DNA from: Gammaproteobacteria bacterium | GTDB taxonomy: Bacteria > Pseudomonadota > Gammaproteobacteria > Steroidobacterales > Steroidobacteraceae | Length of the DNA: 64,000 nt | Direction: 5' to 3' | Assembly (NCBI GenBank): GCA_005878835.1 | Contig: VBMV01000055.1 | Coordinates: forward strand, 62,001-126,000 | Part shown: positions 1 through 64,000 of the stretch, piece by piece | Layout: every line of letters begins with the position of its first letter | How positions within the stretch are numbered: the first letter of the stretch is position 1 | Made by a program: the position numbers and the translations under genes | Notes under the pieces: generated by a model | Database searches by the model: none | What the model was told of the DNA's origin: nothing | What the model saw: only the letters and a program-made list of their open reading frames with translations

Positions 1-677
1 GTGTCCGATTCCATGCGCCCGTCCACGATCACCCCGACACGATTGCAGGTACGGAAGATGCTGTCCAGATCATGGGTGATCATGACGATGGTGAGCCGCA
101 GCTGTTTCTGCAGGTACAGCACCAACTCATCGAACGCGGCCGCACTCACCGGATCGAGGCCCGAGGTGGGCTCATCGAGAAACAACAGGCGCGGATCGAG
201 CGCCAGGGCGCGGGCCAGAGCTGCGCGCTTCACCATGCCCCCGGAGAGCTCGGCCGGGTACTTGCGGGCCGCCTCGGCGGGCAGCCCGACGAGGCGGATC
301 CGCAGCAGCGCCAGCTCCTGCAGCGCCGAGCGCTCGAGCTCGAGGTGCTCGATCATGGGCAGCTGCACGTTCTGCAGCACCGTCAGTCCGGTGTACAGGG
401 CGCCGGCCTGGAAGGTGACGCCGTAGTGCGCCTTGACGGAGCGCAGCTGCGCCCCGCTCATGCGCGTGATGTCGCCGCCGTCGATGCGCACCACCCCGGC
501 GATCGGGCGCTGCAGTCCGAGGATGGTCCGCAGCAGCACCGACTTGCCGGCGCCGGAGCCGCCGACGATGCCGAACACCTCGTCGGCGCGCACTTCCATG
601 TCGAGCCCGTCGTGCACCACCTGGGTCCCGAAGCGGTTCACCAGCCCCTGCACCTGCAGCACCGGGTACAGCCTCAA
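1..677 (-). CDS. mlaF: Mla-type phospholipid ABC transporter ATPase (3' end outside window)
   Basis: ATP-binding subunit of an Mla-type transporter that powers lipid exchange between the inner membrane and periplasmic carriers. About 225 residues are visible and the C-terminus runs off base 1. The Walker A motif GGSGAGKS (about residues 39-46), the signature LSGGMVKR and the Walker B/D-loop FLDEPTSGLDP are intact, so the protein looks active. The likely start is a TTG overlapping the TGA of the upstream permease gene, which implies translational coupling; a GTG at 662, five codons in, is the alternative. The MlaE-like permease next door decides the MlaF assignment over other ABC ATPases. Confidence 0.88.
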   Translation of the reverse strand, partial: MRLYPVLQVQGLVNRFGTQVVHDGLDMEVRADEVFGIVGGSGAGKSVLLRTILGLQRPIAGVVRIDGGDITRMSGAQLRSVKAHYGVTFQAGALYTGLTVLQNVQLPMIEHLELERSALQELALLRIRLVGLPAEAARKYPAELSGGMVKRAALARALALDPRLLFLDEPTSGLDPVSAAAFDELVLYLQKQLRLTIVMITHDLDSIFRTCNRVGVIVDGRMESD

Positions 678-1792
678 ACGTCCATCTCCATGAACAGCAC
701 CGCGAACAGCGCATCCGCGAGTATCACGCAGAAGATCGCCTGCACGACCGCGACGGTGACCAGGCGGCCGAGCTCGCGCGCCGACTCGCGCACCTGCAGG
801 CCGCGATAACAGCCGGCGAGCGCGATGAGCACCGCGAACACCGGGGCCTTGACCAGGCCGACCCAGAAGGTGGTGGACGCGATCGCCTCGGTGACGCGGC
901 TCGCGTACTGGGTGAGCGGCATGTCGAGCAGATAGCGGCACAGCAGCGCCCCGCCGGTGAGTCCGGTCAGATCGGCGATGATGGTGAGCAGCGGCAGCGC
1001 GATGGTGAGTCCCAGCACCCGCGGCAGCACCAGCACCTCGAACGGATCGACGCCGGTGGCGATGAGCGCATCCACCTCCTCGTTGAGCCTCATGGAGCCG
1101 AGCTCGGCGGCAAACGCGCTCCCCGAGCGGCCGGCGACGATGATCGAGGTCAGCAGCACTCCCAGCTCGCGCAGCACCCCGATGGCGACCAGGTCGACCA
1201 CGTAGATGTCCGCGCCGAGCCCGCGCAGCTGCTTGGCGCTCATGTAGGCGATGATCACACTGATGAGGAACGCGATGAGCGCCACGATGGGCACGGCGGT
1301 AAGACCCGTGTCATACACGTGGCGGGCGATCGAAATCGGCCGCAGGCGCCGCGGACGCGCCAGGCCGCGCAGCAACGTGGTGCTCGCGCGGCCGACGAAC
1401 GCCAGTCCCTGCAGCAGGTCGCGACCGGCGAGCACCGCGTTGCGTCCGATCGCGGTGAGCGGCTGCCGGGCGGGCGGGCCGGAGGCGGCCGACGCGCCCG
1501 CGGGGCTCGTGTCGGCGAGAATCTCCTCCAGCAGGCGCAGCTGATCCGGCGGTGGCCCCCGGAAGCTCACCGCGACGCCGGCGGCGCGCGCGCGGCTCAG
1601 GAGCTGGCGCAGCGCCCAGGCGCCCGAGAGATCCAGCGCGCTGAGGCGCTGCGTCGCAATCGACACTTGCCGCGCCGCGGCCAGATCGACCGCGGCCAAC
1701 CCGCTCTCGATGGCCGGGACCCGCTGTGCCACCCACTCGCCCGTCAGCTCGAGCTCCAGGCCCTCGTCGGTGCGCCGAACCTCGAGGCTCAT
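674..1792 (-). CDS. mlaE: MlaE-family lipid ABC permease with N-terminal STAS domain
   Basis: Inner-membrane permease (372 aa) of the Mla transporter. Roughly residues 1-95 form a STAS-like domain (MSLEVRRTDEG at the start; LSALDLSGAWALRQLL in the core), and about residues 130-372 are the MlaE permease with five or six hydrophobic helices and the GRSGSAFAAELGSMRLNEEVDAL coupling-loop region, quoted here only as a position marker near residue 240. In E. coli the STAS role is played by the separate MlaB, so this is a natural MlaB-MlaE type fusion, common in this family. The ATG at 1792 is chosen because STAS homology begins there. The stop overlaps the mlaF start. Confidence 0.85.
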   Translation of the reverse strand: MSLEVRRTDEGLELELTGEWVAQRVPAIESGLAAVDLAAARQVSIATQRLSALDLSGAWALRQLLSRARAAGVAVSFRGPPPDQLRLLEEILADTSPAGASAASGPPARQPLTAIGRNAVLAGRDLLQGLAFVGRASTTLLRGLARPRRLRPISIARHVYDTGLTAVPIVALIAFLISVIIAYMSAKQLRGLGADIYVVDLVAIGVLRELGVLLTSIIVAGRSGSAFAAELGSMRLNEEVDALIATGVDPFEVLVLPRVLGLTIALPLLTIIADLTGLTGGALLCRYLLDMPLTQYASRVTEAIASTTFWVGLVKAPVFAVLIALAGCYRGLQVRESARELGRLVTVAVVQAIFCVILADALFAVLFMEMDV

Positions 1793-1814
1793 GCTTGGCC
1801 GGGGGCGGGCCGGA

Positions 1815-2297
1815 TCAGCGCTTGGCGTGCAGATGCGCCTCGAGGAACCAGAGATACTTGTCGTTGTCGCGCGAGATACCGGTGAACAGGTCGGCCGTGT
1901 CGGCATCCCCAAGCCTGGCGGCGGCGTCGATCCCGGCGCGCACCTTGGCGCCGTAGTCGGCCAGCGCCGCGGACAGCGCATCCACGTGGGCGAGACCCTC
2001 GCTGATGTCCTCCGGGTAGGGCCGCAGACTGGTGCTGCGCGCCACCGCGGCGAGCGTACCGCGCGCGGTGCCCCCCAGCGCCGTGACGCGCTCGGCGAGC
2101 GTGTCGATGTGCTCCTCGATGTTCTCGGCCACTTTGTCGAACAGCTCGTGCAGGGCGATGAAGCTCGGGCCCTTGACGTTCCAGTGCGCGTGTTTGCTCT
2201 GCGTGCCCAGATCGATGGCATCCGCAAGGCGCGCGTTCAAGAGCTCGATCACCTTGGTCCGGGTGTTGGCCGGCAGGTCGTTCCTGGTGTCAAACAT
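1815..2297 (-). CDS. dps: Dps-family ferritin-like DNA-binding stress protein
   Basis: Dodecameric mini-ferritin (160 aa) that oxidises and stores iron with peroxide and protects DNA. Family motifs are clear: HAHWNVKGPSF near residues 36-46, HELFD near 50-54 and EEHIDTLAER near 61-70, supplying the inter-subunit ferroxidase ligands (H38, H50, D54 and E62 by alignment from memory). The end is a typical AHLHAKR tail. The start at 2297 is preferred over the ATG at 2315 because AGGAG lies seven bases before it and between the two ATGs. The gene sits between the Mla and GntR/ABC operons and is probably transcribed on its own. Confidence 0.9.
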   Translation of the reverse strand: MFDTRNDLPANTRTKVIELLNARLADAIDLGTQSKHAHWNVKGPSFIALHELFDKVAENIEEHIDTLAERVTALGGTARGTLAAVARSTSLRPYPEDISEGLAHVDALSAALADYGAKVRAGIDAAARLGDADTADLFTGISRDNDKYLWFLEAHLHAKR

Positions 2298-2417
2298 ACT
2301 CAGTCTCCTTTGCATGGCCGCATTGGAACATCGCGGCGCACGGGAAGGCCAATCGCCTGTCCGGATCGCGATGATAAGCGCGATCTATCGCCGCAGTCTT
2401 GCCCTGACCGCGCGCCC

Positions 2418-3365
2418 TCAGGTGTCGTCGCGGTAACGGCGCAGGCGGATCGCGCCGAACACCATTGCCGCGGCGACCGCCAGTCCGATCCACAGGTTGC
2501 GGTCGGTGAGGGCGGCCCCGAGGTTCAGTCGATCGAGCGCCGCGCCCAATGCGAACGCGCGCCCGCGGCCGACCTGCATGTGCCCGAACAGCGTCGGCCA
2601 GATGCCGTAGGTGCGGTAGACGAGCAGGTCACGCAGGTAGTGGGTGTCGAAAGTGAAGTGCTCGACGATCTGCGCCACCACCGGGGGCAGGGTTGCCCAC
2701 AGAAACGGCGTGCGCCGCGCCCAGGCGGACACCAGCAGCAGGTACGCGGCGTAGGGCGCGTACCACAGCACACCCACGATGAGGCAAGCGAGCAGCGCGA
2801 TCTCGGCCTTGAGCCACCCGAGCATGTCCCACCCCGGGATGGGCGGCACGCGGCCGAAGGCGGCGTTCACCTCCCAGATGCCGGTGAACAGCAGCGACAG
2901 CAGCAGCCCGAGCGCAAACACGCCCAGCGGCACCACCAGCAGCGCGACCAGCAGCTTCGACAGGACGGTCTTGTCGTCCGATACCGGCAGGGACTTCCAG
3001 AACAGGATGCTGCGGTCCTTGCGCTCCGCGTACAGGCAGTCGAGCAGGTAGAAAGCCAGCACGATCAGAGACACCACCGACAGGGGCGTGGAAGCCGCGC
3101 CCTGCATGACGGCAAACATCGCCATGCCCCCGGGCCGATCCTCGCCCGACATGTCGCCGTGCGTCAGGTGGTATTTGAGGCCCGCGACGACGGCGCCGCA
3201 CACCATCAGCGCGGCGACCACCAGCGGCGCGATCCACAGCGCCCGGTGCTCCCAGAGCTCGCGGCGTACCAGCATGAGGAGCGTGCTGGCGGTCCCGATG
3301 CGGGCGGCGGGCGCTGCTTCCCGCGGGCCTTCCCCGGCGGCCGCGTCGGCGAGCTTGCTGTTCAT
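2418..3365 (-). CDS. ABC-2 type exporter permease, partner of the downstream-regulated ATPase
   Basis: Multi-spanning membrane protein of 315 aa, with hydrophobic segments at about residues 45-65, 100-120, 140-165, 190-215, 220-240 and 285-305, the profile of an ABC-2 permease. Large polar loops lie between segments. It overlaps the ATPase gene by 4 bp (ATGA type), so the two form one exporter. The substrate cannot be read from sequence. GntR (YtrA)-controlled exporters of this layout are often linked to cell-envelope stress or antimicrobial compounds in other bacteria, but that is inference here. The segment between 2298 and 2417 upstream of dps shows no gene. Confidence 0.8.
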   Translation of the reverse strand: MNSKLADAAAGEGPREAAPAARIGTASTLLMLVRRELWEHRALWIAPLVVAALMVCGAVVAGLKYHLTHGDMSGEDRPGGMAMFAVMQGAASTPLSVVSLIVLAFYLLDCLYAERKDRSILFWKSLPVSDDKTVLSKLLVALLVVPLGVFALGLLLSLLFTGIWEVNAAFGRVPPIPGWDMLGWLKAEIALLACLIVGVLWYAPYAAYLLLVSAWARRTPFLWATLPPVVAQIVEHFTFDTHYLRDLLVYRTYGIWPTLFGHMQVGRGRAFALGAALDRLNLGAALTDRNLWIGLAVAAAMVFGAIRLRRYRDDT

Positions 3366-4222
3366 GTGCTTGGTGTCCCCTGCATCTTGGCGACGAACAG
3401 GTCGGCGATCGAGGGCGTGCGCAGCTCACCGAAGCCGCGCAGCTCCGCGGCCGAACGGCCCTCGAACAGCATCGCCACGCGTCCGAACACCTCGCGCTCG
3501 TAGAACGGCTGCAGCGCGCGCGCCGTGGGCGCGGCTTCCGCGCTCACGTTCAGCTGCTGATAGCGGCCGCCGAGCGCCTCGACCGAGGAGCTCAAGGCCA
3601 CGCGGCCGTGGTTGATGAAAATCACGTCGGTGAACAGGTTCTCCACTTCCTCCACCTGGTGGGTGGTGAGGAGGATGGTGCGCTCCTTGTCGAAATAGTC
3701 GTTGAGCAGCGTGTCGTAGAACTTGCGGCGGTACAGCAGATCGAGCCCGAGCGTCGGCTCATCGAGCACCAGCAGGCGCGCATCGATCGCCAGGATCAGC
3801 GCCAGGTGCAGCTGCGTCACCATGCCCTTGGAGAGCTCGCGCACGCGGCTCTGCATGCGGATGTCGGTCTTGCTCAGGAATTCCGTGGCGCGCGCGCGAT
3901 CGAAGCGCGGATGCACCCCGCCCACCACCTCCAGCGCCTGGCTGACGCGCAGCCAGCGCGGCAGCACCGCGACGTCCGCCATGAAGCACACCTCGCGCAT
4001 CAGCTCATCGCGCTGCGTGCGCGGATCGAGGCCGAGCACCTGCAGCTCGCCTCTGAAGGGGGTGAGTCCCAGGATCGCCTTGAGGGCGGTGGTCTTGCCG
4101 GCGCCGTTCGGACCGATGAGGCCGACGATGCGGCCGGCTTCGACGCTGAAGCTCACGCCATCGAGTGCGCGGGTCGCGCCGTAGGCCTTGGCGAGGCCGC
4201 GCGCCTCAATTACTGCTGTCAT
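3362..4222 (-). CDS. ABC transporter ATP-binding protein of GntR-controlled exporter
   Basis: Cytoplasmic ATPase of 286 aa. Walker A is GPNGAGKTTALK (about residues 36-47), the signature is the variant LSKGMVTQ rather than LSGGQ, Walker B is LLVLDEPTLGLD, and the H-loop is LLTTHQVEEVE. The K in the signature is common in YtrB/NatA-like ATPases. ATG 4222 is preferred because AGGTG sits six bases upstream; a GTG nine bases earlier would lie inside that site. The start overlaps the end of the gntR gene by 17 bp and the stop overlaps the permease start, so repressor, ATPase and permease are translationally coupled. Confidence 0.88.
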   Translation of the reverse strand: MTAVIEARGLAKAYGATRALDGVSFSVEAGRIVGLIGPNGAGKTTALKAILGLTPFRGELQVLGLDPRTQRDELMREVCFMADVAVLPRWLRVSQALEVVGGVHPRFDRARATEFLSKTDIRMQSRVRELSKGMVTQLHLALILAIDARLLVLDEPTLGLDLLYRRKFYDTLLNDYFDKERTILLTTHQVEEVENLFTDVIFINHGRVALSSSVEALGGRYQQLNVSAEAAPTARALQPFYEREVFGRVAMLFEGRSAAELRGFGELRTPSIADLFVAKMQGTPST

Positions 4223-4643
4223 CTTTTTCACCTGGTGCCGCTGGCCCGGCCTTGGGCGCCGGCCAGGCCGCAGGCGCTGCGGCGCCCACGCGCTGCAGTT
4301 CTTCCTGGGTCAGCCCGAGGCGCTGGATGGTGGCATACACTTTCGGCCATTCCTCCTCGAGGAAGCGCTGGCGCTCGTCCTTCATCAGCGCCTTGCGTGC
4401 ACCCGGGCTCACGAACATGCCCAGGCCGCGGCGCTTTTCCACCAGCTGCTCGTCGACGAGCTGCTGGTAGCCCTTGAGCACCGTGAGCGGGTTCACGCGG
4501 AAGTCCGCGGCGACGCTGCGGACCGAGGGGAGCGGATCCCCTTCCTTGAGCACGCCTTCGAGGATCATCGCTACCACCCGGTCCCGCAGTTGCCGATAGA
4601 TCGGCAGGCTGTCGTCCCACTGCGGGTCCATGAGCGTTTGCAC
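4206..4643 (-). CDS. GntR-family (YtrA subfamily) transcriptional repressor
   Basis: Regulator of 145 aa with an N-terminal winged helix-turn-helix (PIYRQLRDRVVAMILEG then PLPSVRSVAADFRVNPLTV) and a short helical C-terminal part, the size and shape of the YtrA subfamily, whose members usually repress their own ABC exporter operon. The start is GTG 4643 or ATG 4631; neither has a strong ribosome-binding site. It lies after two mini-protein genes and before the ATPase and permease. The inverted repeat between the -35 and -10 boxes at 5128-5141 is the natural candidate operator. Confidence 0.87.
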   Translation of the reverse strand: MQTLMDPQWDDSLPIYRQLRDRVVAMILEGVLKEGDPLPSVRSVAADFRVNPLTVLKGYQQLVDEQLVEKRRGLGMFVSPGARKALMKDERQRFLEEEWPKVYATIQRLGLTQEELQRVGAAAPAAWPAPKAGPAAPGEKDDSSN

Positions 4644-4669
4644 GGCGCCTGTAACGGGAGGGTAGCTGA

Positions 4670-4861
4670 CTAATCTACCAAAACGGCCGGCTCAGGCTGG
4701 CCGAACCAGCCGTGCGTCAACTGCATGGCCTGTGCGCCATGGCGCGTGCCCGGCGCCTCGGAGGTCGCCTGTACGAAGGCGCCGCTCAGGGCCAGCGTGA
4801 TCAGGACGGCGCCGGCGCCGCAGCTGACATCACGATAGAGCTCGGAAACGAACGTATTCAT
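4670..4861 (-). CDS. Mini-protein A: 63-aa single-span protein, paralogue of the upstream gene
   Basis: Small protein starting MNTFVSELYRDVSC with a hydrophobic stretch (GAGAVLITLALSGAFVQA) at about residues 15-32, followed by a polar tail ending QPEPAVLVD. It has a strong ribosome-binding site, AAGGAG six bases before the ATG at 4861, which supports translation. Its first 35 residues align closely with the 49-aa product of 4902-5051, so the two arose by tandem duplication. The function is unknown. The position at the head of the GntR/ABC operon suggests a peptide that acts with, or is exported by, this transporter, or a membrane stress peptide. Confidence 0.7.
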   Translation of the reverse strand: MNTFVSELYRDVSCGAGAVLITLALSGAFVQATSEAPGTRHGAQAMQLTHGWFGQPEPAVLVD

Positions 4862-4901
4862 GATCGGCTCCTTGACGGTCTGGGGGTTGGGCGCTCCCCT
4901 T

Positions 4902-5051
4902 TCAGGCGCTGTGCGCCTGGACGGCGGGGGCGACATGAAAGGGGGCGGCGGAGGTGGACTGCACAAAGCTCAGGCTCAGCACCAGGGTGATCAGGGCGGC
5001 CCCGGCGGCGCAGGTCAGGTCACGGTAGAGGGTCGAAGCGAAGCTGTTCAT
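4902..5051 (-). CDS. Mini-protein B: 49-aa single-span protein, first gene of the GntR/ABC operon
   Basis: Short protein MNSFASTLYRDLTC with a hydrophobic stretch (AGAALITLVLSLSFVQS) at about residues 17-33 and an AAPFHVAPAV tail; it could be a signal peptide ending near SAA or a membrane anchor. AAGGAG stands six bases before the ATG at 5051. It shares the pattern MN-F-S-LYRD--C-AGA-LITL-LS--FVQ-TS with its neighbour. It lies about 65 bases behind a good sigma70 promoter, so it is the first gene of the transcript. No known family was recognised. Confidence 0.7.
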   Translation of the reverse strand: MNSFASTLYRDLTCAAGAALITLVLSLSFVQSTSAAPFHVAPAVQAHSA

Positions 5052-5122
5052 GGTCGTCTCCTTGGCTGTGGGTCTTGGTCTGTCTCGGGGGCTGCTGAAA
5101 AGGCCGCCTCCCTTAGTGATAT

Positions 5123-5151
5123 ACATTAGTAGAACACTACTTCAGTGTCAA
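5123..5151 (-). promoter_or_regulatory. Sigma70-type promoter with embedded operator for the mini-protein/GntR/ABC operon
   Basis: On the minus strand a consensus TTGACA (5146-5151) is spaced exactly 17 bases from TAATGT (5123-5128). Between and touching the boxes lies the inverted repeat AGTAG-N4-CTACT (5128-5141). An operator there would block RNA polymerase, as expected for a GntR/YtrA repressor encoded in the same operon. Transcription would start near 5115, leaving a leader of about 65 bases before the first mini-protein. No other gene starts nearby on this strand. Confidence 0.75.
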
Positions 5152-5299
5152 GCTATTTCACCAAATCAGTCGCCGGGTCATCCACGGCCTTGGAGAGCGA
5201 GCCCGCCCGCAGGGTTTGAAGGACCTGAAGCGGCGCTCAGACGCTAGAATTCCTGGCCCCTTTCCCAAGGCCTCAATCCCTGAGCACGAAGCGCCCGCC

Positions 5300-6280
5300 A
5301 TGACATCCGCCGTGAACGTTGCCATCACCGGCGCCGCCGGACAGATCGGCTATGCCCTCGCCTTCCGTGTCGCCGCGGGTGCGCTGCTCGGGCCGGGCAC
5401 GCGTGTGAACCTGCATCTGCTCGAGATCACCCCGGCGCTCGGCGCGCTGCAGGGCATGGTGATGGAGCTGCACGACTGCGCGTTTCCAACACTCGGGAAG
5501 GTGGTGCCGACCGACGACGCGCGCCTCGCGTTCCGCGACTGTCAGGTGGCGCTGCTGGTCGGCGCGCGCCCGCGCGGCCCGGGCATGGAGCGCAAGGACC
5601 TGCTGCTCGCCAACGCGCAGATCTTTTCCGTGCAGGGCCGCTCGCTCAACGAAGTCGCCGACCGCGACGTGAAGGTGCTGGTGGTCGGCAATCCCGCCAA
5701 TACCAACGCGCTCATCGCCGCAAGCAACGCCCGCGATCTCGATCCGCGCAACTTCACGGCCATGACGCGCCTGGATCACAACCGCGCGCTGTCGCAGCTG
5801 GCGCACAAGACCGAGACGCACGTGAGCGAGGTGCGCCGCATGATCATCTGGGGAAATCACTCCGCCACCCAGTACCCCGATCTGCGCCACGCCGAGGTCG
5901 CAGGCAAGCCGGCCAAGTCCCTCGTGAGCCAGCAGTGGATCGAGGAGACGTTCATTCCGCTGGTACAGCAGCGCGGCGCGGCGGTCATCAAGGCGCGCGG
6001 CGCCTCTTCGGCCGCCTCGGCCGCCTCGGCCGCGATCGACCACGTGCACACCTGGCTCCATGGCACGGGCGCGGGCGACTGGGTCAGCATGGCCGTGCCG
6101 TCCGATGGCAGCTACGGCATCGCCGCGGGGGTCATCTACTCCTATCCGGTCACCGTCAGCAACGGCGAGTACCGCATCGTGCCGGGCCTCGCCGTGGATG
6201 ACTTCAGCCGCAAGCGCATGGAGGCGACGCACGCCGAGCTGCGCGAGGAGCGCGACGGGGTGAGGAGCCTGCTCGCCTGA
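5300..6280 (+). CDS. mdh: Malate dehydrogenase (NAD-dependent, cytosolic MDH2-like type)
   Basis: TCA-cycle enzyme converting malate to oxaloacetate with NAD (326 aa). The Rossmann start [14 protein letters not shown] is at residues 6-19. MERKDLL and the arginine of TRLDHNR correspond to substrate-binding arginines, and [11 protein letters not shown] carries the catalytic histidine; these motifs separate this type from lactate dehydrogenase. ATG 5300 is chosen because family homology starts there. The gene stands alone, about 65 bases before fadE. A TAGAAT at 5245-5250 could be its -10 box, but no convincing -35 box is seen. Confidence 0.95.
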
Positions 6281-6344
6281 AGTTTCGCGCAGCCGCGCCC
6301 CGGCAAGCTATAGTCGGGCGACGCCGCGCGACGCGGAGGAATTC

Positions 6345-8882
6345 ATGCTGGGCGCTATCGTCTCCCTGACGCTCGTGGTGGCGGCCGCCTACGCGGTCAC
6401 CCAGGTGGGCGGAATCATCACCCTGCTGTTCATCGCCGCGGTGCTGTTCCTCGCCTACCGACGCCTGTCGCTGCTCACCTTTACCGTGACGTTCACGGTG
6501 CTGCTGTTCGCCTACACGCTGCTGGGCGCCCCGGCGGGGATCTGGAAGGGGTTCCTCGCGCTGCTGCTCGCGGGGCTGTGGCTGCTCAACGTGCGCACCC
6601 TGCGCAAGGCGCTGCTCACACGCCCGTTCCTGAAGACCTACCTGAAGCTCCTGCCGTCCATGTCACAGACCGAGCGGGAGGCGCTGGAGGCGGGCACGGT
6701 GTGGTGGGACGGGGAGCTGTTCACCGGCGCGCCGCACTGGCCGAAGCTGCTGGCTGCAAAGCCTCCGCGGCTCTCGGGCCCCGAGCAGGCTTTCCTCGAC
6801 GGCCCGTGCGAGGAGCTGTGCCGCATGCTCGATGACTGGAACATCACGCACGAGCGCGCCGACCTGTCGCCGCAGGTGTGGGAATACCTGAAGACCCGCG
6901 GCTTCTTCGCGATGATCATTCCGAAGAAGTACGGCGGCCTGGAGTTCTCCGCCTACGCGCACTCGTGCGTGCTGGCCAAGATCTCCAGCCGCAGCGCCAC
7001 CGTTTCCTCCACGGTTGCGGTGCCCAACTCCCTCGGTCCCGCGGAGCTGCTGAACCACTACGGCACCGAGGAACAGAAGAACCACTACCTGCCGCGCCTC
7101 GCCCGCGGGGAGGAAGTGCCGTGCTTCGCGCTCACCGGCCCGCGCGCCGGCTCGGACGCCGGTTCCATTCCCGACACCGGGGTGGTGTGCCGCGGGCCGT
7201 GGCAGGGGCGCGAGATCGTGGGGCTGAAGCTCAACTTCTCCAAGCGCTACATCACCCTCGCCCCCGTGGCCACCGTCATCGGTCTGGCGTTCCGCATGTT
7301 CGATCCCGAGCGGCTGCTGGGCGGCAAGACCGACATCGGCATCACCTGCGCGCTGATCCCGCGCGGCACGCCGGGAGTGAGCATCGGGCGGCGCCATTTC
7401 CCGCTCAACGTCCCGTTCCAGAACGGACCCATCCTCGGCCGCGACGTGTTCGTGCCGCTGGATTTCATCATCGGCGGCCCGCGCATGGCCGGCAGCGGCT
7501 GGCGCATGCTGGTGGAGCAGCTGTCGGTCGGGCGCTGCATCTCGCTGCCCTCCAATGCCACCGGCGGCGCGAAGGCGGGCGTATGGGCGACCGGCGCCTA
7601 TGCCCGCATCCGCAACCAGTTCAACATGCCGGTGGGCAAGTTCGAAGGGGTCGAGGCGGTGATCGCGCGCATGGTGGGCCTGACCTACACCATGGACGCC
7701 GCGCGCTCGGTGACCGCCGGGGCGATCGATGGCGGCGAGAAGCCCTCGGTGCCCTCCGCGATGCTCAAGTACCACGTCACCGAGATGGGCCGCCAGGTGG
7801 CCAACGACGCCATGGACGTGCACGGCGGCAAGGGTATCTGCCTGGGTCCCAGGAACTATCTCGGCCGTGGCTACCAGGTGGTGCCGGTGGCGATCACCGT
7901 CGAGGGGGCCAACCTCCTCACGCGCAACCTCATCATCTTCGGCCAGGGGGCGGTGCGCTGCCATCCGTTCGTGCTGCGCGAGATGAGCGCGGCCCGCAAT
8001 CCCGATCGCGCCGCCGGGATCGATGAGTTCGACCGCGCGCTGTTCGCGCACCTCGGCTTCAGCATTTCCAACGCCGTGCGCTCGCTCATCATGGCTCTGA
8101 CCCACGCGCGCTTCACCGCCGCGCCGGTGCAGGATTCCACCGCGCGCTACTACCAGCACATCGTGCGCTTTTCCGCCTCGTTCGCCTTCGCGGTGGATGT
8201 GGCGATGCTGACGCTCGGCGGCTACCTGAAGAAGAAGGAAGGCCTGTCGGCGCGGCTCGGGGACGTGCTGTCGTGCATGTATCTGGCCTCCATGGTGCTC
8301 AAGCATCACGAGAACCAGGGCCGTCAGGAAGAGGACCTGGTCATAGTCGAGTGGGCGTGCCGCAACCTGCTGTACCACGCCCAGGAGCAGCTGCACGGTT
8401 TCCTGCGCAACTTCCCCAACCGGGCCCTCGCCGCGCTGATGCGCGCGCTGATCTTCCCGCGCGGTCGCGTGTACTCGGCCCCCGATGACCGCCTCGGGCG
8501 CAAGGTCGCGGGCCTGGTGACCAGTCCGACCGAGGCGCGCGAGCGGCTGTGCCAGTACATCTACTGGACGCTCGAGCCCGCCAACCCCCTGGGACTGCTG
8601 CAGGAAGCGCTGCTGCTCGCGGTGCAGCTCGAGCCGCTCGAGAAGCGCATCCGCGTCGAGGGCGTCAAGACCGGCAAGGTCACCGCGCTGGATCTGCCGG
8701 GACGCATCCAGCAGGCGCTCGCCGCCGGCATCGTCTCGGAAACCGAGGCCGCGGCGCTGCGCGATTACGACCGCAAGGTCATGGAACTGATTCACGTCGA
8801 TGATTTCGAGCCGCAGGAGCTCGCCGCTCACAGTGTCCCGGCGTCGCAGTCCGCGGCGAGGTCCAGCGCCCACGTCGCTTGA
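6345..8882 (+). CDS. fadE: FadE-type acyl-CoA dehydrogenase
   Basis: First enzyme of fatty-acid beta-oxidation, forming trans-2-enoyl-CoA with FAD. At 845 aa it has the long FadE layout: two or three N-terminal membrane segments (residues 1-85), the acyl-CoA dehydrogenase core from about 110 (FALTGPRAGSDAGS, MDVHGGKGICLGPRNYLGRGYQ) to about 550, and the C-terminal FadE extension to 845. A strong GGAGG lies five bases before the ATG. Its electrons would go to the electron-transferring flavoprotein. Odd-chain substrates would yield propionyl-CoA, which the prpBCD genes at 56-59.6 kb could consume. Confidence 0.93.
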   Translation: MLGAIVSLTLVVAAAYAVTQVGGIITLLFIAAVLFLAYRRLSLLTFTVTFTVLLFAYTLLGAPAGIWKGFLALLLAGLWLLNVRTLRKALLTRPFLKTYLKLLPSMSQTEREALEAGTVWWDGELFTGAPHWPKLLAAKPPRLSGPEQAFLDGPCEELCRMLDDWNITHERADLSPQVWEYLKTRGFFAMIIPKKYGGLEFSAYAHSCVLAKISSRSATVSSTVAVPNSLGPAELLNHYGTEEQKNHYLPRLARGEEVPCFALTGPRAGSDAGSIPDTGVVCRGPWQGREIVGLKLNFSKRYITLAPVATVIGLAFRMFDPERLLGGKTDIGITCALIPRGTPGVSIGRRHFPLNVPFQNGPILGRDVFVPLDFIIGGPRMAGSGWRMLVEQLSVGRCISLPSNATGGAKAGVWATGAYARIRNQFNMPVGKFEGVEAVIARMVGLTYTMDAARSVTAGAIDGGEKPSVPSAMLKYHVTEMGRQVANDAMDVHGGKGICLGPRNYLGRGYQVVPVAITVEGANLLTRNLIIFGQGAVRCHPFVLREMSAARNPDRAAGIDEFDRALFAHLGFSISNAVRSLIMALTHARFTAAPVQDSTARYYQHIVRFSASFAFAVDVAMLTLGGYLKKKEGLSARLGDVLSCMYLASMVLKHHENQGRQEEDLVIVEWACRNLLYHAQEQLHGFLRNFPNRALAALMRALIFPRGRVYSAPDDRLGRKVAGLVTSPTEARERLCQYIYWTLEPANPLGLLQEALLLAVQLEPLEKRIRVEGVKTGKVTALDLPGRIQQALAAGIVSETEAAALRDYDRKVMELIHVDDFEPQELAAHSVPASQSAARSSAHVA

Positions 8883-8920
8883 GCCGTCTTTCCAAGGAGT
8901 CGTCTGTGAAGGAGATGCGC

Positions 8921-9373
8921 ATGCGTACCTTGCTCATTGCCGCCCTGATTCTCGCCGCCCCGCTCGCCGCCGCTCAGGCGCCAGCGTCGCCGGCTCCCGC
9001 CGCCGCGCTGCCGCGCACCGCCTCGCCGCCGGGCGCCGAGGCCTACATCATCTCTCCCAGGGACGGCGCCACGGTGACGAGCCCGGTACGGGTGCAGTTC
9101 GGCCTGAAGGGCATGGGTGTCGCGCCCGCGGGGGTCAAGTTCGAGAACACCGGGCATCACCACCTGCTCATCGACACCGACGCCCCCGCGGATCCGGGCG
9201 CGCCGCTCCCGGCGACCGACAAGATCGTGCACTTCGGTAAAGGCCAGACCGAGGCGAGCGTGCCCTTGAGCCCCGGCAAGCACACCCTGCAGCTGCTGCT
9301 CGGCGACCAGAATCACGTGCCGCACAACCCGCCGGTGATCTCCGGCAAGATCACCATCACGGTCACGCGCTAG
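8921..9373 (+). CDS. Exported DUF4399-family protein
   Basis: Predicted periplasmic protein of 150 aa with a clean signal peptide (MRTLLIAALILAAPLAAAQA, cleaved near residue 20), a Pro/Ala linker and a beta-rich domain with SPRDGATVTSPVRVQFGL, the histidine cluster TGHHHLLID, and LSPGKHTLQLLLGDQNHVPH. This matches the DUF4399 family, of unknown function, whose clustered histidines suggest metal binding (inference). Two starts are equally well served: GTG 8906 behind one AAGGAG and ATG 8921 behind a second, each at six-base spacing. The ATG is listed because it gives the cleaner signal peptide. Confidence 0.8.
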   Translation: MRTLLIAALILAAPLAAAQAPASPAPAAALPRTASPPGAEAYIISPRDGATVTSPVRVQFGLKGMGVAPAGVKFENTGHHHLLIDTDAPADPGAPLPATDKIVHFGKGQTEASVPLSPGKHTLQLLLGDQNHVPHNPPVISGKITITVTR

Positions 9374-9404
9374 CGCGCCCGCGGAAGCGCCACGCAGCGC
9401 CGCC

Positions 9405-10556
9405 ATGACGCGCGCCGTCCTGCACGTCGACATGGATGCGTTCTACGCCTCGGTCGAGCAGCACGATGACCCGCGGCTGCTCGGCAAGCCGCTCATCGTC
9501 GGCTGGGACGGCGGCCGCGGCGTGGTGGCGGCGGCCAGCTACGAGGTGCGCCGGTATGGCGTGCGCTCGGCGATGCCGGTGCGCACCGCGCTGCGGCTGT
9601 GCCCGCAGGCGGTGTGCGTGCGCCCGCGCATGCAGCGTTACCAGGAGGTGTCTGGGGTGGTGTTCGGGGTGTTTCACGAGGTCACCCCACTGGTGCAGGG
9701 GCTGTCGCTGGATGAGGCCTTTCTGGATGTCACGGCGAGCCAGGAGCTGCTCGGCGGCGCCGTCGACATCGCGCGGCGCATCAAGCGCCGTATTCGCGAG
9801 CTCACCGGACTGACCGCCTCGGTGGGGGTGGCGCCCAACAAGCTGGTGGCCAAGATCGCCTCCGATCTCATGAAGCCCGACGGCCTCACCGTGGTCACGG
9901 CCGAGCGCGTGCGCGCGGTGCTCGATCCGCTGTCGGTGCGCCGGCTTCCGGGCCTGGGGCGCAAGACCGGCGAGCGGGTCGAAGCGGCCGGGATCGGCAC
10001 CTTCGGCGAGCTGCGCAGCGCCCCGGATGCGGTGCTGTGGCCCCTGTTCGGCCGCTACTCGGCCTGGATGCGCGAGCGCGCCTCCGGGATCGACGAGCGG
10101 GCGGTGCTGCCGGATGTCGAGGAGAAATCCCTCAGCGCCGAGGACACCTTCGAGCACGACCTCGGCGAGCCGCGCGCCCTGCAGGCACAGCTGGCGCGTC
10201 TTGCGGATGTGGCCGCCGCGCGGCTGCGCACGCGGCAGCTGGTGGCGGGCTGCATCGGGGTGAAGATCCGGCGCGAGGATTTCACCACCTTTACGCGCCA
10301 GCGCGCCGTGGCCCCGCCGACCTGCGAGCTGCGCGCCATCGCCGGCGTGGCGGCGGAGCTGCTCGGCCGCTGGCTCGCCGGCAACCCGGGTGCGAAACTT
10401 CGCCTGCTGGGCGTGGTCCTCACCGAGCTCACGCCCGCCTCGCAGCTGGGACTGTTCGAGACGGCGGGCCGCCCGGGGGGTCTCGATGCGGCGCTGGACG
10501 AGGCGCGGGCGCGCTTCGGTCCCCGGGCACTGCGCCGCGGCAGCACCATCGGGTAG
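9405..10556 (+). CDS. dinB: DNA polymerase IV (Y-family translesion polymerase)
   Basis: Error-prone polymerase (383 aa) that copies past damaged bases. The catalytic acidic residues are in HVDMDAFYASVEQ (from about residue 7) and LSLDEAFLDVT (about residues 101-111). KLVAKIASDLMKPDG and the helix-hairpin-helix segment RRLPGLGRKTGER follow, then the little-finger domain to about 345. The short C-terminus ends GPRALRRGSTIG and I see no obvious beta-clamp-binding motif at the extreme tail; an internal QLGLF near residue 350 is a good clamp-binding candidate. No LexA-like operator was obvious upstream. It ends 9 bases before gspA. Confidence 0.94.
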   Translation: MTRAVLHVDMDAFYASVEQHDDPRLLGKPLIVGWDGGRGVVAAASYEVRRYGVRSAMPVRTALRLCPQAVCVRPRMQRYQEVSGVVFGVFHEVTPLVQGLSLDEAFLDVTASQELLGGAVDIARRIKRRIRELTGLTASVGVAPNKLVAKIASDLMKPDGLTVVTAERVRAVLDPLSVRRLPGLGRKTGERVEAAGIGTFGELRSAPDAVLWPLFGRYSAWMRERASGIDERAVLPDVEEKSLSAEDTFEHDLGEPRALQAQLARLADVAAARLRTRQLVAGCIGVKIRREDFTTFTRQRAVAPPTCELRAIAGVAAELLGRWLAGNPGAKLRLLGVVLTELTPASQLGLFETAGRPGGLDAALDEARARFGPRALRRGSTIG

Positions 10557-10565
10557 CATCGACCC

Positions 10566-12197
10566 ATGTACCTGACGTTCTTCGGCCTCAACGAAAAGCC
10601 CTTCGCGATCACGCCCGATCCGCGCTACCTGTACCTGAGCGAGCGGCACGCCGAAGCCCTGGCGCACCTGTTGTACGGCATCAACGAGGCGGGCGGCTTC
10701 GTGCAACTCACCGGTGAGGTCGGCACCGGCAAGACCACGATCGTGCGCTCGCTGCTGGCGCAGACCCCGAAGAACGCCGAAATCGCGCTCATCCTCAATC
10801 CCAGGATGACGGCGCCGGAGTTCCTGCTGACCATCTGCGAGGAGCTCGGCATCGGCGTGCCGGACGCCGCCTGCGGGAGCCTGAAGGATCTGGTCGACAT
10901 CCTCAGCGACTACCTGCTGCGCGCCCACGCCAGGGGCAAGCGAGTCGTGCTGGTGGTGGACGAGGCGCAGAACCTGTCGCCGGACGTGCTCGAGCAGGTG
11001 CGCCTGCTCACCAACCTCGAAACCAACACGCAGAAGCTCCTGCAGATCATCCTCATCGGCCAGCCCGAGCTGCGCGAGCTGCTGTCGCGCAACGAGCTGC
11101 GCCAGCTGGCGCAGCGCATCACTGGCCGTTATCACCTCAATCCGCTGTCGCACGACGAGACCGTCGCCTACGTGCGCCACCGGCTGCGGGTCGCGGGCGC
11201 GACCAGCGACATCTTCGCACCCGCGGCGCTGAATGAAGCATTCCGGCTGTCGCACGGCGTGCCGCGCGTCATCAACGTCATCTGCGACCGCGCGCTCCTC
11301 GGCGCCTATTCGCTCGACCGGCACCGCGTGACCACGAACCTGGTGCGCGCCGCCGCCGCCGAGGTCTTCGGCCGGCGCTGCACGCCGCACTGGCTCCCCT
11401 GGGCCCTCACGGCCGGCATCGCCGCGCTGCTCGGCATCGCCACCGTGACGCTGTGGAGCCTGCAGCCGTGGAGCACGCGCTCGGGCGCAGCGCGCCTGTC
11501 GCGCGGGGAGGCGGCGTTTACCGGCGCCGCGCCGGCCGCGGTGACGCCTGCGCCCGCACCGCACCTCGCGGAGCTCCTGGCGCAGCACGCCGCCGAGACC
11601 GACACCGACAGCGCGTTCGCGCGGCTCCTCGCACTGTGGGGCGCCAAGTACCAGGCCAACAGCACCGATCCGTGCAGCCAGGCGACGCAACAGGGCCTGG
11701 AGTGCGTGATCGAGCGCGGCTCCTTCGGCCAGCTGCGTCTGTACAACCGCCCGGCGATCCTCATGCTCAGCGACGGCGCCGGCACGAGTCACGAGGTGGT
11801 GCTCACCGCGCTCGACGACGAGCAGGCGCGCATCGAGCTCGGCGGCACACGCAGCGTTGGCCTCGGCGAGCTGTCGCACTTCTGGCTGGGCGATTTCGTC
11901 ATGCTGTGGCGGCCGGCCAGCTCGCCGGTGAAGGCGCTGTCGGCCGGGATGCGCGGCGCCGAGGTGCGCTGGCTGCGCCGCAGCCTGCAGCGCCTGCACG
12001 GCGTGGCCGATGACGCTCCGGTCAGCGACCTGTTCGACGCCGAGCTCGCCGCACTGGTGCGCGATTTTCAGCGCCGGCACCAGCTCGCCGTCGACGGCAT
12101 CGCGGGTGTGCGCACGCAGATTGCCGTCGCCGGCGCCCTCGGCGCTCCCGACACGCCGCTGCTGTCCGCCGTCGATACTGATCATCATGGCGGGTGA
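10566..12197 (+). CDS. gspA: GspA/ExeA-type AAA ATPase with peptidoglycan-binding domain
   Basis: Inner-membrane ATPase (543 aa) that, with GspB, helps insert the type II secretion secretin through peptidoglycan. The N-terminal AAA domain has Walker A GEVGTGKTTIVRS (about residues 50-62) and Walker B VVLVVDEAQNLS. One membrane span lies at about residues 275-298. The periplasmic part has a C39-peptidase-like segment (STDPCSQATQQGLECV, residues about 365-380) that appears to lack full catalytic equipment, then a peptidoglycan-binding domain (GAEVRWLRRSLQRLHG onward) at the C-terminus. gspB follows after 3 bases. No core gsp genes are in the window. Confidence 0.9.
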   Translation: MYLTFFGLNEKPFAITPDPRYLYLSERHAEALAHLLYGINEAGGFVQLTGEVGTGKTTIVRSLLAQTPKNAEIALILNPRMTAPEFLLTICEELGIGVPDAACGSLKDLVDILSDYLLRAHARGKRVVLVVDEAQNLSPDVLEQVRLLTNLETNTQKLLQIILIGQPELRELLSRNELRQLAQRITGRYHLNPLSHDETVAYVRHRLRVAGATSDIFAPAALNEAFRLSHGVPRVINVICDRALLGAYSLDRHRVTTNLVRAAAAEVFGRRCTPHWLPWALTAGIAALLGIATVTLWSLQPWSTRSGAARLSRGEAAFTGAAPAAVTPAPAPHLAELLAQHAAETDTDSAFARLLALWGAKYQANSTDPCSQATQQGLECVIERGSFGQLRLYNRPAILMLSDGAGTSHEVVLTALDDEQARIELGGTRSVGLGELSHFWLGDFVMLWRPASSPVKALSAGMRGAEVRWLRRSLQRLHGVADDAPVSDLFDAELAALVRDFQRRHQLAVDGIAGVRTQIAVAGALGAPDTPLLSAVDTDHHGG

Positions 12198-12200
12198 TCG

Positions 12201-12869
12201 ATGTCCTTCATCCTCGATGCCCTGAAGAAGTCCGAGAGCGATCGCCAGCGCCACAGCGGCCCGGCGCTCTTCGAGGTCAAGGTCGCCCCGCCACGCAGCG
12301 CCTTGCCGCTGTGGGCCGTCGCGGTTGCGGCGTTGCTGGTGGTGAACCTCGCGATCCTCATGTGGATGCTGTGGCCGCATCCGGCGGCGCGCAGCGCCGA
12401 CAGCAGCACGGCCGCTACCCGCCTGGCGGCCCAGGGGCCACAGGCCGCAGCCGCAAGCACGCCCGCCCCGCCGCCGCTGTCGCTGACGGCGCCCGCTGCG
12501 TCCCCAGCGGCGCCCGCGCTGCCGCCAACCCCCGCTGTCGCCAGCGGCGCCGGCGACAATCCCGACGACTACGCGCCGGCGGCCGAACCGGCGGCCGCGC
12601 CCTCGCTCAGCAACCGCGTGCGGCGCGCCACCGCGGACGGCGTGCCCCTGTATCAGGACGCGGCGGCCACTGCCGGCGCGAGCATCCCGCAGCTGCGGCT
12701 GGATCTGCACGTGTTCGCGCAGCGCCCGCAGGATCGCTTCGTCATGATCAACATGCACAAGCTGCGCGAAGGCGACTCGCTTCCCGAGGGCGTGCACGTG
12801 GACAGCATCACACCCGAGGGTGCGGTGCTGTCGTACGGCGCAGCGCGATTCCTGCTGCCGCGGGACTGA
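12201..12869 (+). CDS. gspB: GspB-like type II secretion assembly protein
   Basis: Bitopic inner-membrane protein (222 aa) with the family start MSFILDALKKSESDRQR, a membrane span at about residues 34-56, a long Ala/Pro-rich periplasmic linker to about residue 140, and the C-terminal GspB domain (LRLDLHVFAQRPQDRF, GDSLPEGV, YGAARFLLPRD). It partners the ATPase encoded immediately upstream in secretin assembly. The pair is organised as an operon. The start is the ATG directly after the gspA stop; the ribosome-binding site overlaps the end of gspA. Confidence 0.88.
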   Translation: MSFILDALKKSESDRQRHSGPALFEVKVAPPRSALPLWAVAVAALLVVNLAILMWMLWPHPAARSADSSTAATRLAAQGPQAAAASTPAPPPLSLTAPAASPAAPALPPTPAVASGAGDNPDDYAPAAEPAAAPSLSNRVRRATADGVPLYQDAAATAGASIPQLRLDLHVFAQRPQDRFVMINMHKLREGDSLPEGVHVDSITPEGAVLSYGAARFLLPRD

Positions 12870-12877
12870 GGCGGCGG

Positions 12878-13837
12878 CTACTCGGCGACGTACCAGTGCT
12901 TGTCGACCTGCTCGAGCACGAAGTGATCGAAGGGCAGCCCCTGGCCCGTCAGATCGTAGGTCGCGCGCTGTCCTTCGTACTCATAGCGCGGCTCGAGCCC
13001 CTGCACGATGTGCAGGGTCGCCAGCAGCATCTCGCGCGTGCCCAGGCTGTTCTGACACGCGGCCACCAGCGCCGCCAGCGCCTTCTTGCCGGTCACGCGC
13101 CGGAACTCGGGGCTCATCTGCTTGCCGTAGTAGAGGTCGCACTTGCCCTCCGACAGCAGCTTCTCCGAGGTGGCGAGCAGCTCGATGATCCCGGGTTGCG
13201 CCGGGGCGGTGCTGCGGCCGCCGCCGCGCAGCGCGGCGGGCGTACGCGCCGCGGCGGAGGTGCCGTGCCGGCCGGCGATGAGATCCTCGATCTGCGCCTC
13301 GATCTCCGCCGGCAGCGCCGCTTTCCAGTCCTTGCCGAAGGGCTTGAGGGTGACGACGTTGACCACCTGCACCTTGCCGCGATCGCGGGGCTGGCGGCCG
13401 CGGATCAGCACCTCGACCTTGCCGTCCTTGTCCGCAATGCTCGCGATGCCTTCGCCGCCGTCGTATTCCCGACCGGGCAGATACAGCCGGTCGGCGAGGG
13501 TTGCGTAGAAACCGGTGTCGGTGAGGTGCTCGATCTCGTCGAGCGGTCGGGCCGGACCAAACAGCCGGTTGCGCACCGTGCTGTCGCCGCGCTTCGCCTC
13601 CTCGTGCAGCAGGGTGAGGATCCGCAGCCGCAGGGCCCGCAGGTCATCCGGATGCATCGCGAACGCCACCGCTTCCGGATCGCCGCTGGCGACGGCCTGT
13701 AGAAACTCGAGCGCCGCGTTCTTCTGGCTCATGCTCACCCCGGTGGCGCTGACCGCCGCCCACGCCTGCGGGCAGGCCGGCACGATCGCCAGCCAGGCTG
13801 CCCAGGCCCACGCACACCTCGGCGGAACGTGTCGCAT
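12878..13837 (-). CDS. Exported protein of unknown function
   Basis: Predicted periplasmic protein (319 aa) with a signal peptide ending near PQAWAAVSA (residue about 30). No family was recognised. Two regions can be seen: an N-terminal domain (about 40-185) with a run of acidic and basic residues, and a C-terminal domain (about 215-319) with KCDLYYGKQMSPEFRRV and QGLEPRYEYEGQRATYDL and one cysteine in each half. The pattern recalls DUF-type lipoprotein or NTF2-like folds but is not diagnostic. It converges on gspB and diverges from the TonB-fusion operon; the 150-base divergent gap may hold promoters for both. ATG 13837 is used, with GTG 13840 possible. Confidence 0.72.
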   Translation of the reverse strand: MRHVPPRCAWAWAAWLAIVPACPQAWAAVSATGVSMSQKNAALEFLQAVASGDPEAVAFAMHPDDLRALRLRILTLLHEEAKRGDSTVRNRLFGPARPLDEIEHLTDTGFYATLADRLYLPGREYDGGEGIASIADKDGKVEVLIRGRQPRDRGKVQVVNVVTLKPFGKDWKAALPAEIEAQIEDLIAGRHGTSAAARTPAALRGGGRSTAPAQPGIIELLATSEKLLSEGKCDLYYGKQMSPEFRRVTGKKALAALVAACQNSLGTREMLLATLHIVQGLEPRYEYEGQRATYDLTGQGLPFDHFVLEQVDKHWYVAE

Positions 13838-13988
13838 CACACCTTCAGGATATGTCGCCTGTGACTTCGGTCAACCCCACGTATGACCAGTTTCACAGAA
13901 TCCGGCGGCCGTTAGCGACAGCCCGCGTGCATTACGTCATGGTAATTCCCGCGGCCGGGCGCCGAGCCCAACGGGCGGGTTTCAGATT

Positions 13989-15986
13989 TTGACAGCCGTG
14001 GCTTCCCACACCAAAGCGCAGAGTTCGGCCGCTACGCCACCCCCGGGCGTCGCGCCGCCGCTCACCCTCATCGGCAAGCAACTCCTGGCCTTGACCCAGG
14101 ACCGCAAGCTCATCCAGACCCTCAGGCAGGTCGCCGACCCCGCGCACGAGGTGTACGCCGCCGGCTCCGAGATCGATCTCGCCGGTGCATTGATGGCACA
14201 TCACACCGGGGTCGTGGTCCTGGATGTCGCCGCGCTCGCCACCTCCGCCGGGCAGCTGGCGGCGCGGCTGCACGCGCAGTTCCCGGACATCGTGCTCATC
14301 GTGGCGGGCGGCGCCGAGGACCAGGTGGCTCTCTCGGCCCAGATCACCGACGGCTCGGTGCATCGTTTCCTGCACAAGCCCGTCTCCGAGCAGCGCGTGC
14401 GGCTGTTCGTCGAGGCGGCCTGGCGGCGCCATGCCGAAGGGCCCGGCGGCCCCGCAGGCACGGCCGCGGCGCTCACCGCGCGCGTCCCTCGGGGCGCGAA
14501 ATGGTGGCTGCTCGCCGCGGGCTTGGCGGCGCTGGCCGCACCATTCCTGTGGGTCGGCCTGAACGCTCCCCCGACACCGCTGCGCCCGGCGCCGGCCACC
14601 GCGGGGCGCGCCGCCCCCCCCACGGATGCGGCCCTCGAGGCTCTGCTGGCGCGAGCCGACCGCGCACTGGCCGCCGGTGAGCTGGTGGCGCCGCCCGGGG
14701 CGAGCGCCGCGGACCTGTACCGCGAGGCCCTGCGCGGCAACGCGCGCGATCCGCGCGCCGCGAAGGGCCTCGAGCAGACCATCGACAGACTGGTGTCGGA
14801 CGCGGAAGGCGCGCTGCAGGAGCGACACCTGCAGGATGCGCAGCAGCTCGCGGACTCGGCGCACGCCATCGGCCCCGAGCACCCGCGCGTGGCGTTCCTC
14901 CTGGCGCAGATCGGCGCGCAGCGCGAACGCCTGGTGCTCGACAAGGCGCACCACGCCGCCGCCACCGGCAACGTCGCCGGCGCCCTCGCGGCGCTCGAGG
15001 ACGCCACGCGCGGCGGGCGTCAATCGACCGTCGTCGAGCAGGCGCGCCAGCAGCTCGCGCAGCAGCAGGTCGACGAGCGCGTGGCGGAGGCTGTCAGGCG
15101 CGGCCGCGAGGCGCTGCTGCACGGGCAGCTCATCGACCCGCCCGCAGAGAGCGCGCGCTTCTTCATCGAATCGGCGCGCGCGCTCGCCCCCGGCGATCCG
15201 CGGGTGCAGCAGGCGACGCAGGAATTCATCGCGCGCCTGCAGGCCGAGGCGGGCAAGGCGCTCAGCGCCGGCAACCCGGACCAGGCGGACAGCTGGACGT
15301 CCGCGGCCGCCGCGGCGGGCGCGCAACGGGCCGACGTCGCGGCACTGCGTGCCGAGGCACAACGGCAGCGCGCCGGCGGCAAGGCCGACTCGCTGGCGCG
15401 TCTCGCACTCAGCTTCAACGAGCGCCTCGCCGCAGGAAGGATCACCGACCCCGCCGCCGACAGCGCCAAGTTCTACCTGGCGCAGCTGCTGCAGGCCGAT
15501 CCGGACCACCCGACGACGCAGCTCGCGCGCACCGCATTCGACACCCGCGTGCTCGATGAAGCGCGCGGCGCGCTGCGCGCGCAGGACTATGCGCTCGCGC
15601 GCCGCTGGCTCACCGAAGCCCGTGCCGCGGGCGCCGACGCGGCGAGCATCGCAGGCGTGGAAACCGCCATCGGCGCCGCTCAGGATCAGGCGCAGCGCGC
15701 CAGCTATGTCAGCGCGAGCTCCATGACCCGCACGCACTACGTGGAGCCGCAGTTTCCCCTCGACGCCAGGCGGCGCGGCATCGATGGCTGGGTGGACCTG
15801 CAGTTCGTCGTCAACACCGACGGCTCGGTCGGCGAGCTCACGATCGTCGGCGCCCAACCGGTCGGCATCTTCGAACAGGCGGCGCTCGATGCCGTGCGCC
15901 ACTGGCACTACCAGCCCGTGATGCGCGACGGGCAGGCCGTCAGCCAGCGCGCGCGGGTGCGCCTGCGCTTTGCCATGCAGCGATGA
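13989..15986 (+). CDS. Receiver-like / transmembrane / helical-repeat / TonB C-terminal fusion protein
   Basis: A 665-aa protein with a rare build. Residues about 24-150 resemble a CheY-like receiver: the aspartate (VVVLDV, D79) and the lysine before proline (FLHKP, K130) are present, but the metal-binding acid pair is replaced (T36, Q37). One membrane span follows (about 172-193). Residues 200-565 are Ala/Gln-rich helices, probably TPR-like repeats, in the periplasm. Residues about 575-665 form a TonB-type C-terminal domain (PQFPLDARRRGIDGWVDLQF, VRHWHYQPV). The start is TTG 13989 or GTG 13998; neither has a strong ribosome-binding site. It overlaps the kinase gene by ATGA. A link between cytoplasmic signalling and the envelope is inferred. 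Confidence 0.8.
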   Translation: MTAVASHTKAQSSAATPPPGVAPPLTLIGKQLLALTQDRKLIQTLRQVADPAHEVYAAGSEIDLAGALMAHHTGVVVLDVAALATSAGQLAARLHAQFPDIVLIVAGGAEDQVALSAQITDGSVHRFLHKPVSEQRVRLFVEAAWRRHAEGPGGPAGTAAALTARVPRGAKWWLLAAGLAALAAPFLWVGLNAPPTPLRPAPATAGRAAPPTDAALEALLARADRALAAGELVAPPGASAADLYREALRGNARDPRAAKGLEQTIDRLVSDAEGALQERHLQDAQQLADSAHAIGPEHPRVAFLLAQIGAQRERLVLDKAHHAAATGNVAGALAALEDATRGGRQSTVVEQARQQLAQQQVDERVAEAVRRGREALLHGQLIDPPAESARFFIESARALAPGDPRVQQATQEFIARLQAEAGKALSAGNPDQADSWTSAAAAAGAQRADVAALRAEAQRQRAGGKADSLARLALSFNERLAAGRITDPAADSAKFYLAQLLQADPDHPTTQLARTAFDTRVLDEARGALRAQDYALARRWLTEARAAGADAASIAGVETAIGAAQDQAQRASYVSASSMTRTHYVEPQFPLDARRRGIDGWVDLQFVVNTDGSVGELTIVGAQPVGIFEQAALDAVRHWHYQPVMRDGQAVSQRARVRLRFAMQR

Positions 15987-17521
15987 GCGCGCAAGTCATG
16001 AACACTGCGGCCCGCGTGCTGGTCGTCGACGATGACGTGCGCTACTGCGAGTGGCTGCGCCATCACCTGGACGTGCTCCTGCCCCGTTCGAGCGTCAGCA
16101 TGCTCAATAGCAGCGAATTCGAGCGCTGGTGCACCCAGTTCTCGGGCCGCGACTGCGAGCTGCTGCTGCTCTCGGCTGTGTTCGGCTCGAGCCCCGATGA
16201 CCCGCAGTCCCCGGGGCTGTCGCTGTTGCGCCGCCTGCGCGAGCAGCCGGCGATGCCCGCGGTCATCGCGCTGGCCGAGGACGGTAACGAGCTCACCGCG
16301 GTACGCGCCCTGCACCTCGGTGCGCTCGACTACCTGCCCAAGCGCCTGCTGACGCCCGAGCGTCTGAGTACCGCGGTGCGCGTGGCGCTGCGGCGCATCG
16401 AACGGCGCGTGGCGCGGCGTCTGGCGAGCCTGGCGAACCTGTCGCGCGACCAGGCGCTGCGCGCGGGCGCCGCGCCAGAGGCGGCGCTGGAGTCCGGCGC
16501 GCCGCCGTCCGCGGGCGAGCTTTCCGCGCTGAGCGCCGCCGAGGCCGCCGCATCCGCCGCCGCACCCGCCGCCGCACCCGCCGCACCCGTCGCCGCACCC
16601 GCCGCACCCGCCGCACCCGCCGCACCCGCCGCCGGGGCGGCCCCCGAGTCCGAGCCGCTGCAGGGCGCGGGCGTGGTGGGGCTGCTCGCGGGCGCAAACG
16701 CCGAGGTCATTCCGGGTTACACGCTGCGCCTGAAGATCGGCGAGTCGGCAAAGGCGGTGGTGTACCTCGCCACCAGCGCGCACCGCGGACACAATGTCGC
16801 GCTCAAGGTAAGCAAGACGCTGCGCGACGAAGCGGCCGGCCGCCAGTTCCTCGAGCGCGAGTACACGGCGGTCATGGCGGTCACGAGCCCGCTGGTCGTT
16901 GAGATCTACGACTACGGGGTGCACGCCGGCTTCGAATACCTGGCGATGGAGTACCTGCCGCGCGGGGATCTGAAGGCGCGTATCCAGCGCGGCGTGAGCG
17001 AGCGGGAGGCGCTGCATCTCGTGACACAGATCGCCGCGGCCCTGCAGGTGGTGCACGAGGCGGGCCTGGTGCACCGCGACCTGAAGCCGCCGAACGTGAT
17101 GCTGCGCGAGAACGGCACCGTGGCGCTCATCGACTTTGGCCTGGCGCGCTCCCTGGACGGCAGCACCGTGAGCACGCAGACCGGTGTGCTGCTCGGATCG
17201 CCCTATTACATGAGCCCCGAGCAGGCGCTCGGCGAGCCGCTCGATGCGCGCTCGGATTTCTACAGTCTCGGAGTCATCTGCTACGAGATGCTGACCGGGA
17301 GTAAGCCCTACACCGGCAACACCGCCATGGAAGTGCTGCAACAGCACGTCAGCACACCGCTGCCGCTGCTGCCGGCCGGGCTGGCGCGCTACCAGCCGCT
17401 GCTCACGGGGCTGCTGGCGAAGTCCCGCGCCGAGCGCCCGGGGAGCGCTCAGGAGATCATCGCCGCCGCTACCGCGCTGCGCGCGGGCGCCGCAGGCGAC
17501 GCGCAGTCGAGCGCGGCCTAG
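15983..17521 (+). CDS. Receiver-like domain fused to a Hanks-type Ser/Thr protein kinase
   Basis: A 512-aa cytoplasmic protein. Residues 10-135 are receiver-like with the acid triplet D16-D18 and K120 (DYLPK), but the acceptor aspartate is replaced by serine (LLLLS, S64), so normal phosphotransfer is unlikely. An Ala/Pro linker (about 185-225) leads to a kinase domain (about 245-500) with VALK (K275), HRDLKPPN (D366), DFG (D384) and SPEQ. The glycine loop is degenerate (KIGESAKAVV), yet the catalytic residues are complete, so activity is likely. It overlaps the preceding gene by 4 bp, so both proteins probably act together. No membrane span or PASTA domain is present. Confidence 0.87.
   Translation: MSAQVMNTAARVLVVDDDVRYCEWLRHHLDVLLPRSSVSMLNSSEFERWCTQFSGRDCELLLLSAVFGSSPDDPQSPGLSLLRRLREQPAMPAVIALAEDGNELTAVRALHLGALDYLPKRLLTPERLSTAVRVALRRIERRVARRLASLANLSRDQALRAGAAPEAALESGAPPSAGELSALSAAEAAASAAAPAAAPAAPVAAPAAPAAPAAPAAGAAPESEPLQGAGVVGLLAGANAEVIPGYTLRLKIGESAKAVVYLATSAHRGHNVALKVSKTLRDEAAGRQFLEREYTAVMAVTSPLVVEIYDYGVHAGFEYLAMEYLPRGDLKARIQRGVSEREALHLVTQIAAALQVVHEAGLVHRDLKPPNVMLRENGTVALIDFGLARSLDGSTVSTQTGVLLGSPYYMSPEQALGEPLDARSDFYSLGVICYEMLTGSKPYTGNTAMEVLQQHVSTPLPLLPAGLARYQPLLTGLLAKSRAERPGSAQEIIAAATALRAGAAGDAQSSAA
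16558..16634 (+). repeat. Tandem 9-base repeats coding the Ala/Pro linker of the kinase fusion
   Basis: Repeated CGCACCCGC-type units with single-base changes encode runs of AAP. The array connects the receiver-like and kinase domains and could change length by slippage without breaking the frame. Confidence 0.8.
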
Positions 17522-18846
17522 GGATTGGCTCGCGCGCTGCGACCACGCTGCTCAAAGGCGCGTCCCAACGCGAGCGCCAGCACGCTCCACAGGGCCGAAA
17601 TCCCCGCGCCCAGCCAGCCGATCGCCGTGGGACCTGCGCCGAGCCCGCCGGCGAGCCCCTTGTAGAGCGAGCCGGAGAGCGCATCCCCGCCGCGATAGGC
17701 GAAGGTGTCGATGAGGCTCTTTGCCTGGTATTTCTCCTCGCGGCTCACCACTGTGAACAGCGAGTCGCGGCACGGGCGCGTGATGGCGTAGTCGGCCACG
17801 CGGCGCACTGCGTACACCGACACCAGCACCGCGAAGACCGGCACCAGCGCGAACAGCGCGTAGCCGGCCGTCATGATGAGCGGCACCGAGGCCAGGAGCG
17901 AGCGCATGCCGAGCCACCTGAACAGCCGGCCGAACAGCAGGAACTGGATCGTCAGCGATGCGGCCTGCACGCATAAATCGATGCCGGCGAAGAAGCGCGT
18001 GCGCTCATCTGCGCTGCCGAACGCCCTGGCGACGAACGCCTGCTGCTCGAGGTACAGGAACGTCGACACCCAGGTCATCAGCAGCACGAACGCCGCGATG
18101 CCCAGCAGGTAGGGCGAGCGCACCACCTGCACGAATGCGGCGAACACCCCGCTCCCGAGCGCGCCGTCCGCGCCTGGCGCGACGACGCGGTCCGGCATCG
18201 CGGCCGTGGGCGGCGGCGCGCGCGCCCCCTGCCGTCGCTGCCAGCGGATGACCTGCGCCATGAACAGCAGCGACACCAGCAGCAGTCCGGCGGAGAGCGG
18301 CAGCAGATTGACGGCACCGAGCGGCACGGCGAGCTTGCGGTCGATGAACGGGCCAATCAGGCCGCCGGTGCTGGCGCCCGCCCAGATGAAACCGAACAGG
18401 CGCCCCGCCTGCTCACGGCTGAACACATCCGCCATCAGGCTCCAGAACGCCGCCACCACGAACAGATTGAACACGCTCACCCACACGAAGTAGGTGCGCG
18501 CGATCCAGGTGTGGTCCGCCTGCACGCGGAACCACACCCAGAAGATGAGCAGGTTGGCGGCGAAGAAACCGTACACCCACGGCAGAAACACCGAGCGCGG
18601 GAAGCGCGAGGTGAGCCAGCCATACAGCGGCTGCAGCAGCAGCATGACGGCGAACACGCCCCAGAAAAGGTAGGGGATGTTTTCCAGCCCCGAGGTGATG
18701 CCGAGGGCATCGCGCACCGGCCGCAGGATGGTGTAGCTCGAAAACATGCACAACAGCGTCGTAAACGACGCCAGCAGCGCGGGCGCCTCACCGGGCTGCA
18801 GGATGATGAGGCGCCGCAGCACCTGGCTCACGAGGCGATCAGCCAA
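17518..18846 (-). CDS. MFS-like / nucleotide-exchanger-like membrane transporter
   Basis: Integral membrane protein of 442 aa with about twelve hydrophobic segments in two blocks separated by a charged loop near residues 205-240. The start (MADRLVSQVLRRLIILQPGE, LRPVRDALG) and the RPCRDSLFTVVSREEKYQAKSLIDT motif near residue 360 match a group of bacterial proteins variously called MFS or NTP/NDP exchange transporters. The actual substrate is not known for free-living members. It converges on the kinase gene and overlaps it by 4 bp at the stops. No ribosome-binding site stands out at the ATG; CAACGG-type sequence precedes it. Confidence 0.75.
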   Translation of the reverse strand: MADRLVSQVLRRLIILQPGEAPALLASFTTLLCMFSSYTILRPVRDALGITSGLENIPYLFWGVFAVMLLLQPLYGWLTSRFPRSVFLPWVYGFFAANLLIFWVWFRVQADHTWIARTYFVWVSVFNLFVVAAFWSLMADVFSREQAGRLFGFIWAGASTGGLIGPFIDRKLAVPLGAVNLLPLSAGLLLVSLLFMAQVIRWQRRQGARAPPPTAAMPDRVVAPGADGALGSGVFAAFVQVVRSPYLLGIAAFVLLMTWVSTFLYLEQQAFVARAFGSADERTRFFAGIDLCVQAASLTIQFLLFGRLFRWLGMRSLLASVPLIMTAGYALFALVPVFAVLVSVYAVRRVADYAITRPCRDSLFTVVSREEKYQAKSLIDTFAYRGGDALSGSLYKGLAGGLGAGPTAIGWLGAGISALWSVLALALGRAFEQRGRSARANP

Positions 18847-18975
18847 CGGTCAGTCTCACCCGCGCGTGGGGCGCCAGTGTGCCACAGCCCCGGCAGCCTT
18901 AGCGCGGGCGCGACCTGCGCTTGACGGCCGGGACGCGGGCGGAGCACGCTTGCGTGACACTGTTGGGGGGAAAAC

Positions 18976-20457
18976 GTGAAAAGAAGAGCTTTCTGTGCGG
19001 CCGGGGTCGCCGCGCTGGCCGCCGCAACCTTGCCCTGCCGTCGCTTGCTGGCAGCCACCGACGGCGAGCTCGCGGCCACCGGCCTGGACGGGCGCCAGCT
19101 GAACCTCAAGCCCAGCGAGCTCGGGGAGCTGCGCGCCGCACTGCGCGGCGCGCTGCTCACCGCAGACGCTGCGGGCTATGACACGGCGCGCAGGCTCTGG
19201 AACCCCGCCTTCGATCACAAGCCGGCGCTGATCGCGCGCTGCGCCGGCGCGGCAGACGTGATGCACGCGGTAAGCTTCGCCGCCGCGCACGGCCTGCTGA
19301 CCGCGGTACGCGGCGGCGGCCACAGCCTGTCAGGACAATCCGGCTGCGACGGCGGTCTGGTGGTGGACGTGTCGTCCATGCGCGGCGTGCGGGTCGACCC
19401 CCTCGCCCGGCGTGCACGCGTCGAGTCCGGCGTGCTGCTCGGGGAGTTCGATCGCGAGGCGCAGGCTTTCGGGCTCGCAACCACCGCCGGCACGGCGGCG
19501 GACACGGGCGTCGCGGGACTGACGCTCGGCGGCGGCGTCGGGCGCATCGGGCGCAAGTATGGCCTCTCGTGCGACAACCTGACGGCGGTCGATGTGGTGA
19601 CCGCGGACGGGCGGTTCGCGCGCACCAGCGCCACGGAGAACCCGGATCTGTTCTGGGCGCTGCGCGGCGGCGGCGGCAATTTCGGCGTCGTTACCTCGTT
19701 CGAGTACCGCCTGCACGCGGTGGGCCCGATGTTGTTCGGCGGCACCATCGACTACCCCTTCGCGCAGGCGCATCAGGTGCTGCGCGGCTTCAGCGAGTTC
19801 ATCGCGGGCGCGCCCGATGAGCTGTACGTGGACGTCGCGCTGCAGCCGGGCGCGGGCGGCCAGCGCATCGTGGAATTCGACGTTTGCTACTGCGGCCCCC
19901 CGGCAAGGGCGCAAGACGTCGTGGCGCCGCTGCGCAAGCTCGGCAAGCCGCTGCAGGATCGTCTGGCGCCGGCGCCCTACGTGAAGCTGCAGGGCGCGAC
20001 CGACGCGCCGCAGGTCAACGACAACGCCGCCTATATCAAGGGAGGCCTCATCCGCGACATCAGCCCGGCTCTGGTCGCTGCGCTCGTGGATCACTTCGAC
20101 AGCACGCCGCTGCCGAGCGGCATGGTGGTCTTCCAGCACCAGGGCGGCGCCATCGCCCGCGTGGCGCCCAATGCCACCGCGTACTGGAACCGCAAGGCGC
20201 TGTACAACCTGATGGTGTTGGCGCTCTGGAAGGTGCCCGGCGACGGCGCGGCCGCCAACACCCAGTGGGTGCGCGCCGGATGGGACAAGCTCGAGCACTT
20301 TACCGACGGTTACTACGTGAACCTCAGCGAGCAGGACCAGCACGAGCGTCGCGTGCACGCAGCCTACGGCGATAACTACCCGCGGCTTGCCGCGCTCAAG
20401 AAGCGTTACGATCCGGCGAACCTGTTCCGCCTCAACGCCAACATAAAGCCCGCATAA
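18976..20457 (+). CDS. Tat-exported FAD-linked oxidoreductase of the berberine-bridge type
   Basis: Secreted flavoprotein oxidase or dehydrogenase (493 aa). It starts at GTG behind GGGGGG and has a Tat-like signal (MKRRAFCAAGVAALAAATLP, a KRR start plus a hydrophobic stretch). The FAD-binding type 4 domain (about 60-240) has RGGGHSLSGQS with a histidine for 8-alpha attachment, and LTLGGGVGRIGRKYGLSCDN with a cysteine at the site used for 6-S-cysteinyl attachment in berberine-bridge enzymes, so FAD is probably bound at two points. The C-terminal BBE motif (YPRLAALKKRYDPANLFRLN) closes the protein. The substrate is unknown; sugars or phenolics are typical for the family. Confidence 0.85.
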   Translation: MKRRAFCAAGVAALAAATLPCRRLLAATDGELAATGLDGRQLNLKPSELGELRAALRGALLTADAAGYDTARRLWNPAFDHKPALIARCAGAADVMHAVSFAAAHGLLTAVRGGGHSLSGQSGCDGGLVVDVSSMRGVRVDPLARRARVESGVLLGEFDREAQAFGLATTAGTAADTGVAGLTLGGGVGRIGRKYGLSCDNLTAVDVVTADGRFARTSATENPDLFWALRGGGGNFGVVTSFEYRLHAVGPMLFGGTIDYPFAQAHQVLRGFSEFIAGAPDELYVDVALQPGAGGQRIVEFDVCYCGPPARAQDVVAPLRKLGKPLQDRLAPAPYVKLQGATDAPQVNDNAAYIKGGLIRDISPALVAALVDHFDSTPLPSGMVVFQHQGGAIARVAPNATAYWNRKALYNLMVLALWKVPGDGAAANTQWVRAGWDKLEHFTDGYYVNLSEQDQHERRVHAAYGDNYPRLAALKKRYDPANLFRLNANIKPA

Positions 20458-20621
20458 CGGCCCGAACCAACTTCCGACCTGCGCCGGCGCAAGAGCGTCG
20501 CTCCGCCGGCGCTGCTCGCGGTACGCGCGCTGCAGCGCTTGACACTCAATCCTCATGAAGGTGCAATGCGCGGTGCCGACGCCGCGTCCGGCCGGGGGAC
20601 CGAAGGGCGATAACAGAATCC

Positions 20622-21776
20622 ATGCATCTGGTTGATACCACGCTGTTTTATTCACCCACCAGCGGTGGCGTCAAACGCTATCTGACGGCCAAGCACGCCT
20701 GGCTCGCCGCGCACAGCTCGTGGGAGCACACCATCGTGGTCCCGGGACGCGAGGACCGGTTGCAGCGCGGCGGCCTGTGCACGCTGTCCGGTTACCCGGT
20801 CCCCGCCACGTTCAATTACCGCCTGCCGCTCAATCCGCGCCGCTGGAGCCGGCTGCTGGAAGCGCTCGAGCCGACGCTCATCGAAGCCGGCGACGCGTTT
20901 CACCCCGCGTGGTGCGCCTCGCAGGTCGCACGGCGCCGGGGTATACCGGTGGTGGGCTTCTATCACTCGAACGTGCCGCAGATCATCGGGCGCCGTGTCG
21001 GCGGCGCGCTCGCCGAGCCGCTGATCGGCCGCTACGTGCGCTGTCTGTACGAGCGCTTCGATCTGGTGTTCGCACCGAGCCGGGTGATGTGCGAGTACCT
21101 CGAGGATCTCGGCGTGCACCATGTCATGCACCAGCCGCTCGGGGTGGATACCGAGGTGTTTCATCCGCGGCGGCGCACACCGGCGCTGCGTCCGCGGCTC
21201 GCTCTGCCGGCGCACTCGCGCGTGCTGATCTTCGCCGGCCGCTTCGCCGGCGAAAAAAACCTGCCGCTGCTGCTGCAGGCTTTCGCGCGCCTCGGAGCTC
21301 CGTACCACCTGCTGCTGATCGGCGGGCAGCGCGCGGCGCGCCCCGCCGCCAACGTCACGGTGCTCCCCTACCGGCGCGACAGCCTCGAGCTGGCGCGATG
21401 GATCGCCTCCGCCGACGCGCTGGTCCACGCCGGCACCAAGGAGACCTTCGGGCTGGTGATCCTGGAGGCCATGGCGTGCGCTCGTCCGGTAGTGGCGGCG
21501 CGCGCCGGCGCCTTTCCGGAGCTCATCGACGAGAGCGTCGGGGTGCTCGCCGCGCCCAACTCCGCCTGCGGCATGGCGGAAGCGATCGCGGCTCTCTACG
21601 AGCGTGACCTCGAGGCGCTCGGCGCCGCCGCGCGCGCCCGCGTGCTCAGACAGTTCACCTGGCAGCGCGCCTTCCACGGCCAGTTCGCCGCGTACGCGTC
21701 CCTCCTCGGCGCACGCCGGCTGCCGCTCGCGCCGGCGCAGATCATCGAGCTCGGCACGCCGACGCCAACCTCCTGA
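20622..21776 (+). CDS. GT4-family (group 1) glycosyltransferase
   Basis: GT-B fold sugar transferase of 384 aa. The N-terminal acceptor half opens with TTLFYSPTSGGVKRYL. The C-terminal donor half has the linker HPRRRTP, FAGRFAGEKNLPLLLQAFA (about residue 205), and the nucleotide-sugar motif GTKETFGLVILEAMACARPVVA (about residues 268-289, with EX7E spacing). It likely transfers a sugar from a nucleotide donor to a lipid, polysaccharide or small molecule, but no partner genes nearby define the substrate. The start is ATG without a strong ribosome-binding site. The 164 bases before it show no feature. Confidence 0.85.
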   Translation: MHLVDTTLFYSPTSGGVKRYLTAKHAWLAAHSSWEHTIVVPGREDRLQRGGLCTLSGYPVPATFNYRLPLNPRRWSRLLEALEPTLIEAGDAFHPAWCASQVARRRGIPVVGFYHSNVPQIIGRRVGGALAEPLIGRYVRCLYERFDLVFAPSRVMCEYLEDLGVHHVMHQPLGVDTEVFHPRRRTPALRPRLALPAHSRVLIFAGRFAGEKNLPLLLQAFARLGAPYHLLLIGGQRAARPAANVTVLPYRRDSLELARWIASADALVHAGTKETFGLVILEAMACARPVVAARAGAFPELIDESVGVLAAPNSACGMAEAIAALYERDLEALGAAARARVLRQFTWQRAFHGQFAAYASLLGARRLPLAPAQIIELGTPTPTS

Positions 21777-21795
21777 GCCTGGAGCGCCTGACACT

Positions 21796-22188
21796 TCAGC
21801 GCCGCAGCGCGCGCAGCACCGCGAGGCCGGCGCGGGTCGCGGCGAGCGCAAGCACGATTCTCCACATCCAGCGCTTCGGTGCCGGCACCGTTCGCGGCGG
21901 GAGCGCGCGGTAGAACTGCGCGGCGATCTCGCGGTGCAGGTGCACGGCGGCGGCGGCGATCAGCCACTCGCGCGGTGGACTGTATATCCGATACTGGTTC
22001 GCGCCCAATCGCTCGACCACGACATCGTCGAGCGCGTCGGGGAATGCGGCCGGCGCCGCGGCGCTGAAGGCGAGCGCGGTCGTCTCGCCGGGGCGCTCGG
22101 GCGTGCCGCCGATCAGCGTGAGACCGAGCGGCCCGCTCGCGCGCCGGCAGCGCACCGCACCGCGGAAAGTCACCACCGGCTCAGGCAT
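21796..22188 (-). CDS. Hypothetical 130-aa protein coupled to osmC
   Basis: Small protein starting MPEPVVTFRGAVRC, with a GLTLIGGTPERPGET segment and the central motif NQYRIYSPPREWLIAA (about residues 64-79); a hydrophobic, arginine-flanked tail (about 105-128) may be a membrane anchor. No family was recognised. Its start overlaps the end of the osmC-like gene by 8 bp, so it is co-translated and may be functionally linked. The reading frame is open well upstream on the same strand, but the family-like and coupled start at 22188 is the sensible choice. Confidence 0.6.
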   Translation of the reverse strand: MPEPVVTFRGAVRCRRASGPLGLTLIGGTPERPGETTALAFSAAAPAAFPDALDDVVVERLGANQYRIYSPPREWLIAAAAVHLHREIAAQFYRALPPRTVPAPKRWMWRIVLALAATRAGLAVLRALRR

Positions 22189-22657
22189 CGAACCGCGGCT
22201 CGCAGCGAACCTCGCTGGTGACCGAGTTCGCGATGAAGCACTCGTCGTGCGCGCGGTGGTGCAGCTGCAGGATGTCCGCGCGCGCGGGCAACCGCTCGCC
22301 CGAGAACGCCACGCGCGGGCGCAGCGTGACGCACACCATGGCGGTCCGTCCGGCGGCGTTCCTGCCCATGACCCCAAGGGCATCGTCGCTGTAATCGTCG
22401 ACCCGCCAGCCGCCGGCGGCGGCCAGCGACAGGAACCACAGCATGTGGCAGCTCGAGAGCGCCGCGACCAGCGCCTCTTCCGGATCGACCGCTGCCTCGA
22501 CCGACAACGGCACCCGCACCACCTGCGGCGAGGACGACGCGGGCACCTCGACACCGCCGTCGAAGCGCCAGGTGTGCGCCCGGCTGTAGCGATTGTCGGT
22601 GAACGCCGCGGCGCCGCGCGCCCAGTGGATACTGGCCCGGTATTCGTGCCCCGCCAT
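22181..22657 (-). CDS. OsmC-family peroxiredoxin-like protein
   Basis: OsmC/Ohr superfamily protein (158 aa), thiol-dependent enzymes that reduce organic hydroperoxides. It starts MAGHEYRASIHWARG; the two family cysteines are visible in ALSSCHMLWFL (about residue 66) and DECFIANSVTSEVRC (about residues 138-152). The ATG at 22657 follows a GAGGTAAAG sequence. It is divergent from the amino-acid permease gene with a 44-base gap. Detoxification of peroxides is inferred from the family; the physiological substrate is not known. Confidence 0.86.
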   Translation of the reverse strand: MAGHEYRASIHWARGAAAFTDNRYSRAHTWRFDGGVEVPASSSPQVVRVPLSVEAAVDPEEALVAALSSCHMLWFLSLAAAGGWRVDDYSDDALGVMGRNAAGRTAMVCVTLRPRVAFSGERLPARADILQLHHRAHDECFIANSVTSEVRCEPRFDA

Positions 22658-22701
22658 CGCTTTACCTCCGTGCGCCGGTGCGCGGGATTGTACGATAGCG
22701 T

Positions 22702-24162
22702 ATGGGTCCCTCCGACCTGCAGCCGCGCCGCGACCTGACGCTCACGCACGCCACCTCGCTCGTGGTCGGTATCACCATCGGCACCGGCATTTTCCTCAAG
22801 TCCGCCGCCATGGCCCAGGCGGTGGGTACGCCGGCGCTGGTGCTGGCGGCGTGGGTGGCGGCGGGCGTCGTGGCCATGTTCGGCGCCCTGTGCTTCGCGG
22901 AGCTCGGCGCGCTGCTCCCGGAGGCCGGCGGCGAGTACGTGTATCTGCGGGCCGCCTTCGGCGAGGTCCCCGGATTCCTGTACGCCTGCAACAGCTTCGT
23001 GCTCGGCGGGGCGAGCATCGCCGCGTACGGCGCCGCGGTCGCGATCTTCGTCTCCGACATCCATACCTTCGACAAGCAGTGGTTCGCGTACACCCTGCAT
23101 CTGTTCGGCGCCGATTACTCCTGGCAGTTCGGGACGCGCCAGCTGATCGCGATCGGCGTGATCGGCGTGTTCGCCGCCATCAACTGCGCCGGGGTCATGG
23201 TGGGTGGGCGCGTGCAGACGCTGCTGGCGGTGGCCAAGGTGGCGGCGATCATCGCGGTCGCCGCCGGGGCGTTCGCCTTCGCCGACGTGCACGACTGGTC
23301 GAACCTGGCGGCGCCCACGGGCAGCGCGAGCGGCGGCCTCGCCGGCTTCGGGGCTGCGATGTTCGCGGCCCTGTGGGCCTACAGCGGCTGGCAGTACCTG
23401 CCCATGGCGGCGGGCGAGGTCCAGGATCCGCAGCGCAACCTGCCACGCGCCATCATCGGCGGATCGCTGCTGGTGCTCGCGATCTACCTGGCCGTCAACA
23501 CCGCGTACCTGTACGCGTTGCCGCTCTGGCAGGTCGCCAGTGCCAACTCCACCGCCTACCCGGAAGCCCCCTCGGTCGCCGCCCGCGCGGTGCAGACCTT
23601 CCTCGGCAGCCGCGCCGCGGCGGTCGCGGCGTTGATCTTCCTGATCTCCACCGTCGGCTCCCTCAACGGCACCATCCTCGCGCGGGCGCGCGTCTCCTAC
23701 GCCGCGGCGCGCGACGGGCTGTTCTTCGCCGGCTTCGGGCGCTTGAGCCCGCGCACGCGCGTGCCGCTCACCTCGCTGGTGCTACTGTGCATCTGGGCCG
23801 CGCTGCTGGCGGTCTCGGGCACCTTCGATCAGCTCACCAACATGGCGGTGATGTCGTACGCGCTGTTCTGGATTCCGGTGATGCTCGCGGTGCTGGTGCT
23901 GCGCCGCCGGCTGCCGCACGCCAGGCGGCCCTATCGCCTGCCGGGCTATCCGTTCGTGCCGCTGGTGTTCATGCTGGTCATGGTGTGGATCGTGATCAGC
24001 GCGCTGCTCACGACTCCGAAGGAATGCATCGCGACGGTGGTTTTGATCCTGTTGGGAATGCCGCTGTACCCGCTGTTCCGCAAGCGCCGCCTGCAGCGGC
24101 CGCCGGCGGCGGGCGAGGCCGCGGCGGCCGCCCTCACTCCGCCTCCAGCTCCCAGAGCGTGA
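22702..24162 (+). CDS. APC-family amino-acid permease
   Basis: Inner-membrane transporter (486 aa) with about twelve hydrophobic segments. The first helix contains the unwound substrate-binding motif VVGITIGTGIFL (residues 19-30), and ALCFAELGALLPEAGGEYVYLR (here only as the position of helix 2, residues about 61-82) is typical of APC superfamily exchangers such as LAT/YfnA-like proteins. The C-terminus is polar and Ala-rich. It overlaps the convergent methyltransferase gene by 29 bp. Which amino acid it carries is not decided by sequence. Confidence 0.87.
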   Translation: MGPSDLQPRRDLTLTHATSLVVGITIGTGIFLKSAAMAQAVGTPALVLAAWVAAGVVAMFGALCFAELGALLPEAGGEYVYLRAAFGEVPGFLYACNSFVLGGASIAAYGAAVAIFVSDIHTFDKQWFAYTLHLFGADYSWQFGTRQLIAIGVIGVFAAINCAGVMVGGRVQTLLAVAKVAAIIAVAAGAFAFADVHDWSNLAAPTGSASGGLAGFGAAMFAALWAYSGWQYLPMAAGEVQDPQRNLPRAIIGGSLLVLAIYLAVNTAYLYALPLWQVASANSTAYPEAPSVAARAVQTFLGSRAAAVAALIFLISTVGSLNGTILARARVSYAAARDGLFFAGFGRLSPRTRVPLTSLVLLCIWAALLAVSGTFDQLTNMAVMSYALFWIPVMLAVLVLRRRLPHARRPYRLPGYPFVPLVFMLVMVWIVISALLTTPKECIATVVLILLGMPLYPLFRKRRLQRPPAAGEAAAAALTPPPAPRA

Positions 24163-24712
24163 GCGGCGCGCCGCGGCGCAGCCAGAACCCCAGCCCCGCT
24201 TCGCGAAACTGGCGCCGCAGGCGCGCACGGTACCAGTGCGCGCTGCGCAGGTGGACGTCAGCATCGGTGCGCTCGTGATCGCAGTTGCGCTCGAGGTCCA
24301 GGCGCGTGAGGGCGCTGAAGTACAGCACGCCGCGGCACAGCCGGCCGAAATTCGCGAGCGCCCGCCGCGCCGCCGCCGCCTCCAGGTACTGCAGCACGTC
24401 GTAACAGATCACCAGGTCAAAGGGCGCTGGTGCGCGGTAGGTCTCGATGCGGCCGCGCTGCCAACCGTAGCGCCGGCACAGGTACTCGCTGCTCTCGAGT
24501 GCCACGTAGTGCGCGCGCGGCAGCAGCCGCCGCAGCGCCGTGCGCAGCATGCCGGTGCCGCAACCGGCTTCCAGGATGCGCCGCACCGGCAGCCCCACGT
24601 GCCCGGTGAGCGCGGCGATGAGGCGCGCCCGCGCCTTTATTTCGCGGCGCGTCGCCACCGCGGTGCGCGGATCGAAGTAGTAGCGCTGGTAGTACTCGCG
24701 GCCGAAGCGCAT
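24134..24712 (-). CDS. Class I SAM-dependent methyltransferase
   Basis: Cytoplasmic methyltransferase-like protein (192 aa). The SAM-binding motif I is LEAGCGTGMLR (residues 47-57), the acidic post-I strand is VALESSEY (70-77), and motif IV is FDLVICYDVLQYL (98-110). A conserved NCDHERTDADVHLR segment near residue 143 and the opening GREYYQRYYFDPRTAV resemble a group of uncharacterised methyltransferases. The substrate is unknown. The start at 24712 has no obvious ribosome-binding site, and upstream codons in frame lack homology. It is divergent from the PEBP-family gene. Confidence 0.78.
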   Translation of the reverse strand: MRFGREYYQRYYFDPRTAVATRREIKARARLIAALTGHVGLPVRRILEAGCGTGMLRTALRRLLPRAHYVALESSEYLCRRYGWQRGRIETYRAPAPFDLVICYDVLQYLEAAAARRALANFGRLCRGVLYFSALTRLDLERNCDHERTDADVHLRSAHWYRARLRRQFREAGLGFWLRRGAPLTLWELEAE

Positions 24713-24854
24713 GGTGGGTGTGTATGCTACCGCTTGCGATCCTGGCCGCACGCGATGCGCGCTCGCCGGCGCGCGGCGGGCGCCCGAATTTGCGCTCCAC
24801 GTCTGCCGCGCTGCACACTGCGCCGCTTGCGGTGCAAGCACGAGGAGCGGACCC

Positions 24855-25454
24855 ATGAGAAGGACAGGCAGAGCGGGCCTGGGGCTCGCCGCGGCGGCTG
24901 TGGCGACGGCAGCTGTGCTGGCGGCGCACCCGAGCGCCGCCCAGACCCCGCCCGACAGTGCGGCGGGCAAGTTCACGCTGAGCAGCACGGATATCTCCGC
25001 CGGCGGACAGATTGCCGAGAGCCAGGTGTTCAACGGCTTCGGCTGCAAGGGCGGCAACGTCTCGCCGGCGCTGTCCTGGAGCAATCCGCCCCCCGGCGCC
25101 AGGAGCTTCGCACTGCTGATGCATGACCCGGACGCGCCCACCGGCAGCGGCTGGTGGCATTGGGTCCTTTACAACATCCCCGCCAGCGTCAGCTCGCTTG
25201 CCGCCGGCGCCGGCGACCCGCACAAGAGCCTGTTGCCCGCGGGTGCGCTGCAGGGGCGCACCGACTTCGGCACTCCCGGATACGGCGGGCCCTGTCCGCC
25301 GCCCGGCAAGCCGCACCGCTATTACCTGCGCCTGTACGCGCTGAAGGTGACCAGGCTCGACGTGCCCGCCGATGCGACCGCCGCCTATATCGGATTCACG
25401 GTGCGCAGCCAGTCGCTGGCGAAGGCCGAGCTCATGGGTGTGTATGGCCGCTAG
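24855..25454 (+). CDS. Exported YbhB/YbcL (PEBP, RKIP-like) family protein
   Basis: Secreted protein of 199 aa: an Arg-rich signal peptide ending near PSAAQ (about residue 32), then a phosphatidylethanolamine-binding-protein fold with the ligand-pocket motifs SWSNPPPGARSFALLMHDPDAP (position about 78-99), GWWHWVLYNIP and PPPGKPHRYYLRLYAL. Bacterial members have no firmly established role. The start ATG 24855 is supported by GAGGAG eight bases upstream; an in-frame ATG further upstream lacks a signal peptide. Its stop region overlaps the next small gene by 11 bp. Confidence 0.87.
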   Translation: MRRTGRAGLGLAAAAVATAAVLAAHPSAAQTPPDSAAGKFTLSSTDISAGGQIAESQVFNGFGCKGGNVSPALSWSNPPPGARSFALLMHDPDAPTGSGWWHWVLYNIPASVSSLAAGAGDPHKSLLPAGALQGRTDFGTPGYGGPCPPPGKPHRYYLRLYALKVTRLDVPADATAAYIGFTVRSQSLAKAELMGVYGR

Positions 25455-25611
25455 CGGCCCGCGCGACCGGCGGCCGGCGATATGGCCCTGGCTGCTGATG
25501 CCGGCCATCGTGCTGCTGGTGTTCTACGCGCTCTTCAAGGTGCACCAGCGGCCGAAAGCTCCTGCGGCGCCACCGCCGGCGCGCACGGCGAGCGCGCCCG
25601 GGATGAGCTGA
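25444..25611 (+). CDS. 55-aa single-span membrane protein
   Basis: [20 protein letters not shown] begins a positively charged cytoplasmic end, followed by a membrane helix (about residues 14-32) and a Pro/Ala-rich tail. It overlaps the PEBP gene by 11 bp and ends 7 bases before rimO, so it is likely part of the same transcript. Function unknown. Coding is inferred from the tight packing and the positive-inside hydrophobic pattern; a chance frame is not excluded. Confidence 0.5.
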
Positions 25612-25618
25612 AGCGCTC

Positions 25619-26983
25619 ATGCCGCGCACCCGCACACGAGCGCGTCGCGGTCCCGGGGCCGGCGCACCACAGGAACGTGCGCCGCGAGTCGGCTTCGTCA
25701 GCCTCGGCTGCCCCAAGGCGCTGGTGGACTCGGAGCGCATCCTCACGCAGCTGCGGGCGGAGGGCTACGAGGTGGCACCGACCTACGAAGCCGCCGACGT
25801 CGTCGTGGTCAACACCTGCGGCTTCATCGATGCGGCGGTGGACGAATCACTCGATGCGATCGGGGAGGCCCTCGAGCACAACGGCCGCGTGATCGTGACC
25901 GGGTGCCTGGGCGCGAGGCCCGAGCGCATCCTCGAGCGTCACCCGCGCGTGCTGAAGGTGACCGGTCCGCACGCCTACGAGGACGTGGTGGGCGCGGTGC
26001 ACGAGCACCTGCCGCCGCGGCATGACCCGTTTCTCGATCTGCTGCCGCCCGAGGGAGTGCGGCTCACACCGCGGCACTACGCGTATCTGAAGATCGCGGA
26101 AGGGTGCAACAACAAGTGCAGCTTCTGCATCATCCCCTCCCTGCGCGGCCGCCTCGCGAGCCGTCGTATCGACGAGGTGCTGCGCGAGGCGCAGCGCCTG
26201 GTCGCGGCCGGGGTGAAGGAGCTGCTGGTGATCTCGCAGGACACCAGCGCCTACGGCGCGGACCTGCGCTACGCGAGCGGCGCGTGGCGCGGCGCGAGTT
26301 ATCAGACACGCTTCATCGACCTCGCCCGGGGCCTGGCGGAGCTGGGAGCCTGGGTGCGCCTGCACTACGTCTATCCCTACCCGCACGTCGATGAGGTGAT
26401 CCCGCTGATGGCCGCGCGGCGCGTGCTGCCGTATCTGGATGTCCCGTTCCAGCACGGCAGCCCCTCGGTGCTCAGGCGCATGCGGCGCCCCGCGCACTCG
26501 GAAAACACCCTGGCGCGCATTCGCGCCTGGCGGGCGCAATGCCCGGATCTCACCATCCGCAGCACCTTCATCGTGGGTTTCCCGGGCGAGACCGACGGCG
26601 AGTTCGCGCAGCTGCTCGCGTGGCTGGATGAGGCCGAGCTCGATCGCGTGGGCTGCTTCAAGTACTCGCCGGTGGCGGGTGCCGCCGCCAATGCGCTGCC
26701 TGACCACGTGGCGCCCGAGCTGCAGGAGGAGCGTTACGCGCGCTTCATGGAGCGTGCCGCGGCGATCAGCCGGCGGCGCCTGGCGCAGCGGGTCGGCCGG
26801 CAGCTGCGGGTGCTGGTGGATGCGGTGCAGGATGGCACGGCGACCGCGCGCAGCGAAGCAGACGCGCCGCAGATCGATGGCGTGGTGCGGATCGAAAACG
26901 CCGGCACATTGCGCCCCGGCGACTGGGCCGAGGTGCGCATCGTGGCCGCGGACGACTACGATCTCACCGGCCGCCTCGCTTAG
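25619..26983 (+). CDS. rimO: Ribosomal protein S12 methylthiotransferase
   Basis: Radical SAM enzyme (454 aa) that methylthiolates the conserved aspartate of ribosomal protein S12. The N-terminal UPF0004 domain has cysteines in [22 protein letters not shown] and VTGCLGARP for one iron-sulfur cluster. The radical SAM motif [16 protein letters not shown] (CX3CX2C, about residues 161-176) holds the second. A TRAM domain ends the protein (QLRVLVD to YDLTGRLA). [12 protein letters not shown] and the QDTSAYG motif mark RimO rather than MiaB. A roughly 20-residue basic N-terminal extension precedes the domain. Confidence 0.95.
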
Positions 26984-27019
26984 ATCGCGCGCGGCGGCCG
27001 GCGCGCTCGCAAAGAGACT

Positions 27020-27616
27020 TCAGCCCGCAGACATGCCCAGCGATCTCATGATCTCCGCGGCCTTGTCCTTCACCGCCTGAGCCTTGGTCACGGCGGTGGT
27101 GAAGTCACCCGAGGCGGACGCGTTCGAGGCCTCACTCCACATCGACTTGAGCGAATCAACGCCCGACTTGGCCGCGGCGAGGCCCTCCTTGGTGACGCCC
27201 TTGGGCAGGTGGTGCGATGTGGACAAGGCAGTGACGCGGTTCTCGGTCGCATCGACCATCTTGGGCACCTCGGCGCTGAGCGGACCCCAGGCATCCTTCG
27301 CCCTGGCGAGCGCTGCCTCGGCGTCGGCCTTCTTGGCCTCCGCCGCATCCTTCAGGGAGCTGATCGCGGAATTGAGGGTCGGCGCCCCCGTCAGCACGGC
27401 CTTGTAGTCGCCCTTGGCGAGACTGTCCTTGAGCGCCGCGAGCTGCGCGTCGAGCGCCTGCAGCTGATCCGGAACGTACTTCTGCGCCTCGTCACGTACC
27501 GCGGCCAGGGCCGTTTCCGCGCCCGCGACCGCCTGCTCGGCCGGCCCCTTCTGGTTCGCACAACCGACGACGAGCACGGCGGCCAGCGCCAGCAGCCAGA
27601 CAGAGTGCTTTTTCAT
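27020..27616 (-). CDS. Putative lipoprotein with Ala/Lys-rich helical body
   Basis: A 198-aa protein with a lipoprotein signal: MKKHSVWLLALAAVLVVGC, lipobox LVVGC with the acylated cysteine at residue 19. The rest is almost entirely helix-forming (Ala, Lys, Glu, Gln), probably a coiled coil or helical bundle. An asparagine at +2 suggests outer-membrane sorting. GGAG lies five bases before the ATG, and a stable hairpin (27626-27663) sits just upstream, so it may influence expression. No specific family recognised; it resembles generic Ala-rich envelope lipoproteins. Confidence 0.8.
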   Translation of the reverse strand: MKKHSVWLLALAAVLVVGCANQKGPAEQAVAGAETALAAVRDEAQKYVPDQLQALDAQLAALKDSLAKGDYKAVLTGAPTLNSAISSLKDAAEAKKADAEAALARAKDAWGPLSAEVPKMVDATENRVTALSTSHHLPKGVTKEGLAAAKSGVDSLKSMWSEASNASASGDFTTAVTKAQAVKDKAAEIMRSLGMSAG

Positions 27617-27625
27617 AGAGTCTCC

Positions 27626-27663
27626 GCAAGGAAACCCCTGACTTCAGTCAGGGGAGGAATTGC
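27626..27663. repeat. Hairpin repeat, copy 1
   Basis: Perfect 20-base palindrome core CCCCTGACTTCAGTCAGGGG (27635-27654) with outer GCAA/TTGC pairing. It stands immediately upstream of the ribosome-binding site of the lipoprotein gene, so it could also act as a leader structure. Confidence 0.8.
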
Positions 27664-27903
27664 GCTACAGTCTTGCCCGTCGCGCGTATCCCTATCGACG
27701 CATGGCGGCACAGCCGAATATCGGGGGATTGTTGGCGCAAGCCGGCCCGTCGTCGAAGTACGGCAAAGGACGTTGACGCGCTCGGCACGATCCAACAACC
27801 GGTGTAGCCCGACAAGGAAATAGGTTGGGCCGGGAGCTTCGGCTCTCGTGTAAAGCTCCGGCATGTTCGGGGAATTCTGCAAGGTCTGCTTGCTCCTCAG
27901 AAT

Positions 27904-27934
27904 AAAGCCTCTGACTTCAGTCAGGGGTTGCTTT
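27904..27934. repeat. Hairpin repeat, copy 2
   Basis: Core CCTCTGACTTCAGTCAGGGG (27908-27927), one mismatch from copy 1, extended by AAAGC/GCTTT arms. Confidence 0.8.
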
Positions 27935-28069
27935 ACTTGTTGGAAACCTCTCATTACATTTTCTTGGCGGGGCACGTGAAGCCGCGGGGACCGCGTGTGC
28001 CGTGATATGTAAATGACATGTAAAGCGTAGCACGAAGGGCCGCGCCCGGGCGGGAGCGCTGTCGCGCTC

Positions 28070-28316
28070 AAGTTCCATTGGTCCAACAGGATCGAAGCGA
28101 GCGCCACGCGCTCACCGAGATCCCACCTAGCGTGAGCGTGGCAGAGGCCAGCACCGCGGCGCACGACACCGTAACACAGCAGTCCCGCGAACAGGCCGAA
28201 CATGCCCGCCCGGGGGGCAGGTTGGCAACCCCCGAATACGCCACCGCTTCGGGCAACAGCAGACCCGCGACAGACAGCCCCGCGAGCAGGTCCGCGCTGG
28301 AAGCTCTTGTTGTCAT
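28070..28316 (-). pseudogene. Remnant of a SulP-family anion transporter gene
   Basis: The frame from the ATG at 28316 reads SADLLAGLSVAGLLLPEAVA then YSGVANLPP, the conserved opening of SulP sulfate or bicarbonate transporters. Homology then moves to another frame (AGMFGLFAGLLCYGVV, about 28170-28209), back to the first frame (AAVLASATLTLGG, about 28127-28165), and again to the second (GERVALASILL), after which it ends. So there are at least three frame changes and loss of nearly all of the gene. The roughly 170 bases between this remnant and the hairpin repeat at 27934 hold no gene that I can see. Confidence 0.7.
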
Positions 28317-28341
28317 GTGCCGGATATCTTAACTTGCGAGC

Positions 28342-29475
28342 ATGGATGATCGGCCCTCCCTGATGCGCGAGCTGGCGCACGAGCTGCGCGACGCGCTCAG
28401 TCCGATTCGCGCGGCGATCGACCTGTTACGCCTGCGCAACTTCGACACCGAAGTCAGCCGGCGCGTGGCGGAGAAAGTCGAACGGGGGCTCGATGCCGCG
28501 CTGGCCGCAGTCGATGCCTTTGTGGCCGCCGATCAATCGGAGAGCGGCACGCTCACGGTCGCCGTGGCGCCCATTTCCCTGGTCCAGATCGTCGAAGACG
28601 CGCGCACCGCGCTCACGCCGCTGCTCGCGGGGCGCGCACAGCGCTGTGAGTTCCCGCCGCCGACGCGCCCGGTCGAGGCGCTGGCCGATGCCGCCAAGTC
28701 CCTGCGGGTCATCCGGGCAATGCTGGAGCAGGCGAGCGCGGTCGCGCCGCCGCGCTCGGTCATAGAAGTGCAGGCGGCCGACGGGGATTCGGGGCCGCAG
28801 ATCCGCGTGCGCTTCTCCATCGAGACGCCGGACCCGGTCGCCGAGCACTGGTTCGAGAGCTACGGCGCACGCGCGCGCGGCAGCCGCATGGCGCTGCGCA
28901 CGGCGCGCCATGTCATGAGGTTGCAGCAGGGAAGCCTCGATCTCACCCTGCGCTCTCCTGGCGCCGGCGAGCTGGTGGCGGCGTTCGCGCCCGTCGGCGC
29001 CGGGGGCGTGTCCGCTGGTGACGGCGGCTCGCGGCCGGCCGCGCCGAACGAGGAAGGTCGCGCCGCAAGCGGCAGTGCCCCGCCGCGCCCGCGCATTCTC
29101 ATCGTCGAGGACAGCACCGAAGTCCGGGTCATCTACCGCGAAGCCCTCGCTGCCCTGGGTTACACGGTGTCGGAAGCCGGCAACGCGGAAGAGGCGCTGC
29201 GCACGACGGTCGAGGCCGCACCCGATGTGGCGCTGATCGACATCCACCTGCCGGGGATGAACGGCTACCGGCTCGCCCAGGCGCTGAAGGCGCGGGCACC
29301 CCCCAACATGCGGCTGGTGATGTTGAGCGGTATGACGCTCGATGACACCACCCTGCGCCTGTCGCGCGATGCCGGCTTCGATGATTGCATCGACAAGGCG
29401 GCGGGTCCGAAAGCCCTGCACGCGCTGCTGCAGACGCCACGCGCCTCGCCCGCCTCCGCGGCCATGCGGCCGTGA
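28342..29475 (+). CDS. Sensorless hybrid histidine kinase-like protein with C-terminal receiver
   Basis: A 377-aa cytoplasmic protein. Residues about 1-65 look like a HisKA dimerisation helix pair (MRELAHELRDALSPIRAAID, candidate H13). The middle (70-215) should be the ATPase domain, but N and G1 boxes are not visible; only a SRMALRTARHVMRLQQG end remains, so ATP binding is doubtful. Residues about 252-375 are a good receiver (ILIVEDSTEVRV, LIDIHLPGMNG with the acceptor aspartate, and K in CIDKAAG). No sensor domain or membrane span. It may work as a phosphotransfer hub with other kinases. It lies 25 bases from the decayed SulP gene. Confidence 0.78.
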   Translation: MDDRPSLMRELAHELRDALSPIRAAIDLLRLRNFDTEVSRRVAEKVERGLDAALAAVDAFVAADQSESGTLTVAVAPISLVQIVEDARTALTPLLAGRAQRCEFPPPTRPVEALADAAKSLRVIRAMLEQASAVAPPRSVIEVQAADGDSGPQIRVRFSIETPDPVAEHWFESYGARARGSRMALRTARHVMRLQQGSLDLTLRSPGAGELVAAFAPVGAGGVSAGDGGSRPAAPNEEGRAASGSAPPRPRILIVEDSTEVRVIYREALAALGYTVSEAGNAEEALRTTVEAAPDVALIDIHLPGMNGYRLAQALKARAPPNMRLVMLSGMTLDDTTLRLSRDAGFDDCIDKAAGPKALHALLQTPRASPASAAMRP

Positions 29476-29551
29476 CGCAACCGCCCGCTGCCTGGCGGGC
29501 ACGGGTACGGCCGGCGCGCGGCTTCGCTGACTGCTGCACCTGCGCGGCAGT

Positions 29552-30517
29552 GTGAGACTCACGGTCCCCCGGCTACGGACTGCGACCGCGGAGGACGCGG
29601 AGAGCATCCGCATCCTGCTCGAGCGCGCTGGCCTGCCCACGAGCGACCTCACCTCCTCGAAGCCCGAGTTCATCGTCGCTTACGAGGATGCCGAGCTCAT
29701 AGGCACGGGCGCCCTGCAGCGTTTTGAGACGATCGCATTGCTGCGCTCGGTGGCCGTCAGCTCCGGCCGGCGCGGTGGCGGCATCGGCCGCCTCATGGTC
29801 CAGGAGCTGGAGCGGCGCGCCCGTGCCGCGCACGTCACGCAGCTGGTGCTGCTCACTCAGACGGCGCGGCGATTCTTCGAGCATCAGGGCTACCGTGCGC
29901 TCGAGCGCCACAGCGTCCCTCGAGCCGTGCAGGCGAGCGAGGAGTTTCGTTCGCTGTGTCCGACATCCGCCACCTGCATGTCCAAGACGCTCGCCACGCC
30001 GGTGGCGGAGCGGCCTTGCAACGTGCTCTTTCTGTGCACCGGAAATTCCGCGCGCAGCATCCTGGCGGAGAGCCTGATCAGCCATTGGGGCCGGGGGCGC
30101 TTTCGTGGACTGAGCGCCGGCAGTCATCCCCGCGGCGCCGTGCACCCGGTCGCCCTCGAGCTGCTCAGGCAGATGAGACTTCCGACGGCAGCGCTGCGCA
30201 GCAAGAGCTGGGATGAGTTCGCGGCCCCTGCCGCGCCGCCGCTCGATTTCGTCTTCACCGTATGCGACCAGGCCGCCGGGGAAGTTTGTCCCTACTGGCC
30301 CGGGCAGCCGATGACGGCCCACTGGGGCGTCCCGGATCCGGCGGCGGTCGAGGGGTCGGAGACGCAGCAGTGGCTTGCGTTTCGCACCGCGTTCAGGGCA
30401 CTGGAGAACCGCATCAGGATCTTCACGAGCCTCCCCATTGCCTCGATCGACCGCCTGAAGCTCCAGCAGCATCTGGATGCCATCGGCAGGATGCCCGCGC
30501 CGGATGAGAGCGGGTGA
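29552..30517 (+). CDS. ArsN2-type N-acetyltransferase fused to ArsC arsenate reductase
   Basis: A 321-aa two-domain protein. Residues about 5-148 form a GNAT acetyltransferase of the ArsN2 kind (LLRSVAVSSGRRGGGIGRLMV acetyl-CoA loop near 66-86; EFRSLCPTSATCM at the end). Residues about 152-310 form a low-molecular-weight-phosphatase-type arsenate reductase: FLCTGNSARSILAESL (CX5R loop) plus the redox cysteines in VCDQAAGEVCPYWPG. The pair would handle arsenic species in one polypeptide. The start is GTG 29552. No arsR, arsB or acr3 genes are nearby, so it is an orphan. Confidence 0.88.
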   Translation: MRLTVPRLRTATAEDAESIRILLERAGLPTSDLTSSKPEFIVAYEDAELIGTGALQRFETIALLRSVAVSSGRRGGGIGRLMVQELERRARAAHVTQLVLLTQTARRFFEHQGYRALERHSVPRAVQASEEFRSLCPTSATCMSKTLATPVAERPCNVLFLCTGNSARSILAESLISHWGRGRFRGLSAGSHPRGAVHPVALELLRQMRLPTAALRSKSWDEFAAPAAPPLDFVFTVCDQAAGEVCPYWPGQPMTAHWGVPDPAAVEGSETQQWLAFRTAFRALENRIRIFTSLPIASIDRLKLQQHLDAIGRMPAPDESG

Positions 30518-30534
30518 GCCGGCGACAGGTAACT

Positions 30535-31863
30535 CTAGTGACTCGCCGTGCGCCGGCCGGCGCCAAAGTGCAGCCTCAACGTACGGGCGATGTGCTCGCG
30601 TTGCTTCGCAAGCACACCGGCCTCAATGGCGTAGCGCCGCCAATTTTCGACAGCGCCGATGACCTCGGCCAGAATTTCCTCATCGCGTGCACGCTTGAGC
30701 CCTGCAACTTGCGCGCAAGCGCGGAAATCCGCCCGGGTGAAGCCGTCCGCCTTGCCGTTGATGGTCATCTGATGGCGCGAGGTCCAGACGCCTGTCGGGT
30801 TGTACGCGTAGGTCACATCGAAGGCCGGCGAGAGCGACCAGGCGCCGCCCTTGTTCATCAGGAAGGCGATGTTTTTCACGTGATCGTCCTGGTTGCGCGC
30901 GACCACGTTGAAGAGCATGCGGCGAAATTGTTGCTCGAGGAAGCGCTTCGGCAGCTCGAGTCTCTTCATCACATCGAAGGCCTGCTCGTAGGCGTATACC
31001 CCGGCCGTGTTGAAATCAAAATGGGCGAGCGCGGCGAGTGACTGCATGTGGAGCTTGCCGCCATCGCCTTCCCGATCGAAGCGCCGCGTCATGAAGTGGC
31101 TTCGGCCGCCCTCCTCGAGGAGCCTGCAGTCGCTCATGTGGATGCCCGCATCCTTGGCCATGAGTGCGTATGCATACTCGATCAGCGTGTAGCCCTTCGG
31201 GTCCTCGAGCTCCTTGTCCTTGTTGGCGCTGACACCATCGAACTTGAGCAGCCAGTAACCAAACCCGTGCGGGGCCTTCACCTGGCCGGAACGCACCTCG
31301 TTCGTCTGCGGGTTCCAGGCAATGATGGCCTTGGCACGCGCCCCGCCGGCCGAGGTGCCCACGCGCAGAAGCTCCTCGAGCCCCTCGTGGCGTTGCTCGG
31401 GCGCAAAGGACACCTGGAGTGAGTTGCGATGGGTGAGCACTTCGGAGGCGAGAGCCACGAGCGCATCCACCTCGACGGTGGCCGAGCGTCGCAGCGGCGG
31501 GCCGATCACGGGCGCGAACTCGAGCGCGCCCATGCCGCGCACGCCGACGTAACAGAGCCGCTCGATGGCGCTGAAACTCTCGGGCCTTCGGCCCTGGGTC
31601 GCGAGCCACGCGTCGATCAGCACGTTTCCGAACCGGTCCGGAAGCGAATCCGCGAGCAGTCCTGGTAAGCCGTGGAACGACACTTCAGGAAGCGACGGAA
31701 ACTGGTACACCTGCGCGGACAGCGGCATGACCACCGGCGAGAGCTGGATTCCGCTCGCGACAAAGGCAGGGTCGTACTGAAACGCTGCGATCCGCGCTCC
31801 ATCTTCCAGGGAAACAGCCCCGATCGACCTGCCCCAGAGCCGCACCTCCGCAACGGTGGCCAT
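30535..31863 (-). CDS. hipA: HipA-family toxin kinase
   Basis: Type II toxin (442 aa), a Ser/Thr kinase that in E. coli phosphorylates glutamyl-tRNA synthetase and causes growth arrest. An N-terminal HipA domain (about 1-105) is followed by the kinase: GTSAGGARAKAI nucleotide loop (about residue 170), catalytic VARNQDDHVKN (about residue 325) and metal-binding SPAFDVTYAYNP. All key residues are present, so it is probably active. It lies 3 bases after the antitoxin gene, on one transcript. The C-terminus faces the ArsN-ArsC gene with 17 bases between. Confidence 0.9.
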   Translation of the reverse strand: MATVAEVRLWGRSIGAVSLEDGARIAAFQYDPAFVASGIQLSPVVMPLSAQVYQFPSLPEVSFHGLPGLLADSLPDRFGNVLIDAWLATQGRRPESFSAIERLCYVGVRGMGALEFAPVIGPPLRRSATVEVDALVALASEVLTHRNSLQVSFAPEQRHEGLEELLRVGTSAGGARAKAIIAWNPQTNEVRSGQVKAPHGFGYWLLKFDGVSANKDKELEDPKGYTLIEYAYALMAKDAGIHMSDCRLLEEGGRSHFMTRRFDREGDGGKLHMQSLAALAHFDFNTAGVYAYEQAFDVMKRLELPKRFLEQQFRRMLFNVVARNQDDHVKNIAFLMNKGGAWSLSPAFDVTYAYNPTGVWTSRHQMTINGKADGFTRADFRACAQVAGLKRARDEEILAEVIGAVENWRRYAIEAGVLAKQREHIARTLRLHFGAGRRTASH

Positions 31864-31866
31864 CGT

Positions 31867-32229
31867 CTATTCGCCCCACTTCCAGGGGACGGACGCCTTA
31901 GGCGCCGGGGCGCGATCAGGCTCCCCGCGCGGGTGACCCACGCGCCTGCGCTCACGCCCTCTCTGCTTCAGGAGGGCGATCGGACTCTGCGTCCGATCCG
32001 GGATCAGGCTCTCCAGGCCGTGGATGAGCTTCAACGCGCGCAGAACGCGAATGAGCATGGCGAGGTCAGTGCTGTGTCCGGCCTCGATGCGTTCTACAGT
32101 GCGTTTGGAAACCCCCGCTTCCTCGGCCAGCTGCGCCTGCGTGAGATCGGCGTCGATGCGCCGGCGATGCAGGCGCGCGCCGAGCTCCTCTAGAACTGCG
32201 GCATCAGTCATCTCGGTGGTGAGTTTCAT
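31867..32229 (-). CDS. hipB: HipB-like HTH (Xre-family) antitoxin and repressor
   Basis: A 120-aa DNA-binding protein with a helix-turn-helix at about residues 15-70 (ADLTQAQLAEEAGVSKRTVERIEAG), and a long basic C-terminal tail rich in Arg, Pro and Lys, longer than in E. coli HipB. It should neutralise HipA and repress the operon. The ATG at 32229 is chosen over the in-frame ATG at 32268 because the promoter's -10 box and operator lie at 32272-32294 and GGGACGAG precedes 32229. The tail ending KASVPWKWGE may contact the toxin (inference). Confidence 0.85.
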   Translation of the reverse strand: MKLTTEMTDAAVLEELGARLHRRRIDADLTQAQLAEEAGVSKRTVERIEAGHSTDLAMLIRVLRALKLIHGLESLIPDRTQSPIALLKQRGRERRRVGHPRGEPDRAPAPKASVPWKWGE

Positions 32230-32271
32230 AACTCGTCCCTGGCAGCGAGTAAAATTAGAAATCGACAACTT

Positions 32272-32294
32272 TTCGCCTTTACAGGCGAATTATA
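32272..32294 (-). promoter_or_regulatory. hipBA promoter -10 box overlapping an inverted-repeat operator
   Basis: On the minus strand TATAAT (32289-32294) is a perfect -10 box in an AT-rich stretch unlike its surroundings; the -35 is weak. The inverted repeat TTCGCC-N6-GGCGAA (32272-32289) starts at the -10 box and covers the expected transcription start, a typical autorepression site for a HipB-like protein. Confidence 0.65.
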
Positions 32295-32339
32295 TCACAA
32301 CTTAGTTATATTGATTACTCGACGGAATGGACGATTTAT

Positions 32340-32374
32340 AGACGCTTCAGGCGTCTATTCGCCCAATCGGGCGA
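32340..32374. other. Two adjacent short hairpins between hipBA and glmS
   Basis: AGACGC-N5-GCGTCT (32340-32356) and TCGCCC-N4-GGGCGA (32359-32374) are perfect 6-base stems just past the glmS stop. They may end the atp-glmS transcript, although no T-tract follows, or be extra operators, since their GGCG arms resemble the hip operator. Confidence 0.45.
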
Positions 32375-32386
32375 GCAGAAGGCTGA

Positions 32387-34222
32387 CTATTCGACGGTAA
32401 CGCTCTTCGCGAGGTTGCGCGGCTGATCGACGTCGGTGCCCCTCAAGATGGCCGCGTGGTAGGCGAGCAGCTGCAGCGGGATGGTGTAGACCACCGGAGC
32501 CTGCACGTAACTGATGTGCCGCGGCATCTCGATGACGGTGACGCCGTCACTCGAGCGGATGCCCGACTCGGGATCGGCGAACACGATGAGCTCGCCGCCG
32601 CGCGCGCGCACTTCCATGAGATTGGATTTGAGCTTCTCCAGCAGGTCGTTGTTGGGCGCGACCGCCACCACCGGCATGTCGGCGTCCACCAGCGCGAGCG
32701 GCCCATGCTTGAGCTCCCCCGCGGGATAGGCTTCCGCGTGAATGTAGGAGATCTCCTTGAGCTTCAGCGCGCCTTCCATGGCGATGGGATAGAGCGCGCC
32801 ACGGCCGAGGAACAGCGCGTGGCGCTTGTCGGCGAAGCGCTCCGCCAGGCGGGCGATGACCGCATCGAGCTCGAGCGTCTTCTCCACCAGCCCCGGCAGC
32901 TCGATCAAGCGCGTGATGAGGCCGCGCTCGCGCTCGGCGTCCGCGCTACCGTGCCGGGCAAGCGCGATCACCAGCATGCCGAGCGCGGCGAGCTGGGTCG
33001 TGAACGCCTTGGTGGAGGCCACGCCGATCTCAGGTCCGGCGCGCGTCAGCATCACGAGCTCGGACTCGCGCACCAGTGAGCTCTCGGGAACGTTGCAGAC
33101 GGCGAGCGAGGACAGGTAGCCGGACTGGCGGGCGAGGCGCAGCGCGGCCAGCGTGTCCGCGGTCTCCCCGGATTGCGAGATGCTGACGAACAGCGAATTC
33201 GCCGGCACCAGGGGGTTGCGATAGCGGTACTCGCTGGCGATATCCACGCTGCAGGGAACCTTGCAGACCTGCTCGATGAAATAGCGCGCGCAGCATGCGG
33301 CATGAAAGCTGGTGCCGCAGGCCACGATGTGCACGTTCCGGGTGCGCCGGAACACCTCCGTCGCCGCCGGGCCGAACGCCGCTTCCAGCAGGCGTCCGTT
33401 CGCGACCCGCTCCTGCAGGGTGTTGGCGATCGCGCGCGGCTGCTCGTGGATCTCCTTCAGCATGAAGTGCCGGTACGGCCCGCGCTCGGCGGCCTGCGCC
33501 GACAGCTCACTCTCGCGGACCGGGCGCTCCACGGTGCTGCCGTTGCGATCGATGATGCGCACGGCCTGGCGGCGCACTTCGGCGACATCCCCCTCCTCGA
33601 GGAACATGAAGCGCCGTGTGACCGGCAGGAGCGCCGCCACGTCCGAGGCCACGAAATTCTCATCCGCGCCAAGGCCGATCACGACCGGGCAACCCTCGCG
33701 AGCCAGGATCAGCCGTTCGGGCTCGTGCTCACTCACGACCACCAGCGCATAGGCGCCCTGCAGCTCCGCCACCGTGGCACGCACCGCCTTGAAGAGGTCC
33801 CGCACGCTCTGCAAGTGGTAGTGAATGCGGTGCGCGATGACCTCGGTGTCCGTCTCGGAGGAGAAGCGGTAGCCGCGGCGCTCGAGATCCGCGCGCAGCT
33901 CATCGTGGTTCTCGATGATGCCGTTGTGCACGATCGCGAGCCCATCGCGCGAGATGTGCGGGTGGGCGTTGCGCTCGCTCGGTACCCCGTGCGTGGCCCA
34001 GCGCGTATGCGCGATGCCGACGTGGCCGGCGGTGGGCGTCTGCGCGAGCGCCTCGTCGAGCATGTGCACCTTCCCGACGGTGCGCAGGCGCGTCAGATGC
34101 TTCGAGCCGTTGAGGACGGCAAGACCCGCTGAATCATAGCCGCGATACTCCAGCCGCCGCAGGCCCTCCATCAGGATGGGGACGACATCACGCTCGGCGA
34201 CCGCTCCAACGATTCCACACAT
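32387..34222 (-). CDS. glmS: Glutamine-fructose-6-phosphate aminotransferase (isomerising)
   Basis: Makes glucosamine-6-phosphate from fructose-6-phosphate and glutamine, the entry to peptidoglycan and lipopolysaccharide synthesis. The 611-aa product starts [10 protein letters not shown]; Cys1 after Met removal is the amidotransferase nucleophile, which fixes the start at 34222 despite a longer open frame. The N-terminal Ntn domain spans to about 240, followed by two SIS domains ([14 protein letters not shown]) and the ending [12 protein letters not shown]. No glmS ribozyme is expected in this group and none was seen in the 109 bases before it. It follows glmU in the ATP synthase run. Confidence 0.96.
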
Positions 34223-34331
34223 CGGCTCGCGCCTCGATTTGCAGGGCCCACGCCGTCCCGCCGGTAGGGGCTGGAGCCGCATTTTGCCTCAAACGGACAC
34301 AGAACGCTGATTTTGCCCGCGAAAGCCGTGA

Positions 34332-35804
34332 TCAAGGTGGCTTTTTCACCGGCCGATGCCAGCCCTCGATGGTCGCCTGGCGCGCACGCGCCACCGTGAG
34401 CTTGCCCGCCGGCACCGCGTGGGTCACGGTGGAGCCCGCGGCAATGGTGGCGCCCGCGCCGACCGTGATGGGCGCCACCAGCACACTGTTGGAGCCGGTG
34501 TGCACGTCGTCTTCGATGAGCGTGGCATGCTTGTTGGCGCCGTCGTAGTTGGCCACGATGGTGCCGGCGCCGATATTGACGCGCTCGCCGAGGCGCGCAT
34601 CGCCCACGTAGGCCAGGTGGTTCGCTTTCGAGGCGGCACCGAGGCGCGAGTTCTTCACCTCGACGAAGTTGCCGATGTGCACTCCGCTGCCCAGGGTGGC
34701 GGACGGGCGCAGGCGCGCGAACGGCCCGATGTTGCAGCCGGGACCGATGAGCGCGCCGTCGATCACGCAGTGCGGGAACACCCGGGTGTCGGCGCCGATC
34801 TCGCTGTCGCGGATCACGCAGCCCGCACCCACGCGCACCCGGTCACCGAGCACCACCCTGCCCTCGAGCACCACGTTGACGTCGATGAATACGTCCGTGC
34901 CGTGGGCGAGCTCGCCGCGCACGTCCAGGCGCGCGGGATCGGCGAGTGTCACGCCCGCCAGCAGCAGCGCGCGCGCGCACCGCGCTCGCCATACCGCTTC
35001 CAGCTGCGCGAGTTGCGCCTTGTCGTTCACCCCCAGCACTTCACCGGCCTGCGGCGCAACGAGCGGCCGGACCGCGATCTTGTGCCTCACCGCCATGGCG
35101 ATGACGTCGGTGAGATAGTACTCGGCGGCCGAGTTGTCCGGCTTCAATCGCGCCAGCCAGCCGCGCAGCAGCTGCGCGGGGCAGGCGAGCACCCCGGTGT
35201 TGCATTCGCGGATGGCGCGCTGCGCTGGCGTCGCGTCCTGCTGCTCGACGATCCGCTGCACGAGCCCCCGGGCGCTGCGCACGATGCGGCCGTAGCCTTG
35301 CGGATCGTCAGCCTTCATGGTGAGCAGCGCCAGCCGCCGCGGCCCCGCGAGCGCCACGAGCTCGGCGAGCTGGGCGCGACCGATGAGCGGCACGTCTCCA
35401 TAGAGCACCAGCACCAGGTGTTGGTCGGGGATGTGCTGCATCGCCTGCAGCACGGCGTGCCCGGTGCCCAGGCGCTCGGCCTGCAGCGTCCAGGAGACCG
35501 GCTCGTCCTGGAGTGCGGCGGGCACCTGCTCGCCCCCGTGCCCGTAAACCACCTGGATGGCGGCGGGCGCGAGCGTGCGCGCCGTGTCGATCACGTGCTT
35601 CAGCAGCGGCCGGCCGGCGAGCGGCTGCAGCACCTTCGGCAGAGCCGATTGCATGCGCTTGCCCTCCCCGGCCGCCAGGATCACCACCGACAGCGGGGCG
35701 GAACAGACCTCGCGCGCAGCGCTGCCGCGTGCAGCCCCGCGGCGCCGCACAGCGCGGCCGCGCTTCGATGCCCGGGTGGTGCGCATGGCCGGGATTGTAC
35801 TCAT
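34332..35804 (-). CDS. glmU: Bifunctional GlmU: GlcN-1-P acetyltransferase and GlcNAc-1-P uridyltransferase
   Basis: Produces UDP-GlcNAc in two steps in the cytoplasm (490 aa). The uridyltransferase domain starts at about residue 38 (SVVILAAGEGKRMQSALPKVL) and runs to about 265. The left-handed beta-helix acetyltransferase domain follows, with FVEVKNSRLGAASKANHLAYVGD (here as position about 380-402) and NYDGANKHAT. An Arg/Ala-rich extension of about 37 residues at the N-terminus is unusual. Its ATG overlaps the C13 peptidase stop (ATGA), which supports this start and coupled translation. glmS follows, completing the amino-sugar pathway except GlmM. Confidence 0.95.
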   Translation of the reverse strand: MSTIPAMRTTRASKRGRAVRRRGAARGSAAREVCSAPLSVVILAAGEGKRMQSALPKVLQPLAGRPLLKHVIDTARTLAPAAIQVVYGHGGEQVPAALQDEPVSWTLQAERLGTGHAVLQAMQHIPDQHLVLVLYGDVPLIGRAQLAELVALAGPRRLALLTMKADDPQGYGRIVRSARGLVQRIVEQQDATPAQRAIRECNTGVLACPAQLLRGWLARLKPDNSAAEYYLTDVIAMAVRHKIAVRPLVAPQAGEVLGVNDKAQLAQLEAVWRARCARALLLAGVTLADPARLDVRGELAHGTDVFIDVNVVLEGRVVLGDRVRVGAGCVIRDSEIGADTRVFPHCVIDGALIGPGCNIGPFARLRPSATLGSGVHIGNFVEVKNSRLGAASKANHLAYVGDARLGERVNIGAGTIVANYDGANKHATLIEDDVHTGSNSVLVAPITVGAGATIAAGSTVTHAVPAGKLTVARARQATIEGWHRPVKKPP

Positions 35805-37111
35805 CGTGCTACGGTAAATGAGCGCTGATCGTGCCCGGGCCGACCGAGGGGCAACTCGGCGAGTTTGCGGCGCATGAGCGGTCCCACGTACAGCTGGGGG
35901 TTGGAATGCGCCTCGTGCTCGGCGTCCTCGCGGTGCGCCACCAGCCCCGCGGCCTTGTGGAAGGCGTCCTCGAGCGAGGGGCTGCCGGTGAGCGAGTCCT
36001 TGAGGAAGGCCTCGCCGAACCAGGTGAGCTCACGGTCGTCCTGGCAGCCAAAGGAGGTGTGCGTGGCGTCGGCTGCGGTAATGATCGCCGTGGTGTCGCT
36101 CTTGAGCTCATCGAGAAAGACGCCCGCGTAGCAGGCCGACACCACCACCACGCGCCAGCGGATCTCGGCATCATCGAGCGCCTGGCGCAGATCCGCGGGC
36201 GCCAGCTGCGAGAGCGGCAGCGAGCCGTTCTCGACCTCCAGCCCGTCCGGCGAGCCGTGCGAGGTGAGGAACAGCACCAGCACATCGTCGTCCGGATGCA
36301 TGCGCGCGGCGAGCAGCTTCAGCGTCTGGGCGAGTCCCGAGACGCTCGCCAGCGGATACGTATCGCGGTCCTCCACGTCGTTCACCAGCAGCACCGAGCG
36401 CTCGCCTGCGCCGAAGCGCTCGGCGAACACCCGGCTGGCAAACAGCGTCTCGCGCTTGAACACCCCCTGCTCGCCATCACCGGCGAAGCCGACGAAGTAG
36501 ACGCCCGGCTTGCCCGCTGGCGCGCTCTGCACGCGCGCGACGGCGGCGGCGATCTGCGCCGGCTGGTCGTAGAACAGGGCCTCCGCCTGATCGGCGTCAT
36601 CCGCCTCCTGGGGCTGCTCCGGCTCCTCTGCCACCCACAGGCGCGTGTCGAAGTTCAGGAACCCCATCACCCAGGGCGAGGCGAGCACCAGCGCCAGCGC
36701 GATGAGCGTCGCGCGCGTGCGCGCCACGGCGTACGCCGCGCCCAGCACGCGCACGCACAGCAACGCCATGTAAATGAGTGTCAGCACCAGTGCCGTGACC
36801 GGCCGCGCCTGCACCAGCGTGCGGTCGCTCGCCAGCCAGAAGACAGTGAGCACGAACGGTGCGACCGACAGCGCCGGCACCAGCAGCGCGCGGGTCTCGG
36901 CCGCGCGGCTGTGCGCGCGCGCCACCAGCGCGCAGGCCCCCAGCGCCAGCAGCAGATAGCAGCCCCAGCCGAAGAGCCCATCCAGAGCGAGCGGCGCATG
37001 CGCCTCGGCGTGCACGGCGTCCAGCCCGACCCACACGGCGAGGTCGAGGATCAGCAGCGCGACCACCTGGTCGAAGTTCACGACGAAGCGCGGTGGCCAG
37101 CGGCGCCGCAA
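35801..37111 (-). CDS. Membrane-anchored C13-family (legumain-like) cysteine peptidase
   Basis: A 436-aa protein with about five membrane helices in the first 165 residues, then a caspase-like/C13 domain. The catalytic dyad is visible as His in FLTSHGSPDG (about residue 287) and Cys in VVSACYAGVF (about residue 327). It sits between atpC and glmU and overlaps glmU by ATGA. The start is uncertain: TTG 37111 is listed, but the frame is open and family-like in composition (LLAGLARNLSGGLALLALRRR) back to CTG 37225, and the frame continues that of atpC past its TGA. Homologues are often annotated as peptidase C13; the substrate is unknown. Confidence 0.78.
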   Translation of the reverse strand: MRRRWPPRFVVNFDQVVALLILDLAVWVGLDAVHAEAHAPLALDGLFGWGCYLLLALGACALVARAHSRAAETRALLVPALSVAPFVLTVFWLASDRTLVQARPVTALVLTLIYMALLCVRVLGAAYAVARTRATLIALALVLASPWVMGFLNFDTRLWVAEEPEQPQEADDADQAEALFYDQPAQIAAAVARVQSAPAGKPGVYFVGFAGDGEQGVFKRETLFASRVFAERFGAGERSVLLVNDVEDRDTYPLASVSGLAQTLKLLAARMHPDDDVLVLFLTSHGSPDGLEVENGSLPLSQLAPADLRQALDDAEIRWRVVVVSACYAGVFLDELKSDTTAIITAADATHTSFGCQDDRELTWFGEAFLKDSLTGSPSLEDAFHKAAGLVAHREDAEHEAHSNPQLYVGPLMRRKLAELPLGRPGHDQRSFTVAR

Positions 37112-37228
37112 CGCCAGCAGCGCAAGGCCGCCGCTCAGGTTGCGTGCCAGGCCTGCGAGCAGCCCGGGCGGCGCCGCGGCGGGTGCTGCCGGGGAAGGGA
37201 CCGGACGCTCCGGTGACGGTTCCAGCGC

Positions 37229-37656
37229 TCAACCCCGCAATTTGCGCAGGCGCTGAAGGACCTTCAGCTGGGCCATCGCGCGTGCCAGCTCGGCCTGCGC
37301 TTCGGCAATCGTGATGTGCCCGGCCTTGTCCCTGAGCGCTTCCTCGGCGCGCTGCTTGGCGGCGAGCGCCGCCGCCTCGTCGATGTCCTTCGCACGCAGT
37401 GCGGTGTCGGCGAGCACCGTGACCCGGGTCGGCTGCACCTCGAGAGCCCCGCCGCCGACGAAGAAGTGGTGCTCCTCGCCGTCGGGGGTCCGCACTCGCA
37501 CCTCACCGGCCTTCAGCAGCGTGAGCAGCGGCGCGTGCCGGGGATGGATGCCGAGGTCACCCTGGGAGGCCGGCGCAAACACCACCGCCGCGGGGCCCGA
37601 GAACAGCTCGCCCTCGGCGCTGACGATGTCGACGTGGATGGTGGGTGCTTCGGCCA

Positions 37657-37657
<1 letters not shown>
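37229..37657 (-). CDS. atpC: ATP synthase epsilon subunit
   Basis: Central-stalk subunit (142 aa) that couples rotation and inhibits ATP hydrolysis. It has the N-terminal beta-sandwich (IHVDIVSAEGELFSGPA, GDLGIHPRHAPLLT) and C-terminal helical hairpin (KQRAEEALRDK, LARAMAQLKVL). Its ATG overlaps the atpD stop by one base (TAATG). It is the last atp gene, but the same strand continues through the C13 peptidase, glmU and glmS. Confidence 0.96.
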
Positions 37658-39956
<2,299 letters not shown>

Positions 39957-39991
39957 GGTGGGCTCGCGTTACGGTAGTCGGCGCACGCGGC

Positions 39992-41533
<1,542 letters not shown>

Positions 41534-41561
41534 AGCGCTTGTCCCTTGTGAAACCTTTCTC

Positions 41562-42098
41562 TTACGCAGTCAGCTCGTAGGCGATGCGCTCGAGGCGCGT
41601 GCGCAGTGAGCCGTCGATCACCAGGTCCCCGGAGCGCAGCACCGCACCGCCGACGAGTTTGGGATCGACCTCGCAGTGCACGCGCACCCGGCGCTTGAGC
41701 CGGCGCTCGAGCGCCGCGGCGATCCGGGTGCGGCGCGCCTCGTCGAGCGCGGCGGCCGAGGTCACGGCGACATCGGCCACGCCCTCGGCGGCGTCTTTCA
41801 GCGTATCAAACTGCCGAGCGATCTCCGGCAGGTAGCCCAGGCGCCGGTTGGCGGCGAGCGTGCGCACGAAGTTGGTGCCCTGCTGCCCGAGCCCGGGGCC
41901 GGCGATGCTGCTGAGGAGCTGCGCCAGCTCCTCTGGCGTCACGTGCGGGTTGCCGAGCAGTGTACGCACCCGCGGATCATTCACCACGACAGCGGCCACG
42001 TGCAGCGCCTCGGACCAGGGCGCCAGGCGCTTGTTGGCCTGCGCCTCCTCGAAGGCCGCGCGCGCGTAGGGTCGTGCGATGGTGAGCCGGTCGGTCAT
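41562..42098 (-). CDS. atpH: ATP synthase delta subunit
   Basis: Peripheral-stalk subunit (178 aa) joining F1 to the b subunits. It opens [19 protein letters not shown] and has the family segment [20 protein letters not shown], with the conserved C-terminal [21 protein letters not shown] (position about 142-162). The ATG at 42098 fits the family start; the frame is open upstream inside atpF but without homology. It starts 10 bases after atpF. Confidence 0.95.
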
Positions 42099-42108
42099 GA
42101 GCTCCCCG

Positions 42109-42579
42109 TCAGATCTGCGCCGCCAGCTTGTCCAGGAGGTCGGCGTGCGTGCGCGCGTCGATCTCGCGCTCGAGGAGCTTGGAGGCGGCGCGCACCGCAA
42201 TGGCGGCCACTTCCCGGCGCAGGCTCTCCTTCGCCCGCGTGGTATCGAGCTCGATCTGCTGCTGTGCGGCCGCGACGATGCGCGCGCCCTCGCTGCTGGC
42301 GGCGCCCTTGGCCTGCTCCACGAGCTCGTGAGCGAGGTGCTGCGCATGCTCGATGATCTGGTTGGCGCGTCCGCGCGCCTCGTGCACGATGGCCTCCGCC
42401 CGGTCGCGCGCGGCGGCGAGCTCCTGCTCGCCCTTTTCGGCGGCCGCGAGTCCCTGCGCGATCTTGCGCGAACGCTCCTCCATGGCGCCGAGAATGAGCG
42501 GCCAGATCCACCTCATCGTGCCGAAGACCAGCAAGGCGAACACGAGCATCTGCACGAAGAGCGTGAGATTGATGTTCAC
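42109..42579 (-). CDS. atpF: ATP synthase b subunit
   Basis: Membrane-anchored peripheral stalk, 156 aa, the same length as in E. coli. A membrane helix at residues 5-25 (NLTLFVQMLVFALLVFGTM) is followed by a long charged coiled coil. The start is GTG 42579, supported by AGGAG eight bases upstream and by the family start (V/M)NINLT; an ATG further upstream at 42606 would add a spurious tail. A normal two-copy b dimer is expected as no b' gene is present. Confidence 0.95.
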   Translation of the reverse strand: MNINLTLFVQMLVFALLVFGTMRWIWPLILGAMEERSRKIAQGLAAAEKGEQELAAARDRAEAIVHEARGRANQIIEHAQHLAHELVEQAKGAASSEGARIVAAAQQQIELDTTRAKESLRREVAAIAVRAASKLLEREIDARTHADLLDKLAAQI

Positions 42580-42616
42580 GGGCTTTTCTCCTGCTCGCGC
42601 TGTCACTGCGTGCGTG

Positions 42617-44280
<1,664 letters not shown>

Positions 44281-44357
44281 GCGCCCTGAGCTGAACGCAA
44301 GGGCTTGACATTTACTTCGGCCGTTCAGTCACTTAGCAACGGCAAAAAAGCCGCGGA

Positions 44358-44386
44358 ATTATAGAGAGCGTGCGCGCGTGAGTCCA
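44358..44386 (-). promoter_or_regulatory. Promoter of the ATP synthase operon
   Basis: Minus strand: TGGACT (44381-44386), 17 bases, then a perfect TATAAT (44358-44363), followed by a leader of about 70 bases before atpI. The leader holds the small stem CGGC-TTTTTT-GCCG (44342-44355). It lies downstream of parB on the same strand. Confidence 0.65.
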
Positions 44387-44446
44387 CAGTGCACGCGTAC
44401 GCGCCGCTTTCGCAGTGCGCGCGCGCCGGAGCGCTGGTGCTCGCGC

Positions 44447-45334
44447 CTAGCGGATGTGCGCGAGGATCCCGTCGAGCTCATCCAGGTTGTTGTAGCTCAC
44501 CACCAGCTTTCCGCCGCCCCGGCTGGCCGGCTGGATGGCGACGCGGGCGCCCAATTTCTCGGCCAGCTCCTGCTCCAGGCGCTCGATGTTCGGGTCGCGG
44601 GAAGCGGCTGCCTGCGCGGACCCGCGCTGTGCCGGGGCCTGCAGGCGGCGCACCAGCGCCTCGGTCTCGCGCACCGACAGGGCCTTCTTGGCCACGAGCA
44701 GTCCAACCTCGGTCTGCTGGCGGCGCTGGGTGAGCGAGAGCAGCGCTCGCGCGTGGCCCATCTCGATGGTGCGCTTCTCCAGCAGCTCGCACACCTCCGG
44801 CGCCAGCTCCAGCAGGCGCAGCATGTTGCTGACGGCGGCGCGCGAGCGGCCGATCGCATCGGCGGCCTCCTGGTGCGTGAGTCCGAAGTCGGTGATCAGG
44901 CGCGTCAGTGCGCGCGCCTCCTCCAGCGGGTTCAGGTTCTCGCGCTGGATGTTCTCGATCAGGGCGAGCGCGATCGCGGCGTTATCGGGAACGTGGCGGA
45001 TGACCGCCGGAATCTCCGTGAGCCCTGCCATCTGGGCGGCGCGCCAGCGCCGCTCGCCGGCGATGATCTCGTAGCGCTGCGAGGCGCCCCCGTCCGGCGC
45101 ACCGAGCGCGCGCACCACGATGGGCTGCACCACCCCCTGTGCCTTGATGGAGTCGGCGAGCTCGGCGAGTGACTCGGGATGCATGTCGATGCGTGGCTGG
45201 TAGCGGCCGCGCTGCAGCAGCTCGAGGGGTAGCTTCGCCAGCTGCTCCCCGACCGGTGCGGCGGCCGGGGCCGAGGCGCGCGTGCCGAGCAGGTCCGCGA
45301 GGCCCCGGCCCAGGGTAGGCTTTCTATGAATCAT
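44447..45334 (-). CDS. parB: Chromosome-partitioning protein ParB
   Basis: CTPase and DNA-binding clamp (295 aa) that loads at parS and drives origin segregation with ParA. It begins MIHRKPTLGRGLADLLG, has the ParB box GERRWRAAQMAG (the CTP-binding region near residue 90), and a helix-turn-helix LTHQEAADAIGRSRAAVSNMLRL (positions about 138-160). The C-terminal dimerisation tail is NLDELDGILAHIR. Its start overlaps the parA stop by ATGA. No clear 16-base parS was found in the window. Confidence 0.96.
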   Translation of the reverse strand: MIHRKPTLGRGLADLLGTRASAPAAAPVGEQLAKLPLELLQRGRYQPRIDMHPESLAELADSIKAQGVVQPIVVRALGAPDGGASQRYEIIAGERRWRAAQMAGLTEIPAVIRHVPDNAAIALALIENIQRENLNPLEEARALTRLITDFGLTHQEAADAIGRSRAAVSNMLRLLELAPEVCELLEKRTIEMGHARALLSLTQRRQQTEVGLLVAKKALSVRETEALVRRLQAPAQRGSAQAAASRDPNIERLEQELAEKLGARVAIQPASRGGGKLVVSYNNLDELDGILAHIR

Positions 45335-46218
45335 GGCGTGTCCTCGCCGATCGCGTGGTCCGGGGGCGCTTCGGGCGCGGCAGCCGTGCCCGCCGCGGCC
45401 GCAAAGGCGCTGTCCTGAGCGACCGCCGCCTGCGCCTGGGCGGCGAAAGCCTCCTCCTCGCGCCGGATCATCTCCCCGGCGAGCGCCAGATACGCCAGCG
45501 CGCCGCGGGATTCGCGGTCATGAAACAGCGCCGGCTTGCCGAAGGAGGGCGCCTCCGCGAGGCGGATGTTGCGCGGGATGATGGTGCGAAACAGCTTGTC
45601 GCCGAAGTGCGTGGCCAGCTGCTCGCTCACCTCGTTGGCGAGGTTGTTGCGCGGGTCGAACATGGTGCGCAGCACGCCCTCGATCGAGAGCTGCGGATTG
45701 GCCGCCTCGCGGATCTGGTCCACGGTGGTGAGCAGCGCCGACAGCCCCTCGAGCGCGTAGTACTCGCACTGCATGGGGATGAGCACACTGTCGGCCGCGA
45801 CCAGGGCGTTCACGGTGAGCATGTTGAGCGCCGGCGGACAGTCGATGAGGATGACGTCGAAGGCCTCGCGCTTGGGTTGCAGCGCCTGGCGCAGCTTGAT
45901 CTCCCGGCCGATCGGCAGAGTGAGCAGGCGCACTTCCGCGGCGGTGAGATCCTGATTGGACGGCAGCAGCATGAAGTCGCCCTCCGCCACCGGGACGAGC
46001 GCGGCCGCGAGCTCGGACTCCCCGAGCAGCACTTCGCAGGCGCCGCGTTGCAGCTGCACCTTGTCGATGCCGCTGCCCATGGTGGCGTTGCCCTGCGGAT
46101 CGAGATCCATCAGCAGCACGCGCCGCCGGGTGGCGGCGAGGGATGCCGCGAGATTGACCGCCGTGGTGGTCTTGCCGACGCCGCCCTTCTGGTTCGCGAT
46201 GGCGATGACCCGCTTCAT
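45331..46218 (-). CDS. parA: Chromosome-partitioning ATPase ParA (Soj)
   Basis: Deviant Walker ATPase (295 aa) that moves chromosome origins with ParB. It begins MKRVIAIANQKGGVGKTTTAV with the P-loop KGGVGKTT (residues 11-18), followed by LLMDLDPQGNAT and VILIDCPPALN. After about residue 255 there is an Ala/Glu-rich tail not present in shorter homologues. In many gammaproteobacteria parAB follows rsmG directly; here rsmG is about 3 kb upstream with other genes between. Confidence 0.96.
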   Translation of the reverse strand: MKRVIAIANQKGGVGKTTTAVNLAASLAATRRRVLLMDLDPQGNATMGSGIDKVQLQRGACEVLLGESELAAALVPVAEGDFMLLPSNQDLTAAEVRLLTLPIGREIKLRQALQPKREAFDVILIDCPPALNMLTVNALVAADSVLIPMQCEYYALEGLSALLTTVDQIREAANPQLSIEGVLRTMFDPRNNLANEVSEQLATHFGDKLFRTIIPRNIRLAEAPSFGKPALFHDRESRGALAYLALAGEMIRREEEAFAAQAQAAVAQDSAFAAAAGTAAAPEAPPDHAIGEDTP

Positions 46219-46288
46219 GGGGCGACAGTGTACTTCACCGCCGCGCCCGGGCCGGTGGATGGGCCTCAGACCCGCTCCTTTGGGGCGC

Positions 46289-47353
46289 TCAGGCCACCCG
46301 TTTGCGGCGCCGCCCGGTCAGCAGCTCGCGCGCCATCTGGTCCGCCACCGCGTTCGTGGGGCGATTCTCGCGCCGGGCGCGCTCGAAGACCTCCGTCAGC
46401 CGCGCCGGAATGCCCTGGATGTCGGCGATGACCTGCTCCTCGGTGCCGCCGCCGTGCAACTCGCGTGACACGCTGATGATGCCGCCGGCATTGATCACGT
46501 AGTCCGGGGCATAGAGGATGCCGGCCGCCTGCAGCGCCTGGCCATCCTGTCCCTGCGCCAGCTGGTTGTTCGCGGCCCCGGCGATGATGCGCGCGCGCAG
46601 CCGCGGGATCGACTGCGCGTTCAGTACCGCGCCCAGCGCACACGGGGCGAGCACGTCGACCTCCTCGGCGAGCACCTCCTCGACCGGCACGGCTCGGGCG
46701 CCGAATTCCTCGCACACCCGCTGCACCGCCGCCGCCCGCACGTCGGCGACGCGCAGCTGCGCGCCCGCCCCCGCCAGCAGGCCGCACAGGTGGTAGCCCA
46801 CGCCGCCCACGCCCTGAACGGCGACGGTGAGACCCTGCAGATCCTGCCGCCCGAGCCTGAAGCGGACCGCGGCCTCGATACCCAGGTAGACCCCGAGCGC
46901 GGTCTTCGGCCCCGGATCCCCGCCCGCCTCCCCCGGCGCGCGCCCGAGGCCCGCGACGTGGCGCGTCGCGCGCGCCACGCTCGCCATGTCGGCGGTCGTC
47001 GTGCCGATGTCCTCGGCCGTGAGGTAACGTCCGCCGAGGGAGTCGACCAGGCGGCCGAACGCCTCGAACAGCTGCGGCGTCTTCGCCTGGCGCGACTCGC
47101 CGATGATGACCGCCTTACCGCCGCCGAACGGCACGCCGGCCAGCGCGTTCTTGTAGCTCATGCCGCGCGACAGGCGCAGCGCATCGCACACTGCATCCGC
47201 GGTGGTGGCGTACGGCCACATGCGACAGCCGCCGGCGGCGGGGCCGAGCGCGGTGGAATGGATGGCGATGATCGCGCGCAGCGAGGTGGCGGCGTCGTGC
47301 CCGAACACGATCAGCTCGTGGCCGTCGAATTCGCGCAGGTCGAAGATTTCCAT
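46289..47353 (-). CDS. Leucine/branched-chain amino-acid dehydrogenase (Glu/Leu/Phe/Val family)
   Basis: NAD-dependent enzyme (354 aa) that reversibly deaminates leucine, valine or isoleucine to 2-oxo acids. The substrate and catalytic lysines K68 (MSYKNALAG) and K80 (GVPFGGGKAVI) are present. The NAD loop is VQGVGGVGYHLCGLL (about residues 179-193), and AANNQLA and INAGGIISVSRE follow as in leucine dehydrogenases. Phenylalanine or valine preference is not excluded. It is divergent from an Lrp/AsnC regulator, which is its probable regulator. Confidence 0.9.
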   Translation of the reverse strand: MEIFDLREFDGHELIVFGHDAATSLRAIIAIHSTALGPAAGGCRMWPYATTADAVCDALRLSRGMSYKNALAGVPFGGGKAVIIGESRQAKTPQLFEAFGRLVDSLGGRYLTAEDIGTTTADMASVARATRHVAGLGRAPGEAGGDPGPKTALGVYLGIEAAVRFRLGRQDLQGLTVAVQGVGGVGYHLCGLLAGAGAQLRVADVRAAAVQRVCEEFGARAVPVEEVLAEEVDVLAPCALGAVLNAQSIPRLRARIIAGAANNQLAQGQDGQALQAAGILYAPDYVINAGGIISVSRELHGGGTEEQVIADIQGIPARLTEVFERARRENRPTNAVADQMARELLTGRRRKRVA

Positions 47354-47418
47354 GGGAGAGCTCGAAGGCGCCGGGGCGCGCAGGCAGACCCCTCGAGGCT
47401 AGCTCTCCCGAGGTGCAC

Positions 47419-47471
47419 GCAACGTCACAAAAGTTGCTTCCCCACGGCTATTGGCGAAATGTATATTGCAT
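47419..47471. promoter_or_regulatory. Candidate Lrp-type operators between the leucine dehydrogenase and lrp genes
   Basis: The 140-base divergent gap contains GCAAC-N9-GTTGC (47419-47437) and the near-palindrome ATGTATATTGCAT (47459-47471), the latter overlapping a TATATT that could be the -10 of the lrp-like gene. Sites of this kind would allow the regulator to control both genes. This is inference from position and symmetry. Confidence 0.45.
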
Positions 47472-47493
47472 GAACAGTAGCGTTTCGAGGTGA

Positions 47494-47967
47494 ATGGTGC
47501 ACACCGACCTGGACCGGGCCGATCTGCGCATTCTGGATCTGGTCCAGCAGCACGGCCACTTCTCGGCCGCCGAGGTGGCCGAGCGCTTGAGGATGACCGC
47601 ATCGACCTGCTGGCGGCGCATCAGCCGTCTCGAGGAGCTCGGCGTCATCGTCAAGCGCGTGGCGCTGCTCGATCGCGAGAAGCTCGGGCTCTCGGTCATG
47701 GTGTTCTCGCACGTGAAGGTCGCCGCTCACGGGCGCGAGGCCCTGCTGCGCTTCGAGCAGGCGGTGCGTGCGCACCCCGAGATCCTCGAGTGTTACACGT
47801 TGATGGGGGAGACGGATTTCCTGCTGCGGATCGTGTGCCGGGACATCAAGGCCTACGAGGCCTTCTTCCTCGATCACCTGTCGCGCTTTCCCGGCGTGCA
47901 GTCGGTGAACTCCTCGATTGCGCTCGCCGTCATCAAGGCGACGACGGCGCTGCCTCTGCAGCTTTGA
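47494..47967 (+). CDS. Lrp/AsnC-family transcriptional regulator
   Basis: Regulator of 157 aa: an N-terminal helix-turn-helix (LDLVQQHGHFSAAEVAERLRM then TASTCWRRISRLEELGVI, residues about 11-52) and a C-terminal RAM ligand-binding domain (about 70-150; VRAHPEILECYTLMGETDFLLR at about 90-111). Family members sense amino acids, often leucine. The divergent branched-chain dehydrogenase is the likely target. Its 3' end overlaps the convergent MFS gene by 35 bp. Confidence 0.92.
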   Translation: MVHTDLDRADLRILDLVQQHGHFSAAEVAERLRMTASTCWRRISRLEELGVIVKRVALLDREKLGLSVMVFSHVKVAAHGREALLRFEQAVRAHPEILECYTLMGETDFLLRIVCRDIKAYEAFFLDHLSRFPGVQSVNSSIALAVIKATTALPLQL

Positions 47968-49201
47968 CCGGCGCCAGCTGCGCGCCGCGCTCGGCATCCG
48001 CGAGCCCGGCGCAGGTCACGATCTGCTGCGTGTTGATGAACGGACCCTTGAGCTCGCGCGGCACCGCCGCGCGCCGGCTCTTGCGCCACAGGTCGTAGAT
48101 CGTCAGAGCGCCGGTCAGTGTGCCGAGGGTCGCGAAGTAGGCCCGCGGCCCGAAGGCGTGTATCAGGCTCCCCGCGAGCACCGGGCCCGCGGCGGCCGCC
48201 ATGCCGTTCATCATGAGGAGCGCGCTGCTCGCGTCCACCATCTGCGCCGGCTCGAGCTTGTCGTTGACGTGCGAGACCGAGAGCGAATAGAGCGTCAGCG
48301 CCGAGCCGCTGAAGAGTGCGGTGAGCGCGAGGAAGAGCCCCCGCGGCAAGGGGCCGAGGAAGACGATGCTCGCCGCCACCAGCGTCGCGAGTGTGCAGGC
48401 GCTCGCGATCACGGTGCGCCGATCGACGCGATCGGAGAGCCGTCCGACCGGGTACTGGGTGAGGACCGCGGCGAGAATGCTCACCGCCATGAAGGCCGCC
48501 ACCCCGCGCGGGCCGTTGCCGGAGAGGCGCGCATACACCGGGCCCATCGAGAAGATGATGGAGGAGATCAGTCCCGAGGCCGCGACCGCCACCACCCCGA
48601 GCGGGGAGTTGCGGTAGAGATCCCGGTAGCGCACCCGGTGCGGCACGGCGGGCTCGGGCGTGTGCTGCGCGGAGGCGACGATCGGCACCATCGCGAGCGA
48701 GATCAGCGCCGAGATCAGCATGAAGGGGGCAGGCGACTCGGGGCTCGTGAGCACCAGCAGGAACTGCGCCGACCCGAGCCCGACGTACAGCACCAGCATG
48801 TAGATGGCGAGCAGGCGCCCGCGATTGGTGCGGCTCGCGCGGTGATTGAGCCAGCTCTCGGCCACCACATAGATCCCGGCGAAGCACAACCCGGACACGA
48901 GGCGCATCAGCGCCCAGGGGAGCGGATGCACCCAGGAGGCATGCACCAGGCTCGCGACGGAGGCGAGCGCCGCGAGAGCCGCGAAGGCGCGCACGTGCCC
49001 GACCCGCTGCAGCGCCCGCGGCGCAATCTGCGTGCCGAGGAGATAGCCCACGTAGTAGCAGGACATCACGAGCCCGGTCACGGGCGTCGGGAATCCCTCG
49101 AGCGTGGCGCGCAGCCCGAGGATCGTGGCCTGAAGTCCCGCCCCGAGCATGAGGATGGCCATGCCGAGGAGCAGCGGCCAGGTTGCGAGGAGCGGATTCA
49201 C
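47933..49201 (-). CDS. MFS transporter (YcaD-like)
   Basis: A 422-aa membrane protein with about twelve helices. LGLRATLEGFPTPVTGLVMSCYYVGYLLG near residues 30-58 (position only) and the charged motif GRLSDRVDRRTV (about residue 255, an MFS motif A variant) match the YcaD-like family. The substrate is unknown. The start is ATG 49201; rsmG ends... upstream on the same strand, with its stop at 49215, so the two are 13 bases apart and likely co-transcribed. Confidence 0.84.
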   Translation of the reverse strand: MNPLLATWPLLLGMAILMLGAGLQATILGLRATLEGFPTPVTGLVMSCYYVGYLLGTQIAPRALQRVGHVRAFAALAALASVASLVHASWVHPLPWALMRLVSGLCFAGIYVVAESWLNHRASRTNRGRLLAIYMLVLYVGLGSAQFLLVLTSPESPAPFMLISALISLAMVPIVASAQHTPEPAVPHRVRYRDLYRNSPLGVVAVAASGLISSIIFSMGPVYARLSGNGPRGVAAFMAVSILAAVLTQYPVGRLSDRVDRRTVIASACTLATLVAASIVFLGPLPRGLFLALTALFSGSALTLYSLSVSHVNDKLEPAQMVDASSALLMMNGMAAAAGPVLAGSLIHAFGPRAYFATLGTLTGALTIYDLWRKSRRAAVPRELKGPFINTQQIVTCAGLADAERGAQLAPVKAAEAAPSSP

Positions 49202-49214
49202 GGGCGGCGGCCTT

Positions 49215-49898
49215 TCAGTCCACCGCGAGCGCCAGCACGAGCACGCAGCGCGCCTCCCCGAGACGGGGCACGGTGAGCTCGCGCGAGCCGACGAGCCGCC
49301 AGGACGAGGGCAGCGCCTCGAGCTCCTTTTCGGGCCAGCGGCCCTTCATGGCGAGAAGGCGGCTGTGCGCGGCGACGAGCCCCCTCGCCTGCGCGAGCAG
49401 CTTCGGCAGCGGTGCGAACGCGCGCGCGACGACCGTGTCGAAGGCTTCGGCAGGGCGCAGCGTCTCGACTCGCGCCTGCAGCGCCGTCACGTTCGCGAGC
49501 CCGAGCGTCTCCGCCGCGTGCGACGCGAAGCGGATCTTCTTGGCGGTCGAGTCGATGAGAGTGAAATGCCGCGCGGGATTTGCGACCGCCAGCGGCAGCC
49601 CCGGAAATCCCGCGCCGGTGCCGACGTCCGCGATGCGCGTGCCCTCGAGGTCGGGGTGGATGGCGAGGCTGTCGAGAAGGTGATGAGTCACCATGGCGCC
49701 GAGCGTGCGGACGCCCGTGAGGTTGTAGCGGCGGTTCCAGCGGGCGAGCTCCTCGAGGAGCGCGAGCAGCCGACCCGCGTCGGCATCGCTCAGGCGAACA
49801 CCGAGGCTGGCCGCATCCTCGACCAGGTGCTCGGCGGCACTCAGCTCCACGGCACTCAACCCAAGGCTCCTCGCACGCTCATCCGCGCGATTGATCAT
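49215..49898 (-). CDS. rsmG: 16S rRNA (guanine-N7) methyltransferase RsmG
   Basis: Methylates the N7 of G527 in 16S rRNA; its loss gives low-level streptomycin resistance in other bacteria. The 227-aa product has NRRYNLTGVR (about residues 55-64), SAM motif VGTGAGFPGLPLA (about 89-101) and ARVETLRP. ATG 49898 is the first suitable start and family-like; the long open frame beyond it is antisense to the response regulator. The start is only 9 bases from the divergent regulator's GTG, so both promoters must lie inside the opposite gene or the transcripts are nearly leaderless. Confidence 0.94.
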   Translation of the reverse strand: MINRADERARSLGLSAVELSAAEHLVEDAASLGVRLSDADAGRLLALLEELARWNRRYNLTGVRTLGAMVTHHLLDSLAIHPDLEGTRIADVGTGAGFPGLPLAVANPARHFTLIDSTAKKIRFASHAAETLGLANVTALQARVETLRPAEAFDTVVARAFAPLPKLLAQARGLVAAHSRLLAMKGRWPEKELEALPSSWRLVGSRELTVPRLGEARCVLVLALAVD

Positions 49899-49907
49899 AC
49901 TTCGCAG

Positions 49908-50570
49908 GTGCGACTGCTGCTGGTGGAAGACGACGCCATGATCGGGGAGGCGATCCGCGCGGGACTGAAGCGCGAGGGCTTCGCCGTGGACTGGGTGCAC
50001 GACGCCGAGGCCGCCGCCCAGGTGCTGCGCACCGAGCCCTTCGAGCTGCTGCTGCTCGATCTGGGTCTGCCCGGGAGCGACGGGCTCGAGCTCCTGAAGG
50101 TCCTGCGCGAGCGCGGCCTCACCGTGCCGGTGCTCATCATCACGGCGCGCGACGCGGTGTCCGATCGCGTGGCCGGCCTGGATGCGGGGGCGGACGACTA
50201 CCTCACCAAGCCCTTCGATCTGGACGAGCTCGCGGCGCGCATCCGGGCGCTGCTGCGCCGCAAGGCCGGCCGCTCGGCGCCGAGCATCGAGTACCTGGGC
50301 GTGGTGCTGGACCCGGCGGCGCATCGCGTCACGCGCGACGGCACCGAGATCGCACTCTCGCCGCGGGAATTCGCGCTGCTGCAACTGCTGCTCGAGCGCC
50401 CGGGAGTGATCCTGTCGCGCGCCCAGATCGAGGAGCGCCTGTACGGCTGGGGCGAGGAAGTGGAGAGCAACGCCGTGGAGGTTCACATTCACGGGCTGCG
50501 CCGCAAGCTCGGGGCGCAGTTCATTCTCACCGTACGCGGCGTTGGCTATCGCGTGAGGCCCGCGCCATGA
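49908..50570 (+). CDS. OmpR/PhoB-family response regulator (QseB-like)
   Basis: A 220-aa regulator. The receiver has LLVEDD (acid pair), the acceptor aspartate in LLLLDLGLPGSDG (about residue 51) and K in LTKPF (about 102). The winged-helix DNA-binding domain covers about 125-220 (LSPREFALLQLLLERPG, ESNAVEVHIHGLRRKL). The start is GTG 49908, since no ATG fits and the receiver begins immediately. Its stop overlaps the kinase start by ATGA. The length and motifs match QseB/PmrA-type regulators. Confidence 0.92.
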   Translation: MRLLLVEDDAMIGEAIRAGLKREGFAVDWVHDAEAAAQVLRTEPFELLLLDLGLPGSDGLELLKVLRERGLTVPVLIITARDAVSDRVAGLDAGADDYLTKPFDLDELAARIRALLRRKAGRSAPSIEYLGVVLDPAAHRVTRDGTEIALSPREFALLQLLLERPGVILSRAQIEERLYGWGEEVESNAVEVHIHGLRRKLGAQFILTVRGVGYRVRPAP

Positions 50571-51880
50571 GCTCGCTGCGTGCGCGGCTGCTGGCGTGGC
50601 TCCTCGGCGGCGTGGTGCTCGTCGGCGCCGCGGGCGGCTGGACCGTGTACCGCAACGCCTTGAGCGAGGCGGACGCGTTCTTCGACTACCACCTGCGCCA
50701 GACCGCGCTCATCCTGCGCGACCAGCCGGTCGAGTACCTGCTCGCGCCGCAGCTGCCGCCGGCGGACGCGGCCTACGACTTCGTCGTGCAGGTCTGGTCG
50801 CTCGATGGCGTGCGGGTGTACCTGTCGCGGCCGCACGCGGTGCTGCCGCAGATCACCACGCTCGGGTTCGCCACCGTCGCCACCAGCGAAGGGCGCTGGC
50901 GTGTGTTCGGGGTGCAGGCGCTCACCAAGGTCATCCAGGTGGCGCAGCCGATGAGCGTGCGCCAGCAGCGCGCCGCGGAGCTGGCGCTGCAGACGCTCAA
51001 GCCGTTCGCGCTGCTGCTGCCGGTGCTGGCGCTGCTGATCTGGCTGGCGGTCGGGCACGCGCTCGAGCCCCTGCAGCGCCTCACGGCGCAGGTTATGGCG
51101 CGCCGCGTCAACGCCCTGGAGTCGCTCCCCGACACGCGCCTGCCGGACGAGGTGCAGCCGCTCATCGGCGCGCTCAACGATCTGCTCGCACGGCTGCGCG
51201 CGGCGCTGGAGCGCGAGCGCGCCTTCATGGCCGACGCCGCGCACGAGCTGCGCACACCCCTCACCGCGCTGCACCTGCAGACGGCCATGCTCGCGCGGGC
51301 CAGCGGAGACGCCGAGCGCGCCGCGGCGATGGAAACCCTGTCGGCGGGCGTGCAGCGCGCCATCCGCCTGGTCGAGCAGATGCTGGCGCTCGCCCGCCAG
51401 GAGCCGCGGGCCGAAGCGCAACGCGTGGCCGTGCGCCTCGATGATCTGGCGCGCGAGATCGTCGCCGAGCTGGTGCCGCTCGCCGACGCCGGCCGCATCG
51501 ACGTGGGCGTCTCGGCGGCGCAGCCTGCGAGCGTGCACGGGGAGCCGGACGCCCTGCGCACGCTGCTGCGCAACCTGGTGGACAACGCCGTGCGCTACAC
51601 GCCCGCAGGCGGCCGGGTCGACGTCGCGGTCGAGGAGGCGAATGACACCCGCGGCGCGCGCCTCACGGTGAGCGACGACGGTGCCGGCATTCCACCGGCC
51701 GAGCGCGAGCGGGTGTTCGATCGCTTCTACCGTCGCGCCGGAACGGCGCCTGCCGGCAGCGGGCTCGGGCTGTCGATCGTCAAGACCATCGCGGAAAGCC
51801 ACGGCGCGAGCATCAGCCTCGCCGAGGGGCCCTCGGGCAAGGGGCTCACTGTGACGGTGAGCTTCCCGCGAGAGGACTAA
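50567..51880 (+). CDS. Sensor histidine kinase (QseC-like)
   Basis: Membrane kinase of 437 aa: spans at about residues 8-28 and 142-165 flank a periplasmic sensor of about 115 residues, then HAMP-like region, HisKA with the phosphorylated histidine in FMADAAHELRTPLTALH (about residue 226), N box LRNLVDNAVRY, G1 box VSDDGAGIPP and G2 box GSGLGLSIVK. All motifs are intact. It is the partner of the regulator encoded just upstream. The signal is unknown. Confidence 0.92.
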   Translation: MSSLRARLLAWLLGGVVLVGAAGGWTVYRNALSEADAFFDYHLRQTALILRDQPVEYLLAPQLPPADAAYDFVVQVWSLDGVRVYLSRPHAVLPQITTLGFATVATSEGRWRVFGVQALTKVIQVAQPMSVRQQRAAELALQTLKPFALLLPVLALLIWLAVGHALEPLQRLTAQVMARRVNALESLPDTRLPDEVQPLIGALNDLLARLRAALERERAFMADAAHELRTPLTALHLQTAMLARASGDAERAAAMETLSAGVQRAIRLVEQMLALARQEPRAEAQRVAVRLDDLAREIVAELVPLADAGRIDVGVSAAQPASVHGEPDALRTLLRNLVDNAVRYTPAGGRVDVAVEEANDTRGARLTVSDDGAGIPPAERERVFDRFYRRAGTAPAGSGLGLSIVKTIAESHGASISLAEGPSGKGLTVTVSFPRED

Positions 51881-53847
51881 TGCGCCAGCCTCTGCAGAAA
51901 GCTCGCCGCGGTCTGCAGGTACACGTCGCGGTTGGCCTTCTTCCTGAAGCCGTGTCCTTCGTCCTTGGCGAGCAGATACCACACCTCACCGCCGGCGGCG
52001 CGCACGCTCCACACCAGCTGCTCGGACTCGGACACCGGCACGCGCGGGTCGTTGGCCCCCGCCACCACCAGCAGCGGCTTCCTGATGCGCTTCGCGTTGG
52101 TCAGGGGCGAGATGCGATTGAGGAACACCCGCATGCTGGTGTCGCGCTCGTCGCCGTATTCGGCGCGCCGCAGATCGCGCCGGTAGGCGGCAGTGTTGCG
52201 CAGGAAGGTCACGAAGTTGCTGATCCCGACGAGGTCGATCCCCCCTCGCAGCCGCTCGCCATAGGCGATGAGGGAGGCGAGCGCCAGGTAGCCGCCGTAC
52301 GAGCCGCCCATCACCGCGACCCGCTCGCGATCGAGCTGCGGCTGCACGCCGATCCACACCAGCAGCGAGCCGATGTCGCGCACCGCGTCCTCGCGCAGCA
52401 CGCCGTTGTCGAGGGCGAGGAAGCTCTTGCCGTAACCGGATGAGCCGCGCACGTTGGGCGCGACCACGGCGTAGCCGAGCTCGTTGACGAGAAACTGCAC
52501 GAACGGGTCCCAGCCCGGGCGGTACTGCGACTCGGGCCCCCCGTGAATGTCGATCACCACCGGGCACGGGGCCGCCGTGCGCGGCCGGTAGAGGTACGCC
52601 GACAGCATGCGCGCGTGGCGGCCGACGCCGGTGCGATCCCAGGTGGGATAGTGGATGAGCTCGGGCGTGGTGAGCGTACTCGGGTCGAGCGGGCCGGGCT
52701 CGCTGCGGGTCCAGCGCTCGAGCTTGCCGTGCTCGAGGTCGTAGACGTAGACATCGCGGGGCGCGAGCGCCGATTCCGCCGACAGCGCGAGTCTGCGCCC
52801 GCTGCGGTCGAAGCGCAGGTTGCCGATGCGGCCTTCCGGCAGGCCCACGGGGGCGAGCTCGAGTTTCGCCTGGGTATCGAGTACCGTGAGACGGCTGCGG
52901 CCGTCGTCATCGACGACGTAAGCCACGTAGCGCCCGTCGCCGCTGACGTCGAAGTCTTCCACGTCCCAGCCGGCGGCGGGCGTGACGCTGCGGCTCTGGT
53001 GTGTGACCGGATCCTTGAGTTTGAGCTGCACGAGCTCCCCGTCCTCGTCGGTGAGCACGTATACGCTGCGGCCGTCGGGAGCGAACTTCGCCATGCGGAT
53101 GCCGACTTTGCGGGGGCTGTCCTCGAGCGCCGTGAGCGTTCCGGTCGCGACATCCGCGAGGTACAGATAACTCTCGCTGATCGAGACGTATTTCCACACC
53201 AGCAGCTGGCGGTCGTCCGCCGACCAGTCGAGGGGGTACCAGGTGTCCTGGTGCCCGCCGACCAGCAGCTGCGGCGCGGCGCCGCTGGTCACATCCGCCA
53301 CGTACACGTCGTAACTGAGCGAGTCGCGGTCATTGCCGTAGAAGGCCACGCGCCGGCCGTCGTGGGCCCACACCGGGCTGCCGTGGATGAAGGCCCCGTG
53401 GGTGAGCTGACGCACGTCGCCGCCGCCGCCGTGGTAGTACACCTGCGCGTTCTCATCGCCTCCCTGATCCTTCAGGAACACGAAGCCGCTGCCGCCGCGC
53501 GGCGCGCGCGCCCACTCGATCGGGTCCTGGTAGAAGGTGAGCTGCTCACGCATGCCGAGCGGGGCGGCAACGCGGTGCAGCTGCTCGCTGTCGCCGAAGC
53601 GCGTCGCGACCAGCAGTCCCCCGTCGGCGAGCCAGTCGAGGAACGTCGCCTGCCGCGACTGCTGGTAGCGCTCGAGCCGCGCCATGAGCGCCGCATCCGG
53701 GAGCGGAACGCTCTCGAGCACGAGATTGCCGAGCTCGCGGTGCGCCGGGGCCGGCTGCTGGGCGAGCGAGGCGGATGCGCACAGCGCGGCGACACCCGCT
53801 GCGGCGCATACGGCGAGCGCCGCCGGGAGGGAGCACTGATCGGCCAT
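51877..53847 (-). CDS. Exported S9-family prolyl oligopeptidase
   Basis: Secreted serine peptidase (656 aa) with a signal peptide ending near ASLAQQ (about residue 30), a beta-propeller from about 60 to 390 (repeated SPVWAHDGRRVAFY-type blades), and an alpha/beta-hydrolase domain from about 410. The catalytic Ser is in GGSYGGYLAL (about residue 503), Asp in AGANDPRVP (about 590) and His in DEGHGFRKKANR (about 625). It likely trims short peptides in the periplasm. It converges on the sensor kinase gene with a 4-bp overlap. Confidence 0.9.
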   Translation of the reverse strand: MADQCSLPAALAVCAAAGVAALCASASLAQQPAPAHRELGNLVLESVPLPDAALMARLERYQQSRQATFLDWLADGGLLVATRFGDSEQLHRVAAPLGMREQLTFYQDPIEWARAPRGGSGFVFLKDQGGDENAQVYYHGGGGDVRQLTHGAFIHGSPVWAHDGRRVAFYGNDRDSLSYDVYVADVTSGAAPQLLVGGHQDTWYPLDWSADDRQLLVWKYVSISESYLYLADVATGTLTALEDSPRKVGIRMAKFAPDGRSVYVLTDEDGELVQLKLKDPVTHQSRSVTPAAGWDVEDFDVSGDGRYVAYVVDDDGRSRLTVLDTQAKLELAPVGLPEGRIGNLRFDRSGRRLALSAESALAPRDVYVYDLEHGKLERWTRSEPGPLDPSTLTTPELIHYPTWDRTGVGRHARMLSAYLYRPRTAAPCPVVIDIHGGPESQYRPGWDPFVQFLVNELGYAVVAPNVRGSSGYGKSFLALDNGVLREDAVRDIGSLLVWIGVQPQLDRERVAVMGGSYGGYLALASLIAYGERLRGGIDLVGISNFVTFLRNTAAYRRDLRRAEYGDERDTSMRVFLNRISPLTNAKRIRKPLLVVAGANDPRVPVSESEQLVWSVRAAGGEVWYLLAKDEGHGFRKKANRDVYLQTAASFLQRLAH

Positions 53848-53873
53848 GCCTCTAAGCTAGCCTACAGGTTACG

Positions 53874-54875
53874 ATGTGTACATTCGCGACACGCCATCCG
53901 CGACGCAGCGCACAGGTCGACGTTCCCTTGAAGCCGCGACTGTATCGACACCCGCACGGCGTCTGCGCCGTCGATGCCGAGTACCTCTATCCCGGGCACG
54001 CCGCCGCGCACATCATCGAGGATGGCGGTCGCGCGGCCTTCGTCGATGTGGGCACCAACGCTTCCGTCCCCTACCTGCTGGCGGCGCTCGCCGAGCTTGG
54101 CATCGCGCGCGCGGCGGTGGACTACGTGCTGCTGACGCACGTGCACCTGGACCACGCCGGCGGGGCGGGGCGGCTGATGCAGGAGCTCCCCAACGCCGTG
54201 GCGGTGCTGCATCCGCGCGGCGCGCCGCACATGATCGACCCCAGCCGCCTGATCGAGGGCTCGCGCGCGGTCTACGGCGAGCGCCTCGAGCAGCTGTACG
54301 GGCAGCTGCTGCCGATCCCGGCCGCGCGCGTGCGCGTGGTCGAGGATGGCGAGCGGGTGCGCCTCGGCGGCCGCACGCTCGAGCTCATCCACGTCCCGGG
54401 GCACGCGCTGCACCACTACGCCGTCGTGGACCCGGCGCACGCCAGCATCTTCGCCGGCGACACCTTCGGCATCTCCTACCGCTCGCTCGACAGCGCGCAG
54501 GGCGCCTTCATCACCCCGACCACGCCCCCTTCGCAGTTCGATCCGGAGCAGCTCATCGCCTCCATCGAGCGGATGCTGGCGTACCGCCCCGAGTCCGTAT
54601 ACCTCATGCACTTCAGCCGCGTGACCGGCGTGCCGCGTCTGGGCGAGCTGCTCAAGCCGCAGGTGCGTGAGCTGGCCCGCATCGCGCGCGCTCACGCGCA
54701 GGACCCCGACCCCGCCGCCGGCATCCGCGCCGCGATGCGCGCTCTGTGGCTCGATCTGGCGCACGGTCACGGCTGCGCGCTCAGCGATGGTGAGATCGAG
54801 AAGGTCCTGGAGGGCGACCTCGAGCTCAACACCCAGGGTCTCATGGTGTGGCTCAAGCGCCTCGGCCGGCACTGA
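53874..54875 (+). CDS. MBL-fold metallo-hydrolase
   Basis: Metallo-beta-lactamase-fold protein (333 aa) with the metal site LTHVHLDHAGG (HXHXDH, residues about 87-97), a further His in HVPGHALHHYAV (about 175-186), Asp in FAGDTFG, and His in YLMHFSRV (about 244). Homologues include glyoxalase II-like and quorum-quenching hydrolases, so the substrate is open. ATG 53874 has AGG six bases upstream; a TTG at 53929 would remove a non-conserved 18-residue lead. Confidence 0.83.
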   Translation: MCTFATRHPRRSAQVDVPLKPRLYRHPHGVCAVDAEYLYPGHAAAHIIEDGGRAAFVDVGTNASVPYLLAALAELGIARAAVDYVLLTHVHLDHAGGAGRLMQELPNAVAVLHPRGAPHMIDPSRLIEGSRAVYGERLEQLYGQLLPIPAARVRVVEDGERVRLGGRTLELIHVPGHALHHYAVVDPAHASIFAGDTFGISYRSLDSAQGAFITPTTPPSQFDPEQLIASIERMLAYRPESVYLMHFSRVTGVPRLGELLKPQVRELARIARAHAQDPDPAAGIRAAMRALWLDLAHGHGCALSDGEIEKVLEGDLELNTQGLMVWLKRLGRH

Positions 54876-54956
54876 CGCGCGCGCTTGCCGCCGTCGGGGC
54901 ACGGCGTTAGGGTCTGCACGGGCTTCGCAGGTCAAGGACGCGGTGGCGGTGCGAGC

Positions 54957-55949
54957 ATGACTTCCAGCTTCAAGGCGTTCCGCATTCATTCCGAAGGGGG
55001 CCGGATTGCCGCCCGCTTCGAGCCCGTCACGCTCGATGAGCTCGCCCCCGGGGAGGTCGTGATCCGGGTGAGCCACTCCGACATCAACTACAAGGACGCG
55101 CTCGCCGCGACCGGGGCCGGCAAGATCCTGCGCCGCTACCCGCTGGTGGGCGGCATCGACCTGGCGGGTGTCGTCGAAACCTCGAGCGATGCGCGCTACC
55201 GGCCCGGCGCTGCGGTGCTCGTGACCGGCTGCGGGCTGTCCGAGACCCACGATGGCGGCTACGCGCAGTTCGCGCGCGTGCCGGGAGACTGGGTGATTCC
55301 GATGCCGGAGGGACTCGATGCCTTCACTGCCATGGCGCTCGGCACTGCCGGGTTCACCGCGGCACTCGCCATCCACCGCCTGGAGCACAACGGCCAGTCC
55401 CCGGCTGGCGGGCCGATCGCGGTCACCGGCGCCTCCGGAGGCGTGGGTAGCATCGCGGTCGATATGCTCGCCGCCCGCGGCTACCGGGTCGTGGCCGTGA
55501 GCGGCAAGGCGGCCGCGGCAGAGTACCTGAAGGAGCTCGGCGCGGCGCAGGTGCTCGCCCGCCAGGACCTCGAGCTCGGCTCCCGGCCGCTGGAGAATGC
55601 GCGCTTCGCCGGCGCCATCGACACTCTGGGGGGCGAAGTGCTCGCCTGGCTCACGCGCAGCGTGGACTTCTGGGGCAACATCGCCAGCATCGGCATGGCG
55701 GGGAGCGCCGAGCTCAAGACCACCGTGATGCCCTTCATCCTGCGCGGCGTGAACCTCCTCGGCATCAACTCCTCGGCGACGCGGCGCGAGTGGCGGCTGG
55801 CGGTCTGGAAGCGCATCGCCACCGACCTGCGACCGCGGCACCTCGAGCGCATCGTCACGCGCACCATCGCCTTCGATGAGCTGCCGCGCGCGTTTGCCGC
55901 CTACCTCGAAGGCGCGGTCACCGGCCGCACGGTGGTGCGCATCGCCTGA
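54957..55949 (+). CDS. acuI: AcuI/YhdH-family NADPH-dependent acryloyl-CoA reductase-like enzyme
   Basis: Medium-chain reductase (330 aa) without structural zinc ligands. It has HSDINYKDALAATGAGKILRRYP near residue 37 (position only), and the NADPH loop TGASGGVGSIAVDMLA (about residues 154-169). The YhdH/AcuI group reduces acryloyl-CoA to propionyl-CoA. The genes that follow (prpB, prpC, prpD) consume propionyl-CoA, which strengthens the assignment. The ATG at 54957 is the family start. A 97-base gap with an inverted repeat separates it from prpB. Confidence 0.82.
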   Translation: MTSSFKAFRIHSEGGRIAARFEPVTLDELAPGEVVIRVSHSDINYKDALAATGAGKILRRYPLVGGIDLAGVVETSSDARYRPGAAVLVTGCGLSETHDGGYAQFARVPGDWVIPMPEGLDAFTAMALGTAGFTAALAIHRLEHNGQSPAGGPIAVTGASGGVGSIAVDMLAARGYRVVAVSGKAAAAEYLKELGAAQVLARQDLELGSRPLENARFAGAIDTLGGEVLAWLTRSVDFWGNIASIGMAGSAELKTTVMPFILRGVNLLGINSSATRREWRLAVWKRIATDLRPRHLERIVTRTIAFDELPRAFAAYLEGAVTGRTVVRIA

Positions 55950-55960
55950 TGCCGCGCCCC

Positions 55961-56020
55961 ATCCTACCCGCCAGTAGGATACGGCGCGGCTGGTCCGCCG
56001 GCGCGCGCCGCGTATAGAAT
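55961..56020 (+). promoter_or_regulatory. Inverted repeat and -10 box upstream of prpBCD
   Basis: ATCCTAC-N6-GTAGGAT (55961-55980) is a perfect 7-base inverted repeat directly after the acuI stop, and TATAGAAT (56013-56020) lies 25 bases before the prpB ATG. The repeat may be an operator for the prp genes or a weak terminator for acuI; there is no T-tract, so the first is favoured. Confidence 0.5.
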
Positions 56021-56045
56021 ATCGGCCCCGTTTCGAGGTCCTGTC

Positions 56046-56939
56046 ATGTCGCAGCGATCAGTCAGCGCCGGGACCCGCCTGCGGGAGGCGGTCGAGGCCG
56101 AGCGCCCCCTGCAGCTCGTCGGGACGATCGACGCGTATGCGGCGCTGCTGGCGCAGAACGCGGGCTTTCGCGCCATCTACCTGTCGGGCGCGGGAGTCGC
56201 CAACGCCTCCTTCGGGCTGCCGGACCTCGGTATCACCACGCTCAATGAGGTCTGCGAGGACGTGCGGCGCATCAGTGCGGCGTGCCCGCTGCCGCTGCTG
56301 GTCGATGCCGATACCGGCTTCGGTAGCGCCTTCAACATCGCCAGGACCTGCAGGGAGCTGATCCGCGCCGGAGCCGCCGGCATGCATCTGGAGGATCAGG
56401 TGTCCGCCAAGCGCTGCGGCCACCGCCCGGGCAAGGCCCTGGTGTCCGCCGCCGAGATGGTCGATCGGCTCAAGGCCGCGGTCGACGCACGCGCCGATGG
56501 CGAGTTCGTCATCATGGCGCGCACCGATGCGCATGCGGTGGAGGGCCAGAGCGCGGCGCTGGAGCGCGCGGCGGCGTACGCGCAAGCCGGCGCGGACATG
56601 ATCTTCGCGGAAGCCCTGCAGACCCTGGAGGAGTACCGGCAGTTTGCCGCGAGCCTCGAGGTGCCGGTGCTCGCCAACATCACCGAGTTCGGCCAGACCC
56701 CCCTCTTCAGCAGCACGGAGCTCGGCGGCGCGGGCGTGCGCCTGGTGCTGTATCCGCTGTCCGCCTTTCGCGCCGCCGCCAGGGCTGCGGCCACGGTGTA
56801 CGGCGCCATCCGCCGGCACGGCACGCAGAAGAGCGTGCTCGATCTGATGCAGACCCGCGCCGAGCTCTACGACGTGCTCGGCTACCTCGCGTACGAGAAG
56901 AAACTCGATGAGCTGTTCGGGAAAGTGAGCGATGACTGA
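56046..56939 (+). CDS. prpB: 2-Methylisocitrate lyase
   Basis: Last step of the methylcitrate cycle: splits 2-methylisocitrate into pyruvate and succinate (297 aa). The active-site cysteine is in KRCGHRPGK (about residues 120-128). The Mg-binding acidic motif is VDADTGFG (about 87-94), and EALQTLEEY lies later. KRCGH favours methylisocitrate lyase over isocitrate lyase. It overlaps prpC by 8 bp, so the two are translationally coupled. Confidence 0.95.
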
Positions 56940-58080
56940 GGCGAGCCCCTTCAGGCCCAAGAAGTCGGTGGCGCTCTCGGGCGTGACCGCGGGCAACACC
57001 GCGCTGTGCACGGTCGGGCGCACCGGCAACGACCTGCACTATCGCGGCTACGACATCCTGGAGATGGCGAACGTCTGCGAGTTCGAGGAGATCGCGTACC
57101 TGCTGATCCACGAGAAGCTCCCCAACCGCGCCGAGCTCGGCGCCTACAAGGCGCGCCTCAGGTCACTGCGCGGCTTGCCGGAGGGCGTGCGCACGCTGCT
57201 CGAGGTGCTGCCGGCGAGCGCGCACCCGATGGACGTGCTGCGCACCGGCGCCTCGATGCTCGGGTGCCTCGAGCCGGAGCCGCAGGATCATGGCGCGGCC
57301 GGGGCACGCGCGATCGCCGACCGGCTGATCGCGTGCCTGGGGTCGATGCTCACCTACTGGTACCACTTCAGCCGCGTGGGTAAGCGCATCCGGGTCGAGA
57401 CCGAGGATGACTCGGTCGGCGCGCACTTCCTGCACCTGTTGCAAGGCAAGAGCGCGCCGGCCTCCTGGGTGCGCGCCATGCACACTTCCCTGATCCTGTA
57501 CGCCGAGCATGAATTCAACGCCTCCACCTTCGCCGCGCGTGTCATCGCCGGCACCGGCGCGGATGTGTACTCCTGCATCACCGGCGCGATCGGCGCGCTG
57601 CGCGGACCGAAGCACGGCGGCGCCAACGAGCTGGCGCTGGAGACCCAGCAACGCTACGACAGCCCGGCGGCCGCCGCTGCGGACATCCGCGCGCGCCTCG
57701 AGCGCCACGAGCTCGTCATCGGCTTCGGGCACCCCGTCTACACTCTCGCCGATCCGCGCAACCAGGTCATCAAGGAGGTGGCGCGCGAGCTGGCGCGCGA
57801 GGCGGGCAATGAGCGCCTGTTCGACATCGCCGAGCGCATCGAGACCGTGATGCGCGACCTCAAGGGCATGTTCGCCAACCTCGACTGGTTCTCGGCGGTC
57901 TCGTACCACATGATGGGCGTACCGAAGGAGATGTTCACGCCGCTGTTCGTCATCGCCCGCACCACCGGCTGGGCGGCGCACGTCATCGAGCAGCGCGCCG
58001 ACGGCAAGATCATCCGGCCGGCCGCCCACTACACCGGCCCCGAGAGCCTCGAGTTCGTGCCCATCGGGCAGCGGCCCTGA
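56932..58080 (+). CDS. prpC: 2-Methylcitrate synthase
   Basis: Condenses propionyl-CoA with oxaloacetate (382 aa). It has the start [18 protein letters not shown] of the family, catalytic His in [13 protein letters not shown] (about residue 225) and [13 protein letters not shown] (about residue 263), and the catalytic Asp region [13 protein letters not shown] (about residue 320). The short length and VTAGNTA motif point to methylcitrate rather than citrate synthase. Oxaloacetate can come from the malate dehydrogenase at 5.3 kb. Confidence 0.95.
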
Positions 58081-58106
58081 AGGTGCGCGCTCGAGCGTGA
58101 GGTCAC

Positions 58107-59570
58107 ATGTCCGCACACCTGGTCAAGTCCGCGCTGCGTCCGGCACCGGACGGGGTGCTCAGCGCCATCGCCGACTACGCCCGCAATTTCACCGTCGAGA
58201 GCCAGCCGGCGTACCAGACCGCGCGCTACTGCCTCATGGACAGCCTCGCCTGCGCCTTGCAGGCGCTCGCGATTCCGGCCTGCCGCAAGCTCCTGGGTCC
58301 CGTGGTGCCCGGAGCGGTCATGCCGGGCGGCGCGCGCGTCCCGGGCACCTCCTTCGAGCTCGACCCGGTGCAGGCGGCCTTCAACATCGGCACGCTGATC
58401 CGCTGGCTCGACTTCAACGACACCTGGCTCGCCGCCGAGTGGGGCCATCCCTCGGACAATCTCGGCGGCATCCTCGCGGTGGCGGATTACCTCGCGCGCA
58501 ACGCCGTCATGTCGGGCCGGACCCCGCCGAGCGTGCGCGCACTGCTCACCGCCATGATCAAGGCGCACGAGATCCAGGGGGTGCTGGCGCTGGAGAACAG
58601 CTTCAACCGCGTGGGACTCGATCATGTGCTGCTGGTGCGCGTCGCCTCGACGGCGGTGGTCGCGGGCATGCTCGGCGCCAGCCTCGATCAGATCGTGAAC
58701 GCGCTGTCCAACGCCTGGATCGACGGCGGCGCGCTGCGCACCTATCGGCATGCCCCCAACACCGGCTCGCGCAAGAGCTGGGCGGCGGGCGATGCCACCA
58801 GCCGTGGGGTGCGCCATGCGCTCATGGCGCTCAACGGGGAGATGGGCTACCCTTCCGCGCTGTCGGCGAAGACCTGGGGCTTCTACGACGTGCTCTTCAA
58901 GGGCAAGGCGTTCTCGCTGCCGCAGCCCTTCGGCAGCTACGTCATGGAGAACGTGCTGTTCAAGATCTCCTACCCGGCCGAGTTCCACGCCCAGACGGCA
59001 GTCGAGGCGGCGATGGCCCTGCATCCGCAGGTCAGGGAGCGGCTCGCCGACATCGAGCGCATCGTCATCGAGACCCAGGAGCCGGGCGTGCGCATCATCG
59101 ACAAGGTAGGGCCGCTCGCCAATCCCGCCGACCGCGATCACTGCATCCAGTACATGGTCGCGGTGCCGCTGATTTTCGGGCGCCTCGGCGCGGCGGACTA
59201 CGAGGACGCCGTGGCCGCCGATGCGCGTATCGACGCGCTGCGCGAGCGCATGCAGGTGCGCGAGAACCCGACGTTCACGCAGGAGTACTACGCCGCCGAC
59301 AAGCGCTACATCGGCAATGCCGTGCAGGTGTTGTTCCGCGACGGCAGCGCCACCGCGCGCGTGCAGGTCGATGTCCCGATCGGCCACCGCAAGCGCCGCG
59401 CCGAGGGCATGCCGCTGCTGGTCGGCAAATTCAGCGCCGCGGTGGATGCGCATTTCGCGCCCAGGCAGGCCGAGCGCGTCAAGGCGCTGTTCGCGAAGGC
59501 CGCCGCGCTCGATGACCTGCCGGTGAACGAGCTGATGGCGGCGCTGGTGACCAGCGGCTCGGCCGCCTAG
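58107..59570 (+). CDS. prpD: 2-Methylcitrate dehydratase (MmgE/PrpD family)
   Basis: Cofactor-free dehydratase of 487 aa that dehydrates 2-methylcitrate. Typical motifs are IRWLDFNDTWLAAEWGHPSDN (position about 92-112), RKSWAAGDATSRGVRHA near residue 214 and ETQEPGVRIIDKVGPLANPADRDHC (position about 324-348). With PrpD present and neither acnD nor prpF nearby, this is the PrpD-dependent form of the pathway; hydration of methylaconitate would need an aconitase elsewhere. It ends 16 bases from the convergent htrA gene. Confidence 0.94.
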   Translation: MSAHLVKSALRPAPDGVLSAIADYARNFTVESQPAYQTARYCLMDSLACALQALAIPACRKLLGPVVPGAVMPGGARVPGTSFELDPVQAAFNIGTLIRWLDFNDTWLAAEWGHPSDNLGGILAVADYLARNAVMSGRTPPSVRALLTAMIKAHEIQGVLALENSFNRVGLDHVLLVRVASTAVVAGMLGASLDQIVNALSNAWIDGGALRTYRHAPNTGSRKSWAAGDATSRGVRHALMALNGEMGYPSALSAKTWGFYDVLFKGKAFSLPQPFGSYVMENVLFKISYPAEFHAQTAVEAAMALHPQVRERLADIERIVIETQEPGVRIIDKVGPLANPADRDHCIQYMVAVPLIFGRLGAADYEDAVAADARIDALRERMQVRENPTFTQEYYAADKRYIGNAVQVLFRDGSATARVQVDVPIGHRKRRAEGMPLLVGKFSAAVDAHFAPRQAERVKALFAKAAALDDLPVNELMAALVTSGSAA

Positions 59571-59586
59571 CCTGGGCAGCTCAGGC

Positions 59587-61131
59587 TCAGCCCACCCGCA
59601 CCGGCACGAACAGCCGCGCGTCGCCGCGCTGGATCAGCAGCGCGACGTGGCCCTTGGATCTCTCCACCGCGCTGCGCAGTTCCTCGGCGTCGTGCACCGG
59701 GGAGCCGTTGGCGGCCAGCACCACATCCCCGGGGCGAATGCCGGCCTCGGCCGCCGGACCGCTGGCGCGCTCGACCACCAGCCCGCCCCTGGTGTTGGCG
59801 CCACGCTGCTCGTCGGCGGTCAGCGGACGCACCGCCAGTCCCAGCTTGCCGCCTTCAGGGTGCGGGCCGCCGTTGGCGGCGGTGCGCTTGTCGGCCACCG
59901 TGCCGAGTTTGACCGTGATCTCACGCGTGGCGTGATTGCGCCAGATCTCCAGCGTCACGCTGGTGCCCGGGGCGATGGCCGCGATCTGCACCGGCAGCTC
60001 GCTGGAGTCCTTGAGCGGGGCGCCGTTGAGCTTGAGGATCACATCCCCGGATTCGATTCCGGCGTGCTCCGCCGGCCCGCCCTTCTCCACGCTCGACACC
60101 AGCGCCCCTTCGGGCTGCGGCAGGCCGAAGGAGTCCGCCAGTCCCTGGGTGACGGGCTGGATCACCACGCCGAGCTTGCCGCGGGTGACGTGGCCGGTGG
60201 TCTGCAGCTGCTCGCCCACCTGCATGGCGACATCGATCGGGATGGAGAACGACACGCCCATGTAGCCGCCGCTGCGGCTGTAGATCTGCGAGTTGATGCC
60301 GACGACCTCGCCGCGCATGTTGAACAGCGGGCCGCCGGAGTTACCCGGGTTGATCGGCACGTCGGTCTGGATGAAGGGCACGTAGCCGGAATCGAGCGTG
60401 CGGCCCTTGGCGCTCACGATGCCCGCGGTGGCGCTGTTCTCGAAGCCGAACGGCGCGCCGATCGCCAGCACCCATTCCCCGACCTTGAGCCCGCGCGAGT
60501 CGCCGATCCTCACCGTCGGCAGATCCTTGGCGGGGATGCGCAGGATCGCGATATCCGATTTCGGGTCCACGCCCACGACCTTGGCGGTGTATTCGCGCCG
60601 GTCGGTGAGGCGCACGGTCACTTCGCTCGCGCCGTCGACGACGTGCGCATTGGTCATGATGACGCCGTCCGGGCGGATGATGAATCCCGAGCCTTCACCG
60701 CGCATCGGTTGCGGCTGCGGCATCTGGAACGGCAGGCCGCGGAAGAACGGCGCAAACGGACTGTTGGGACCGAAGGGATTGGTGTCGTTGGGATTGTCGT
60801 TGGGGTTGTCGTCGGAGTTGTCGCCCGAGTTCCAGGAGGTCGACACCTTGCTCACCACGCTGATGTTGACCACGGCCGGACCGTACTTCTGCACCATGCT
60901 GCTGAAGTCCGGCAGCATCGTCGCGGGGCCTGCGGCGGGCGCCGGCGTCGCCGGGCTCGCGGCTGCGCTGGTGCCGGTCGCGCCGCCGGTCATTGCCATT
61001 GCGGCGCTGGGTGCGGTGGCCACCGCGCGCGTCGCTCCCGCCAGGTACAGCGCACCGGCCGGCACCGCAATGGTGAGCGCGCCGAGGATGGCGGCAATGA
61101 GCGGTTTTCTGATCACACTCGGCAGATTCAT
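59587..61131 (-). CDS. degP: Do-like periplasmic serine protease (HtrA/DegP family)
   Basis: Periplasmic protease and chaperone (514 aa). A signal or anchor helix lies at about residues 10-32, then an Ala/Pro-rich linker. The trypsin-like domain has H163 (TNAHVVDG), D193 (KSDIAIL) and S265 (GNSGGPL). Two PDZ domains follow (about 295-385 and 425-510). An Asp/Asn/Pro insert (about 102-117) precedes the protease domain, encoded by 12-base repeats. The ribosome-binding site ACGGAG is seven bases before the ATG. Envelope-stress control is likely but no sigma-E promoter was identified. Confidence 0.93.
   Translation of the reverse strand: MNLPSVIRKPLIAAILGALTIAVPAGALYLAGATRAVATAPSAAMAMTGGATGTSAAASPATPAPAAGPATMLPDFSSMVQKYGPAVVNISVVSKVSTSWNSGDNSDDNPNDNPNDTNPFGPNSPFAPFFRGLPFQMPQPQPMRGEGSGFIIRPDGVIMTNAHVVDGASEVTVRLTDRREYTAKVVGVDPKSDIAILRIPAKDLPTVRIGDSRGLKVGEWVLAIGAPFGFENSATAGIVSAKGRTLDSGYVPFIQTDVPINPGNSGGPLFNMRGEVVGINSQIYSRSGGYMGVSFSIPIDVAMQVGEQLQTTGHVTRGKLGVVIQPVTQGLADSFGLPQPEGALVSSVEKGGPAEHAGIESGDVILKLNGAPLKDSSELPVQIAAIAPGTSVTLEIWRNHATREITVKLGTVADKRTAANGGPHPEGGKLGLAVRPLTADEQRGANTRGGLVVERASGPAAEAGIRPGDVVLAANGSPVHDAEELRSAVERSKGHVALLIQRGDARLFVPVRVG
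60787..60822. repeat. Three 12-base tandem repeats inside the HtrA gene
   Basis: GTTGGGATTGTC, GTTGGGGTTGTC and GTCGGAGTTGTC follow each other without a gap; on the coding strand they give the Asp/Asn/Pro-rich insert. Repeat number could vary between strains without shifting the frame. Confidence 0.8.
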
Positions 61132-61175
61132 GGCAGCACTCCGTAAGGTAAGGGGCCTTGCCTGCTAACTTAGGG

Positions 61176-61203
61176 AAGGCGCCTTATGGGAGCCTTAAGG
61201 CTC
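61176..61203. promoter_or_regulatory. Two palindromes between the cytochrome c and HtrA genes
   Basis: AAGGCGCCTT (61176-61185) and the perfect 14-base palindrome GAGCCTTAAGGCTC (61190-61203) lie 45 to 72 bases before the HtrA start and after the cytochrome promoter-distal end. They share the AAGGC/GCCTT element and could bind a regulator of the protease. Confidence 0.4.
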
Positions 61204-61295
61204 TACCGGGCCTGCCTGCTTTCTTGCCTGCGTTATGAAATACCGCAGCGCTCGGGGGTAAGTTCCCGCCGCCTGCGGTAACCCGCGCGCCCGCC

Positions 61296-61946
61296 TCAGT
61301 GCGCGGTGAGCCGGGTATAGGGTCGCGACTCGGTACTGAGCGCGGGAGTGAGGTGGCTGAAGTACCGCGCAATGACCTCGACGTCCTCGTCCTTGAGGCT
61401 CGCCGCGAAGCCCTTCATGACCGGATTCTTGCGTCCGCCCTTGCGGTACTCGTCGATCGCGCGCACCAGGTAATCCTGGTGCTGACCTGCGAGGGACGGG
61501 TACAGCGGCGCAATGGCGACACCGTCCTGGCCGTGGCACGAGACGCACAGCGCCGCCGCCTGCGGCACGCTCCCCTGCGCCTTGCCGGAGGCAGTGAGCG
61601 GCTTGCCGGCGAAATACGCGGCGATGTCCAGGATGTCCTGGTCGGTGAGCTCCGAGGCCTGCGAATGCATCGTCACGTGCGCGCGGTCGCCGTCGCGATA
61701 GCCATGCAGCGCCGCCGCCAGATAATCGGGGTTCTGTCCCTCGAGCTTCGGCACGCTGTACATCGGATAGGCGTTCTTGTAGCCGTCGATGCCGTGGCAG
61801 CCGAGGCAGGTGTAGGAGATGGCCTTGCCGTGCCTGGCGTCGCCCTGCGCGGCGGCGCCCTGCGCCCACGCCGTGCCCGCTAAGCCCACTGCCGCGGCGA
61901 TCGCAAGTCCCGCGTGCACTGCAGACCCGCGACCGCGCCCCTGCAT
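61296..61946 (-). CDS. Dihaem cytochrome c (c4-like)
   Basis: Periplasmic electron carrier of 216 aa: signal peptide ending AWAQG (about residue 27), then two class I cytochrome domains with CLGCH (about residues 49-53) and CVSCH (about 141-145). Methionine ligands are probably in the SVPKLEGQ/VTMHSQA region and PVMKGFA. The domain duplication matches cytochrome c4. GGAG lies about six bases before the ATG at 61946. It is divergent from dtd. It likely passes electrons to a terminal oxidase. Confidence 0.88.
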   Translation of the reverse strand: MQGRGRGSAVHAGLAIAAAVGLAGTAWAQGAAAQGDARHGKAISYTCLGCHGIDGYKNAYPMYSVPKLEGQNPDYLAAALHGYRDGDRAHVTMHSQASELTDQDILDIAAYFAGKPLTASGKAQGSVPQAAALCVSCHGQDGVAIAPLYPSLAGQHQDYLVRAIDEYRKGGRKNPVMKGFAASLKDEDVEVIARYFSHLTPALSTESRPYTRLTAH

Positions 61947-62021
61947 CGGTGTCTCCGCCAGCAAAAAACGGCCCCGAATCTTACGGACTGGCCGGGCCGA
62001 ATGCCACACAATCCCCGTGTC

Positions 62022-62462
62022 ATGATCGCTCTCATCCAGCGCGTCAGCGAGGCCGAGGTTCGTGTCGGGGGCGAGGTGGTCGGCGCCATCGGCCGCGGCG
62101 TGCTGGCGCTGATCGGCGTGCGGCGGCAGGACACCGAGGAGGCGGCGCAGCGGCTGCTCGAGCGCGTGCTGTCCTACCGTATCTTCCCCGACTCCCAGGG
62201 GCGGATGGGGCTTGCGCTGCGCGAGGTCGGCGGAGGGCTGTTGCTGGTGCCGCAGTTCACCCTCGCCGCCGACACCCACAAGGGCACCCGCGCCGGGTTC
62301 AGCCTGGCCGCCGCACCCGCGCAGGCGCAGCGCCTGTTCACGTATCTCGTGGAGCGCGCTCACAGCGCCTATGCCCCTGTTTCCTCTGGCGTATTTGGCG
62401 AGGACATGCAGGTGGCGCTCGTCAATGACGGCCCGGTGACGTTCTGGCTCGAGACCCCCTAG
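62022..62462 (+). CDS. dtd: D-aminoacyl-tRNA deacylase
   Basis: Removes D-amino acids and glycine wrongly attached to tRNA (146 aa). It starts MIALIQRVSEAEVRVGG and has the C-terminal cis-Gly-Pro motif NDGPVTFWLETP. The first active-site motif, usually SQFTL, here reads PQFTL (VPQFTLAADT, about residue 78), a change at a usually conserved serine. The overall family match is otherwise complete. The start is ATG 62022; the open frame before it is antisense to the cytochrome gene. Between 62463 and 62581 no gene is seen. Confidence 0.92.
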   Translation: MIALIQRVSEAEVRVGGEVVGAIGRGVLALIGVRRQDTEEAAQRLLERVLSYRIFPDSQGRMGLALREVGGGLLLVPQFTLAADTHKGTRAGFSLAAAPAQAQRLFTYLVERAHSAYAPVSSGVFGEDMQVALVNDGPVTFWLETP

Positions 62463-62581
62463 GCCGCGGGCGTGACATGGGTAGCGGAATCGGTCGAACT
62501 TGTGGGGTTCCGGGGGCTCATTTGACCTATCATCCGATTGTTTTCTCTGCGCGGGCGGAGAGTTACGTGGAGTCGTGAGCC

Positions 62582-62827
62582 ATGGGTGGACTAGGAATGC
62601 GCGAGCTCCTGGTGATACTGCTCGTCGTGCTCGTCGTGTTCGGCGCGAAGAAGCTGCGCACGGTGGGCTCGGATCTCGGCGCCGCCGTGCGCGGGTTCAA
62701 GAAAGCGATGAGCGAGGGCGAGGAGGAGCAGGGCGCCCCGCCGAAGCAGATCCGTTCCGAGGGCACGGACGCGGAGTTCCCGGAGGTCGCGAAGAAGAGC
62801 GACACGAAGAACGAACGGAGCAGCTGA
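62582..62827 (+). CDS. tatA: Twin-arginine translocase subunit TatA
   Basis: Pore-forming Tat subunit (81 aa) for export of folded proteins. A short membrane helix (about residues 7-22) is followed by FGAKKLRTVGSDLGAAVRGFKKAM, the TatA amphipathic helix (position about 20-43), and a charged tail. The ATG is followed by GGLGM; a second ATG six codons in is possible. It is the first gene of tatABC. A likely client in this window is the KRR-signal oxidoreductase at 18976. Confidence 0.95.
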   Translation: MGGLGMRELLVILLVVLVVFGAKKLRTVGSDLGAAVRGFKKAMSEGEEEQGAPPKQIRSEGTDAEFPEVAKKSDTKNERSS

Positions 62828-62828
62828 T

Positions 62829-63188
62829 CTGTTCGAGGGCCGGTTCTCGGAGATCCTGATCATCTTCGTCCTGGCGCTGATCGTGCTGGGACCGGAGAAG
62901 CTGCCGCGCGTCGTCTCCGAGATTGGCCGCTGGGTCGGGCGGGCGCGCGCCATGGCGCGCCAGTTCCGCGAGCAGCTCGAAGAGGAGGTGCAGCTCGAGC
63001 AGGCCCGCAAGGCGCAGGCACCGGCCGCCACTGCGCCCCCGCCGCCGGTGCCACCGCTGAGCGCGGCGGCCACGGAAGCTCCGCTTGTGCCCCCCGATAC
63101 CTTCTCGCACGCCCACCCCACCGACGCCACCGGCGCGGACCCCGCAGCCGTGCGGCCCGACGCGAGCGCCGATGAGCGAGGAACCTGA
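62829..63188 (+). CDS. tatB: Twin-arginine translocase subunit TatB, apparent CTG start
   Basis: Substrate-receptor partner of TatC (119 aa). Family homology starts exactly at CTG 62829, one base after the tatA stop: (M)FEGRFSEILIIFVLALIVLG, followed by PEKLPRVVSEIGRWVGRAR, then a charged helix and a Pro/Ala-rich tail. No ATG, GTG or TTG is available in frame upstream of the membrane helix; the GTG at 62883 would remove it. GGAG stands about eight bases before the CTG. The stop overlaps tatC by 17 bp. Confidence 0.88.
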   Translation: MFEGRFSEILIIFVLALIVLGPEKLPRVVSEIGRWVGRARAMARQFREQLEEEVQLEQARKAQAPAATAPPPPVPPLSAAATEAPLVPPDTFSHAHPTDATGADPAAVRPDASADERGT

Positions 63189-63939
63189 AAAGCTCGCCGA
63201 AGGCACGCTCATCTCGCACCTGCTGGAGCTGCGGGACCGGCTGCTGCGCGCGCTGGTGGCGGTGGCGATCGCGTTCGCACCGTGCGTCTTTTATTCCAAC
63301 GACCTGTTCAGCTTCGTCGCGCAGCCGCTGCTCGCCAAGCTCCCGCAGGGAAGCAACCTCATCGCCACCGGGGTGATGTCACCCTTCACGACACCCTTCA
63401 AGCTGTCGTTCTTCGCCGCCCTGCTCATCGCGATGCCGTACGTCATCTACCAGCTGTGGTCGTTCGTCGCTCCGGGCCTGTACCGCAACGAGCGCCGCTT
63501 TGCGGTGCCGCTGCTCGTGTCCTCGATCGTGCTCTTCTACGTCGGCATCGCCTTCGCCTACTACTTCGTGTTTCCGGTGATGTTTCAGTTCTTCGCCGGC
63601 ACCACGCCCAAGGGCGTGGCGATGATGACCGACATCAACAATTACCTGGACTTCGTGCTCACGATGTTCTTCTGCTTCGGACTCGCGTTCGAGGTGCCGG
63701 TGGCGGTGGTGCTGCTGGTGGTGATGGGCATCGTACGCCTCGAGAAGCTCAAGGAGCACCGCGGCTACGTGCTGATCGGCATTTTCATCCTCGCCGCGCT
63801 CCTCACCCCGCCGGATGCCATCTCGCAATGCTCGCTCGCCATACCGATGTACCTGCTCTACGAAGGCGGGATCCTGATGGCGCGCCTGCTGTCACGCCCC
63901 AAGGGCGCGCAAGCCGCGGCCAAGGCCGGCGACAGCTGA
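63172..63939 (+). CDS. tatC: Twin-arginine translocase subunit TatC
   Basis: Polytopic core of the Tat translocase (255 aa), with six membrane helices. It has the N-terminal SHLLELRDRLLRA signal-binding region (about residues 15-27), the FKLSFFAALLIAMPYVIYQLW helix (position about 82-102), FVAPGLYRNERR, and FCFGLAFEVPV with the conserved glutamate (about residue 173). ATG 63172 is chosen because TatC homologues begin near MSEEP. The operon is tatA-tatB-tatC. Confidence 0.96.
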   Translation: MSEEPEKLAEGTLISHLLELRDRLLRALVAVAIAFAPCVFYSNDLFSFVAQPLLAKLPQGSNLIATGVMSPFTTPFKLSFFAALLIAMPYVIYQLWSFVAPGLYRNERRFAVPLLVSSIVLFYVGIAFAYYFVFPVMFQFFAGTTPKGVAMMTDINNYLDFVLTMFFCFGLAFEVPVAVVLLVVMGIVRLEKLKEHRGYVLIGIFILAALLTPPDAISQCSLAIPMYLLYEGGILMARLLSRPKGAQAAAKAGDS

Positions 63940-63951
63940 CCGGAATCGACC

Positions 63952-64000
63952 ATGAATCAGGCCGCCGATGCCACCCTCGTCCCCGCCGCGCCGGCGCGCA
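63952..64000 (+). CDS. Start of an unidentified gene (3' end outside window)
   Basis: An ATG at 63952 opens a frame MNQAADATLVPAAPAR that stays open to the window edge, 12 bases after tatC. Sixteen residues are too few for identification, and coding is plausible only from its position. Confidence 0.35.
   Translation, partial: MNQAADATLVPAAPAR

Follow-up and report, generated by a model that had tools for sequence, protein, structure and literature searches.

A degenerate receiver joined through a predicted membrane span to a TPR-like arm and a TonB C-terminal domain in a soil bacterium

Described carriers of the same parts

TonB, which acts with ExbB and ExbD, has a C-terminal domain (TonB_C) of the same family as the one that ends the 665-aa protein considered here, and its membrane span bears an SHLS motif, according to the accessible part of one article (PMC12204202). 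In GltG and GltJ of the Myxococcus gliding machinery, as here, one span is followed by a periplasmic helical region and a TonB_C domain (available sections of PMC5349195), and GltJ is described as an effector of the cytoplasmic protein MglA (available sections of PMC12288465). In BlaR1 the C-terminal end is the sensor, as stated in the portion at hand of PMC7593790, and in two BlaR1/MecR1-type M56 proteins seen in our survey it is TonB_C that occupies this outer-sensor place. Pseudo-receivers are defined as receiver homologues without one or more of the active-site residues (Bourret et al., 2025, PMC12632262), and the accessible text of that article calls their switching in bacteria an open matter.

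The window, by which we mean the whole 64,000-nucleotide stretch analysed, encodes at 13989..15986 (+) a membrane protein of a soil bacterium in which a receiver-like domain (aa 28-151) is followed by a span (aa 173-191), three 90-residue TPR-like repeats and a TonB_C domain (aa 586-662). With transmembrane Ser/Thr kinases it shares, in predicted topology, the order of a span and then the 90-residue repeat, which 16 of the 18 kinase-like loci from beyond the host's order also show; within the order, two proteins (L050 and L051) unite kinase, repeat and TonB_C in a single chain whose hydrophobic stretch falls slightly short of the span threshold. It differs from these kinases in that a pseudo-receiver fills its cytoplasmic slot and the next gene encodes the kinase as a protein of its own; Pfam found no kinase domain in the 665-aa protein itself. 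Compared with the pseudo-receivers covered in the accessible text of PMC12632262, this one is linked to a membrane span and to a TonB_C arm in the periplasm, and a term search of that article returned no occurrence of TonB, transmembrane or periplasm. Set against TonB, the protein has no SHLS motif, an internal span, a large N-terminal domain and no ExbD match on its contig. We know of no receiver domain in GltG or GltJ. The model for the AgmX/PglI tail (NF033768) did not match the 665-aa protein at 0.001; of eight other proteins scanned it picked up five, each below the cut-off. The M56-TonB_C proteins differ in having several predicted spans, a protease domain, no receiver label and no repeat. 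The sequence-only reading that preceded this analysis knew of no described system with this order of domains, and in the papers that we found, mostly open-access, neither the receiver-TonB_C order nor the combination of BlaR1 with TonB is described. The parts, then, are known, and we file the protein as a pseudo-receiver-bearing relative of the repeat-bearing receptor kinases, with a domain order of which we found no account.

The 665-residue protein and its receiver-like domain

The frame at 13989..15986 is a real gene. Its TTG start is putative, the frame staying open upstream for 699 codons in all, and its GC3 is 0.89 (gene caller). It is more than a chance frame because full-length orthologues occur in two metagenome-assembled Gammaproteobacteria (83 and 89% best-segment identity), with other near-full-length matches beyond them (e.g. 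56% in G033 and 29% in G058). Against both orthologues the third codon position varies most (117 of 238 base differences with one, 56 of 121 with the other), and more of the changed codons are non-synonymous than synonymous (113:84 and 68:46), which suggests loose constraint on the protein. The coordinates and frame, together with D79, K130 and T36/Q37, are as first read from the DNA, and the order of receiver-like domain, span, helical region and TonB_C was borne out by Pfam, phmmer, profiles, hydropathy and AlphaFold2.

The single span, placed earlier at about 172-193, was found by hydropathy at aa 173-191 (14505..14561, +). Three K/R and no D/E lie in the 15 residues before it, and one K/R and no D/E in the 15 after, so that hydropathy and the charge rule together predict the receiver inside and the TonB_C domain outside; the reversed topology, which had been named as a refuting result, was not seen under the charge rule. 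No SHLS motif was found in this span or in any of the 56 TonB_C proteins scanned (one span per protein, with 53 of the 56 spans over threshold).

What had been described as an Ala/Gln-rich helical region resolves, by profile self-comparison, into a TPR-like repeat of 90 residues that occurs three times, at aa 217-306 (14637..14906, +), aa 366-455 (15084..15353, +) and aa 470-559 (15396..15665, +), each with HMM and AlphaFold2 evidence. The AlphaFold2 model of the outer part, built with three sequences, shows an array of 15 helices together with a linker of low confidence and an alpha/beta domain (pLDDT 73.7, pTM 0.38). In the PDB, the repeat profile matched mostly designed TPR proteins, and in none of 22 matches did the stretch pass alone. 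One to four copies are present in all 45 receiver-TonB_C proteins by an iterated HMM; because the HMMs for receiver and repeat were built by iteration on members of the protein family, E-values internal to the family are not independent. The TonB_C domain itself, read beforehand at about 575-665, is matched by PF03544 over aa 586-662 (15744..15974, +) at 1.5e-19, scoring 70.7 bits where the cut-off is 24.6. The tip is not essential, as L067 and L068, two relatives that carry receiver and repeats, lack the TonB_C domain.

The N-terminal domain (aa 28-151; 14070..14441, +) lies below the Pfam cut-off for Response_reg (PF00072 over aa 50-138, E 0.03, 14.9 bits against 30.2), as do most of its counterparts at a looser setting, only three of 18 orthologous domains reaching PF00072 at E <=0.01. 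Its likeness to receivers is nonetheless true homology: phmmer reached PDB entry 3hv2 at 2.2e-6, covering aa 32-150, and a profile built from the 18 orthologous domains matched both 3kcn and 3hv2 (1.2e-6), with the profile's Asp and Lys falling on those of 3kcn. With hhalign, the pseudo-receiver was matched to the canonical first receivers of related tandem-receiver proteins with 95% probability (E 1.9e-8) and to CheY rows with 21% (E 0.001). Chance likeness is ruled out by these profile matches and by the alignment to canonical first receivers; an HMM trained on pseudo- and canonical receivers also recovers both kinds, a result that is not independent. The AlphaFold2 model of aa 25-200, made with three close sequences only, had a pLDDT of 44.6 and was not used.

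In the active site, T36 and Q37 replace the acid pair, D79 and K130 are kept, and Gly stands at the T/S position. A check on the conservation of the T36/Q37 change had been proposed, and it found the loss to be a family trait: among 41 single-receiver TonB_C proteins none has both acids and four have one, which rules out a random loss in this copy alone. The beta-3 Asp is retained in 40 of the 41, the switch position is Gly in 27 and T or S in six, and the Lys position is K in 22 and R in two. The 18 close orthologues all have D79, and all have K or R at the position of K130. The domain fits the definition of a pseudo-receiver, a receiver homologue missing at least one of five active-site residues, and we read it as a conserved pseudo-receiver rather than the product of decay. 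The family-wide loss of the acid pair makes ordinary Mg-dependent phosphorylation of the Asp unlikely, and some phosphorylation may still be conceivable, since the beta-3 Asp and the Lys persist. In the 18 close orthologues the mean majority is 0.84 over aa 118-150, against 0.62 over aa 29-117 (gaps counted as misses). This conserved stretch, assigned to alpha4-beta5-alpha5 by analogy, could serve the formation of homodimers, a possibility that counts against the receptor reading preferred below.

A tree of receivers (84 rows, 125 columns; short receivers and receivers of unclassified genes omitted) groups the receivers of TonB_C proteins, whether single or second in the chain, with the second receivers of a split form described below; on the other side stand CheY, first receivers (including those of two-receiver TonB_C fusions) and the receiver of the Ser/Thr kinase. 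The two sides are divided by a weak branch (69/79), and several long branches were flagged.

Gene order and distribution among relatives

In the window, the stop codon of 13989..15986 overlaps the ATG of a receiver-Ser/Thr kinase gene (15983..17521, +) in the sequence ATGA. By eye, the kinase keeps its catalytic motifs intact (VALK, HRDLKPPN, DFG), and its receiver has the acid pair but no beta-3 Asp; among 17 related receiver-kinases, both acids are present in 11, one acid in six and the beta-3 Asp in none, again by eye. On the other side lie two recurrent neighbours, an ExeA/GspA-like ATPase with a peptidoglycan-binding domain (10566..12197, +) and a GspB-like (T2SSB) protein (12201..12869, +), and then the divergent gene of a 320-aa protein (12878..13840, -).

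At least seven families of the host's order have one-chain receiver-TonB_C forms. The neighbour survey covered 45 such loci, omitting any TonB_C gene that encodes a kinase domain or no more than 300 aa, and eight rows without a receiver label stand outside the 45. A labelled kinase lies within three genes on the same strand at 27 of the 45 loci and at none of the other 18, one of which (L041) is near a contig end; labels were assigned by phmmer, by which too-distant kinases are missed, and Hpt and HATPase_c were confirmed by Pfam in L039, L114 and L130. The 27 comprise 17 loci with a receiver-Ser/Thr kinase, 13 of them with the 4-base overlap, and ten with a CheA-like kinase alone. Two of the 17 are cut by contig ends, with the receiver part alone visible, and two also have a CheA-like kinase. 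These counts are not independent, as all 17 belong to one taxonomic family, and of the ten other CheA-like loci nine come from one genus.

The CheA-like arrangements take several forms. G302 has the genes for a CheA-like kinase, CheY, CheX and the pseudo-receiver-TonB_C protein in a row, and G445 has a similar run in which the third gene encodes 149 aa and the last has no TonB_C label. The host has a second copy of the family on another contig (C86; L039, 5715-13054), in which the pseudo-receiver-TonB_C gene is followed by a CheA-like kinase and CheY and preceded by a divergent PrkA-type gene, a layout with counterparts in other genomes of the genus.

The domains also occur apart or in other company. 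In a split form, found at six loci, a histidine kinase, tandem receivers and a TM-repeat-TonB_C protein are encoded by three genes, and a receiver protein and histidine kinase stand directly upstream of all six TonB_C genes that have no receiver, kinase or M56 domain; a further split locus, L055, was left out of this count, its third gene having no TonB_C label. In the one split-form kinase scanned (L036), HATPase_c was over its cut-off and HisKA and DAHL were below theirs. The tandem receivers, canonical and then degenerate, resemble the order of receiver and pseudo-receiver in PleD (as given in the accessible text of PMC12632262). Four two-receiver TonB_C fusions of 947-972 aa were seen in family f7. 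Three proteins join a Ser/Thr kinase and TonB_C in one chain, two of them with the 90-residue repeat, and TonB_C ends the two M56 (BlaR1-type) proteins, neither with the repeat, one of which (L047, 7680-9963, -) adjoins a BlaI-type repressor.

Of 60 relatives, 56 match the 665-aa protein at E 1e-3, many through parts other than the receiver, and at 1e-20 at least 107 of 246 genomes of the host's order have a match. Searched with the whole protein at 1e-15, at least 12 of 370 genomes of the class match, three of them in the host's order; among the matches listed, the nine outside it cover essentially the TonB_C end alone. The repeat profile by itself finds 74 of 276 class genomes at 1e-6. We viewed the best match per genome in 30 of these 74, giving 27 loci outside the host's order, which phmmer labels as 18 kinase-like, one TIR-FGE, one other FGE, one AAA and six other or unassigned; Pfam was run on ten of the 27, including three of the 18 kinases, all three of which were confirmed. 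The TIR-FGE protein (L141, 625-2754, -) combines, within a single chain, a TIR domain, a span, the 90-residue repeat and an FGE-sulfatase domain.

Among 36 genomes of the host's genus, the kinase is found in 34 (at 1e-60) and the 665-aa protein in nine (at 1e-40), all of which have the kinase. We inspected 12 of the 25 kinase-only genomes, which are drafts in which single absences can be gaps. The kinase stands in the same place with its receiver retained in all 12, more diverged in L172-L176, and GspB lies directly before it in ten; the exceptions are L166, with a 74-codon TonB_C remnant between GspB and the kinase, and L169, in which GspB was not called. An obligate pairing of the two proteins is weakened by these numbers, the kinase keeping its receiver where its neighbour is absent. 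The survey points to the kinase as the stable part and the 665-aa protein as an addition, one that has probably been lost at least once.

Direction of signalling and other readings

The explanation that we prefer, tentatively and at a little under an even chance, is that the 665-aa protein is a membrane receptor or adaptor that works from the outside in and acts on a kinase in trans. It would be a single-span inner-membrane protein, with the topology predicted from hydropathy and the charge rule, whose TPR-like arm of three 90-residue repeats would hold the TonB_C tip toward the peptidoglycan and the outer membrane. The tip might bind a TonB-box-like segment by strand addition, or some other envelope partner, and its occupancy or position would be relayed through the span to the pseudo-receiver, which would serve inside the cell as a docking surface with no phosphorylation switch. 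The pseudo-receiver would then alter a partner kinase, which in the window may be the receiver-Ser/Thr kinase of the overlapping gene and elsewhere a CheA-like kinase found with CheY.

The sequence-only reading had a signal passing between the cytoplasm and a periplasmic TonB-like arm and left its direction open. The crossing is supported, and is the natural reading because of the predicted topology and the many copies beside signalling genes, with the receiver-like domain now read as a pseudo-receiver. As to direction, we lean outside-in because kinase, TIR and AAA proteins bear the same outer repeat, and because TonB_C takes the place of the sensor in BlaR1-type proteins and ends kinase proteins; such domain swaps appear to favour this direction. 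Counted against the receptor reading as a whole are the retention of the kinase without the 665-aa protein, the 18 of 45 loci with no labelled kinase, and the tipless L067 and L068.

Bacterial pseudo-receivers gain from this family a membrane anchor, an outer domain of a testable binding type and, often, a testable partner next door. If the outside-in direction is true, there would be a path from the state of the outer membrane or periplasm to Ser/Thr kinases, a route unlike the TonB-receptor and anti-sigma cell-surface signalling described in the accessible part of PMC7593790, and some proteins labelled by their TonB domain alone would probably have to be reread.

The opposite direction is credible, if unlikely. 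Here a kinase or a CheY-like protein would bind the pseudo-receiver and set the reach of the TonB_C arm, which would engage or release an outer-membrane partner, the 39 TonB-receptor barrel matches in the genome being possible targets. Receivers usually take in signals, and the CheA-CheY-CheX-TonB_C run of G302 shows no other output gene; G445 has a similar run, its last gene lacking a TonB_C label. A possible parallel is GltJ, which like GltG also has one span, a helical region and TonB_C (available sections of PMC5349195) and is listed as an MglA effector (available sections of PMC12288465). Against such an actuator, the outer repeat is shared with Ser/Thr kinase, TIR and AAA proteins, in which it is more naturally an input, and the kinase is retained where the 665-aa protein is absent.

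Rather improbable, in our estimate, is a split receptor kinase, in which a sensor and a Ser/Thr kinase would be rejoined in trans by two degenerate, complementary receivers while the tip read the state of an outer-membrane transporter. In the window the complementarity holds, the sensor receiver keeping the Asp without the acid pair and the kinase receiver the acid pair without the Asp. Strict complementarity fails beyond part of the family, both acids being present in 11 of 17 kinase receivers, and we have lowered the probability of this arrangement because of it.

We give little weight to an envelope-assembly scaffold tied to GspA/GspB, whose arm would place a secretin or a peptidoglycan-bound complex while the receivers acted as a structural clamp. 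It would account for the synteny of GspA/GspB, the 665-aa gene and the receiver kinase in many genomes of the taxonomic family, but GspB and the kinase stand together without the 665-aa gene in ten of 12 kinase-only loci, and many other copies of the family lack a GspA/GspB label in their vicinity. Least probable of all is an energy transducer of the TonB type with an additional N-terminal domain, which would draw its power from ExbB/ExbD and serve import or tasks at the outer membrane. The strong TonB_C match (1.5e-19) and the genome's six ExbD and 39 TonB-receptor barrel matches speak for it, but we disfavour a motor role because SHLS is missing (0 of 56 TonB_C proteins), the internal span has about 170 residues ahead of it, the ExbD and barrel matches are all on other contigs, with no ExbD match on the window's own (C44), and a separate, more TonB-like TonB_C frame of 211 codons lies within about 1 kb of two ExbD matches on C43.

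For the outside-in receptor or adaptor that we prefer, the divergent gene at 12878..13840 (-) suggests a possible candidate for a periplasmic partner. Its 320-aa product seems, by eye, to begin with a signal peptide and matches nothing in Pfam or NCBIfam, and it is labelled beside eight of the 17 receiver-kinase loci and none of the 12 kinase-only loci.

Two other frames of the window may be recorded. A response regulator frame at 49149-50570 (+) has a stretch of some 250 residues ahead of its receiver that no Pfam family matches, and its true start is possibly further in. At 53862-55841 (-), a 659-aa frame with no Pfam match at 1e-5 has a GC3 of 0.73, lower than that of its neighbours.
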